The position numbers and the translations under genes were made by a program. From contig JADFQD010000016.1 of NCBI GenBank assembly GCA_022561975.1, forward strand, positions 1 through 40,813: a DNA stretch of 40,813 nucleotides, given 5' to 3'. Every line of letters starts with the position of its first letter. The stretch's first letter is position 1. This document shows, in pieces, positions 1 to 40,813 of this stretch. This stretch comes from Acidobacteriota bacterium. GTDB taxonomy: Bacteria; Acidobacteriota; Thermoanaerobaculia; Multivoradales; JAHEKO01. Below the pieces are notes generated by a model, which was not told the origin of the DNA, ran no database searches, and was given only the letters and a program-made list of their open reading frames with translations.

Positions 1-1
1 G

Positions 2-826
2 GCGGTTCTGCGCGCCCTGGGCGCTCGAAGAGTCAAGCTCGCGGTCGGAGACAGCGTACTGTTGTGCTATGAAATCGGGCCATCGGACGGTGAGCCTTGG
101 GTGCTACTTCACGGCCTCGGCGCGACGTCTCTGGCCTGGAGTTCGGCCATCAGAAAGCTCCGAAGAGAGGTGAGGCTGCTGGTGCCGGAATTGTCCGCCC
201 TCGGCGGCACGGTTACGCCGGGCGGCGGGCTCAATGTGATCGAGGGGGTTCGAGCGGTGCAAGCCCTGATCGAGTGGTGGGCGCCCGGGCGTCCCGTATG
301 CCTGGCCGGAATCAGCCTCGGGGGCTGGATGGCGGTGCGCCTGGCCATGGAGAGGCCCGACCTGGTTGATCGGCTCGTCCTGATCGACGCCGGCGGCTAC
401 CGCGATCAGGACTGGGAGCGTATTCAGAAACTTACCGATATCTCCGACCTCGACGACGTAAGCCTCCTCTACAAGGCGCTCTTTTGCCGGACGCCCTGGG
501 TATTCGAGATGTCGCGTCACGGCTTCTTGAAGGCCTACACCTCGCGGGCGGTCAGGTACGTGCTCGAGTCGACGACGCGCGAACATGCCTATGGCCCCAA
601 GGATCTGGCCGACATCGACAAACCGACGCTTCTCATATGGGGCGAGCAGGACGGTCTGTTCCAACTCGAGGTGGCTCGCGCCATGGAGCGCCACCTACCG
701 CACTCGCAATTGGTCACGCTGCGCCACACAGGACACGCAGCCCATTGGGAGAATCCCAGGGAGATGACCGCGGCGATCGACCGATTTCGACGCCGGGGTC
801 TCGAGCCTCGATTGAGAGTAGGATGA
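2..826 (+). CDS. Alpha/beta hydrolase, 5' truncated by window edge
   Basis: Alpha/beta-hydrolase fold enzyme acting on an unidentified ester, amide or related substrate. The oxyanion-hole motif HGLGATSLAW is near the start. The nucleophile elbow is GISLGG (Ser), the acid is probably the Asp of WGEQDGLF, and the catalytic His lies in HTGHAAHWE, so the triad looks complete. The reading frame is open from base 2, and the residues before the first possible start (TTG at 62) still look like a beta strand of the family, so the true start is probably upstream of the window. The C-terminus is Arg-rich. The next gene begins 3 nt after the stop, suggesting co-transcription. The exact substrate cannot be told. 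Confidence 0.85.
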   Translation, partial: AVLRALGARRVKLAVGDSVLLCYEIGPSDGEPWVLLHGLGATSLAWSSAIRKLRREVRLLVPELSALGGTVTPGGGLNVIEGVRAVQALIEWWAPGRPVCLAGISLGGWMAVRLAMERPDLVDRLVLIDAGGYRDQDWERIQKLTDISDLDDVSLLYKALFCRTPWVFEMSRHGFLKAYTSRAVRYVLESTTREHAYGPKDLADIDKPTLLIWGEQDGLFQLEVARAMERHLPHSQLVTLRHTGHAAHWENPREMTAAIDRFRRRGLEPRLRVG

Positions 827-829
827 AGC

Positions 830-1021
830 TTGAAAACCGCCATGTTCGGGCCCGAGTTTCTGATCTGCCTCAACTGCGAGACACCCTGCTACACCTTCGA
901 GTGGACCGGGGGTAAGCTCACCGAAGTTCTCTGCGTCGCGTGCGGCAACGAAGAGCCGGACGAGTTCGCCACCGAGGAAGATCTCGAAGCCTTGGCGTCG
1001 GAGCCGGAATCGGGCCGCTGA
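830..1021 (+). CDS. Small zinc-ribbon-like protein
   Basis: A protein of about 60 residues with two CxxC knuckles, CLNC near residue 13 and CVAC near residue 36, spaced as in a zinc ribbon. An acidic tail follows. Function is unknown; such small ribbons often bind nucleic acid or stabilise a partner protein. It starts at TTG 830 or more conventionally ATG 842, which still keeps both knuckles. It follows the hydrolase gene by 3 nt, so the two are probably one transcript. The GGA of the hydrolase's last sense codon is the only ribosome-site-like sequence. It is too short to assign to a named family. Confidence 0.6.
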   Translation: MKTAMFGPEFLICLNCETPCYTFEWTGGKLTEVLCVACGNEEPDEFATEEDLEALASEPESGR

Positions 1022-1061
1022 CGTCGGGTCGCGAGACCGCCTTGACCTCTACCACGGCCGG

Positions 1062-2453
1062 CTAGGCGCCGACAGAGCCTCTCGCCGACTGGCCAAGCGG
1101 GTGCGACGACGATTTGGCCGGCAACTCAGGTAGAGCCACCTGGAAACGGGTACCGACCTCGGGAGTGCTCTGCACCGAAATTTCGGCCCCATGGGCACCG
1201 GCAATGCGCTGCACGACCGCCAGGCCAAGTCCGGTGCCCCCGCGCTTGGTCGAATAGAAGATCTCGAAGATTCGCTTGAGTTCGTCCGCCGGGATACCGG
1301 TGCCGTTGTCCAACACTTCCAGCAGTACGCGCCCGCGCTCACGGCGGGCGATGAGGCGCACCTCGGGATCGCGGCCTCGCCCATTGGTCGCGGCCAGGCC
1401 GTTGCGCACCAGATTCACCAGGAGCTGCGATATCTGCTCGGTATCGACCGCCACGCGCGCGCCCGCCGACCGGTCCTCCACCACCAGGGAGACGCCCTCC
1501 GCCTGTGCTTCCCGCTCCAGCAGGTCGCGACAATTCCGAAGCAGCGTACTCGCCGGAATCTCCTCCAGCTCCACCGCCCTCGGTTTCGCGTACTGAAGAA
1601 AGTCGGTAACCAAGCGTTCCAGGCGTCCGATCTCGGACCTCGTGATCGAGAGCAGCTTCTTGGTCGAAGCGGCGGCGTTGGGCTGAGCCTCCTCTTCGAG
1701 CATCTGCATGTTGAGACTGAGCGAGTTGAGCGGATTGCGAATCTCATGTGCCAGGCCGGACGCGAGCGTTCCGATGTAGGCCAGCCGCTCGGCCTCGACC
1801 GCCTTTGCCTCGAGCCTGAGACCGCGGCTCCACAGGCGCCAGATGATGAGGTAGGCCAGCGCCATGATCGCGAGGGTCACCGCACCGATCAGCCCTGTCT
1901 GGCGCACCAAGTGCTCGCGCAGCACCCCGATTCGCCTTTCCAGAGCCGCTTCGCTGAGACCGATGCGAACGAAACCGAACTCGCCGATGGGGGCGTCCAG
2001 GGTGTACTTCTCCTCGCGGGTCACCTCTTTCTGCACGCGGTTCGGCTGAATCTCTCGCGATTCGAGTCGCAACGGCCCCGCCACCCCTGTCAGTTCTTCG
2101 GCCTCGGTGTTGCTGCGAAACACCAGCTTGCCCTCGCGGTCGCGGATCTCTACGGTCTGGACGATTTCCCGCTTGTTGAGGACATCGTCAATATAGGTCT
2201 GCAGCTCCCGCTCGATCGCCACTACCGTGTAGAGATCCCTGTCACCCTGCCCTTCTTCGATGCGCTCTCCCAGGCGCTCGGCAAGACCCCGGGCCTCGGC
2301 TTGCGTCTCCAGGAGCACTTGCTGGATCTCCCGCTCCGACAGCGATCGGAAAATAAACCAGCCGAGCAGCCCCAGATCCACCAACACGAACAGGCCCAGA
2401 AGAACCGAACCCAAGACCAGCTTGCGGGAAGTCGAAATGGGCTCGCCCGCCAT
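1062..2453 (-). CDS. Membrane sensor histidine kinase (orphan)
   Basis: A 463-residue two-component sensor kinase. Membrane segments lie at about residues 11-34 and 187-207, enclosing a periplasmic sensor domain of roughly 150 residues. The dimerisation box LASGLAHEIRNPLN carries the phospho-accepting His near residue 236. The ATPase domain follows with an N box (LLVNLVRNGLAAT), a G1 box (LDNGTGIP) and a G2 box (GGTGLGLAVVQR). No clear HAMP domain is seen between the second membrane helix and the His box. ATG 2453 is chosen because the membrane helix starts about ten residues later; a longer reading upstream would cross the promoter region. No response regulator is adjacent, so the partner must be elsewhere. 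It is divergent from the importer lipoprotein gene. Confidence 0.9.
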   Translation of the reverse strand: MAGEPISTSRKLVLGSVLLGLFVLVDLGLLGWFIFRSLSEREIQQVLLETQAEARGLAERLGERIEEGQGDRDLYTVVAIERELQTYIDDVLNKREIVQTVEIRDREGKLVFRSNTEAEELTGVAGPLRLESREIQPNRVQKEVTREEKYTLDAPIGEFGFVRIGLSEAALERRIGVLREHLVRQTGLIGAVTLAIMALAYLIIWRLWSRGLRLEAKAVEAERLAYIGTLASGLAHEIRNPLNSLSLNMQMLEEEAQPNAAASTKKLLSITRSEIGRLERLVTDFLQYAKPRAVELEEIPASTLLRNCRDLLEREAQAEGVSLVVEDRSAGARVAVDTEQISQLLVNLVRNGLAATNGRGRDPEVRLIARRERGRVLLEVLDNGTGIPADELKRIFEIFYSTKRGGTGLGLAVVQRIAGAHGAEISVQSTPEVGTRFQVALPELPAKSSSHPLGQSARGSVGA

Positions 2454-2460
2454 GATCGGA

Positions 2461-2477
2461 TCAGAATAGCATTCTGA
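2461..2477. promoter_or_regulatory. Perfect 7-3-7 inverted repeat, putative operator
   Basis: The sequence TCAGAAT-AGC-ATTCTGA is a perfect inverted repeat, 8 bp from the kinase start codon. It overlaps the predicted minus-strand -10 (2463-2468) and abuts the plus-strand -35 (2478-2483). A dimeric regulator bound here could control both divergent genes. The palindrome is seen directly; operator function is inference. Confidence 0.5.
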
Positions 2478-2506
2478 TTGACCGTCCCAAGGGGATCCGC
2501 TACGAT
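2478..2506 (+). promoter_or_regulatory. Sigma-70-type promoter for the importer genes
   Basis: TTGACC at 2478-2483 and TACGAT at 2501-2506, separated by 17 bp, match the -35/-10 layout of a housekeeping promoter. Transcription would start near 2513, about 12 nt before ATG 2525, leaving almost no leader. On the opposite strand TTGGGA (2485-2490) and TATTCT (2463-2468), 16 bp apart, form a weaker overlapping promoter for the kinase. Confidence 0.5.
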
Positions 2507-2524
2507 GCCGAGGCTTCCCCAATC

Positions 2525-4234
2525 ATGCGGCACTTTCAGTACGGCGCGCGAACGACCGCCCGATTCGCACTCGGATGCCTCGCCGCCTGCCTTGTCATGG
2601 GCACGTCCATGGCGGCCTGTGGCCGATCCCGCGACCAGCCTGCCGCCACCGGAGCCGGGCTATCGCGAGGGGATCGGGCGCAAGAAGGTCGGGCGCGAGG
2701 CGGCACGGTGGTCATCGCCGCGGGCGTGGACATCAAAGGCGTCAACCAGCTGACCGGCGGCGAGTCCCGCTTCGAGCAAGACATTTTGGACCAGCTGTTT
2801 CTGAGACTCTTCGAGGAACAGCCCGACTACGCCGAGCACCCGCCGACCTTCGAGCCCGCATTGGCGCAAGGATTTACCTGGTCCGAGGACGGTACGGTGA
2901 TACGGATCCAACTGCGCTCGGATCTCGAATGGAGCGACGGTGTCCCAATCACCGCAGCCGACGTAGTGTGGACGTACACGGCGCAAATCGATCCCGACAT
3001 CGCATGGCTCGAAGCTCAAAGCAAAGACTCCATCGAAGACGTCGTTGCCCTCGATGATCACACCGTCGAGTTCCATTTCTCCCGGATCTACGCCTCACGC
3101 CTGAGCGATCTCAACGAAGGCGTGATCCTGCCCGAGCACGCTTGGTCCAAGCTGCCGTTTTCGGAGTGGCGCGGCAACGAGGAGTGGTTCCTCGACAATC
3201 TGGTGGTCTCCGGACCGTTCACACTCGCCAAGCTCGAACCGCAACACCAGATCGTGCTGGAACGCAACCAGAACTACTTCCGGCAGGGCTACCCGCTACT
3301 CGACCGCGTCGTATTCCGGGTGATTCCGGACCGGACGAACCGCGTCGAGCACCTGCTGTCCGGCCAGGTCGATTTCGTCGAACACGTTCCGCCCAAGCGC
3401 TCGCGCGATATCGAGAGATCGAAGCGCGCCGACCTGATTTCGAAGTGGCATCGTCAGTACACCTACATCGGCTGGAACGGCTGCCAAGGATTGTTCGAAG
3501 AGGCAACGGTGCGCAAGGCGATGACCTTGGCGATCGATCGCAATGCCCTCGTCGAGGCGCTTTGGGGTGAGATGGCGCGACCGGCCCTATCGCCGATTCT
3601 AACCTCGGTCTGGGCCTTCAACCGGGACTTGGTCGCCTGGCCCTACGACCCCGACCAAGCCCGACGACTCCTGGCCGAGGTCGGCTGGGAGGACCACGAC
3701 GGCGACGGCTATCTGGACCGGGAGGGCCGGGCGTTCTCGTTCGAACTCGCAACCAACGGTGACAATCAAACGCGCGCGGACGCGGTCGTCCTCATCCAAG
3801 CGCAACTTCGACGGGTCGGCATCGACGCCCAGGTGAGCTTACTCGAGTTCAACTCCCTCTGGGAACGGCACCAGAACCACGGCGTCGACGCCATCCTCAG
3901 CGCTTGGGGAATCGACACATCGCTTGATCTCAAGTACGCCTTTCACACCGACTCGATCGAAGACGGCAAGAACTACGGTTGTTACTCGAACCCCGAGGTC
4001 GACGAACTCATCGCCCGCGCCAGACGTCAGGCCCGACCGGAGACGGCGGCTCCCCTGCTTCGCCGCATCCAGCAGATTCTCCACGACGAGCAGCCCTATA
4101 CCTTCCTCTGGGAGCCCATGCGCCTCTATGGCGTGAGCAAGCGGCTCGAGAACGCGCAGCCCAATCCACTGAGCGCGTATTTCAACCTCGAAGAGTGGTG
4201 GCTGGCGCCCAGGACGGGCCCCAAGACCGGGTAG
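2525..4234 (+). CDS. Peptide/nickel-type ABC transporter substrate-binding lipoprotein
   Basis: A 569-residue extracytoplasmic solute receptor of the SBP_bac_5 (OppA/DppA) family. The N-terminus is a lipoprotein signal ending at TSMAAC near residue 31, so it is probably lipid-anchored outside the inner membrane. Family features include WSDGVPITAADVVWTY, then FEEATVRKAMTLAIDRNALV, and the C-terminal DEQPYTFLWEP. It feeds the two permeases directly downstream, the first starting 7 nt after this stop. Substrate is probably an oligopeptide or similar, but the family also takes sugars, nickel and other ligands. Transcription is probably from the promoter at 2478-2506, with no visible ribosome-binding site. 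Confidence 0.92.
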   Translation: MRHFQYGARTTARFALGCLAACLVMGTSMAACGRSRDQPAATGAGLSRGDRAQEGRARGGTVVIAAGVDIKGVNQLTGGESRFEQDILDQLFLRLFEEQPDYAEHPPTFEPALAQGFTWSEDGTVIRIQLRSDLEWSDGVPITAADVVWTYTAQIDPDIAWLEAQSKDSIEDVVALDDHTVEFHFSRIYASRLSDLNEGVILPEHAWSKLPFSEWRGNEEWFLDNLVVSGPFTLAKLEPQHQIVLERNQNYFRQGYPLLDRVVFRVIPDRTNRVEHLLSGQVDFVEHVPPKRSRDIERSKRADLISKWHRQYTYIGWNGCQGLFEEATVRKAMTLAIDRNALVEALWGEMARPALSPILTSVWAFNRDLVAWPYDPDQARRLLAEVGWEDHDGDGYLDREGRAFSFELATNGDNQTRADAVVLIQAQLRRVGIDAQVSLLEFNSLWERHQNHGVDAILSAWGIDTSLDLKYAFHTDSIEDGKNYGCYSNPEVDELIARARRQARPETAAPLLRRIQQILHDEQPYTFLWEPMRLYGVSKRLENAQPNPLSAYFNLEEWWLAPRTGPKTG

Positions 4235-4241
4235 GAAACCT

Positions 4242-5240
4242 TTGATCGGATTTCTCGTTCGACGCACCGTGACCGCGGCCCTGGTGGTGGCCATCGTGTT
4301 GACGTTGGCCTTCTTCGCCGTTCATCTGGCACCCGGAGATCCAACCACGCGATTCCTGAGCCCGCGGATGTCGCAGGTCCAGCAGGACCAGCTGCGGCAG
4401 ACTCTCGGTCTCGATCGCCCCTTACCGGAGCAGTACTTGCGCTGGCTCGGTTCGATCGTGCTTCGCGGTGACCTGGGCTTTTCCTTTGTTCACAACCGGC
4501 CGGTCAGCCGGGTTCTAGCCGAGCACTTGCCGCCCACGCTCCTGCTCGTCTCCGCCGCGCTCTTGATCCAATTCGGAGCCGGAATCGCGCTCGGCGCGTT
4601 GGCCGCTCGCCACGAGGGCTCCTGGACCGACCGAACCGTGCGCTGGTTGTCCCTGGTTCTCTACTCGGCCCCGCACTTCTGGCTCGGTCTGATGGCACTG
4701 CTTCTCTTGAGCTACCGGACCGGCTGGTTCCCGGCGAGCGGCATGTCCTCGGTCGATGCCCTCGACTGGGGCCGCTGGTGGTCACCGCGCCGACTGCTGG
4801 ACACCGCCCATCACCTGGCGCTACCGGCCTCGATCCTGGGACTCGCCATGGCCGGCGGCGTGACGCGGTTCGTTCGCAACTCGTTGCTCGAGGTCATCCG
4901 CGAGAACTTCATTCTCAGCTCGCGAGCGGCCGGAGTCAACGAGCGCCGTATCCTGTGGCCGCTGGCTCTCAAAAACGCGCTCGTGCCCGTTATTCAGATC
5001 GCAGGACTCTCGCTGCCGTACCTGTTGAGCGGCGCCCTGGTCACGGAAGTGGTCTTCTCGTGGCCGGGAATGGGCCGGCTGACCTATGGTGCCATCCTGG
5101 CTCGAGACTATCCGGTGATCCTTGGAGCCACGCTTCTGGTCGCGATCATGGTCGTGGCCGGCACCCTACTCGCCGACCTCGGACACGCGGCCGTCGATCC
5201 GCGCGTCCGGGCGGGGATTACCGACCACAAGGCGCGCTAG
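4242..5240 (+). CDS. ABC transporter permease, DppB/OppB type
   Basis: A 332-residue inner-membrane permease. The start at TTG 4242 gives the standard family opening: a short cytoplasmic tail, then a membrane helix ending in FFAVHLAPGDPTTRF. LPEQYLRWLGSIVLRGDLGF follows, as in DppB proteins. The EAA coupling loop, SSRAAGVNERRILWPLALKN, lies near residue 225 and would dock an ATPase subunit. About six membrane segments are present. It is the middle gene of a receptor-permease-permease operon. The two ATPase subunits normally following such permeases are not in this window. Confidence 0.92.
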   Translation: MIGFLVRRTVTAALVVAIVLTLAFFAVHLAPGDPTTRFLSPRMSQVQQDQLRQTLGLDRPLPEQYLRWLGSIVLRGDLGFSFVHNRPVSRVLAEHLPPTLLLVSAALLIQFGAGIALGALAARHEGSWTDRTVRWLSLVLYSAPHFWLGLMALLLLSYRTGWFPASGMSSVDALDWGRWWSPRRLLDTAHHLALPASILGLAMAGGVTRFVRNSLLEVIRENFILSSRAAGVNERRILWPLALKNALVPVIQIAGLSLPYLLSGALVTEVVFSWPGMGRLTYGAILARDYPVILGATLLVAIMVVAGTLLADLGHAAVDPRVRAGITDHKAR

Positions 5241-5269
5241 GATGCCCACCATTGGCAGACGAGACCAAT

Positions 5270-5297
5270 TTGTAGCGGTCGAGCCCCGTCTCGACCA
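5270..5297. repeat. REP-like repeat fragment (family C)
   Basis: The 27-base segment beginning TTGTAGCGGTCGAGC and ending TCTCGACC recurs at about 18051-18077 with two mismatches. There it forms one arm of a longer palindromic element. Here it sits in the 66-bp gap between the two permease genes, 9 bp before the GTG start of the second. Confidence 0.65.
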
Positions 5298-5306
5298 TCT
5301 TCGACC

Positions 5307-6266
5307 GTGGGTAGCCCGTTGGTAGCCGGGAGTCGCCGGGGTCGCCGTGAGCTGCGCCTGGGCGCGGCAGCTCTGCTCGCACTTACCTCGGTTGCGGTGC
5401 TGGCTCCCTGGTTGAGCAACGCCGATCCGACCGTGCAATACGACCCGGTCCATGGCGCCAACCTCGCTCCGGGAAGCCGGCGCTTCGAGATTCTCAAAAC
5501 GGACGGAACCCGTCTCTTGCGTCGAACCGCCGAACCGGTTCCCGCCGGATCGGTCGCTTCGGGGTGTGGCGAGCCGGCTCGCAAGCGGCTTTTCCTGCTC
5601 GGTACCGATCGCCTGAGTCGCGACGTCTGGGCTCGACTCTTACACGGTAGCCGGATCTCTCTGCTGGTCGCCTTTCTGGCGGCCCTCCTGGCGAGCCTGG
5701 TGGGGATCGCCGCCGGCAGCGCCGCCGTCCTCGGAGGCCGCGTCGCCGACGCCGTGCTGATGAGGCTCACCGACGGGTTCGCAGCGTTTCCCAGACTTTT
5801 TCTTCTCCTGGCACTCGCGGCATTCCTCGACACCGGAGCGTTGACCGTGATTCTCGTCCTGGGCGTCACCAGTTGGATGTCGGTGGCGCGGCTCGTGCGC
5901 GCCGAATTGCTTCGGCTCGAGAGCACCGAGATGGCGCTGGCAGCGCGAGCCTCGGGCTCGAGCAAGCTCCGGACTCTCCTGATGCACCTGCTGCCCAACA
6001 CTCTCGGCCCGGTCGCGGTCGCCACGACGCTCAGAATCGGCGACGTGCTGCTGCTCGAAGCCGCGCTGTCCTTTCTGGGCCTCGGGATCCGGCCACCGAC
6101 CCCCTCCTGGGGCAACATGATCGCCGACGGCGCTCCGGACATCGCGACCGCATGGTGGACATCCACGCTGCCCGGTGTCGCCATCGTGGTCACGGTCGTG
6201 GCCTTCAATCTGGTGGGCGATGGTCTGAGCTCACGGTTTGGGCGGCCGGCGACCACCACCCCATGA
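5307..6266 (+). CDS. ABC transporter permease, DppC/OppC type
   Basis: A 319-residue partner permease. A first membrane helix near residues 17-35 is followed by a longer than usual periplasmic stretch of about 60 residues. Then comes the family signature LGTDRLSRDVWARLLHGSR, and an EAA loop ARASGSSKLRTLLMHLLPNT. The C-terminal GVAIVVTVVAFNLVGDGL is typical of DppC. Start at GTG 5307 is the only reasonable one in this frame; an ATG at 5242, directly after the previous stop, is in another frame and soon meets a stop. The repeat insertion just upstream may have displaced the original start. The stop overlaps the queA start in ATGA. Confidence 0.88.
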   Translation: MGSPLVAGSRRGRRELRLGAAALLALTSVAVLAPWLSNADPTVQYDPVHGANLAPGSRRFEILKTDGTRLLRRTAEPVPAGSVASGCGEPARKRLFLLGTDRLSRDVWARLLHGSRISLLVAFLAALLASLVGIAAGSAAVLGGRVADAVLMRLTDGFAAFPRLFLLLALAAFLDTGALTVILVLGVTSWMSVARLVRAELLRLESTEMALAARASGSSKLRTLLMHLLPNTLGPVAVATTLRIGDVLLLEAALSFLGLGIRPPTPSWGNMIADGAPDIATAWWTSTLPGVAIVVTVVAFNLVGDGLSSRFGRPATTTP

Positions 6267-7339
6267 GAACCTCGGATTTCGACTACCAGCTGCCCGCCGA
6301 GCTGATCGCCCAGCAGCCGGTCGAACGCGGCCGGAGTCGCCTGCTGACGCTCTCCGGCGCCGGCCGCATTGCGGATCACGAGATCTCGGAGCTGACCGAG
6401 TTGCTCGAGGCGGGAGACCTTCTGGTAGTCAACAACACCCGAGTTCTGGCGGCTCGGCTCTTCGGTCGCCGGCCGGGTGGCGGCCAAGCCGAGATCCTCC
6501 TGGTCGCACCTCGCGACCCCGATGACGTACTCGAGGAGGCCGTCGAGTGGATGTGCCTCGGGCGACCGCGCAAAAGGATGAGGCCCGGCACCGACGTCCT
6601 CTTCGACGAGGCGTTGCGCGGCCGGATTCTCGAACATCTGGAGCCCGATCGTCTGCTGATCCGCTTTTCCTCTCCGCCTTCACCACTGCTCGCACGGCTC
6701 GGCCACGTGCCTTTGCCGCCCTACATCGCCCGCGCCGACACCGATCGCGACCGTGAGCGCTACCAGACCGTTTTCGCCGAAGTCCCCGGTGCGGTCGCGG
6801 CACCGACCGCGGGTCTTCACTTCGATCGTGAGCTTCTTCGCAGAATAGAAGCCGCCGGCATCGGCATCACCACCATCACCCTCCATGTCGGGCCCGGCAC
6901 CTTCCGGCCGGTCAGTGCCCAGCACATCGACGACCACCCGATGGAGTCGGAACGCTTCGAGATCGGCGAAAGCGCCGCGCGAGCGATTCAATCCGCGCGC
7001 GCCGGCAACGGGCGCATCGTGGCCGTGGGCACCACCGTGGTCAGAACCCTCGAATCGGCGGCTCTTGCCGGCAATGTCGGCGACACCGGCGATGCCGGCG
7101 AGGGCCTGATCACAGCCGCCCGGGGCGCGACCGATCTTTTTATCAAGCCGGGCTTCGAGTTCCGGGTCGTGGACCGGCTGTTGACCAACTTCCACCTCCC
7201 ACGCTCGACCCTGCTGATGCTGGTCTCGGCGTTCGCCGGCCGCGAGCGTGTTCTCGACGCCTACAAGCAAGCTGTGGCGCGGAAATACCGCTTCTACTCC
7301 TATGGCGACGCCATGCTGCTCGACCGGATCGGTCGTTGA
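6263..7339 (+). CDS. queA: QueA, tRNA ribosyltransferase-isomerase
   Basis: S-adenosylmethionine:tRNA ribosyltransferase-isomerase, 358 residues, which moves the ribosyl part of SAM onto 7-aminomethyl-7-deazaguanine at tRNA position 34 to make epoxyqueuosine. The N-terminus RTSDFDYQLPAELIAQQP is diagnostic. Conserved blocks APTAGLHFD, ITLHVGPGTFRPV and LTNFHLPRSTLLMLVSAFAG follow, with a C-terminal YRFYSYGDAMLL. ATG 6263 matches the family length and overlaps the permease stop, implying translational coupling to the importer. One oddity is a run of four degenerate 9-nt units at 7067-7102 that inserts a Gly-rich loop (AGNVGDTGDAGE) absent from typical QueA. Confidence 0.96.
   Translation: MRTSDFDYQLPAELIAQQPVERGRSRLLTLSGAGRIADHEISELTELLEAGDLLVVNNTRVLAARLFGRRPGGGQAEILLVAPRDPDDVLEEAVEWMCLGRPRKRMRPGTDVLFDEALRGRILEHLEPDRLLIRFSSPPSPLLARLGHVPLPPYIARADTDRDRERYQTVFAEVPGAVAAPTAGLHFDRELLRRIEAAGIGITTITLHVGPGTFRPVSAQHIDDHPMESERFEIGESAARAIQSARAGNGRIVAVGTTVVRTLESAALAGNVGDTGDAGEGLITAARGATDLFIKPGFEFRVVDRLLTNFHLPRSTLLMLVSAFAGRERVLDAYKQAVARKYRFYSYGDAMLLDRIGR
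7067..7102 (+). repeat. Degenerate 9-nt tandem repeat inside queA
   Basis: Four consecutive units GCCGGCAAT, GTCGGCGAC, ACCGGCGAT and GCCGGCGAG, in frame, encode a three-residue xG(N/D/E) repeat. This is one of several 9-nt repeat sites in the window. Confidence 0.75.
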
Positions 7340-7373
7340 AGCGGCGGTGTTGCCCGTGATTCGATCCGCTCGC

Positions 7374-7631
7374 TCAGTAGTGGTATCGCGCGGCCAAAAA
7401 GTGAATCCGATCCTCCTTGACACGATAGACAAGCCTGTGTTCTTGCGTGATTCGCCGGGACCAGGTGTCGGAAAGACCGCCGCGCAGCGGCTCCGGCTTG
7501 CCCAGTCCCTCGAAGGGGTCTCGAAGCGTGGCTTCGATCAATTTGAGCACGCGAAGCGCTCGGCGCCGGTCGGTCCGGGTCCAGTGCTCGAGGTCCTCGC
7601 GAAACTGAGGCTCCATGACCGCGAGCCGCAT
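7374..7631 (-). CDS. yoeB: YoeB-family mRNA endoribonuclease toxin
   Basis: An 85-residue toxin of the Txe/YoeB family, which cuts mRNA in the ribosomal A site. The conserved tail is almost intact: FEGLGKPEPL, TWSRRITQEHRLVYRV and the terminal ARYHY. These supply the Glu, Arg, His and Tyr used for catalysis in E. coli YoeB. ATG 7631 gives the family's length and opening (MRLAV...). GGGAGG lies 13 nt upstream, inside the end of the antitoxin gene. A TTG at 7643 overlapping the antitoxin stop is possible but too close to that site. It is the second gene of a two-gene operon with the antitoxin. Confidence 0.93.
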   Translation of the reverse strand: MRLAVMEPQFREDLEHWTRTDRRRALRVLKLIEATLRDPFEGLGKPEPLRGGLSDTWSRRITQEHRLVYRVKEDRIHFLAARYHY

Positions 7632-7639
7632 ATTCGCGG

Positions 7640-7924
7640 TCAATCCTCCCGCAATCCGAGACGCTCGCGCAGCTCCTCGACGGTAAAAACCTCACCGCCA
7701 CCCTCTTCCGAGCTACGGTAGGCATCGAGCAGGCGCCGGGCGTTCTTGGGCGAGCGCAGGAGATAGGCGGTCTCGAGCCAGCCAGCGAGTTCCTCCGCAG
7801 GAACGAGGGCGACGGCTTCATGGCCGCGACGCCGGATCAAAACCGGCTCGCGAGTGTCCGTCACCTGGTCCATGAGCGAGGCCAGGTGCTGGCGGGCCTG
7901 GGTGTACGTCGTTTCGTGGATCAT
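7640..7924 (-). CDS. yefM: YefM/Phd-family antitoxin
   Basis: A 94-residue antitoxin. The N-terminal YTQARQHLASLMDQVTDTREPVLIRRRG is the typical Phd/YefM DNA-binding domain, and EAVALVPAEELAGWLETAYLL continues the family. The acidic C-terminus (GGGEVFTVEELRERLG) would wrap and inhibit the toxin. ATG 7924 follows GGAGA at a suitable distance. The antitoxin is first in the operon, as is usual for this family, and probably represses its own promoter through the TGTACA sites directly upstream. Confidence 0.92.
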   Translation of the reverse strand: MIHETTYTQARQHLASLMDQVTDTREPVLIRRRGHEAVALVPAEELAGWLETAYLLRSPKNARRLLDAYRSSEEGGGEVFTVEELRERLGLRED

Positions 7925-7941
7925 CGTGAGGTCTCCATTAT

Positions 7942-7962
7942 CTGTACAGTAAGACAGTACAG
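7942..7962. promoter_or_regulatory. TGTACA-type operator/promoter of the toxin-antitoxin operon
   Basis: An inverted repeat CTGTAC (7942-7947) and GTACAG (7957-7962), with GTAC centres 13 bp apart. TGTACA (7943-7948) equals the core recognised by E. coli YefM; the second core is AGTACA (7956-7961). On the minus strand TTGACG then TGTACT, 16 bp apart, form a plausible promoter whose -10 lies inside the operator. Autoregulation is inferred from the family. Confidence 0.6.
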
Positions 7963-8041
7963 GTTCCGCGAGGAGGGCGTCAAGGTCGAAGGCGTGGATC
8001 TCGGCTCGTTGTCCTGACCCTCTCACGAGCGTGCCGAGAAG

Positions 8042-8494
8042 TTACTTCGAGTCGAAGACGCGCTTGAGACTGACCGGCACCAGGAAGAACAGAACCAGGA
8101 TCGCAGCCGCATAGATCGAGGCCATCGGGAAGGCGACCCGAAGCGGGCGCGGCGCGAGCGACCACACCAGGAAGAGAACGCCGGCCGGCGCGAGTAGGTT
8201 CAGGAAGAACAGGCGCCGGCGAGTGACCCTGGGCAGCGGGTCGCTGGCTCCGCTGGCTCCGAAACTCCCGCGCTGGAAGCGGCGTTGCCGATGGACCTCG
8301 AGGTTTCCGAGAAGCCAACCGCCGCTGGCCGCCAATCCGTACAGGTGGAAGAGATTGAGACGGATCGTACCGGCCAGGGGATAGCCGGCTAGGGCGTTGG
8401 CCCAGAAGCCAAGCCAGCAGATCAGAAAGAACAAGAGCATTCCGAGTTCGGCTCGCGCCGAATCTCGGAGGCTGGTGCTGTTGGTAGCGGTCAA
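8042..8494 (-). CDS. Four-helix membrane protein, function unknown
   Basis: A 150-residue integral membrane protein with four hydrophobic segments. They lie at about residues 19-37, 44-62, 94-113 and 121-142, and a basic loop in the middle contains HRQRRFQRG. I do not recognise the family. The TTG start at 8494 overlaps the gcvH stop (TTGA), suggesting translational coupling; an ATG at 8440 would cut into the first helix. A perfect 9-nt duplication (8242-8259) encodes GASGAS in the central loop. Context in the glycine-cleavage operon gives no functional clue, and it may simply be a passenger. Confidence 0.7.
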   Translation of the reverse strand: MTATNSTSLRDSARAELGMLLFFLICWLGFWANALAGYPLAGTIRLNLFHLYGLAASGGWLLGNLEVHRQRRFQRGSFGASGASDPLPRVTRRRLFFLNLLAPAGVLFLVWSLAPRPLRVAFPMASIYAAAILVLFFLVPVSLKRVFDSK

Positions 8495-8874
8495 TCTTCG
8501 TGCTGGATAAAGGCTTCGTAAGCTTCGGCCGTCATCAGCTGATCGGCCAGGCCGGGCGACGAGGGCCGCAGACGAAAGAGCCAGCCCTCGCCGTGAGGAT
8601 CGCTATTGACTATCTCCGGATCGCCTTCGAGAGCTTCGTTGACTTCTACGATCTCGCCTTCGATAGGGGTGTAAACCTCGGCCACGGCTTTGACCGATTC
8701 GATCGTGCCGACTTCATCGTCGGCATCGAACGCCGTACCGACCTCCGGTAGCTCGACGTAGACGACGTCACCCAGTTCACTCTGCGCGAAGTCCGTGATG
8801 CCGACGACGACGGTGTCTTCTTCGTCTCGCACCCACTCGTGATCTTTCGAGTATCTGTAGGCCTGCGGATACAT
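8491..8874 (-). CDS. gcvH: Glycine cleavage system H protein
   Basis: The 127-residue lipoyl carrier of the glycine cleavage system, shuttling the aminomethyl group between the P and T proteins. The lipoylated Lys is in GTIESVKAVAEVY, and the family opening YRYSKDHEWV is near the N-terminus. ATG 8874 has GGGGGGAG six bases upstream, one of the best ribosome-binding sites in the window; TTG 8880 is the alternative. It lies 27 nt downstream of gcvT and overlaps the next membrane-protein gene by 4 nt. The P-protein and lipoamide dehydrogenase genes are not in this window. Confidence 0.96.
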   Translation of the reverse strand: MYPQAYRYSKDHEWVRDEEDTVVVGITDFAQSELGDVVYVELPEVGTAFDADDEVGTIESVKAVAEVYTPIEGEIVEVNEALEGDPEIVNSDPHGEGWLFRLRPSSPGLADQLMTAEAYEAFIQHED

Positions 8875-8901
8875 TTTCAACTCCCCCCCAGGGTTCCGAT
8901 C

Positions 8902-10035
8902 TCAGGTGGTCTCGCGCTTGTAAAACGGTAGCTTGACCTGCACGGCCGCAAGCCTGCGCCCCCGCCGATCAATCTCTAGTTCGCGCCCGATCCCGGCCAA
9001 CTCACTCGGCACATAGGCCATGCCGATCGCCTTCTCGAGCGTCGGACTGAAGGTACCACTGGTGACCCTGCCCACGGAAGCCCCATCCACCAGGACCGAG
9101 TAGCCCTCGCGGGCGATCCCGCGACCCGTGATCTCGAAACCCACGAGCTTGCGCGCGGATCCCTTCGATTTGGCCTCGACCAGCGCGTCGCGGCCGATGA
9201 AGGGTCCCTTGTCGAGTTTGATCGTCCATCCCAGTCGCGCTTCGAATGGCGTCGTGGTGTCATCGATCTCATGCCCGTAGAGCGCCATGGCGGCCTCGGT
9301 TCGGAGCGTGTCGCGCGCTCCCAACCCGGCCGGCACCAGACCGTGGTGCGCACCCGCCACGATCAACTCCCGCCAAAGGTCGGGAGCTTCCGCGGCCTCG
9401 GCAAAGATCTCGAAACCGTCTTCGCCGGTGTACCCGGTACGAGCTAGAAAGACTTCTCGGTCGGCCACCCGGGTCCACCGACAGCGGTAGTAGCCGAGTG
9501 TATCGAGAGGCTCGCCGCCGACCAATGGTGCCAGCAGGCTCGCGGCCTTTGGCCCTTGGAGCGCCAGCAGCGCCCATGAATCGGACACGTCGCGAATCGA
9601 AAGGTCAGAGCTGGCGCCAAAACCGAATTCTCGCTCTGCGATGGCTCGCATGTGCTCGAAGTCCTTGGCGCTGTTGGCGGCATTGACCACCACCAGAAAC
9701 TCCTTGGGCTCCATCCGGTAGACCAGCACATCGTCGATATAGGTCCCGGATTCGGTGAGCAGAGAACTGTAGTGGGCCTGGCCCGGTTCGAGCCTGGCGA
9801 TGTCGTTGGGCGTCAAAAACTCGAGAAACGCCTCGGCCTGCTCGCCGGAGACGATCGCTTCCCCCATGTGCGAGACATCGAAGAGACCGGCCGCTGATCG
9901 GACCGCTCGATGTTCCTCGAGGATACCGGCGTAGCTCACCGGCATCCTCCAGCCGGCGAACGCCACCATCTTGGCGCCGGCTGCCTCGTGCTCGGCGTCG
10001 AGAGGCGATCGTCTAACTGAGTCTGGGTCCGGCAT
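8902..10035 (-). CDS. gcvT: Aminomethyltransferase (glycine cleavage T protein)
   Basis: A 377-residue T protein that transfers the methylene carbon from lipoyl-bound aminomethyl to tetrahydrofolate, releasing ammonia. Diagnostic stretches are GWRMPVSYAGILEEHRAVRS, GLFDVSHMGE near residue 50, LGARDTLRTEAAMALYGHEI in the middle and KGPFIGRDAL. The C-terminal barrel has GYSVLVDGASVGRVTSGTFS. ATG 10035 fits the family start; reading further upstream would cross the predicted promoter. It leads an operon with gcvH and a membrane protein. The predicted leader is about 30 nt, too short for a glycine riboswitch. Confidence 0.96.
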   Translation of the reverse strand: MPDPDSVRRSPLDAEHEAAGAKMVAFAGWRMPVSYAGILEEHRAVRSAAGLFDVSHMGEAIVSGEQAEAFLEFLTPNDIARLEPGQAHYSSLLTESGTYIDDVLVYRMEPKEFLVVVNAANSAKDFEHMRAIAEREFGFGASSDLSIRDVSDSWALLALQGPKAASLLAPLVGGEPLDTLGYYRCRWTRVADREVFLARTGYTGEDGFEIFAEAAEAPDLWRELIVAGAHHGLVPAGLGARDTLRTEAAMALYGHEIDDTTTPFEARLGWTIKLDKGPFIGRDALVEAKSKGSARKLVGFEITGRGIAREGYSVLVDGASVGRVTSGTFSPTLEKAIGMAYVPSELAGIGRELEIDRRGRRLAAVQVKLPFYKRETT

Positions 10036-10049
10036 CTGCAAAATCGAAA

Positions 10050-10069
10050 GACGGGGCGGGACGGGGCGG
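10050..10069. repeat. 10-bp direct duplication in the gcvT leader
   Basis: GACGGGGCGG occurs twice head to tail. It covers the predicted transcription start region of gcvT on the minus strand. No function is assigned. Confidence 0.6.
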
Positions 10070-10071
10070 AA

Positions 10072-10101
10072 ACTATAGCAACCCGGCAACCCGGTCCACA
10101 A
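10072..10101 (-). promoter_or_regulatory. Predicted promoter of the gcvT-gcvH operon
   Basis: On the minus strand TTGTGG (10096-10101) and TATAGT (10072-10077) are separated by 18 bp. Initiation would fall near 10065, leaving about 30 nt of leader before ATG 10035. The -10 is a good match; the -35 is weak. Confidence 0.4.
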
Positions 10102-10189
10102 CGAGGCCCGCTCCCGGGTACCGACTCGGTTCGGGCTCGTCGCGCTCGAGCTAAGTGCCTCAACTACAGACGTTTAGACCTAGGTCAGG

Positions 10190-10392
10190 AACTCTTGTGG
10201 AAAAACTACGCGCTTCTTGTTAATACTGGGCGATCGAGTTGCCCAATGACGCGTAAACCTTTATGTTTGAGATACTTAGGTCGATTGCACAATCCCTTGG
10301 TCAATCTGCTATGGGGCGCTTGGCAGGCCTTCGCCCGACCTTTTTCCACAGTCCTTTCCTCAGTGTTTTCCACAGCTTCTGTGGAAAGTCCT
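10190..10392. other. DnaA-box cluster with AT-rich core; candidate replication origin or DnaA-binding locus
   Basis: A non-coding patch between two outward-facing genes. Three exact TTTTCCACA sequences occur at 10196-10204 (minus), 10342-10350 (plus) and 10366-10374 (plus), plus CTTTCCACA at 10380-10388 (minus). This 9-mer is one base from the E. coli DnaA box TTATCCACA. The 130 bp between the outer boxes, especially 10205-10315, are clearly AT-richer than the neighbouring genes and could serve as an unwinding element. No dnaA, dnaN or parAB gene is nearby, so oriC identity is inference only. Confidence 0.45.
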
Positions 10393-10481
10393 CGGCGATC
10401 CTCGCATCCCGTTCTGGATGCTAGGCTTAGCGCCCCTTGGGCGAGCACCGTCACCGGTTCGGATTGCGGCGCCAGCCCACC

Positions 10482-12227
10482 GTGGTTGTCGGTGCCAGGG
10501 CAACCAAGGCCGCGGGCATCGCCCTGGCGCTGATCCTGGCGGCGACTGCGGCCAGTCTGAGCGCCGAAACCGAAACCGGTGAGCGCGCCGCCTTCCGAGA
10601 TCGCTCGCTCGAAGCCGGGCTTAGGTTCCGGCATTTCAACGGGATGGTCGGAGCGTTCTATTTCCCGGAGATGACAGGACCGGGCGGCGGGCTATTCGAC
10701 TTCGATGGCGACGGCGATTTAGACGTGTTCTTCCGTCAGGGAAGGCTCCTCGTGTCCGGAGAGACCCTGGATCAGGCACTGTTTCCAATCGAAGATCCGC
10801 TCGGTGATCGGCTGTTTCGGAACGATCTCTCACGAGTCGCTCCCGACGGTATTGCGATGTCCTTCGTCGACGTCTCGGCAGCCGCAGGCTTTCACGATAC
10901 CGGCTACGGCATGGGCCTCGCGGCCGGTGACTACGACGGCGACGGTGATCTCGACCTCTATCTCACCAACTACGGCGCGAATCAATTCTGGCGCAATCGC
11001 GGTGACGGCTCGTTCGAGAACATAACCGCCGCGACCGGAACCGGCGACTCCCGCTGGAGCACGAGCGCGACCTTCATCGACATCGATCAGGACGGCGACC
11101 TCGATCTGTTTGCCGCGAACTACGTCCGGTTCGACGTCGAAAAGAATCCGAGATGCTTCGCCTCGACCTCGGCACCGGACTACTGCGGCCCCAGCGCCTT
11201 CACGTCGGAGACCGATCGGCTCTGGCGCAATCGCGGCGACGGCACATTCGAGGACATTTCGGTCAAATCCGGAATCGCCCGGGCACGCGGCGCCGGCCTC
11301 GGCGTCATCTCCGGCGACTTCAACGGCGATGGGCGACTCGATCTCTACGTCGCCAACGACGGCGAGGCGAATCACCTGTGGCTCAACCGCGGCGACGGGA
11401 CGTTCTCCGACGACGCTCTGTTCTCGGGCACGGCCCTGAATCGCCACGGCTCTCCGGAAGCCAGCATGGGACTCGCGGCCGCGGACTTCGACGGCGACGG
11501 TGACGAAGATCTCTTCCTGACCCACCTCGCAGAGGAATCCAATACCTTCTATCGCAACCTCGGCGACGGCCTGTTCGAAGACCGCAGCCGGGAAACCCTG
11601 CTGGCGGCGCCGAGCATGCCGTACACGAGTTTTGGCGTGGCTGCCATCGACTTCGACAACGATGGTTGGCCGGATCTCGCGATCGCCAACGGCGCGGTTC
11701 GAATCCGCCTGGATCTCGCCGTCAAGGGAGACCGATACCCCCTCGAACAGCCCAATCAGCTGTTTCGCAATCGCGGCGACGGTTCGTTCGAGGAGGTCAC
11801 CTCGAGCGCCGGCGCGGCCTTCGCCCTGTCCGAGGTCAGTCGCGGACTGGCGACCGGGGATCTCGACCACGACGGAGCCGTCGATCTGATCATATTCAAC
11901 AACAACGGCCCTGCCCGCCTACTCGCCAACCAAGCGGCTAGCGGCAAGCGATGGCTCGGTGTCGCCGGCACCCAGGCCGGCGATCGTGTGCGAGTGCTCA
12001 CCGAATCCGCGCGCACCCTTCGGCGCACCGCTCGCACCGACGGCAGCTACTGCTCCGTGAGCGACGTCAGAGTCGTCGTCGGGCTCGGAGACGAAACGGC
12101 TCGCGAACTCGAGATCGAGCGCCACGGCCAGCGCGTACTTTTTCTCGACCCGCCCGCGGACGTTTACCTGGTCTTGGCGGGTTTTAGAGCCAGGGTCTCA
12201 AAAGCTAGCCTGCCAATCCAACCGTGA
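10482..12227 (+). CDS. Secreted FG-GAP/VCBS repeat protein with ASPIC/UnbV C-terminus
   Basis: A protein of about 581 residues with an N-terminal signal peptide ending at SLSA before ETETGE, so it is exported. At least seven calcium-binding FG-GAP repeats follow, including DFDGDGDLDVFF, DYDGDGDLDLYL, DIDQDGDLDLFA, DFNGDGRLDLYV, DFDGDGDEDLFL and DFDNDGWPDLAI. These would fold as a beta-propeller. The C-terminal 90 residues (RWLGVAGTQAGDRVRV, then GSYCSVSDVRVVVGLG) match the ASPIC/UnbV domain of CRTAC1-like proteins. Start is uncertain: GTG 10482 gives a normal signal peptide, TTG 10437 a longer basic tail. Its 3' end overlaps the convergent peptidase gene by 23 bp. Such proteins are common in Acidobacteriota and Planctomycetota, with unknown ligands. 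Confidence 0.88.
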   Translation: MVVGARATKAAGIALALILAATAASLSAETETGERAAFRDRSLEAGLRFRHFNGMVGAFYFPEMTGPGGGLFDFDGDGDLDVFFRQGRLLVSGETLDQALFPIEDPLGDRLFRNDLSRVAPDGIAMSFVDVSAAAGFHDTGYGMGLAAGDYDGDGDLDLYLTNYGANQFWRNRGDGSFENITAATGTGDSRWSTSATFIDIDQDGDLDLFAANYVRFDVEKNPRCFASTSAPDYCGPSAFTSETDRLWRNRGDGTFEDISVKSGIARARGAGLGVISGDFNGDGRLDLYVANDGEANHLWLNRGDGTFSDDALFSGTALNRHGSPEASMGLAAADFDGDGDEDLFLTHLAEESNTFYRNLGDGLFEDRSRETLLAAPSMPYTSFGVAAIDFDNDGWPDLAIANGAVRIRLDLAVKGDRYPLEQPNQLFRNRGDGSFEEVTSSAGAAFALSEVSRGLATGDLDHDGAVDLIIFNNNGPARLLANQAASGKRWLGVAGTQAGDRVRVLTESARTLRRTARTDGSYCSVSDVRVVVGLGDETARELEIERHGQRVLFLDPPADVYLVLAGFRARVSKASLPIQP

Positions 12228-13410
12228 CTTTCAAGCGGCGAGGATCGAGATGCCGTCGAGCGACTTCGAGCATCTCGTCCTGGGTCACCGCGCGCCAGCG
12301 CTCGGCGACCCAGTTGTGGTCGTCGATGGGGACGCCGAACAACTCGGCCTGAGCCAGCAAATCCGCCCACTGGCGGGCGGTTTCCCGCGCGAACGGCGCG
12401 CGGCCGAGCACATAGGCCCGGGCGTCGCGCAGCTCTTCTTGGGTTACGCCCTCTCGCACAAGCGCTTCGAGCTCCTCGGTGACCGCGACTCCGACCTCAG
12501 CCACGCGGTCCGGAGAGGTCCCGACAGCGACGCGAAAACAGCCGGCATCGTGTCCGGCCCCGGAGACCGTCGAGACGCCGCAGCTGTACGCCAGTCCCTC
12601 GAGTTCCCGCACTCGATGAGTGATCCGGCCGCTCAAGTTGCCGCCGGCTCCAAGCACAATGCCCAGCAATCCCAGCGCCCAGTAATCGGGGTCTCGGCGC
12701 GACACCGTCACCGCACCCCCAAACCAATGAGCCTGCTCGGACTCTTCGAGCTCGACCTCCTGACGCGCCGCCGTCTCACCCCCGCCGTCCATCGGCCTTT
12801 GCGGGTCCCTTCGAGGATTCGGCAAGCCGCCAAAGAGACTTCGCACCTTGGTGTCTACGGCACTCTCCGAGATATCTCCGGCCACGGTGACAATGGCACC
12901 CCGCTCCAGACAGCTGCCATGGAAAGATCCGCAAGCCGCACCGTCCAGGCTCTCCAGGCTTTCGGCGCTGCCCTGGAGCGGACGCCCACGAGCGCCCGAG
13001 CCGTAGAGCTGCTTGTCGAAGACCCAGCCGGTCTTGACGTCGGGGTGGTCGGCCAGCTGCTCGAGTTGCGCCGCGGCCTGCTGGGCGAGCCATCGACAGC
13101 GTTCCTCGGGAAAGACCGAACCCAGAACCAGCTCCGCGGCCCAATCCAGAGCCCGCTCCCAGTCGTCGGCAAGCGCGTCGATCGACAGACCCTGCGTCTC
13201 GTAGCCGGCGTCGGCCGTGATCGCGATCCCGCGCTCTTCGGCCTGGTCCGAGATCCGCCGCCAACTTCTCGTTTGCGTGCCCTCGAGCAGCAGCCGGCCG
13301 CTCAACAGCGCTTGGCCCGGCTGCCACTCCACGGTGCTGCCGCCGGGAAGCCAGACGCGAACCGCGACCACAGGCGCTCCGGGAACCCGCCGAATCCGGA
13401 TCGCGGTCAT
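12205..13410 (-). CDS. M16 peptidase-like protein, non-catalytic subunit
   Basis: A 401-residue protein of the M16 (pitrilysin/insulinase) fold without the HxxEH zinc motif. The C-terminal domain keeps RITHRVRELEGLAYS, the Arg/Tyr region that lines the substrate clamp in M16B partners. It lies 57 bp downstream of the catalytic M16 gene, giving the usual active/inactive subunit pair whose heterodimer forms a closed chamber for peptide degradation. No signal peptide is visible, so the pair is probably cytoplasmic. The 3' end overlaps the convergent FG-GAP gene by 23 bp, so the two genes may interfere transcriptionally. Confidence 0.88.
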   Translation of the reverse strand: MTAIRIRRVPGAPVVAVRVWLPGGSTVEWQPGQALLSGRLLLEGTQTRSWRRISDQAEERGIAITADAGYETQGLSIDALADDWERALDWAAELVLGSVFPEERCRWLAQQAAAQLEQLADHPDVKTGWVFDKQLYGSGARGRPLQGSAESLESLDGAACGSFHGSCLERGAIVTVAGDISESAVDTKVRSLFGGLPNPRRDPQRPMDGGGETAARQEVELEESEQAHWFGGAVTVSRRDPDYWALGLLGIVLGAGGNLSGRITHRVRELEGLAYSCGVSTVSGAGHDAGCFRVAVGTSPDRVAEVGVAVTEELEALVREGVTQEELRDARAYVLGRAPFARETARQWADLLAQAELFGVPIDDHNWVAERWRAVTQDEMLEVARRHLDPRRLKVTVGLAG

Positions 13411-13415
13411 CTCAG

Positions 13416-13515
13416 CCGGCCTCCGGTTGTTTCAGCTAGGTGAGCCAGGTCAGCCAGCCCACTCAGCTCAGCCATCTCGGCCATCCCTGCCGGCCTTCGC
13501 CAGCTCAGCCAGGGA
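13416..13515. repeat. Degenerate 9-nt tandem repeat across the M16 gene junction
   Basis: On the minus strand, units resembling TGGCTGAGC recur with a 9-nt period (TGGCTGAGC, TGGCGAAGG, TGGCCGAGA, TGGCTGAGC, TGGCTGACC, TGGCTCACC). They cover the last codons and the stop of the upstream M16 gene and continue into the spacer. Copy number is approximate because the units have drifted. Confidence 0.55.
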
Positions 13516-14787
13516 CCAGGCGACGACGCCCCCGAGATCTCCCGCCGCGGTGGTCAGCTGGCGGCGAGCCGCGGTCTCCAGGTCGCCGAGCCGGCAGTTC
13601 AAGAGGCGGTCCAGTTGCCGCGCCGGATAGCCGCCGTCGAAAACCGACTCCGCGTGTCCGACGATCATGGCCTGGCGCTGAATTCGTTCGAGACTGAATA
13701 CCCAGTCCGCCAGAAGCATTCGTTTGGCGTTCTCGAGTTCGGCCGGCGACGGAGGCTTGCGTCGCAGCTCGCGGACTCCGTCGAGCACGACGTCTTCGAC
13801 TCTGGCCGGCTCGACTCCGGGCAGAAGTTCGGCGCTGATCGTTGCGACGCCGGGCCCGGCCATCTCGGTAGTCTCCGACGACATCGCGCTGCAGAGTTTG
13901 CCCTCGTCGACGAGACGCCGATGAAGGCGGCTCGAGCGACTGCCGCCAAGCACGGTCATCCACACCCGCCAGGGCACGAAGTCCTCGTGATCCGCTCTCG
14001 GTGCCGGCAACGACACCAGCAGGCGGGGACTCTTGCCCTGGTCATGGCGCAGGTGCCGCAGCTGGTCGGGAACGACGAAGGAATCCCGCCATGGAGTACG
14101 GCCGTTGCCGCCCGGCACCGGCTTGCCGAGCCAGGCCTCGACTGCGGCCAAGGTCTCGGCGGAGAGATCCCCGGCCACGACCAACACCGCGTTATCGGGT
14201 CGATAGTGGGTGCGATAGAAGCTCTCGAGCGCGTCACGGTCGATCGCTCGCACGGTTTCCCGGGTACCCAGAATCGGGCGCCCGTACGAGAAGCCCTGGT
14301 AGTAACAGTCGTTGCTGCGCAGCTCCAGGGCATCCCAGGGATCGTCCTCGTACATGGAAATCTCTTCCAGGATGACCTCGCGCTCACGATCGATCTCGCC
14401 TTCGTCGAGAGTCAACGTCTCCATGCGGTCGGCCTCGACCTCGAGCGCGATCCGCCAGTGCTCGGCCGCAAAACTGAAGTAGTACGAGGTCACGTCATGG
14501 CTGGTGAAGGCGTTGTTCTCGCCCCCCAAGGACTGCGTCAGCCGGTCGATCGAGCCCATTGGAAAGCGATGGCTGCCCTTGAACATCATGTGTTCCAGGA
14601 AATGAGCGATCCCGCTGTGCTCGGGCGGCTCGTCCCGCGCTCCGACCCGATACCAGAGCGATGCGACCACGATCGGCGCCTGTGAACTCGGCACCAGCCG
14701 AACTTCCAGGCCGTTATCCAGCCGATGCGGCTCGACGCTCGCGAGCGGGCCGAGCCAGCGCTCGACGCTTTGTCCAGCTGTCATCAT
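13468..14787 (-). CDS. M16 zinc metallopeptidase, catalytic subunit
   Basis: A 439-residue M16B peptidase. The inverted zinc motif HFLEH is in GIAHFLEHMMFKGSHRF near residue 62, and the third ligand Glu is in the ALEVEADRMETLTLDEGEI region. NAVLVVAGDLS then marks the start of the next fold repeat. Two adjacent ATG codons (14787, 14784) can serve as start. There is no signal peptide, so it probably acts on peptides in the cytoplasm. It sits between a phosphoesterase gene 27 bp upstream and the inactive partner subunit downstream, all on the minus strand and likely one operon. Confidence 0.93.
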   Translation of the reverse strand: MMTAGQSVERWLGPLASVEPHRLDNGLEVRLVPSSQAPIVVASLWYRVGARDEPPEHSGIAHFLEHMMFKGSHRFPMGSIDRLTQSLGGENNAFTSHDVTSYYFSFAAEHWRIALEVEADRMETLTLDEGEIDREREVILEEISMYEDDPWDALELRSNDCYYQGFSYGRPILGTRETVRAIDRDALESFYRTHYRPDNAVLVVAGDLSAETLAAVEAWLGKPVPGGNGRTPWRDSFVVPDQLRHLRHDQGKSPRLLVSLPAPRADHEDFVPWRVWMTVLGGSRSSRLHRRLVDEGKLCSAMSSETTEMAGPGVATISAELLPGVEPARVEDVVLDGVRELRRKPPSPAELENAKRMLLADWVFSLERIQRQAMIVGHAESVFDGGYPARQLDRLLNCRLGDLETAARRQLTTAAGDLGGVVAWSLAELAKAGRDGRDG

Positions 14788-14814
14788 TCGACTACAGAGA
14801 GGCAGCTCGAAGTG

Positions 14815-15672
14815 TCACTCGGCACTGTCGAACGCACCCAATCCGAGTCCTTCGAGCGAATTGGGCACTCGCTCCCGGCGCGGATAGAGGTGCCGGCTGT
14901 GTTCGGTGAAGCAGCGGGCCGGATCCTCCCAGCGCAGCAGTGAAATCCGGATCAGTTCGGAGTCCAACTCGATCCAGTAGCAGGTGTTCTTGTCCTTCTC
15001 ACACCCGCGGCCCCGGTCGGAGGTCGTCGTTCCGGAGTGCACAAGAACCATCGGGGGCCGCCCCTTGGGGTAGAACTCCTCGGAGTTGGCGAGGAAGGAT
15101 TGATGCCGGTGCCCCGAGAGAACGAGATCGACGTTGGCGCTCGAAAAAACGTCCACCACCTCCGCGGCATTCGCCAGAACCCGCTTCTCTCCGAAGCCAG
15201 GCGGAGGAATCAGAGGGTGATGCGCCACGATCACTCTGAACAGGTTTTCGGGTGCCCTCTCGAGCCGTTCCGCAACCCGCTCCAGACGCCTCCGTCCGAT
15301 TCGGCCCTCGGTGAACGTCCAGCCGTGCGCCGTGTTGATGCCGACAACCAACATCTCTTCATCTTCGAACACGGGCTCGAGGGTCTCGTCGAAGTGCTTG
15401 CGATAGGCGCCGTAGGGGTTGAGCATGCGCTCCCAGACCCTCCACAGGGGCACGTCGTGATTGCCGGGCACCGTGATCGTCGGCACCGGCAGGCTATCGA
15501 CGAACGCTCGCGCCTCCCTGAATTGCTCGGGTTTCGCCCGCTGCGTGAGGTCGCCGGAGACAACCACCAGATCGGGCCGCCGGGCTTCGACCATGGCGAC
15601 GATCGCCTTGGACAGCTCGGGCCGATGCGGCGGGCCGAAGTGGACGTCCGAAATGTGAAGAACTCTGCGCAA
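14815..15672 (-). CDS. Calcineurin-type metallophosphoesterase
   Basis: A 285-residue phosphoesterase of the class III phosphodiesterase (CpdA-like) group. All metal-binding motifs are visible in order: ISDVHFG, VVSGDLT, PGNHDVP, IVAHHPLI and LSGHRHQ. Substrates in this family include cyclic nucleotides and phosphodiesters, and the actual one here cannot be read from sequence. The only plausible start is TTG 15672, since no other start exists in frame before the motifs begin seven residues in. No ribosome-binding site is evident. It is followed closely by the M16 peptidase pair. Confidence 0.88.
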   Translation of the reverse strand: MRRVLHISDVHFGPPHRPELSKAIVAMVEARRPDLVVVSGDLTQRAKPEQFREARAFVDSLPVPTITVPGNHDVPLWRVWERMLNPYGAYRKHFDETLEPVFEDEEMLVVGINTAHGWTFTEGRIGRRRLERVAERLERAPENLFRVIVAHHPLIPPPGFGEKRVLANAAEVVDVFSSANVDLVLSGHRHQSFLANSEEFYPKGRPPMVLVHSGTTTSDRGRGCEKDKNTCYWIELDSELIRISLLRWEDPARCFTEHSRHLYPRRERVPNSLEGLGLGAFDSAE

Positions 15673-15720
15673 AACTTGAGGGGATTCGGTCGCGCCATCG
15701 GCGCAGTGGGAAACCGCTGA

Positions 15721-15747
15721 GCCCGTTGAGCCCGTTGAGCCCGTTGA
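15721..15747. repeat. Perfect 9-bp tandem repeat, three copies
   Basis: GCCCGTTGA is repeated three times without mismatch in the spacer between the phosphoesterase gene and the next gene. With only three copies it could vary in number between strains. Confidence 0.85.
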
Positions 15748-15767
15748 GAAAACCGGTCCGGTCCCGG

Positions 15768-16049
15768 TTAGAGAACCTTGCGACCGAAGAACTCGTTCAC
15801 TCCGTCGGTAACCGAGTCACCGGCGAACTGCGTGGCCGCCGCAAATAGCCTACGCCCACGGGAACGCCCGAGCCAATAGCCAGCGATTGCCGCCAGCGCC
15901 AACGTCGACTTGGGATAGCTCCAAACCAACTGGCGCCAATCGACCTCCTCCGGGAGGATCTCGTCGAGGATCTCGTCGGCCAGCGAGGTTGTCGCCGCGC
16001 CAGCATCCGCGGACAGATGAGACCGGTTTCTGCGCAGAGTCAGTGCCAA
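15768..16049 (-). CDS. Small membrane-associated protein, function unknown
   Basis: A protein of up to 93 residues. The N-terminal half is hydrophilic with an acidic stretch (DEILDEILPEEVDW). One hydrophobic segment, STLALAAIAGYWLGRSRG, lies near residues 48-65, and an amphipathic tail follows. The layout resembles the membrane anchor of YqjD/ElaB-like proteins, and the preceding gene is of that type, so it may be a companion. The only start is TTG 16049, 15 nt after the preceding stop. Family not recognised. Confidence 0.6.
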   Translation of the reverse strand: MALTLRRNRSHLSADAGAATTSLADEILDEILPEEVDWRQLVWSYPKSTLALAAIAGYWLGRSRGRRLFAAATQFAGDSVTDGVNEFFGRKVL

Positions 16050-16064
16050 TCTTCGTGTCTCGAA

Positions 16065-16418
16065 TCAGTCCCGGCGTCCACGCAGCAGAATGCCGAGCAC
16101 AAAGCCCGCTCCGACAGCCATTGCGATCGCCTTGCCGGGATTATGGCGCACGTACTCGCTGACGTCTTCGCCGAGATGCTCGAGATCTTTGGTTACCTTC
16201 TCGTAGCCCTGACGGGCACCGTCCCGGGCTCCCTCGTAGGTCTCGCGCGCACCCGCGGTCACGTTTTCCGCCGTTTCCTTGACGCTCTGGGCCGCTTTCT
16301 CCGCGCCGCCCTTGATGCCGCGAATCTTGCTTTCTACGACCTCACCGAACTTCTCGCGAGCCGACGCGAGTCGCTCCGCGGCGTCCTCTCCTGATCCACC
16401 ATCTGTCTTCTTGGCCAT
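16065..16418 (-). CDS. DUF883 (YqjD/ElaB-like) membrane-anchored protein
   Basis: A 117-residue protein with a long, charged, helical N-terminal part rich in Ala, Lys and Glu. It ends in one C-terminal membrane helix, YVRHNPGKAIAMAVGAGFVL, followed by a basic tail (RGRRD). This is the DUF883 layout; E. coli relatives are inner-membrane proteins that bind ribosomes in stationary phase. ATG 16418 has GGAGG-like sequence just upstream on the minus strand. It is divergent from the beta-CASP gene across a 175-bp spacer holding a REP-like hairpin. Confidence 0.82.
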   Translation of the reverse strand: MAKKTDGGSGEDAAERLASAREKFGEVVESKIRGIKGGAEKAAQSVKETAENVTAGARETYEGARDGARQGYEKVTKDLEHLGEDVSEYVRHNPGKAIAMAVGAGFVLGILLRGRRD

Positions 16419-16451
16419 GATTCCTCCGTAGTCTGCCTGCGCCTCAATCTA

Positions 16452-16500
16452 ACATGCTCGGGGACACCATATCTTGGTGTCCCCTCCCGACTGGTTTTGC
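16452..16500. repeat. REP-like hairpin repeat (family D), copy 1
   Basis: A near-perfect hairpin GGGGACACCA-TATCT-TGGTGTCCCC at 16460-16484. The flank TCCCGACTGGTTTTGCAAG, read on the minus strand, matches the flank of a second copy at 18190-18240. The two stems differ but each stays paired. It lies in the divergent spacer 16419-16593, where I see no other element except a GGAGG ribosome site at 16578-16582. Confidence 0.75.
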
Positions 16501-16593
16501 AAGCGTCACCGCCACGAAATTCCTTCGTCCGAAGTCCCACACCCTCGAGCGCTGCTAGACTACGGCCGTTCAATTTCGGAGGAAACAGCACTC

Positions 16594-17988
16594 ATGTCCG
16601 AAGTACTTTTCTCTGGAGCCTGCGGCTCGGTCACCGGCAGCTGCACCTATCTGCGTTGGGGCAAGACCTCGGTCCTGGTGGATTGCGGACTGTACCAAGG
16701 CGATGACGAACTCGAGCAGCGCAACTGGCGCAAGTTCGCGTTTCGCCCACACCAACTGACCGCGGTGATTTTGACGCACGCCCACCTCGACCACACCGGG
16801 CTTCTTCCCCGCCTCGTGGCCGAGGGATTCAAGGGGCCGATCTACTGCTCGAGGGCCAGTCGCGGGCTGGTTTCGCTGATTCTCCAGGACGCGGGGCACC
16901 TTCAAGAAGAGCAGGCTCGCTACGCGCGCAAGAAAGGCTACAGCCGGCACAGGAAGCCCAAGCCGCTCTTCACTTCCGTCGATGCCCGCAGGACGCTCAA
17001 ACTGCTCGAACCCCGAGCGTTCCACCACGAGCACGAAGTCGCGCCAGGAGTCGTCTTTCAGTACGCACGCTCGGGTCACCTTCTCGGCGCCGGATCGGTG
17101 GAAATCACCGCCAAGAACTCGAGCGGCAGACGCAGAACATGGGTGTTCTCGGGAGACGTCGGTCGCTTCGACGCCCCGCTGCTGAAAGACCCGCAGCCGT
17201 CATCGAAAGCGCCTCACACGCTGGTCCTCGAGTCGACCTACGGCGACCGCGACCACAGACAGACCGATCCGCGACGAGAGTTCCGCAAGACCATTCGCAG
17301 GGTCTTCAAACGCGGCGGTTCGGTCGTCATCCCAGCCTTTGCACTCGGGCGCACCCAAGAGGTGCTCTATCACCTGGCCGCCCTGGTCGAGTCCGGCGAC
17401 CTCGATCCCAAAGACGTCTTCCTCGACAGCCCGATGGCGATCAAAGCGACGGATCTCTATCGCCAGGCCAAACAAGAACACGACGAGGATCTGGCCCAGG
17501 CGATGGAACGCGAGATGAGCGGACTCGGTGCCGACCAGTTCAACCGCTGCCAAAGCGCCGAACAGAGCAAGGCCCTGAACCGGCGGCGTAAGCCGGCGGT
17601 GATCGTCGCCGCCAGCGGCATGGCAACCGGAGGTCGGGTGGTCCACCATTTGAAGCACTTGCTTCCCGACCCACGCAACGCCGTCGTCTTCGTCGGCTAC
17701 CAGGCGGGCGGCACCAGAGGCCGCGCGCTCGTCAACGGAGCGCAAACCGTGGCCATCCATCGGCAGAGGGTGCGAGTTCGCGCCGAGATCATGAGCCTGC
17801 ACGGCCTGTCGGCCCACGGCGATGGCGACGAGCTTCTGCGCTGGGCCGAGTCGCTGCCCGGCAGGCCCAAGAGGATCTTCCTGAACCACGGAGAGGATCC
17901 CGCCCGCAAGGCCCTCGGCGCGGAGCTCGAAGAACGCGGTTTCCCACGACCGGAGCTTCCCTACACCGGGCACGCGGTCAAGTTCTAG
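16594..17988 (+). CDS. Beta-CASP metallo-beta-lactamase RNA nuclease
   Basis: A 464-residue protein of the CPSF73-like/YSH1 group, likely an RNA endo- or exonuclease. The metallo-beta-lactamase motifs THAHLDHTG (near residue 58) and SGDVGRFDAPL are present. They are followed by beta-CASP motifs: LVLESTYGDRDH (A), IPAFALGRTQEVLYHL, AASGMATGGRVVHHL (B) and GLSAHGD (C). ATG 16594 is supported by GGAGG about a dozen bases upstream and by family length; longer readings have no conserved residues. It lacks the C-terminal domain of RNase J, so it is closer to the archaeal/bacterial CPSF-like branch. It appears monocistronic. Confidence 0.92.
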   Translation: MSEVLFSGACGSVTGSCTYLRWGKTSVLVDCGLYQGDDELEQRNWRKFAFRPHQLTAVILTHAHLDHTGLLPRLVAEGFKGPIYCSRASRGLVSLILQDAGHLQEEQARYARKKGYSRHRKPKPLFTSVDARRTLKLLEPRAFHHEHEVAPGVVFQYARSGHLLGAGSVEITAKNSSGRRRTWVFSGDVGRFDAPLLKDPQPSSKAPHTLVLESTYGDRDHRQTDPRREFRKTIRRVFKRGGSVVIPAFALGRTQEVLYHLAALVESGDLDPKDVFLDSPMAIKATDLYRQAKQEHDEDLAQAMEREMSGLGADQFNRCQSAEQSKALNRRRKPAVIVAASGMATGGRVVHHLKHLLPDPRNAVVFVGYQAGGTRGRALVNGAQTVAIHRQRVRVRAEIMSLHGLSAHGDGDELLRWAESLPGRPKRIFLNHGEDPARKALGAELEERGFPRPELPYTGHAVKF

Positions 17989-18023
17989 CGATCGCCAACC
18001 GGATCGACCGCCACAGGCGTAAG

Positions 18024-18143
18024 ACCCCGTTGGCCATACGCATCGAATCCTTGTAGCGGTCGAGCTCTGTCTCGACCGAATAATCCCCGTGCGTGGCAAG
18101 AAGACGGTCGACACGGAGGTCGACCGCTACAAGCCAACGGGGT
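18024..18143. repeat. REP-like palindromic element (family C)
   Basis: A 120-bp palindromic element. Outer arms are ACCCCGTTGG (18024-18033) and CCAACGGGGT (18134-18143). Inner arms are TTGTAGCGGTCGA and TCGACCGCTACAA. Part of the left inner arm recurs at 5270-5297. With the family D hairpin it fills most of the 274-bp spacer 17989-18262, where no gene is seen. Confidence 0.75.
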
Positions 18144-18189
18144 GCTCAGAACGATTCCGGGCCTGCGGTCGCCGTCTCGACCGGACTGC

Positions 18190-18240
18190 CTTCGAAAACC
18201 GGTCGGGAGGGGACACGATGAGAATCGTGTCCCCGAAGGC
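18190..18240. repeat. REP-like hairpin repeat (family D), copy 2
   Basis: A perfect 11-bp stem GGGGACACGAT-GAGA-ATCGTGTCCCC at 18209-18234. It is preceded by TTCGAAAACCGGTCGGGA, which matches the flank of copy 1 at 16452-16500 in reverse orientation. It ends 28 bp before the tRNA gene and may overlap its promoter. Confidence 0.8.
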
Positions 18241-18262
18241 ATAGTAGACTCCATCGGCCTGT

Positions 18263-18338
18263 GGGGCAGTAGCTCAGTTGGGAGAGCACCACGTTCGCAA
18301 CGTGGGGGTCGAGGGTTCAAATCCCTTCTGCTCCACCA
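18263..18338 (+). tRNA. tRNA-Ala (anticodon CGC)
   Basis: A full 76-nt cloverleaf with CCA encoded. The acceptor stem GGGGCAG pairs with CTGCTCC, including the G3:U70 pair that marks alanine tRNAs. The D arm has AGCTCAGTTGGGAGAGC, the anticodon stem-loop CCACG-TTCGCAA-CGTGG gives anticodon CGC (reads GCG), and the T arm is GAGGGTTCAAATCCCTT. The rmuC start codon lies 6 nt after the CCA. Confidence 0.96.
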
Positions 18339-18344
18339 CTTTTG

Positions 18345-19769
18345 ATGACCTTGCCCGTAGCACTCATTCCCAGCCTCGGCCTCCTGGTGGTAGGTGCCGG
18401 TCTCGGCATGTTGCTCGGCTACTTTCTGGGAAGAAAGTCGGGCGCGGGCGGTACGCGGTTCGCGGGCAGGGTGGCCGTGGCCGAGGCCGCGGTCGAGACC
18501 GAGAGCCGGCGCCGGCGGGAACTCGGCGGCGAGCTCGACGTAGCTCACGAGACCATTCGCGAGCTCGATCGCCGGCTGGCGGTGGCCACCGAGCGCGGCC
18601 GGCTCTTCGAAGACGGCAAGCGCGAGTTCGAGAACACCTTCGAAGCGCTGGCCCACCGGGCGATGCAGAGCAACATCAAGGAGTTCTTGACGCTCGCGGA
18701 GCAGCGACTCGAGACCGCTCAGGTCGAGTCCGGCAAGGAGCTCGATGAGCGCCGGCGTTCGATCGAGGCCATGGTCAAGCCACTCGGCGAAGGCCTGCAG
18801 CGACTCGATCGACGCACGGCCGAACTCGAGCGTGCCCGTACCGAGGCGTATTCACGCCTCGATCAGCAAATGAGCCAGCTCGTCCAGGTCACCCAAGAAC
18901 TGCAGGAACGAACCACGTCGCTGTCCTCGGCTCTGCGGGGATCCGAAGTTCGGGGCCGCTGGGGCGAGGTCGCGCTCAAGAACGTCGCCGAACTGGCCGG
19001 CATGAGCAAGCACTGCGACTTCGTCGAACAGGAGACGCTGGCCGACGGCAGCCGCCCCGACATGGTGGTTCGACTCCCGGGTGGCCGCCGTATCGCCGTC
19101 GATTCCAAAGCGCCGCTCAACGCCTATCTCGAGGCCCAGGAAGCCACCGATCCAAAAGTGCGAGAGGCCGCGCTCGATCGCCACGCCAAGGCGGTCCGCG
19201 ATCACGTCAAAACGCTCGCGGCCCGCGGCTATGCCGAGAGTCTCGAGGGCGACGTCGACATGGTGGTCCTGTTCCTGCCGGGCGATCCCTTCCTTGCCGC
19301 CGCCTTCGAGCGTGATCCCGACCTGCAGGTCGACTCCTTGCGCCAGAAAGTTCTGCTCGCGACTCCGACCACCTTGATCGCGCTGCTGCGAACCGTCGCC
19401 ATCTACTGGCAGCAGAGTTCGATGGTCGAAAATGCCGAGGCCATCGCCGCCGCCGCGCGCGAGCTCTACGAGCGCGCCGCCAAGTTCGGCGCCGACCTCT
19501 CGGACATGGGGCGCGGACTGGCCACCGCGTTGAGCGCCTACAACCGTGCCGTGGGCTCCTACGACCGGCGTTTGATGCCCATGGGCCGCCGGCTCGAAGA
19601 AATGATGGTCACGCTTCAGACCAAGCGAGATCTCGAGACGCCCGCCGGAATCGAAGGCACCGTTCGCCAGTCCACCGAGGCCACCTCCGCCCGAGACAGC
19701 GGCCCAGACAGCTCAGATACCGCCGAGAGGAGCCGGCTGTCTCCCGATGCACCGCAGCGCGAGAACTGA
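18345..19769 (+). CDS. rmuC: DNA recombination protein RmuC
   Basis: A 474-residue RmuC-family protein, linked in E. coli to limiting inversion of short inverted repeats, with a predicted nuclease-like core. An N-terminal membrane anchor (LGLLVVGAGLGMLLGYFLG) is followed by a coiled coil to about residue 180. The signature core is RGRWGEVALKNVAELAGMS, with RPDMVVRLPGG and RIAVDSKAPLNAYLEA after it. ATG 18345 gives the standard start; TTG 18342 is adjacent. There is no ribosome-binding site and only 6 nt separate it from the tRNA 3' end, so it is probably co-transcribed with tRNA-Ala and near-leaderless after processing. Its presence among many palindromes is notable. Confidence 0.94.
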   Translation: MTLPVALIPSLGLLVVGAGLGMLLGYFLGRKSGAGGTRFAGRVAVAEAAVETESRRRRELGGELDVAHETIRELDRRLAVATERGRLFEDGKREFENTFEALAHRAMQSNIKEFLTLAEQRLETAQVESGKELDERRRSIEAMVKPLGEGLQRLDRRTAELERARTEAYSRLDQQMSQLVQVTQELQERTTSLSSALRGSEVRGRWGEVALKNVAELAGMSKHCDFVEQETLADGSRPDMVVRLPGGRRIAVDSKAPLNAYLEAQEATDPKVREAALDRHAKAVRDHVKTLAARGYAESLEGDVDMVVLFLPGDPFLAAAFERDPDLQVDSLRQKVLLATPTTLIALLRTVAIYWQQSSMVENAEAIAAAARELYERAAKFGADLSDMGRGLATALSAYNRAVGSYDRRLMPMGRRLEEMMVTLQTKRDLETPAGIEGTVRQSTEATSARDSGPDSSDTAERSRLSPDAPQREN

Positions 19770-19773
19770 AATC

Positions 19774-19799
19774 GGGGGCCGGCACCGGCCGGCTTCCCC
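19774..19799 (+). terminator. Possible hairpin terminator after rmuC
   Basis: GGGG-GCCGG and CCGGC-TT-CCCC form a stem with a two-base bulge, 4 nt after the rmuC stop. There is no T-run, so intrinsic termination is doubtful. A second hairpin, GTCGCC/GGCGAC at 19872-19893, could serve the convergent pcm gene. Nothing else is seen in 19770-19933. Confidence 0.35.
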
Positions 19800-19933
19800 G
19801 AGCGGAAGCAGGCAGGACTCAACCGAGCTTGCGCACCACCCGGATGGTCATGCATCTCTGATCCTGTGTCGGTCGCCTTCGAAAATCGGCGACAGCAGTC
19901 CGGCGGCGAACGCCGTATCGCGAGGCGCGACCT

Positions 19934-20680
19934 TCACTCCACGTCGGTGACCATCGGGACGAATCGGACCGCGGCAACCCGCTGCTTGGTCACACCGTCC
20001 TTGCGCTTCGTGACCACCATCAAGTCCTGGAAGTAGCGCCCAACGGGAATCACCAGCCTGCCCCCGACCTCGAGCTGCTCGACCAGCCGCTCCGGAATCT
20101 CGGGCGGTGCCGCGGTGACCACGATGGCGTCGAAGGGAGCCTCTTCCGGCCAGCCCTGGTAGCCGTCGCCGATCCGGTAGTGAATATTGCGGTGCTCGAG
20201 GCGGTCGAGCGTTTCCCGGGCCTGTTTGCCGAGTTCCTCACGAATCTCGATCGTGTAGACGATCGCGCCCATCTTGGAGAGCACGGCCGCCTGATAGCCC
20301 GAGCCGGTACCGATCTCGAGAATCCTCTCGCCGCCTTCGAGGTTCAGAAGCGCGGTCATCAGCGCGACCATGTAGGGCTGGGAGATGGTCTGACCCGATC
20401 CGATCCGCTGGGGAAAATCGACGTAGGCCTGATCGCGCAATCCCTCGGGAACGAAGAGATGCCGGGGCACGCTCCTCATCGCCTCGAGCACGTTCTCCTC
20501 CTCGATCCCGCGCGCGAAGATCTGTGTTTCGACCATCCTCAGCCGATCGGCGGTGAAGGGGTCGCTGGCGAGTTTCTGTGCGAATGCGGCCATATCGGCC
20601 ATACCGGAAAGGGCAGCCAGGCTCAGCATAGCCAAAACAAGTGCCCAACCGATCGGGGAGGGAACTCTCTTGCAACTCAT
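19934..20680 (-). CDS. pcm: Protein-L-isoaspartate O-methyltransferase, exported form
   Basis: A 248-residue PCMT that methylates L-isoaspartyl residues to start repair of aged proteins. Motifs are MRSVPRHLFVPEGLRDQAY, IGSGQTISQPYMVALM, the SAM-binding ILEIGTGSGYQAAVLSKMG and FDAIVVTAAPPEIPERLVEQL. ATG 20680 is chosen because it yields an N-terminal signal-like segment, WALVLAMLSLAALSGMA, ending near AFAQ. The enzyme is therefore probably periplasmic, unlike the cytoplasmic E. coli form; SAM supply there would be unusual, so a membrane-anchored cytoplasmic form is an alternative. It is divergent from mtaB across a 273-bp spacer in which I recognise no repeat, hairpin or promoter. Confidence 0.93.
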   Translation of the reverse strand: MSCKRVPSPIGWALVLAMLSLAALSGMADMAAFAQKLASDPFTADRLRMVETQIFARGIEEENVLEAMRSVPRHLFVPEGLRDQAYVDFPQRIGSGQTISQPYMVALMTALLNLEGGERILEIGTGSGYQAAVLSKMGAIVYTIEIREELGKQARETLDRLEHRNIHYRIGDGYQGWPEEAPFDAIVVTAAPPEIPERLVEQLEVGGRLVIPVGRYFQDLMVVTKRKDGVTKQRVAAVRFVPMVTDVE

Positions 20681-20953
20681 CGGGCGTCCCCTTGCACGAG
20701 GTTGTCGTCCCGAGTCCGAGACGGCGACGCCTGCACTCGCAGAGCCAAACTGGAGCCAATGACTGTCTTTTCTCTCATGAACATCCGCGCATTCGCCGAA
20801 CCCTTCCACGCGACCCCGATGAACTGCAAGCCCGAGGCCAGCCCGCTGAGTATAAGGCCGGAGGCAGGTTGGCGAGGGCGGTGGGCCGCCGGGCGCATCG
20901 CAAGGGCGCGCCGGCAACGTAAGAGTGGCAATCGGATATCCTCTGCAGCGCCG

Positions 20954-22306
20954 ATGCAAGTCTGTTTCACCAATCTGGGATGCAAGCTCAACCAAGCAGA
21001 GCTCGAGCACCTGGCTCGCGACTTCAGCCGCGCCGGCCACAGCGTCACCCGCGATCTGGCATCCGCCGACTTGCACGTGGTCAACACCTGCACCGTGACC
21101 CACGTCGCGGCACGGGATTCCCGCAAGGTAGCCCGCCGCGGGCGGCGGCTCAACCCGGAGATCCGAACCGTATTGACCGGCTGCTACGTCTCAGAGGGCG
21201 AGGACGAAGACCAGGTCCGCACCGCCATGGGCGCCGATCTGATCGTTCCCAACCACGACAAGGAACGGCTCCTCGAGGCGGTACACAACGCCTTCCCCGA
21301 ACTCTTGCACCCGGCCTCGGCTCGATCCCCCGAGGCCGATCTGCCGTACGCCGCGGTCGGGTTCGGAAACTCGCGAGCGCTGGTCAAGATCGAGGACGGC
21401 TGCAACATGCACTGCGCCTTCTGCATCATTCCAAAGACTCGCGGCCGGCAGCGCAGCCGCCCCGCCGCCGAGGTTGTGGCCGAAGTACGCGAACTGACTG
21501 CAGCCGGCTTTCCCGAGATCGTCTTGACCGGCGTCCAGATTTCGTCGTACCGTTGGCAAGGCACCGGCCTTTTCGATCTCACCGCCCGGCTCCTCGAAGA
21601 AACCGGAGCGCACCGGCTGCGCTTGACTTCGATCGCTCCCTGGCAGTTTGACCAGAGACTCCTCGGGCTCTTCGATTCAGGCCGCCTCTCCCGCCACGTC
21701 CACTTGTCGCTGCAAAGCGGCAGCACCGCCACGCTCGAACGCATGCAACGGCCCTATTCCACGACCGAGTTCGCAGCCCTGGTCGATCTCCTGCGAAAAC
21801 GAATCTCCGGGATCGCGATCACCACCGACGTGATCGCGGGGTTTCCGGGAGAGACCGAAGCCGAGTTCGAGGAGAGCCTGGCTTTCGTCCGAGAGCTGGG
21901 CTTCGCGCGGGTCCATGTCTTTCCGTACTCGATCAGGCCCGGCACCAAAGCCGCGGGCCTGCCCGAGCCTATCGGCCCCGCCGCGAAGAAGGAAAGAGTC
22001 CAACGCCTGCTCGCCGTGGCCGCTCACAGCGAACGCGCTTTCATCGCCAGCCAGATCGGTTCGCCGGCGGAAGTGCTCTGGGAGAGCGAAAGGCAGGGCA
22101 CTTGGCACGGCACCAGTGACAACTACATCCGCGTCCAAACTCGATGCCCCTCGAATCTTGCGCGGCGGCTGACCCGATCCCTACTCTCGCATCGGCGCGG
22201 AAACAGGGCGCTCACGACGCTGGCAATGCCGGTAGTGTCGGTGGTTCCAGGGGCTACCGGAGCCAGCACAGCCAGGGCTACTCATGGAGGCGAACATGGC
22301 GCGTAG
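20954..22306 (+). CDS. mtaB: tRNA t6A37 methylthiotransferase MtaB
   Basis: A 450-residue radical-SAM methylthiotransferase that converts t6A37 to ms2t6A in tRNAs reading ANN codons. The N-terminal domain has the three cluster-binding Cys in TNLGCKLNQ, VVNTCTVTH and LTGCYV. The radical-SAM motif CNMHCAFC is near residue 152. GDVIAGFPGE-like DVIAGFPGETEAEFEE and HVFPYSIRPGTKA follow, as in MtaB. ATG 20954 is right at the family start; the long open frame before it is not family-like. The C-terminal TRAM region begins normally (AEVLWESE, then NYIRVQT) but the last 60 residues look unlike the family, and the gene overlaps the next one by 11 nt. Confidence 0.92.
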   Translation: MQVCFTNLGCKLNQAELEHLARDFSRAGHSVTRDLASADLHVVNTCTVTHVAARDSRKVARRGRRLNPEIRTVLTGCYVSEGEDEDQVRTAMGADLIVPNHDKERLLEAVHNAFPELLHPASARSPEADLPYAAVGFGNSRALVKIEDGCNMHCAFCIIPKTRGRQRSRPAAEVVAEVRELTAAGFPEIVLTGVQISSYRWQGTGLFDLTARLLEETGAHRLRLTSIAPWQFDQRLLGLFDSGRLSRHVHLSLQSGSTATLERMQRPYSTTEFAALVDLLRKRISGIAITTDVIAGFPGETEAEFEESLAFVRELGFARVHVFPYSIRPGTKAAGLPEPIGPAAKKERVQRLLAVAAHSERAFIASQIGSPAEVLWESERQGTWHGTSDNYIRVQTRCPSNLARRLTRSLLSHRRGNRALTTLAMPVVSVVPGATGASTARATHGGEHGA

Positions 22307-23693
22307 ACGGTCGCGGTCCAGATCTCGATCCAGGCCGAGGCCAAGGCCCAGGTCCGCCGAGACCGAAGCCTCCGAACCCATCACGCCACTTCTCGAGGTC
22401 GACGAGATAGCCGAACGCATCGAAACGGTGCTCGAGTACTCTCCGGCCGACGAAACCGAAGTCGTCTGGCTGGAGGTCCGGCGCGGAGCGGCCCGGCGTC
22501 AGAACAAGAGTGTCGATCTGACGTTGCAGCCGGAGCGCACCGTGCTCGTGCGTGTCCTCGACCTCGGCCGAGTCGGGAGTTTCCGCACCGGAGCATCCGA
22601 GGTCGGTCAGCTGTCGGACGCGGTCCGGTTCGCGATGGCACAGTCCCGGGTTCGAGAACCGCTCCCGGGTCTACCCCACTTGCCGGCCGACCTCACGCCT
22701 CTGGTCGAAAGCACTTCGCTGTTCGATCCCGAAATCGCCAAAATGAGTCCGAAAAAGATGCGCTCTTGGCTGCTGAGCCTGCCGGCCCGCAACCACAGTC
22801 TCCGTACCACTTGGACCCACGCCCGCGTGCTGGTCTTCAACAGCCGCAAGGTCCGGCGCACGGTGGAAACCACCGCCATCGGGTTCGAGATCCGTACCGG
22901 GCGGCGGCCCGGTGCCGGCCACAGCCTCGACGCCTCCCGTCAGTTTCACTCCCTCGACGCCAAGACCTTGATTGAGCGCGCGCAGAGCCGCCATGCTGCA
23001 GGTGAACCCGCCGAGTTGCCACCAGGCCCGCTTCCGGTGTTGCTATCACCAGCCGCCACGATCGAGCTTGTCGATCTCCTGAGCCAGACTTCGTTCTCCG
23101 CGAAGTCGTACTACGACGGCACCAGTTTTCTGCGTGAGCACATCAACATTCAGGTCTTCGACCGCCGCTTCCACTTGAAAGACGACGGTACCGACCCCCG
23201 CGGACTTCCATTCCCGTTCGATCTCGAAGGCACACCCAAGCACCCGGTCGATCTGATTCGCGATGGCGCGCCCAAGACTCCGACACTCGACCAGCGGCAA
23301 GCCGCGGTCCTGGGTCTGCCCCCTACGGCCCATGCGATCGGCGGCAACAATGCCCGCGCCGAAAACCTGTTCTTGATGCCCGGTACCGATTCCACCGAGG
23401 ACCTTCTCGCCGCGGCCAGCGACGGCCTTTTCGTCGGTTGGCTCGACCATGTGGAATGCTCCGAGCCGAAACGGGTAGGCTTCAGAGCCCGGGCCCGTGG
23501 CGTGCGCTTGATCCAGCACGGAAAACTAGGGGCTGGCGTTCCCGACTTCATCTGGGAGGACAGCCTGCTGCGCGTCTTCTCGGCACTCGCCGGACTCGGC
23601 GCCGACACCAGCCGCCGGCTCGGAGCCGACGGCTACAGCGGCGGTATCAGCGCACCGCCCGTAGCTCTGAGTTCGGTGACGCCCAAGCGCTAG
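22296..23693 (+). CDS. TldD/PmbA-family protein (TldE-like) with Arg/Ser-rich N-terminus
   Basis: A 465-residue protein of the TldD/TldE family, which in E. coli forms a protease that matures microcin B17 and degrades CcdA. C-terminal family blocks such as VLLSPAATIELVDLLSQTSF, a GTSFL segment and the late RGVRLIQHGKLG-type strand are present. No HExxxH metal motif is visible, so it resembles the TldE subunit rather than TldD; the TldD partner is not in this window. The start at ATG 22296 has GGAGG five bases upstream, better than ATG 22284. An odd N-terminal run RRRSRSRSRSRPRPRPRS precedes the domain. The stop codon lies within the terminal CTAG of a palindromic element. Confidence 0.82.
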   Translation: MARRRSRSRSRSRPRPRPRSAETEASEPITPLLEVDEIAERIETVLEYSPADETEVVWLEVRRGAARRQNKSVDLTLQPERTVLVRVLDLGRVGSFRTGASEVGQLSDAVRFAMAQSRVREPLPGLPHLPADLTPLVESTSLFDPEIAKMSPKKMRSWLLSLPARNHSLRTTWTHARVLVFNSRKVRRTVETTAIGFEIRTGRRPGAGHSLDASRQFHSLDAKTLIERAQSRHAAGEPAELPPGPLPVLLSPAATIELVDLLSQTSFSAKSYYDGTSFLREHINIQVFDRRFHLKDDGTDPRGLPFPFDLEGTPKHPVDLIRDGAPKTPTLDQRQAAVLGLPPTAHAIGGNNARAENLFLMPGTDSTEDLLAAASDGLFVGWLDHVECSEPKRVGFRARARGVRLIQHGKLGAGVPDFIWEDSLLRVFSALAGLGADTSRRLGADGYSGGISAPPVALSSVTPKR

Positions 23694-23872
23694 CCTGCAC
23701 TATTCATGAGGCCGCGAGCAGATTGTGGAAAGCGCCCGTCAGATCAGGCCGCACGCAGTGAGGAGCGAGGAAGCCATACTCACAGTATGTCGAGGAGCGA
23801 AGAACGAGTACGGCCTGAGGTGGCAGGCGATCTCCGCAAGATGCCGTGGCACTCATGAATAATGCAGGCTAG
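23690..23872 (+). mobile_element. 183-bp palindromic MITE-like element (family A), copy 1
   Basis: The ends are 21-bp terminal inverted repeats starting CTAGCCTGCA, with 20 of 21 bases matching. A central hairpin CATACT-CAC-AGTATG lies at 23775-23789. The reverse complement matches 33529-33711 with seven mismatches and no gaps in 183 bp. It has no coding capacity and would depend on a transposase elsewhere. It also supplies the stop codon of the TldE-like gene. Confidence 0.88.
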
Positions 23873-23933
23873 GTTCCCCTCCGGAATGGTTTCCCTTCGT
23901 TCGCTAAGGACTCGAGACCGGAAGCCCGAACTG

Positions 23934-24599
23934 ATGGACCAGCCGGGCCTCGATTCCGGGCTGCATCGCCAAGCGCTGTGCGGCCTCGGCCGGATCAACC
24001 GCGTCTCGGGAACAGCACGGCACTTCTGGCCCGCGCTCGAGCAGCTCTCGAATCGGCTCGGGAGAGGGCCGCTGAGAGTGCTGGACGTAGCGTGCGGCGG
24101 CGGAGGTGTCGCCATCGCGCTCAGCGAAATCGCGAGGCGACGCGGCGTTGCCGTCGAAGTCCGAGGTTGTGACCTCAGCCCAACGGCACTCGGCTATGCG
24201 CGCGAAAGCGCGGATCGGCGCGGTGCCGAGATAGGCTTCTTCGAACATGACGTGCTCGAAAACCGCCTGCCCGAATGCGATGCCATCGTCTGCTCGCTGT
24301 TTCTTCACCATTTGAGCGACTCACAGGCCATGAAGTTCCTGAACGCTCTCCGAAACTCGGCCGGCCGGGTCGTGCAAGTCAGTGACCTCATACGCAGCCC
24401 CCTCGGTTACGCTTTTGCGATGATCGGCTGCCGGCTCCTGACTCGCTCGAAGATTGTCCGCACCGACGGACCGCAATCGGTCGCAGCGGCCTTTACCGTC
24501 AGGGAGGCCGGCACGCTGGTCGAGCAATCGGGTCTCCGGGGTGCTGCGATTCTTCGTCATTTTCCCGAGCGCTTTCACCTGACCTGGAGCCGAAGCTGA
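23934..24599 (+). CDS. Class I SAM-dependent methyltransferase
   Basis: A 221-residue methyltransferase. The SAM-binding motif VLDVACGGGGVAIALSEI is near residue 48, EVRGCDLSPTALGYARE is the acidic motif II region, and CDAIVCSLFLHHLSD is the post-motif. It resembles UbiE-type C/O-methyltransferases. It is the first gene of the polyketide operon and probably methylates the phenolic product, by analogy with SrsB next to the type III synthase of Streptomyces griseus. ATG 23934 has GGAAG ten bases upstream; ATG 23886 is a longer alternative. The palindromic element ends 61 bp upstream, so the promoter must lie close to or inside it. Confidence 0.85.
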   Translation: MDQPGLDSGLHRQALCGLGRINRVSGTARHFWPALEQLSNRLGRGPLRVLDVACGGGGVAIALSEIARRRGVAVEVRGCDLSPTALGYARESADRRGAEIGFFEHDVLENRLPECDAIVCSLFLHHLSDSQAMKFLNALRNSAGRVVQVSDLIRSPLGYAFAMIGCRLLTRSKIVRTDGPQSVAAAFTVREAGTLVEQSGLRGAAILRHFPERFHLTWSRS

Positions 24600-24649
24600 G
24601 CGCGGAAGCCACCCTCGACGCCGCCGAGGCTGCCGGCAGGGAGTGGCCC

Positions 24650-25813
24650 GTGGTGGTAGTCGGAGCCGGACCGGCGGGCGCCTTCGCCGCCTACGAGTTG
24701 GCCCGCGCGGGAGTCGAGTCTCTGTTGATCGATCGCCAGAGGTTTCCTCGGCCCAAGGTCTGCGGCGGCTGCCTCAACGCCCGAACGCTGGCCCTGTTGG
24801 CTGCCGCGGGTCTCGGAGAGCTGCCGGCGTCACTCGGAGGTGAGCCGCTCGATCATTTCGAGCTGTGGACCGGAGGCAGAACCGTCCGGCTACCCATGCC
24901 GCGGGGCATCGCGGTGTCGCGCGCCGCCTTCGACGAAGCCCTGGTGCGCGAAGCGATCGCTGCGGGCGCAGAATTCTTACCCGGTACTCGCGCGGTGCTC
25001 GGCGCAGCCGGATCGAAGACTCGACGGGTCCGACTACCGCAGGCGAAGTGCCAGGTGGTGGCAAGGCTGGTCATCGCAGCCGACGGCCTCGGAGGCAGCT
25101 TCCTGCCCGGCGACTCGGGGCACCGATCTCGTGCGGTCTCCGAGTCCCGAATCGGAGCGGGTGCGGTGTTCGACGACATCCATAGCAGGCACAGCAGGCA
25201 CGGCACCTACCGGCCCGGCGTTATCCACATGGCGGTCGGAAGATCCGGGTACGTTGGTGTCGTACGAGTCGAGGGCGGTCGGCTGAGCGTTGCGGCGGCC
25301 CTCGATCGCAGGGCGCTCGGCGACGGCAGGACCCTGGTTGGAGCGATCACAGAACTCCTGGCGGAGGCAGGGCTGCCGGGGCTTCCGAAACCCGGGACCT
25401 GCGCTTCGCAATGGCAAGGCACGGCCGCCCTCAGCCGGCGTTCCCCGCAAGTAGCTTTCGATCGCGTCTTTCTGATCGGCGACGCCGCCGGCTATGTCGA
25501 ACCGTTCACCGGCGAGGGCATCTCCTGGGCGCTCGAGGCCGCCCGGGAGGTGAGCCCTCTGGTAGCCCGGGCAGCCCTGGCCTCCCTGGCCCCAAATACC
25601 GAGCGCCAGTGGGACGGGTCCCTCGAGCTGGGATGGCGACGACGCTACCGGAAGCGCATTGCTCGACGGCAACGCTGGTGCCGTAGCGTCTCCTGGGCCC
25701 TGCGGCGGCAGATGCTGGTCTCCTCGGCTGTTCGCCTGCTTGGCGGTGCCCCGAGTCTCGCGGCGCCTCTGATGGCCCATCTCAACGCGATGCCCGGAGA
25801 GAGAACCCCATGA
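24650..25813 (+). CDS. FAD-dependent oxidoreductase (geranylgeranyl-reductase-like)
   Basis: A 387-residue flavoprotein. The start GTG 24650 sits six bases after AGGGAG and leads directly into the dinucleotide-binding motif VVVGAGPAGAFAAYELARAG. RFPRPKVCGGCLN is the substrate-side motif seen in geranylgeranyl-reductase-like enzymes. RVFLIGDAAGYVEPFTGEGI is the second FAD motif with the expected GD. It probably hydroxylates, oxidises or reduces the polyketide product; the FAD enzyme SrsC does a comparable job in the Streptomyces phenolic-lipid cluster. It overlaps the next gene by ATGA. A perfect 9-nt duplication at 25184-25201 adds HSRHSR to an exposed stretch. Confidence 0.88.
   Translation: MVVVGAGPAGAFAAYELARAGVESLLIDRQRFPRPKVCGGCLNARTLALLAAAGLGELPASLGGEPLDHFELWTGGRTVRLPMPRGIAVSRAAFDEALVREAIAAGAEFLPGTRAVLGAAGSKTRRVRLPQAKCQVVARLVIAADGLGGSFLPGDSGHRSRAVSESRIGAGAVFDDIHSRHSRHGTYRPGVIHMAVGRSGYVGVVRVEGGRLSVAAALDRRALGDGRTLVGAITELLAEAGLPGLPKPGTCASQWQGTAALSRRSPQVAFDRVFLIGDAAGYVEPFTGEGISWALEAAREVSPLVARAALASLAPNTERQWDGSLELGWRRRYRKRIARRQRWCRSVSWALRRQMLVSSAVRLLGGAPSLAAPLMAHLNAMPGERTP
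25184..25201 (+). repeat. Perfect 9-bp duplication in the flavoprotein gene
   Basis: AGCAGGCAC occurs twice in tandem, in frame, encoding a repeated SRH-type triplet. It belongs to the recurring 9-nt repeat class of this window. Confidence 0.75.
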
Positions 25814-26904
25814 GTCTCGCGATCCTCGGGCTCGGCACCGCCGTCCCGGGTGCTCCGGTCTCGCAACAGCGGGCGGCGCAGGTCGCCGAGCGCCTGTTCC
25901 CGAACACCTCCGAGCGAGCGCGGGTGCTGTCGCTCCTCTACCGCTGGACTCGTGTGGCGTCTCGCCACAGCGTTCTTGCCGACGGGTCGGATGACCAGCC
26001 CGGCAGTTATCAGAACTTCTTCCCCGCCTGGAGCGAAGAAGGCGATGGCGGCCCCACGACCGACCAACGTATGCGCCTCTACGAAGAACACGCGGCGCCT
26101 CTGGCGATCGAAGCCTCTCGCTCGGCCCTCGACGAGGCCGCCATCGAGCCGGGCTCCCTCACCCATGTGGTCACGGTCTCCTGTAGCGGCTTCAGCGCGC
26201 CGGGTGTCGATATCGCGCTGATCAAGCAGCTCGGTCTCGCGTCCGACGTCGCGCGCTCACACATCGGCTTCATGGGTTGCCATGGTGCCCTCAACGGACT
26301 GCGAGTGGCTCGGTCTTTCGTCGAGGCCGACCCGGAAGCCCGTGTGCTGCTGTGCGCCGTCGAGCTGTGCACCCTCCACGCTCACTACGGCTGGGATCCC
26401 GAGCAGATCGTCGCCAACGCCATCTTCTCGGACGGCGCGGCCGCCTTGGTGGGAACCGGAGCCGCCGGCTGCCAGGCCGACACCTGGCAGGTGGTGGCCA
26501 GCGGATCCCAGATCATCGCCGACAGTGAAGAGGCCATGACCTGGCGCGTGCGCGACCACGGATTCGCGATGACGCTGTCGGCGCGCGTGCCGGACCTGAT
26601 CCGCGAACACCTCCGGCCATGGCTGGAAGCCTGGCTGGCCCGCAACAGTCTTTCGATCGCGAGTGTGGGCTCCTGGGCGATTCACCCGGGCGGTCCACGC
26701 ATCCTCGCCGCGGTCGGGAGTGCGGCCGGCCTCGATCCCGATACCCTCGCGCCGTCGTACAAGATCCTCGAGCACTACGGCAACATGTCCTCGCCCACAA
26801 TCTTGTTCCTTTTCGAGACCTTGCGCCGTGCAGGAGCGACGCGCCCGATCGTGGCTCTTGGCTTCGGACCGGGCTTAGCCATCGAGGCGGCTATTATTCG
26901 ATAG
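25810..26904 (+). CDS. Type III polyketide synthase
   Basis: A 364-residue chalcone/stilbene-synthase-type enzyme that condenses an acyl starter with malonyl-CoA units into resorcinol- or pyrone-type rings. The catalytic triad is visible: Cys in HIGFMGCHGALNGLR near residue 157, His in WAIHPGGPRIL, and Asn in ILEHYGNMSSPTILF. The end is GFGPGLAIEAA, typical of the family. It is translationally coupled to the flavoprotein by ATGA. The dedicated ACP, ketosynthase and dehydratase downstream suggest a long-chain, carrier-bound starter, giving an alkylresorcinol- or alkylquinone-like lipid. Starter and ring type are inference. Confidence 0.95.
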   Translation: MSLAILGLGTAVPGAPVSQQRAAQVAERLFPNTSERARVLSLLYRWTRVASRHSVLADGSDDQPGSYQNFFPAWSEEGDGGPTTDQRMRLYEEHAAPLAIEASRSALDEAAIEPGSLTHVVTVSCSGFSAPGVDIALIKQLGLASDVARSHIGFMGCHGALNGLRVARSFVEADPEARVLLCAVELCTLHAHYGWDPEQIVANAIFSDGAAALVGTGAAGCQADTWQVVASGSQIIADSEEAMTWRVRDHGFAMTLSARVPDLIREHLRPWLEAWLARNSLSIASVGSWAIHPGGPRILAAVGSAAGLDPDTLAPSYKILEHYGNMSSPTILFLFETLRRAGATRPIVALGFGPGLAIEAAIIR

Positions 26905-26937
26905 TTGGCGGTAGTAGCCGGTAATAGGCGATAGCCG
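26895..26937 (+). repeat. Degenerate 9-nt tandem repeat at the polyketide synthase stop
   Basis: Drifted 9-nt units resembling TAGCCGGTA and ATAGGCGAT run from the last codons of the synthase gene, across its TAG stop, into the 70-bp spacer before the ACP gene. Confidence 0.5.
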
Positions 26938-26974
26938 GGATAGTTCATTTTTCAGCCGCAGGCCAGAGAGACCC

Positions 26975-27226
26975 ATGGCAGAGACAGCATCGATCAGCGA
27001 GAGAGTCATTCAACGTCTTATCGAGGCGTCCGATCTCGAAGTCGAGCCCGGCGATGTGAGCCCGGCGACTTCGCTGCGCGACGATTTGGAGATCGGCTCG
27101 CTCCAAGCACTCACCCTGATCATGGACCTCGAGGAAGACTTCGAAATAACCGTCGAGGACGACGAGTTCGAGCAGCTCCGGACGGTCGGCGACGTCATCG
27201 GGCTGCTGGAAGCCAAGCAGCAGTGA
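26975..27226 (+). CDS. Acyl carrier protein
   Basis: An 83-residue acidic carrier protein. The phosphopantetheine Ser is in LEIGSLQALTLIMDLEEDF; the usual DSL is replaced by GSL, as in some specialised carriers. Helix I and helix IV boundaries fit the ACP fold. It overlaps the ketosynthase gene by GTGA, so the two are translationally coupled. It is probably the dedicated carrier of the polyketide operon rather than the housekeeping ACP, which usually lies next to fabF or fabG. No phosphopantetheinyl transferase is present here. Confidence 0.9.
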   Translation: MAETASISERVIQRLIEASDLEVEPGDVSPATSLRDDLEIGSLQALTLIMDLEEDFEITVEDDEFEQLRTVGDVIGLLEAKQQ

Positions 27227-28470
27227 AGCGGCGCGTCGTGGTCACCGGAGTCGGGATGATCTCGCCTCTGGGCAACGACTATGCGAGCGTGGCCGCTTCG
27301 CTTCGCCAGGGCCGCAGCGGTGTGCGGGCGATGCCCGAGTGGCGCGAGCATGGCCTCAAGAGCCTGGTTGCCGGAGCTCTGGTCGATATCGAGGGCAAGA
27401 GACAGGCGGCCAGGCTGCCGAAGAAGATCCTGCCCGGAATGTCTGATGGCGCCCTTTTCTGCGCTCTGGCGGCACAGGATGCGGTGGCCGATGCCGGACT
27501 CGGCGACCGCGAGCTTCAGAATTCACGCTGCGCCTGCATCATCGGCAGCGCCGTGGGCAGTGTCGACGCCATTCGCAAGGCCGCCGAGCTTTACTTCTCC
27601 GGCCGAATTCGGCGCATGGATCCCTACACGCTGCTTCGCGGCATGTCGAGTTCGACCAGTGCGACCGTTGCCAACCTCTTTCGGGTCCGAGGACCCAGCT
27701 ATTCCATCAGCTCCGCCTGCGCCACCTCAGCTCACAACATCGGACACGCCGGGGATCTGATCCGCTCCGGAGTGGTGGACCGCGCGATCGCGGGCGGCGG
27801 CGAAGACTTGAGCGAGGTCATTACCGCCTCGTTCCAGTCTTTGCGATTGGCGCTCTCCACGCGCTTCAACGACCGGCCGACGCAAGCCTCTCGGCCCTTC
27901 GACACCCAGCGCGACGGCTTCGTCATCAGCGGTGGAGCCGGCATCGTGATCCTCGAGGAACTCGAAGCGGCGCGAAGCCGCGGCGCCAACATCCGGGGCG
28001 AGCTCGCGGGCTACGCGGCGACCTCGGACGGCCACGACCTGGTGCTGCCGGAGCCCACCGGCGAACAGGCAGCCGCGTGCATCCAACTCGCACTGAGCCG
28101 CAGCGCCCTCGACCCGAGTACGGTCGATTACGTCAATTGCCACGCGACCTCGACGGCCTATGGCGACGCCGCCGAAGCCCGGGCTCTCGAGCAGGTATTC
28201 GGCCCGAAACCGCCACCGTTCTCTTCGACCAAGTCGATGACCGGCCACGGACTGGGAGCCGCCGGCGGGCTCGAATTGATCTACTGTCTCGCGATGATCG
28301 AGCACGGGTTCATCGCTCCGTCGATCAACGTCGAAACCCCCGATCCCGCGGTCGAGGGGCTACCCTTGGTCACCGAGACGCGGGACGCCACTCTCGATAC
28401 CGTGGTTTCCAACAACTTCGGATTCGGTGGAACCAACGCGTCTCTCGTGCTCAGGCGATTCGATGGCTGA
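27223..28470 (+). CDS. Beta-ketoacyl-ACP synthase, FabB/FabF type
   Basis: A 415-residue condensing enzyme that elongates acyl-ACP with malonyl-ACP. The active-site Cys is in YSISSACATSAHNIGHAG, the first His in NCHATSTAYGDAAE and the second in STKSMTGHGLGAAGG; NNFGFGGTNASL closes the fold. The Cys region is closest to FabB. Start GTG 27223 overlaps the ACP stop. The gene overlaps the dehydratase by 8 nt. It probably builds or modifies the acyl starter for the type III synthase, since ketoreductase and enoyl reductase activities would be borrowed from central fatty-acid synthesis. Confidence 0.95.
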   Translation: MKRRVVVTGVGMISPLGNDYASVAASLRQGRSGVRAMPEWREHGLKSLVAGALVDIEGKRQAARLPKKILPGMSDGALFCALAAQDAVADAGLGDRELQNSRCACIIGSAVGSVDAIRKAAELYFSGRIRRMDPYTLLRGMSSSTSATVANLFRVRGPSYSISSACATSAHNIGHAGDLIRSGVVDRAIAGGGEDLSEVITASFQSLRLALSTRFNDRPTQASRPFDTQRDGFVISGGAGIVILEELEAARSRGANIRGELAGYAATSDGHDLVLPEPTGEQAAACIQLALSRSALDPSTVDYVNCHATSTAYGDAAEARALEQVFGPKPPPFSSTKSMTGHGLGAAGGLELIYCLAMIEHGFIAPSINVETPDPAVEGLPLVTETRDATLDTVVSNNFGFGGTNASLVLRRFDG

Positions 28471-28981
28471 CGATAGATCCCGGATCGATGCTCTGCGACA
28501 GGGCGACGGGAGCCTCGACCGTGCCGCGATACGAGAGATTCTGCCCTACGGCGACGACTTCCTGTTTGTCGATCGGGTCGCGCGACTGACCTCCGAGGAA
28601 ATCGAGGCCAGTTTCCTGATCCCCGCGCAATCCTCGTATCTTCGGGCGCACTTCGTCGATCTTCCGGTCATGCCGGGTGTGCTGATCGGCGAGGGGCTCG
28701 CACAGGCGGGCAGTCTGATCGTGCGTTATGGCCTCCCGGCCGGGGAGGAAAAGCACGTCCTAGGGCTGGAAATCGAGCGTGCCAGATTCCCCTCTCCTGC
28801 GCAGCCGGCGGAGACTTTGACCTACCGCGTGCGCTTGGTTACTTCGAGTCGCCGCGTGGCACGCCTAGAGGGTGACGTCCGGGTCGGAGACCGCCGAGTC
28901 TGCCAGGCGCAGCTCGTGGTCGCGATCGTCGACGGCCGGGCGTTTCGCAAGCGACTCGAGGAGCTGCGAAGGGAGGGGTAG
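28463..28981 (+). CDS. FabZ/FabA-like 3-hydroxyacyl-ACP dehydratase
   Basis: A 172-residue hot-dog-fold dehydratase. The FabZ-type signature is LRAHFVDLPVMPGVLIGEGLAQAG, holding the catalytic His and Glu; read as LRAHFVD then PVMPGVLIGEGLAQ. ILPYGDDFLFVDRV is the matching N-terminal strand. ATG 28463 is chosen because it overlaps the ketosynthase stop and removes an unconserved extension. It would dehydrate beta-hydroxyacyl-ACP made after ketosynthase action. It is the last gene of the operon, with a 12-bp gap before the convergent phosphatase stop and no visible terminator. Confidence 0.9.
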   Translation: MADDRSRIDALRQGDGSLDRAAIREILPYGDDFLFVDRVARLTSEEIEASFLIPAQSSYLRAHFVDLPVMPGVLIGEGLAQAGSLIVRYGLPAGEEKHVLGLEIERARFPSPAQPAETLTYRVRLVTSSRRVARLEGDVRVGDRRVCQAQLVVAIVDGRAFRKRLEELRREG

Positions 28982-28992
28982 GGGAAAGGCTG

Positions 28993-30558
28993 CTAGGCCC
29001 GTCGAAGCAGCACCACGGTCTGGTCGTCGCCACGGGCGCCCACGGCCGCGAACTCGGTCATCTGCCTGCGAATAGAATCCGCGGTCTCCGAAAGGGGGCG
29101 ATCTTGGCGCTCCGCTAGCGCATCGGCCAGTCGCTCGATACCGAATTCCTCATCATCCGCTGACAGGCACTCGGTGATGCCGTCGCTGTAGAGGCACAAA
29201 AGGTCGCCGCTCTCGAGCTCTAGTTCCTCGAAGCTGTAGGTCGCGCCTTCGAACAATCCAATCGGTAGGCCCGAGGCTCCCAGCTTTCGAGTCGGCTCTC
29301 CGGCGCGCAGCCAAAGCGACGGATTGTGCCCGGCGCTCAAGTAGCGGCAACAACCGTTCTTGACATCGAGTTCGACGGCGGCGAGCGTGATGAAGGTATT
29401 CGAAGCCGAGGAGGCAAAAATGTGCGTATTGAGAGCCGATAGCAGCCTCTCGCCGCGCAGACCCTGATTCAACAGCAGGTGCAACGCCGAATCCAGACTC
29501 GAAACCAGGAGCGCAGCCGGCATGCCCTTGCCGGTAACGTCGGCGAGCACCAGGAAATAGCCCCCGTCCTCGAGCCGAATATAGTTGAAGTAGTCACCTC
29601 CCACGATCCGCGCCGACCGGCTCCATCCGGTCAGCTCGAAGCCGTGAATCTCGGGAGTCGTCTCCGGCAAAAGCCGCTTCTGAATGTCCGCGGCCAACTC
29701 GCTCTCTCGCTCCAGGCGTTCCTTCTCCAGGGCCTGGCGATGCAGGTACGCGTTCTCGAGAGCGATGGCGGCCTGGTTGGCAAAAAGCTCGAGCGTGCGC
29801 CGATCGGGGGCTCTGAACGGCCCAACGCCCTCCCGGCTCTCCTTGTCGCCGACCACGAGCAGGCCATTGAGCTTGCTCTCAACACCGATCGGCACGGCTA
29901 GAAGGTACTCGCTTCCCGGCAGAACATCGACCTTCGCCGACGGCCGATCGGCCAGCAGACCCTCGAGTTCCCGGGTAGACACCTTGGCCGCGGCTTCGCC
30001 GCCGAAGGTTTGCGCGAGCTCGAACTCTTCACCGCGCCTTCGAAAGAAGGCTCCGCGGCGAGCGTCGAGCAGGGAAACGGCACGCAGCAGAATCTCCTCC
30101 GAAAGCTCTTCCAAATTAAGCGTCGCGGCAATCGCGAGCCCGACGTCGTAGAGCGCCTCGCGCTCGACACCGCGGTAGTTGACTTCGAACTGGCGACGCT
30201 TGACGTCCTCGGACTGCCTGAAGGCTCTGACCGCGATACCGAGCGCCGTCAAACGCGGTTCGTCGAGCCTGGTAGACGCGCCGGCCGGGACGCCCTCGAA
30301 ACTGACCACCCCCCCTCGGACCGGAACCGTCAAGGTCTCTCCCTCGCCGGAAGCGCCGGTCCCCGAGCGCACGATCAACTGGGGAAACGGACCGCCGTTT
30401 TCCTTCAGAAGCAACTTGGCCACGGGCGCTTCCAGCTCGCTGGCCAGGATCCCGAGGAGGTCTCTGAGGACCGCTCGCGCGGCCGTCTTGCCCCGAACGG
30501 TGTCGACCAGATCGGCCCAGGCGTTGGCGCACGAGGCCGTCGAAACCGAGCGCGGCAT
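28993..30558 (-). CDS. GAF-SpoIIE (RsbU-like) serine phosphatase
   Basis: A 521-residue PP2C-type phosphatase. After an N-terminal domain, a GAF domain spans about residues 150-285 (LAIAATLNLEELSEEILLRA to LFANQAAIALENAYL). A coiled linker leads into a SpoIIE domain from about residue 300. Metal motifs are RIVGGDYFNYI, LADVTGKGMPAAL, LCLYSDGITE and GDDQTVVLL. Such proteins dephosphorylate STAS anti-anti-sigma proteins in response to a signal bound by GAF. The STAS and kinase partners are upstream on the same strand, with a 184-bp palindromic element between. It is convergent with the polyketide operon. The regulated sigma factor is not obvious. Confidence 0.93.
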   Translation of the reverse strand: MPRSVSTASCANAWADLVDTVRGKTAARAVLRDLLGILASELEAPVAKLLLKENGGPFPQLIVRSGTGASGEGETLTVPVRGGVVSFEGVPAGASTRLDEPRLTALGIAVRAFRQSEDVKRRQFEVNYRGVEREALYDVGLAIAATLNLEELSEEILLRAVSLLDARRGAFFRRRGEEFELAQTFGGEAAAKVSTRELEGLLADRPSAKVDVLPGSEYLLAVPIGVESKLNGLLVVGDKESREGVGPFRAPDRRTLELFANQAAIALENAYLHRQALEKERLERESELAADIQKRLLPETTPEIHGFELTGWSRSARIVGGDYFNYIRLEDGGYFLVLADVTGKGMPAALLVSSLDSALHLLLNQGLRGERLLSALNTHIFASSASNTFITLAAVELDVKNGCCRYLSAGHNPSLWLRAGEPTRKLGASGLPIGLFEGATYSFEELELESGDLLCLYSDGITECLSADDEEFGIERLADALAERQDRPLSETADSIRRQMTEFAAVGARGDDQTVVLLRRA

Positions 30559-30561
30559 TGC

Positions 30562-30745
30562 CTAGCCTGACCTTCTCACCAGGTTTCGTTGCGAGACGCA
30601 GCAAATGTCTGGAGATACAAGGCTTGCGACCGGGGCTGCCGCAGGCGTACTCGAAGTACGCCGAGGAAGCCGACGGGAGCGTAACGCAGTAGATTCAGGC
30701 ATTTGCGGCGTCACAGTAGAAGGCTGGTGCGAAGGCCAGGCTTAG
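30562..30745. mobile_element. 184-bp palindromic MITE-like element (family B)
   Basis: Ends are CTAGCCTGACCTTCTCACC and, reverse-complemented, CTAAGCCTGGCCTTCGCACC. It shares the CTAGCCTG terminus and almost the length of the family A elements. A central hairpin GGCGTACT-CGA-AGTACGCC lies at 30644-30662, followed by CGAGGA just as in family A. It fills the spacer between the STAS and phosphatase genes and contains the STAS stop codon. Confidence 0.8.
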
Positions 30746-31092
30746 CCCGTCATGCCCGCAACGCCGCTGGCTTCGTCGTCATAGATGTCGGCGTACTGAG
30801 CGAGTCCCATAATGTGAAACGTCTTTGCGATGGTCTTGGTCAAGCAGCAGAAACCGAGCTTGCCCTCGATCTCGAGGATCCGCTCGATGATCTCGATGAG
30901 GATCGAGATTCCGATCGAGTTCACGATTTTCGTGCCCTCGAGGTTGAGAAGGAGCTTCTTCTCGCCCCCGTCGAGGACCCGGTAAGCGACCTTGGCAATC
31001 TCCTCGCCGCCCTGATTGTTGATGTAGCCCTCCGTGTAAATCACCGAGAGTCCGCCGCGTTTCTTGAGGGTCACTTTCAAAGTTTCTGTCAT
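30742..31092 (-). CDS. STAS-domain anti-anti-sigma factor
   Basis: A 116-residue STAS protein. The core NLEGTKIVNSIGISILIEI carries the Ser that a partner kinase would phosphorylate (SIGIS). The rest follows the SpoIIAA/RsbV fold, with a short acidic C-terminus. ATG 31092 overlaps the stop of the kinase gene in ATGA. Unphosphorylated, it would bind the kinase and free its sigma factor or other client. The stop codon TAA is within the terminal inverted repeat of the family B element, suggesting that the insertion trimmed or replaced the original 3' end. Confidence 0.9.
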   Translation of the reverse strand: MTETLKVTLKKRGGLSVIYTEGYINNQGGEEIAKVAYRVLDGGEKKLLLNLEGTKIVNSIGISILIEIIERILEIEGKLGFCCLTKTIAKTFHIMGLAQYADIYDDEASGVAGMTG

Positions 31093-31541
31093 TTTCCTCT
31101 CCCGGCCCGGCGGTACTTCACCATGGTGATAGTAGTACCTTCGGCATCGGACTCGATATCGACTTCGTCCATCAGTCCGCGAATAATCTTCAGGCCCCAG
31201 CCTCGCTTGCGCTCGGCTTTGAGCTTTTCCTCGATCTTGGGCTCCTCGACCTCGGAGGTCTTGAAACCTCTACCGTTGTCGCGGACGGTGATCTCCAGTT
31301 TCTCGTGCTGCTCGTCGCCGGTGATGGCGAAGGTCAGATACACGCGGCTGTCCTCGGCGTGACTGTGCTCGAACGAATTGATACAAGCTTCCACCACAGC
31401 CATTCGAACCTCGTCGGTCTGGTCCGCGCCCAGGCCCATGTGCTCGGCCATCGCGGTCGCCGTCTTGCTGGCGGTTATTTCCATGTCCGCCACCATCGGC
31501 AGCGTCAGTGTGACCTCCCTCAGCAGGGCGTGGTTAGCCAT
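31089..31541 (-). CDS. RsbW-like anti-sigma kinase (HATPase_c_2)
   Basis: A 150-residue ATP-binding protein of the SpoIIAB/RsbW group. The N box is MAVVEACINSFEHSHA, the G1 box VRDNGRGFK and the G2 box KRGWGLKIIRGLMDEV. It would phosphorylate the STAS partner and sequester a sigma factor or another client. Start ATG 31541 is clear. It is the first gene of the partner-switching operon, with STAS coupled by a 4-nt overlap. The nearest upstream gene on this strand is the 52-residue membrane protein 50 bp away. Confidence 0.92.
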   Translation of the reverse strand: MANHALLREVTLTLPMVADMEITASKTATAMAEHMGLGADQTDEVRMAVVEACINSFEHSHAEDSRVYLTFAITGDEQHEKLEITVRDNGRGFKTSEVEEPKIEEKLKAERKRGWGLKIIRGLMDEVDIESDAEGTTITMVKYRRAGRGK

Positions 31542-31591
31542 CCCTAGACGAACCTCAAGCGCACGACTCTACCCGATGTCTCAGGACCGGG

Positions 31592-31750
31592 CTAGAACGC
31601 CAAATAGAGTTCGAGCAGGTAGATGCCGAAGGGCTGGACAAAATCGTTGGCCATGAGCCACACGAAGGTGACCAAGATTCCAAACGAAATCGCCGCGTCT
31701 GTCGAAAATGGCGAGACAGCCGGCACGGCTTTGCGAAACGCTTCGAGCAT
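31592..31750 (-). CDS. 52-residue membrane protein under a sigma-54-type promoter
   Basis: A short gene starting at ATG 31750 with a near-perfect ribosome-binding site (AGGAGGT) 5 bases upstream. The product has a short basic/hydrophilic head, then two hydrophobic stretches, AAISFGILVTFVWLMAN and FGIYLLELYLAF, so it is probably a small inner-membrane protein. Family not recognised. A sigma-54 -24/-12 promoter lies 30 bp upstream of the start, and the neighbouring upstream gene encodes a sigma-54 activator, so it is likely the activator's local target. It could be a small regulator, a stress peptide or a subunit of a membrane complex. Confidence 0.7.
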   Translation of the reverse strand: MLEAFRKAVPAVSPFSTDAAISFGILVTFVWLMANDFVQPFGIYLLELYLAF

Positions 31751-31779
31751 ACGAACCTCCTTGGAACGCGACACACTAC

Positions 31780-31796
31780 AGCAACGGCCCTGCCAA
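31780..31796 (-). promoter_or_regulatory. Sigma-54 (-24/-12) promoter
   Basis: On the minus strand the sequence is TTGGCAGGGCCGTTGCT. It matches the sigma-54 consensus TGGCAC-N5-TTGCW except for G instead of C at the sixth base, with exact spacing between the GG and GC elements. The start site would be near 31768, about 18 nt before the small membrane protein's ATG 31750. Confidence 0.7.
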
Positions 31797-31894
31797 GACC
31801 GTCAGATTGGTCGCGTGCCTTCCCTAAGACGCTCAGAATCAACACTTAGGAGGTTGACTCGACTGGTAGCGCTCGGAGAACTCTGAACTGATGC

Positions 31895-32008
31895 GCGGCA
31901 TTACGCCGCATACTCCCCACGATTCACCCGGAGCCCCGGTTGATAAAGCCCCATTCTGACGTTTAAAAACCCCATTACGCAATACTGTCGCATACGCGGC
32001 ATTTTGAC
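31895..32008. promoter_or_regulatory. Four repeated motifs, putative enhancer sites
   Basis: Four related sites with a CATT core: GCGGCATTACGCCGC (31895-31909, itself an inverted repeat), CCCCATTCTGAC (31949-31960), CCCCATTACGC (31970-31980) and GCGGCATTTTGAC (31996-32008). They lie about 100-215 bp upstream of the sigma-54 promoter, the usual place for activator binding. The 216 bp of 31797-32012 hold no gene. Confidence 0.55.
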
Positions 32009-32012
32009 GCGC

Positions 32013-33506
32013 CTAAAATCCCTTCCGTTGCAAGGTCCGGCGATCGATTCCCAGAATCCTGGCGGCGCTCGACTTATTGCCCCCCGTGAGCTTCAGCACC
32101 TTGCCGATGTGCTGGCGCTCGACGGCCCCGAGTTCGAGGGCCTGAGGGCCCGAGCCAGCTGTTCCGCCTAGAAGCGGACGGACTACCTCGGCGCCGACTT
32201 CTTCGTCGGCGAGCGAGACCGCAGCCTCCATCATGTTCTGCAGCTCACGAACGTTACCCGGGAAGTCGTAAGCCAGCAGTAACGCCAGCGCGTCTGGGTG
32301 CACTCGAAGCACCGGAATACCCTCACGCCGGCAAAAGTTCTCGACGACGTGGCGCACCAGGTGCGGAATGTCTTCCCGGCGTTCCCGCAACGGCGGGAGG
32401 TGGATCTCGACACCCTTGAGGCGGTAGTAGAGATCCTCTCGGAAGGTGCCGTCGCGGACCAATTGCTCCAGGTCTCGATGGGTCGCAGCGACCAAACGGA
32501 CGTCGGTGGGGATCGGAGCGCGCGCGCCAATTCGGACGACTTCGCGCTCCTGCAGAGCCCGCAGGAGCTTGACCTGGACTTCCGGGCGAATGTCGCCGAT
32601 CTCGTCCAGGAATAGCGTCCCCTCATGTGCCAGCTCGAACTTCCCGAGCCGAGCGCTGACGCCGGTTGCAACCCCCTCTTCGATACCGAACAGCTCGCTC
32701 TCGAGCAAGGTTTCGGGGACCGCTGCGCAGTCGACCACAACCATCGGGCCGGATCGCCCCGAGCGCAGGTGGAGCAACTTGGCGACCAGCTCTTTTCCGG
32801 TTCCGCTCTCACCCCGAATGACCACACTGACGCCGCGAGGAGCGACCCGCTCGGCCATCTCCAAGGCTCGGCGCATGGCGGGAGCTTTGGCGATAATTCG
32901 ACGATCCTCCAGGTCGGCGGTGAACAACTCCTTGAGCACTCGGTTCTCTTCCTCGAGGCGGTCTTTCTGGACCCGCAGGCTCTCGAACTGACGAGCCCCG
33001 TCGAGAGCAACACCCGCTAGCGCCGAGACCGCCTCGAGAAAGCGCCGATCCCCGGCCGGGAAGCCCGAGCCGGCGACGTCCTCACCGGGTCCACCTCGGG
33101 TTTCCTTGTCCAGCAGCGCGAGATAGCCGAGAAACACCCCGCGATAGACAATCGGAGTCGCGACCATGGCCTCGAAGGGGCGCCCGACGAACTCGCCCGC
33201 GCTCAGAGCGATGGTCTGGCCGCTGGCCAGGATCTCGTTCCAGACGGGCTCGGAAAACAGAGAACCGGCGTCGGGAGGGCCTCCGGTCCACCCAACGCCG
33301 GAGATTGCCCGGGGATCGCCATAGGCGTCCCGTGTGACGACGACAGCCGCGGCCGGATCGAGCACCGCGCAAACGCGCTCGAGCACCTCGTCCACCAGCT
33401 CCTGCTCCGGCCGGTGAGCATGGAGAGCCACCGCGAGATCGTTCAGAGTCTCGAGCTGAAGAATTCGCCTCTTCTCGGCGAGGCCGGAGCTCGGCTGCCG
33501 CTTCAT
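32013..33506 (-). CDS. Sigma-54-dependent activator (GAF-AAA+-Fis), aberrant GAFTGA loop
   Basis: A 497-residue enhancer-binding protein. A GAF-type sensory domain covers roughly residues 15-180. The AAA+ domain has Walker A GESGTGKE, Walker B LFLDEIGD, sensor/arginine region FREDLYYRLKGVEIHLPPLR and YDFPGNVRELQNMMEAA. A Fis-type helix-turn-helix ends the protein (GNKSSAARILGIDRRTLQRKG). Unusually, the sigma-54-contacting loop normally reading GAFTGA is GVATGV (in FGIEEGVATGVSARLGKF). This variant occurs in some activators, but could weaken or alter contact with sigma-54. The downstream small gene with a -24/-12 promoter is the likely target. ATG 33506 is the clear start. Confidence 0.93.
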   Translation of the reverse strand: MKRQPSSGLAEKRRILQLETLNDLAVALHAHRPEQELVDEVLERVCAVLDPAAAVVVTRDAYGDPRAISGVGWTGGPPDAGSLFSEPVWNEILASGQTIALSAGEFVGRPFEAMVATPIVYRGVFLGYLALLDKETRGGPGEDVAGSGFPAGDRRFLEAVSALAGVALDGARQFESLRVQKDRLEEENRVLKELFTADLEDRRIIAKAPAMRRALEMAERVAPRGVSVVIRGESGTGKELVAKLLHLRSGRSGPMVVVDCAAVPETLLESELFGIEEGVATGVSARLGKFELAHEGTLFLDEIGDIRPEVQVKLLRALQEREVVRIGARAPIPTDVRLVAATHRDLEQLVRDGTFREDLYYRLKGVEIHLPPLRERREDIPHLVRHVVENFCRREGIPVLRVHPDALALLLAYDFPGNVRELQNMMEAAVSLADEEVGAEVVRPLLGGTAGSGPQALELGAVERQHIGKVLKLTGGNKSSAARILGIDRRTLQRKGF

Positions 33507-33528
33507 TCCTGCATTCTAGCGCCTGGAG

Positions 33529-33711
33529 CTAGCCTGCATTATTCATCAGGGCCACGGCATCTTGTGGAGATCGCCTGCCACCTCAGGCCGTACTCGCTCT
33601 TCGCTCCTCGACATACTGTGAGTATGGCTTCCTCGCTCCTCACTGCGTGCGGCCTGATCTGACGAGCGCTTTCCACAATCTGCTCGCGGCCTCATGAAGA
33701 ATGCAGGCTAG
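33529..33711 (-). mobile_element. 183-bp palindromic MITE-like element (family A), copy 2
   Basis: The inverted copy of the element at 23690-23872: seven mismatches in 183 bp, no gaps. It begins 23 bp upstream of the activator start and ends 20 bp before the lipoprotein gene, so it probably contributes to both promoters. Terminal inverted repeats begin CTAGCCTGCATT. Confidence 0.88.
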
Positions 33712-33731
33712 GGGTCCTAAGGTAAGCTCGT

Positions 33732-34424
33732 TTGGTGAACAACAACGAGGCAGCATCTCCTCTGAGTGTTCCCACGGTCGCTAGTACCGGTGCTTTGGGC
33801 GGCGCTTCGGGCGGTGCATTGGGTGGAACATTGGGCGGCGTTTTGGGCGCGTGGCTTTTGCTTGGCGCCTGTGTCTCCGGCGTTAAGGTGGGCGGGTCGG
33901 ATGCCGAGATGGCCAGCTGGGAGAAGCCGCCAATTCTCGGGTCTACGACTCAGGCCGAGATTTTGGCGGAGAATCCAGCGTGGGTCGACGACCTGGTGCG
34001 GGCGCAGCCCGACCCGGCCCAGGCCCAGCGCCTGGCCGACCCGGCACCCAACATGGAGGTCGTTGTCTTTTTCGGGACCTGGTGCTCGGACAGCCGGCGC
34101 GAGCTGACCCGGCTCTGGCGGGCAGTGGAGATGGCCGGCGGCGACTTCGGGTTCCCGATCCGATACGTTGGTGTCGATCGCACCAAGACCGAGCCCGGCG
34201 ATCTACTCGAAGGCGTAGAGCTGCTCTACGTGCCGACACTCATTGTCTCTAAGAACGGGCTCGAGTCGGGACGCATCATAGAAAGCGCCCCGGGCGGTAT
34301 CGAGAGAGATCTCGTCGCTCTGCTCGCAGGAGAGACATCAGGCTGGCTCTCGGGTCGTGACGACCTCGGCGCCGACCTTGGTGCCGGCCTTGGTGCCGGG
34401 CCAGCGTCGGCCGCCACGCCATGA
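33732..34424 (+). CDS. Thioredoxin-fold lipoprotein
   Basis: A 230-residue lipoprotein. After a Gly-rich lead of tetrapeptide repeats (LGGASGGALGG), the lipobox LLLGAC places the lipidated Cys near residue 47. A thioredoxin-like domain follows: VVVFFGTWCSDSRRELTRLW holds a CSDS motif instead of CxxC, and YVPTLIV provides the cis-Pro. Without a second Cys it may act as an isomerase, a mixed-disulfide scaffold or a non-redox binder. The C-terminal tail is again a 12-nt coded repeat (DLGADLGAGLGAG). Start is TTG 33732 or GTG 33735. The lead before the lipobox is unusually long, so a later start is possible. Confidence 0.75.
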   Translation: MVNNNEAASPLSVPTVASTGALGGASGGALGGTLGGVLGAWLLLGACVSGVKVGGSDAEMASWEKPPILGSTTQAEILAENPAWVDDLVRAQPDPAQAQRLADPAPNMEVVVFFGTWCSDSRRELTRLWRAVEMAGGDFGFPIRYVGVDRTKTEPGDLLEGVELLYVPTLIVSKNGLESGRIIESAPGGIERDLVALLAGETSGWLSGRDDLGADLGAGLGAGPASAATP

Positions 34425-34513
34425 CCGGAGCCGGCGCCTGCGCGGGCGCGCCTTGCCGCCGACGCCGACTGAATTGCACTTATGGAAAAACCGAGTCTGA
34501 GACACAGGACTAA

Positions 34514-34672
34514 ATGCGAACCTTCGGCTGGCTGCTCCAGTTTCTGGCTTTGGTGATTGTCGGCTCAGCTCTTCTGGTCGGGCTTTTTTACGATGCGTTG
34601 CGTACCGAGGTCGGACTTTTGGCCATTGGCAGTCTGATGTTCTTGGCCGGCAGAAGGCTCAATCGCCGCTAG
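34514..34672 (+). CDS. 52-residue two-helix membrane protein
   Basis: A short open frame from ATG 34514 to TAG 34670-34672. The product has two hydrophobic segments, WLLQFLALVIVGSALLVGLF and VGLLAIGSLMFLAG, and a basic tail RRLNRR, so it is a plausible small inner-membrane protein. The positively charged C-terminus suggests both ends face the cytoplasm. It lies 61 bp upstream of the ECF sigma factor gene and could be co-transcribed. Family not recognised. No good ribosome-binding site is visible, and the preceding spacer 34425-34513 shows nothing else. Confidence 0.6.
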   Translation: MRTFGWLLQFLALVIVGSALLVGLFYDALRTEVGLLAIGSLMFLAGRRLNRR

Positions 34673-34733
34673 CAGCGGCCTGCAGCCCGAGTTCCATAAT
34701 CTGCAACTTTTTCCAGGAGGCTCCGTAACTCTA

Positions 34734-35321
34734 ATGACACAGGAGTCGCAGCAAACTTCGGATGCCGAAGTCGTTGCGGCGGTCTTGAGAGGCGACAAGG
34801 AGTTATTCGGTGAGATCGTCAAGCGTTACCAGGGCAGGTTGGTCAACTTTCTGTACCGGCTTCTCTATGATCAGGCCGAGGCGCACGATCTGGCCCAGGA
34901 GGTCTTTTTCAAGACTTTCCAAGCTCTCGACCGCTATGATCCGCAGTACAAGTTTTCGACTTGGCTCTTCCGGGTCGGACAGAACGCTGCGATCGACCGA
35001 TTGCGCAAGCGCCGGCTCAAGCTGGTCTCACTCGACCGACCCTCGAGAGACCAGGACTCCGACTCGGCTTGGGAGTTCCCGACCCCTGAGCGGGGGCCCT
35101 ACGGCGAATTGCGTAACCGGGAGCGCGGAGACGCGATCTCGGAAGCCATCAGATCTTTACCATGGGAGTACCGGGAGTTGATCGTCATGCGACACTACGG
35201 CGAGTTGTCCTACGCAGAGATCGCGGAGGTCAAGAAGTTGCCTCTCGGAACTGTCAAGAACAAGCTGTTTAGAGCCCGGCAGATTCTCAAGGAAAGCCTG
35301 GCGGACTTCATGGCGGACTAG
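34734..35321 (+). CDS. ECF (RpoE-type) RNA polymerase sigma factor
   Basis: A 195-residue group IV sigma factor. Region 2 covers about residues 25-95 (LFGEIVKRYQGRLVNFLYRL to KFSTWLFRVGQNAAIDRLRK), with the -10-recognition and core-binding parts intact. Region 4 is at about 130-185 (LPWEYRELIVMRHYGELSYA, then LPLGTVKNKLFRARQIL). Start ATG 34734 has AGGAGG 13 bases upstream, a long spacing. The gene is followed 25 bp later by its probable zinc-finger anti-sigma factor, the standard arrangement for ECF regulation across the membrane. Confidence 0.95.
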   Translation: MTQESQQTSDAEVVAAVLRGDKELFGEIVKRYQGRLVNFLYRLLYDQAEAHDLAQEVFFKTFQALDRYDPQYKFSTWLFRVGQNAAIDRLRKRRLKLVSLDRPSRDQDSDSAWEFPTPERGPYGELRNRERGDAISEAIRSLPWEYRELIVMRHYGELSYAEIAEVKKLPLGTVKNKLFRARQILKESLADFMAD

Positions 35322-35346
35322 AAGAGAGGCCTGGTTCACTCCAGCG

Positions 35347-35955
35347 ATGCCTAAGCGTCAACCCAAGAGACACGCCGACTACCTCGAACTCGTCTACCTC
35401 GAGATCGATGGAGAACTCTCGCAGCGAGAAACGCGAGAGCTGAACGAGCACGCTTCGAGCTGTTTGGAGTGCCGGGCAATTCGACGCGAGATGCTCTTTT
35501 TGAATTCCGTGCTCGACGAGATCAAGATCGATGCACACCCCGATTTTGCCCGTCGAGTGGTCGAGAACCTGCCGCCGGCGGCCTGGGAAATGCGTCGGCC
35601 CTCCAGTTGGCGAGTTGCGGCGATCGCTTTCCTTGGCTTGTTCGGAGCGGCCTACGCTCTCACCTTCCAGAGCGAATCGTTGGGAGAAGCACTGCCGTGG
35701 ATCGGGACCCTGGCGGCGATGGCGGAACTCTTTCGTTCCGCCGCGCTCGCCGGAGCCGGTCTGCTGGCAGCTTCGTGGTCGGGCGTCGGATTGGCGCTCG
35801 GCGAGATCCTGTCGCGCTCGACGATGGGCATCGTAGCTTTTGGCGTTTTCGTGCTGGGTATCGACTGCCTTTTTCTTCGATATCTCTGGCGTTTGTGGCG
35901 CCGCGAGGCATTGGTCACCAGCAGGCAATCGCACCCCCGCGGTCGATTCAAGTAG
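35347..35955 (+). CDS. Zinc-finger anti-sigma factor, membrane bound
   Basis: A 202-residue membrane protein. The N-terminal cytoplasmic domain has the ZAS motif HASSCLEC (H-x3-C-x2-C) near residue 40, preceded by an acidic helix EIDGELSQRETRELNEH. Three hydrophobic segments follow, at about residues 82-98, 106-120 and 162-178. The protein would hold the upstream sigma factor at the inner membrane until a signal releases it. Its position directly after the sigma gene supports this role. The signal and the release protease are not shown by the sequence. Confidence 0.87.
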   Translation: MPKRQPKRHADYLELVYLEIDGELSQRETRELNEHASSCLECRAIRREMLFLNSVLDEIKIDAHPDFARRVVENLPPAAWEMRRPSSWRVAAIAFLGLFGAAYALTFQSESLGEALPWIGTLAAMAELFRSAALAGAGLLAASWSGVGLALGEILSRSTMGIVAFGVFVLGIDCLFLRYLWRLWRREALVTSRQSHPRGRFK

Positions 35956-36005
35956 CGGCGTGTCGCGCCTCGGTGGCGGCTCGGTTTCGAGCTGGCCGGT
36001 GAGAA

Positions 36006-36932
36006 ATGCAGGTTAAACTCGAGCGGATGAACAAACTGACGGTTGTTGGTGTACTGGCGTTGCTCCTGCAGGCGGGATTGCTCTCGGCACAGGAGTCGGC
36101 CCTGGTCGTAGAGGCCGGGAGCCTGGCTCGCCGGCAGTTGGTTGCCGTAGGACGCGACCTCCGGATTGACGGTACCGCGCTCGAGGATGTCGCTGCGATC
36201 AATGGCTCGGTTCGCGTCAACGGTGTCGTCCGTGGTGATGTCATTGTGCTTGGAGGCAGCGTTACGGTTGCGGATGGGGCGCGTGTCGATGGCGATATCT
36301 TTGTTCTCGGTGGCCGGCTGATCGCTGAGTCGGGCTCGATCATTGGTGGACGTTCAGTGTCCTACCCGTCCGCGGGTGGCGCTTGGCTGGTGCTACTCGA
36401 AGGACCGAGCCTCGGTTTGTCAGCCCTCTCGCGAGTGATTCTGGGAGCCAAGCTGGCCCTGTTGTCCGCCTGGCTTTTATGGGCGGTGTTGATCATGGCT
36501 TCGACCGGACGCGAAGTTCTGAGCGCCTCCTCGGCGGTTGAGGCGGAGCCTTTGCGAATGTTCCTCATCGGTTTGGGCGCGGTCTTGAGCATGTTTCTGA
36601 CTGCGCTCTTCTTTAGCGCCATGGCCTCATCGGTCATGGCGATCCCAATTCTGTTTCTGGTGGTCGTGTTGATGCTGTTGTTCAAGCTGTGGGGAAGCGT
36701 CGCGGTGTTCCACGCGGCGGGAGCGTGGATTGCCAGGCGGCTGCGGGGCCGCTGGAGTCCTCTCAATGTGGCGGTGCTCGGGCTCTTGACGCTGGGCGCT
36801 ATCAAGCTTCTACCTTGGATCGGCACCTGGGTGTGGACCGTGGTCACTCTTCTCGGCGTAGGCTGCGCGATCGGAACCAAGTTCGGACGGCGCGAGCCGT
36901 GGTTCGATTCGGCCATGTCGGACTCGGCTTGA
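36006..36932 (+). CDS. Bactofilin-like exported domain fused to a membrane domain
   Basis: A protein of about 308 residues. An N-terminal signal-like segment (LTVVGVLALLLQAGLLSAQ) precedes a short beta-helical domain with hexapeptide-like repeats (VNGVVRGDVIVLGGSV, GARVDGDIFVLGGRL), as in polymer-forming bactofilin-like proteins. The C-terminal half has about four membrane helices, such as LSMFLTALFFSAMASSVMAI. Such fusions are common but functionally unassigned. Start is ATG 36006 or, seven residues later, ATG 36027, which gives a tighter signal peptide; neither has a strong ribosome site. It follows the sigma/anti-sigma pair by 50 bp and may be a target or sensor in the same envelope-stress circuit. 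Confidence 0.75.
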   Translation: MQVKLERMNKLTVVGVLALLLQAGLLSAQESALVVEAGSLARRQLVAVGRDLRIDGTALEDVAAINGSVRVNGVVRGDVIVLGGSVTVADGARVDGDIFVLGGRLIAESGSIIGGRSVSYPSAGGAWLVLLEGPSLGLSALSRVILGAKLALLSAWLLWAVLIMASTGREVLSASSAVEAEPLRMFLIGLGAVLSMFLTALFFSAMASSVMAIPILFLVVVLMLLFKLWGSVAVFHAAGAWIARRLRGRWSPLNVAVLGLLTLGAIKLLPWIGTWVWTVVTLLGVGCAIGTKFGRREPWFDSAMSDSA

Positions 36933-37053
36933 CCGCCCTCGGACGTTGCCGTAATCTCGGCTCGATGCTTCGGACCGGCTGATTCCGGGGAAAACCCGGG
37001 CAGGACACGGTCTCTTGCCGCGTTCCTCTATCTGAAAAATTGATCGATAGCTG

Positions 37054-38901
37054 ATGTTCTGTCAGGCCTGTGGCGCGCTGAATCGCGAAGAAGAGGAGTA
37101 CTGCGCCCGCTGTCACCAGAAGCTGCTGGTGCTCTCCGGGCAGGGCGCCGGGGTCTCCTCGGATTTCGAGGAGCCGTCCCCCGACGACAGTTTTTCGTTC
37201 GACGAGCACCTGCTCGAACGGATCTCGATTCTGGAGGAGGCGGTCAAACGATCGGCAGAGACGATTCGTGAGTTGATGGTGGCTCTAACCAAGCAGGAGC
37301 GAAGCATTGTCGTGAACCAAACCGGCGTTTCCGCGCTGCGCGAACTCTTGGAAAAGAAGCGGATCGTCGACTCCGACGAGTGGAACGACCTCTGGCAAAC
37401 TCGGATGGATTATCAGCTGCTCGCGCTCGAGAAGCGTGAGCGCTTTGTGGAGGTCAAGAGCCGCATGGCGGCGCTGTTTAGCGGCAAGCGGCGCAAGCTC
37501 TTTGTCGAACTCCTGGATGACGCGGAGTACGCTCTCTTCGGTTTCGACGTGGACCGGGCCCTCAAGGCCTTGGAGGCTGCCTATCGTCTCGACAAGCAGA
37601 ACTACGAACTCGGGTATTTCATCGGTGAGACCTACTTCAACGACGGCGACACCGAGCGCGCCCTGGTCTATTTCAAGCAGGTCCTGGCCGTCGCACCGGA
37701 TCACTATGAAGGCCTGGTCTACACCGGCGTTATTTATCATGAGCGAGGCGATGCCGAGAGTGCCGAGGCGCTGCTTCAGCGGGCGCTGGCGCTCAATCCG
37801 GACTCATTCCTGCCGACGTTTAGCCTGGGAGCCGTGTTCGCCGCGCGTGGCAACCTGACCGGTGCGACGACCCTTCTGGAGCGCGCAGTGGCTCTCGACC
37901 CAGTGCCGGAGGCTCTGTTTCTTCTAGGCAGCTGCCACTACGAGATGGGAAAGCTGACCCGAGCGGCCCGTTCCCTGGAAGAGACAGTCAGAAGGGACCC
38001 GGCGCACGAGGAAGCTCATCATCTCTTGGGGCTGGCTTACTTGGACCGGGGATGGAACCACAAGGCGCTGGATTCCTTTCGCCGCGCTCAGCGTCTCAAC
38101 CCCAAGAAGCTTCGCTATGAGGATCTGATCCGGTATCTCTCCGGGCACCGGGAGTCGCCGCTTCCGGAGATTTCCGCAGAGGCTCGGAAATGGCTCGAAA
38201 GGGCCGCGCAGGCGAAGACCCGATCGAGGCCCGAACGAGTGCTTTCCTGCTATCGCAACGCGCTCGAGATCGAGCCCGACAATCCGACGCTGTTGATCAA
38301 CTTTGCGCTGGTTTGTCTCGAACACAAGCGCTCCAAAGACAGCGAGGTTGCAACGCGGCGCCTGCTCGAGCTCGAACCCAACGAAATGCTCAAGGCCACG
38401 GCATGCGCGACCTTGATCGAGGCGCTGCGCTCCGAGGGTCGTTTTCGCGAGGGTTTCCGGGTCGGCACGCGTCTGCTCGAAGAGGGCTCGTCGAGCTTTT
38501 CCCGCGCCATTGCCTACTATGAGATGGCGTTCTCTCTGGCCGAGATGGAAGAGGACCTCGATCAAGCGCTGGACCTCGCTCGCCGTTCGCTCGACTCGTC
38601 GCCCGAGGAGCTGCGCCAGTTTCCGCTGGCCGCGCTCGGTTGGGTTCACTACAAGCGCGACGAGTTCGAGCAGGCCGTGGACTTCTTGAGGCGCTCGAGC
38701 GATTTGCACGCGTCGGCGCCAACCTTGACCCATCTGGGCATGGCGCTGCTGGCCTCGGGTGAGGACGCCGAGGCGAAACGGGTTCTTGCTCGCGCTCGGG
38801 AGGTCGAAGGACCGGGGATGTCGGTTCAGCAGAAGATGATGGAGTGCATGAAGGACACCAATCGTGTGTTCGAGCGAGTCCAAGAGAAAGAGCGCCACTA
38901 G
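37054..38901 (+). CDS. Zinc-ribbon TPR protein
   Basis: A 615-residue cytoplasmic protein. The N-terminus holds a zinc ribbon, CQACGALN and CARCHQKL, within 25 residues. A coiled coil follows (about residues 50-110), then at least ten TPR-like helical repeats, for example YFIGETYFNDGDTERALVYF and LLGLAYLDRGWNHKALDSF. TPR domains form protein-binding scaffolds; the partner is unknown. The spacer upstream (36933-37053) contains a CCGGG-GAAAA-CCCGG hairpin without a T-run and no clear ribosome site. The stop codon lies inside a 9-nt tandem repeat at the 3' end. Confidence 0.85.
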   Translation: MFCQACGALNREEEEYCARCHQKLLVLSGQGAGVSSDFEEPSPDDSFSFDEHLLERISILEEAVKRSAETIRELMVALTKQERSIVVNQTGVSALRELLEKKRIVDSDEWNDLWQTRMDYQLLALEKRERFVEVKSRMAALFSGKRRKLFVELLDDAEYALFGFDVDRALKALEAAYRLDKQNYELGYFIGETYFNDGDTERALVYFKQVLAVAPDHYEGLVYTGVIYHERGDAESAEALLQRALALNPDSFLPTFSLGAVFAARGNLTGATTLLERAVALDPVPEALFLLGSCHYEMGKLTRAARSLEETVRRDPAHEEAHHLLGLAYLDRGWNHKALDSFRRAQRLNPKKLRYEDLIRYLSGHRESPLPEISAEARKWLERAAQAKTRSRPERVLSCYRNALEIEPDNPTLLINFALVCLEHKRSKDSEVATRRLLELEPNEMLKATACATLIEALRSEGRFREGFRVGTRLLEEGSSSFSRAIAYYEMAFSLAEMEEDLDQALDLARRSLDSSPEELRQFPLAALGWVHYKRDEFEQAVDFLRRSSDLHASAPTLTHLGMALLASGEDAEAKRVLARAREVEGPGMSVQQKMMECMKDTNRVFERVQEKERH

Positions 38902-38918
38902 CGTCACTAGCGCCACTG
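38892..38918 (+). repeat. 9-bp tandem repeat, three copies, spanning a stop codon
   Basis: GCGCCACTA, GCGTCACTA and GCGCCACTG follow each other across the TPR gene's TAG stop into the 38-bp spacer before proS. Copies differ by one base each. Confidence 0.75.
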
Positions 38919-38939
38919 GGGCTACCCTACGAGACCGCT

Positions 38940-40673
38940 ATGCGCTGGAGCCGGTTCTATCTGTTTACGACTCGTGAGGTCCCGAAAGACGCTGAGGTGA
39001 CGAGCCATCAGCTGATGGTGCGCGCCGGGATGATTCGGAGGGTCGCCGCTGGGATCTACAGCTATCTTCCTCTCGGCTGGAGAAGCCTCTCCAAACTGAT
39101 GGCCATAGTACGTCGCGAGCTGGATGTCGCCGGGTGTGTCGAGCTGACGATGCCCGCGATTCAGCCGGCTGAGCTTTGGCAGGAGTCCGGTCGCTGGGAG
39201 CAGTACGGCAAGGAGCTGCTGCGAATGGAAGATCGCCACGGGCGGGAGTTCTGTTTCGGACCCACCCACGAAGAGGTCATTACCGAGATCGTGCGCAAGG
39301 ACGTGACCAGCTATCGCCAGTTGCCGGTGAATCTCTATCAGATCCAGGTCAAATTCCGCGATGAGGTCCGTCCGCGCTTCGGGTTGATGCGCGGCCGGGA
39401 GTTCCTGATGAAGGACGCCTATTCCTTTCACGCTACCCCAGAGAGTCTCGAAGAAGCCTATGCCGCCCTGGGCAAGGCCTACGAACGGATCTTCAGGGCG
39501 TGTGGGCTCGACTTCATCAAGGTCGAGGCGGACTCGGGAGCCATCGGTGGATCGGCGTCACACGAGTTCATGGTCGTCGCCGATACGGGGGAGAGTCTGG
39601 TTCTGCGCTGCGCCGGGTGTGATTACGCTGCCAATCAGGAGAAGGCTGGAACCTCGGGTCTGGCGAAATCGCCGGCGGAAGACTCCGCCGCCGATGACCT
39701 TGCCGAGGGTGTTCGACTGGAGGAAACGCCTGGCAAGACCACGGTCGAGGAGGTCGCCGCCTTCCTTGGAGTGGCGCCACAACGCATTGTCAAGACGATC
39801 ATCTATCGCACCGAGGCAGGGCCGGTCGCAGTCCTGGTACGTGGTGACCGGGAGGTCAACGCGATCAAGCTCAAGAATCTGCTGGACGTGCAGGAGTTGG
39901 AGCTGGCCGATGAAGCTCTGGTCGAAGCGGTCAGCGGCGCTCCGGTGGGTTTCGCCGGTCCGATTGGCTTGGAAGGGGTTCGTATCGTTGCCGACCGGTC
40001 GGTCGAGGGGGTCACCAATTTCACTTGCGGCGCCAACCGAGCTGACGCTCATTGGGTCGGTGCCAACTTCGGCAAGGACGTTCACCTCGACGAGTTTCAC
40101 GATCTCATGCTGGTAGCTGACGGCGATCGGTGTCCCAACTGCGATCAGAATCTCGTGATCTCGCACGGCATCGAGGTCGGACACATCTTCAAGCTAGGCA
40201 CGAAGTACTCCGAACCCATGGGCTGCAACTACTTGGACGATCGGGGCCAGAGCCATCCAATGCTCATGGGTTGCTACGGCCTCGGGATCGGACGCACCGT
40301 GGCCGCGGCGATCGAGCAGAACCACGATGACAAGGGCATCATCTGGCCTCTTCCCCTGGCGCCATTCGAGGCTCTGGTCGTGCCGCTCAACATGAATGAC
40401 CAAGAGGTCGTCCAGGCCGCCGGCAAGATCTACGAGGAGTTGGTCGAGAAGCGTGTGGACGTGCTTTTCGACGATCGCCAGGAGCGGCCCGGTGTCAAGT
40501 TCAACGATGCCGACCTGATCGGCATTCCGATTCGCCTCGTGGTCGGCTCGAAGTCGCTCGCCAACGGCGAGGTCGAGGTTTCGCTTCGAAGAGACGGTGA
40601 GAAGCAGCTCGTGCCATTGGCGAACGCCGTCGAAGCGATGCTCGACGCGATTTTGGCCGAATCGCCGGCCTAG
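38940..40673 (+). CDS. proS: Prolyl-tRNA synthetase
   Basis: A 577-residue class II synthetase that charges tRNA-Pro. Motif 1 is near VELTMPAIQPAELW, motif 2 is FRDEVRPRFGLMRGREFLMK, and motif 3 is CYGLGIGRTVAAAIEQ. The INS editing domain, which removes mischarged Ala, lies between motifs 2 and 3 (TIIYRTEAGPVAVLVRGDRE and NAIKLKNLL). This is the bacterial ProS type with editing insert. The C-terminal anticodon domain has EALVVPLNMND and DRQERPGVKFNDADLIGIPI. ATG 38940 opens with the family sequence MRWSRFYLFTTREVPKDA; no ribosome-binding site is visible. It follows the TPR gene by 38 bp. Confidence 0.97.
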   Translation: MRWSRFYLFTTREVPKDAEVTSHQLMVRAGMIRRVAAGIYSYLPLGWRSLSKLMAIVRRELDVAGCVELTMPAIQPAELWQESGRWEQYGKELLRMEDRHGREFCFGPTHEEVITEIVRKDVTSYRQLPVNLYQIQVKFRDEVRPRFGLMRGREFLMKDAYSFHATPESLEEAYAALGKAYERIFRACGLDFIKVEADSGAIGGSASHEFMVVADTGESLVLRCAGCDYAANQEKAGTSGLAKSPAEDSAADDLAEGVRLEETPGKTTVEEVAAFLGVAPQRIVKTIIYRTEAGPVAVLVRGDREVNAIKLKNLLDVQELELADEALVEAVSGAPVGFAGPIGLEGVRIVADRSVEGVTNFTCGANRADAHWVGANFGKDVHLDEFHDLMLVADGDRCPNCDQNLVISHGIEVGHIFKLGTKYSEPMGCNYLDDRGQSHPMLMGCYGLGIGRTVAAAIEQNHDDKGIIWPLPLAPFEALVVPLNMNDQEVVQAAGKIYEELVEKRVDVLFDDRQERPGVKFNDADLIGIPIRLVVGSKSLANGEVEVSLRRDGEKQLVPLANAVEAMLDAILAESPA

Positions 40674-40733
40674 AAAACCTCGGTCTTGCTGCGGCTGGCC
40701 CGAACGGTCGAGACGGAGCCGAATCTGTGGCGC

Positions 40734-40813
40734 TCAGCCTAGCAGCCCGTGGTAGAAGTCCTGCGGGTCGCGTTGGGAGCGCTTTCGGGTGCGCTGCAAG
40801 GCGACGCGACGCA
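40734..40813 (-). CDS. Possible 3' end of a minus-strand gene, truncated by window edge
   Basis: On the minus strand a frame open from the window edge ends at a TGA (40734-40736). It reads as a basic segment followed by SQRDPQDFYHGLLG. The charged-to-hydrophobic pattern looks protein-like, and it would converge on proS across a 60-bp spacer. The visible part is only about 26 residues, and the plus strand is also open here, so this is tentative. Confidence 0.3.
   Translation of the reverse strand, partial: RRVALQRTRKRSQRDPQDFYHGLLG

Follow-up and report, generated by a model that had tools for sequence, protein, structure and literature searches.

The window analysed here, 40,813 nucleotides in full, is contig C26 (JADFQD010000016.1) of a 3.66-Mb metagenome-assembled genome (MAG) of an Acidobacteriota bacterium (GCA_022561975.1). 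On its minus strand, a gene for an enhancer-binding protein is followed by an intergenic region with a -24/-12 promoter, a gene for a 52-residue protein and the genes of a partner switch (Table 1). Pfam matches bore out the view of an earlier note that a GAF-bearing activator adjoins a partner-switching operon, with the series GAF, AAA+ and HTH_8 in the activator and HATPase_c_2, STAS and GAF-SpoIIE in the operon. The relatives used for comparison are bacterial MAGs, almost all labelled Acidobacteria(ota) or Thermoanaerobaculia and a few with other or no labels; they were drawn as two overlapping sets of loci with identical MAGs in both, and counts from the two sets are therefore kept separate and not summed.

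Table 1. Features of the activator-switch locus, in window coordinates
Feature	Position	Strand	Remarks
GAF - AAA+ (Sigma54_activat) - HTH_8 enhancer-binding protein	32013..33506	minus	Pfam PF01590, PF00158, PF02954
Predicted activator site III, CGCGTCAAAATGCCGCG	31995..32011	minus	centre 208 bp upstream of -24 element; leave-one-out PWM 17.1 bits; distance conserved
Predicted activator site II, TGCGACAGTATTGCGTA	31976..31992	minus	centre 189 bp upstream of -24 element; leave-one-out PWM 8.5 bits; position conserved in relatives
Predicted activator site I, TGCGGCGTAATGCCGCG	31894..31910	minus	centre 107 bp upstream of -24 element; leave-one-out PWM 15.4 bits; distance conserved
Predicted sigma-54 promoter TTGGCA-N6-TTGCT	31780..31796	minus	TTGGCAGGGCCGTTGCT, exact match, read 31796-31780
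Shine-Dalgarno AAGGAGGT	31755..31762	minus	direct reading
52-aa predicted membrane protein gene	31592..31750	minus	helices predicted 3-7, 14-34, 38-51; C-terminal ...YLLELYLAF
RsbW/SpoIIAB-like kinase (HATPase_c_2)	31089..31541	minus	PF13581; N-box E51/N55 and DxGxG conserved
STAS antagonist	30742..31092	minus	PF01740; NSIG Ser59 invariant in alignment; 4-bp overlap with kinase ORF
GAF - SpoIIE (PP2C) phosphatase	28993..30558	minus	PF07228, PF13492; metal-ligand Asp conserved

The exactly spaced -24/-12 promoter proposed in the earlier note held when the locus was read in relatives. An element of the form TGGC-N7-(T)TGC lies between activator and kinase in 41/41 loci of the window's order (the window and 40 others, those within one genus being non-independent), and its TGGC and TGC columns are invariant. 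The small gene is as well marked as the same note had claimed: it reads directly from an ATG at 31750, behind its Shine-Dalgarno sequence, to a stop at 31592, and in nearly all loci of the order a small ORF with a Shine-Dalgarno sequence starts 40-67 bp past the start of the element, so that promoter and gene are kept together across the order. By the -24/-12 convention, the transcript would begin near 31769, ~19 nt 5' of the ATG. The genome encodes RpoN in one copy, which looks canonical. Because the activator does not carry the canonical GAFTGA Phe (see below), it is from the conservation of the promoter that we infer its sigma-54 dependence. At a pN/pS of 0.12-0.46, synonymous changes per site predominate in the small ORF, which identifies the latter as a real protein gene under purifying selection. 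Motifs this short can arise at random (1.5% of shuffled inter-regions contain TGGC-N7-TTGC), and promoter-like and palindromic sequences could in principle be fortuitous and the small ORF non-coding; yet a promoter kept at every locus of the order, sites at fixed distances and the constraint on the ORF leave this explanation a negligible probability.

Upstream of the promoter, the four CATT-core motifs described earlier resolved differently, into three 17-bp palindromes with the consensus YGSGRCAwwwTGYCSCR, site III ending 2 bp before the activator stop codon. All three lie within the ~80-250 bp range typical of upstream activator sites, as predicted from sequence. As the distances shift by a few bp among loci, which blurs averaging in a fixed register, they were evaluated by binned counting and with a leave-one-out PWM (14.4 bits). 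For the three palindromes the median leave-one-out scores came to 18.2, 16.2 and 15.6 bits; control windows taken from within these regions had medians of ~-6 to 0, and in 83% of loci each of the three exceeded 5 bits. The search windows for the PWM were picked after the palindrome positions had been seen; a motif-free count of palindromes, which is independent of that choice, gave an excess at 98-109 and 188-211 bp. Across the 59 genomes scanned, most exact tandem pairs (a second site at a distance of 19 bp) belong to this promoter, which makes the circuit look local and dedicated, and one-mismatch pairs elsewhere are sporadic, with some produced by the reversed-pattern control too. The window's own genome has no tandem match because site II is degenerate and weak in the window itself. 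Single-site matches there number 55, against 46 for the reversed-pattern control, and a regulon of single weak sites is possible. One perfect extra site (L266) was rejected as a regulon member: it adjoins mobile-element-like genes and has no sigma-54 promoter.

In the activator, Walker A and Walker B are intact and the sigma-54 contact loop reads GVATGV instead of GAFTGA. This loop is invariant in the 35 orthologues of the order and in every sister orthologue whose loop was read; the loop Thr/Gly and the ATPase motifs are invariant too. The loop coding pattern is found in nearly all genomes of the class, and outside it in only 9 of roughly 350 genomes scanned; among seven such non-class GVATGV loci that we checked, 2/7 have TGGC-N7-TTGC somewhere and 0/7 have the present layout. 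The remaining activators read in the window's genome are canonical, with G[AS]FTGA or GAYTGA, apart from one with a second Phe-less loop, GAATGV (G000:C155:44925-45407; L291). The activator falls below the curated NCBIfam cut-offs for NorR (284.9 vs 476) and NifA (318.9 vs 528.85).

A sigma-54 dependence of this activator is hard to square with what mutants of other activators have shown. In PspF, loss of the Phe abolishes activation and only Tyr may replace it (Zhang et al. 2009, cited in PMC2941729), and a genome survey treats changes at this position as mostly abolishing activity (PMC3162934). Some activators without GAFTGA work with sigma-70 (PMC10274813), and several canonical activators are encoded in the genome, so that the GVATGV protein might be unable to work with sigma-54, binding the palindromes as a repressor or as an architectural or sigma-70-type regulator while another, GAFTGA-bearing activator opens the promoter. 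We consider this improbable: the NtrC cases (PMC10274813) have loop deletions, and here the loop Thr/Gly and the ATPase motifs are unchanged; the three sites stand at enhancer distances in regions whose control windows give no comparable motif signal; and the GVATGV loop and the promoter are conserved together across the class. The simplest reading would be that this lineage activates sigma-54 through a modified loop, the alternative being binding at the sites without activation.

Homologues of the small protein were found in 52/59 related genomes at a permissive threshold (E<=1), at which the weakest matches are unreliable alone, and they include Ca. Multivorans thiocomprendens (L131), which makes Ca. 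Multivoradales, in the class Thermoanaerobaculia, the most likely order of the window. In a scan of the phylum all 16 matches fell within the window's order, where orthologues indeed sit beside such activators, and the protein had no match in Pfam, NCBIfam or PHROGs. Its hydrophobicity suggests a membrane location, and an AlphaFold2 model (pLDDT 72) has helices at 14-34 and 38-51 that form a hairpin of moderate confidence. The kinase ORF starts at 31541, 50 bp past the small ORF, as the earlier note had reported, and its suggestion that both genes are read from one promoter now appears probable: the interval contains no convincing promoter or terminator, and one weak terminator-like match inside the small ORF is at about the chance rate. 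The small gene is therefore most likely the first gene of the partner-switch operon, and would be co-transcribed with the switch genes. The earlier picture of a small membrane effector beside that operon is right in placing the gene at the promoter, and has to be revised in that the gene is not simply separate. In L041 a second, partial kinase-like ORF (2021-2287) lies between the small gene and the kinase.

The switch itself is a complete RsbW/SpoIIAB-type set, with a HATPase_c_2 kinase, a STAS protein with its phospho-Ser and a PP2C phosphatase; because the kinase residues, STAS Ser59 and the phosphatase residues are intact, a normal phosphorylation switch is to be expected. The module contains no gene for a sigma factor or for any other target of the kinase; an ECF gene at 34734, with a zf-HC2 partner, is on the opposite strand. 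The gap between the STAS and phosphatase genes is occupied by a ~180-bp MITE-like element (30561-30742) with inverted-repeat ends AGCCTGGCCTTC...GAAGGTCAGGCT. It has 54 matching pieces in its own genome and is missing from both congeners, L032 and L033, in which a few bp separate the STAS and phosphatase genes; it may affect expression of the phosphatase.

What the small protein does in this setting can be proposed from its place. Its constant first position suggests membership in the switch, and it may be a membrane-bound partner of the co-expressed kinase, as an anchor or as an input or output, rather than an unrelated effector; we offer this tentatively, at somewhat less than even odds. An equally tentative alternative is that the ORF encodes a stand-alone envelope protein, such as a stress effector or a toxin-like small membrane peptide, whose only link to the switch genes is the common promoter. 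The predicted membrane hairpin would suit such a protein, and so would its faster evolution, at ~65% identity between congeners vs 86-88% for kinase and STAS; on the other side, the genomes scanned hold no significant match to the small protein away from the module, and most sister loci have a hydrophobic small ORF in the corresponding place.

Beyond the order, the module order is conserved in sister families as well, and, of the class genomes listed, a single one lacked the switch by the STAS profile, which also gave lower-scoring matches elsewhere in the phylum. Among the members of the class that belong to other orders or families the activator is ~45% identical, and promoter and hydrophobic small ORF are kept in most loci read, L210 being a locus without a promoter match. 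The PWM derived from the order detects the sites more weakly there, site I exceeding 6 bits in 51%. The small ORFs of sister families have ~48-93 codons, usually with a hydrophobic L-x-F/L tail, and comparison of small-protein profiles between families gave no significant match; position and general character thus appear to be conserved in a sequence that is not alignable. No convincing small ORF was identified in L207 and L208. Kinase-STAS-phosphatase trios outside the class lacked the adjacent activator and the promoter, and in front of them no small ORF was convincing.

The surroundings of the module vary. In L034, L037, L046, L049, L065 and L071 the activator gene is immediately preceded by a codirectional uvrA, and a PmbA/TldD-like gene, as read from sequences and not by family search, lies downstream in several relatives; the window's own flanking genes differ from this arrangement. 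An extra PP2C-like gene stands upstream of the activator in the class members L207, L210, L211, L212 and L230. On the plus strand of the window, positions 23862-28981 hold genes read from their translations as a methyltransferase, an FAD oxidoreductase, a type III PKS-like protein, an ACP, a KAS and a FabZ-like protein, a cluster that the two congeners share as well.

Altogether, the gene order, the promoter, the sites at their fixed distances, the constraint on the small ORF and the preserved catalytic residues, all read in the DNA itself, point to a dedicated sigma-54 circuit that would comprise the activator, its three sites, the promoter, and the small membrane protein with the switch operon, a reading to which we assign a probability of roughly 0.82. 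A signal would reach the GAF domain of the activator, which would bind the three palindromes that lie between the activator gene and the operon; through the DNA looping usual for such activators, it would then come into contact with RNA polymerase-sigma-54 on the -24/-12 promoter, and the resulting open complex would allow transcription of the operon from ~31769. Translation would yield first the small membrane hairpin protein, then the RsbW-like kinase, the STAS antagonist and the GAF-SpoIIE phosphatase. The complete local circuit envisaged in the earlier note thereby gains strong support from its conservation across the class and from tandem sites that are nearly unique, with two amendments, namely that its activator carries no GAFTGA Phe and that the small protein is likely the head of the operon. 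More speculatively, and with doubts of our own, a class-wide family of enhancer-binding proteins may activate sigma-54 through the Phe-less GVATGV loop and so drive a switch in which the fast-evolving membrane protein of the first gene is the kinase's missing partner.

Searches of the open literature turned up no account of this arrangement. It would constitute an unannotated regulatory module present almost throughout the class Thermoanaerobaculia, with an enhancer both compact and testable, and its small gene illustrates that a protein may lie concealed at a conserved position once it has diverged beyond the reach of profile searches. With the RsbW-RsbV-RsbU and SpoIIAB-SpoIIAA-SpoIIE systems of Bacillus the module shares a kinase, a STAS antagonist with a conserved Ser and a PP2C phosphatase with a sensor domain; unlike these, it has no sigma factor in the operon, a small membrane protein gene at its head and transcription that apparently depends on sigma-54 and a dedicated activator. 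A sigma-54 activator, SypG, is also linked to partner-switch proteins, SypA and SypE, in the Syp system of Vibrio fischeri; both proteins and layout are different there, and we know of no equivalent small membrane gene in it. Activators of the NorR/NifA type are likewise built as GAF-AAA+-HTH_8 proteins, have several palindromic sites ahead of a -24/-12 promoter and are encoded next to their target, but the protein described here differs in its Phe-less loop and in scoring below their curated cut-offs. A non-canonical L1 loop is shared with the GAFTGA-defective proteins TyrR, HupR, the NtrC of R. capsulatus and Caulobacter, and VpsR (PMC3162934, PMC10274813). Those proteins carry substitutions or deletions and act, where known, at sigma-70 promoters, whereas here the loop Thr and Gly are kept and the sigma-54 promoter is invariant. 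Conserved together with an ideal sigma-54 promoter, the Phe-less activator offers a natural variant for testing the role of the GAFTGA Phe.
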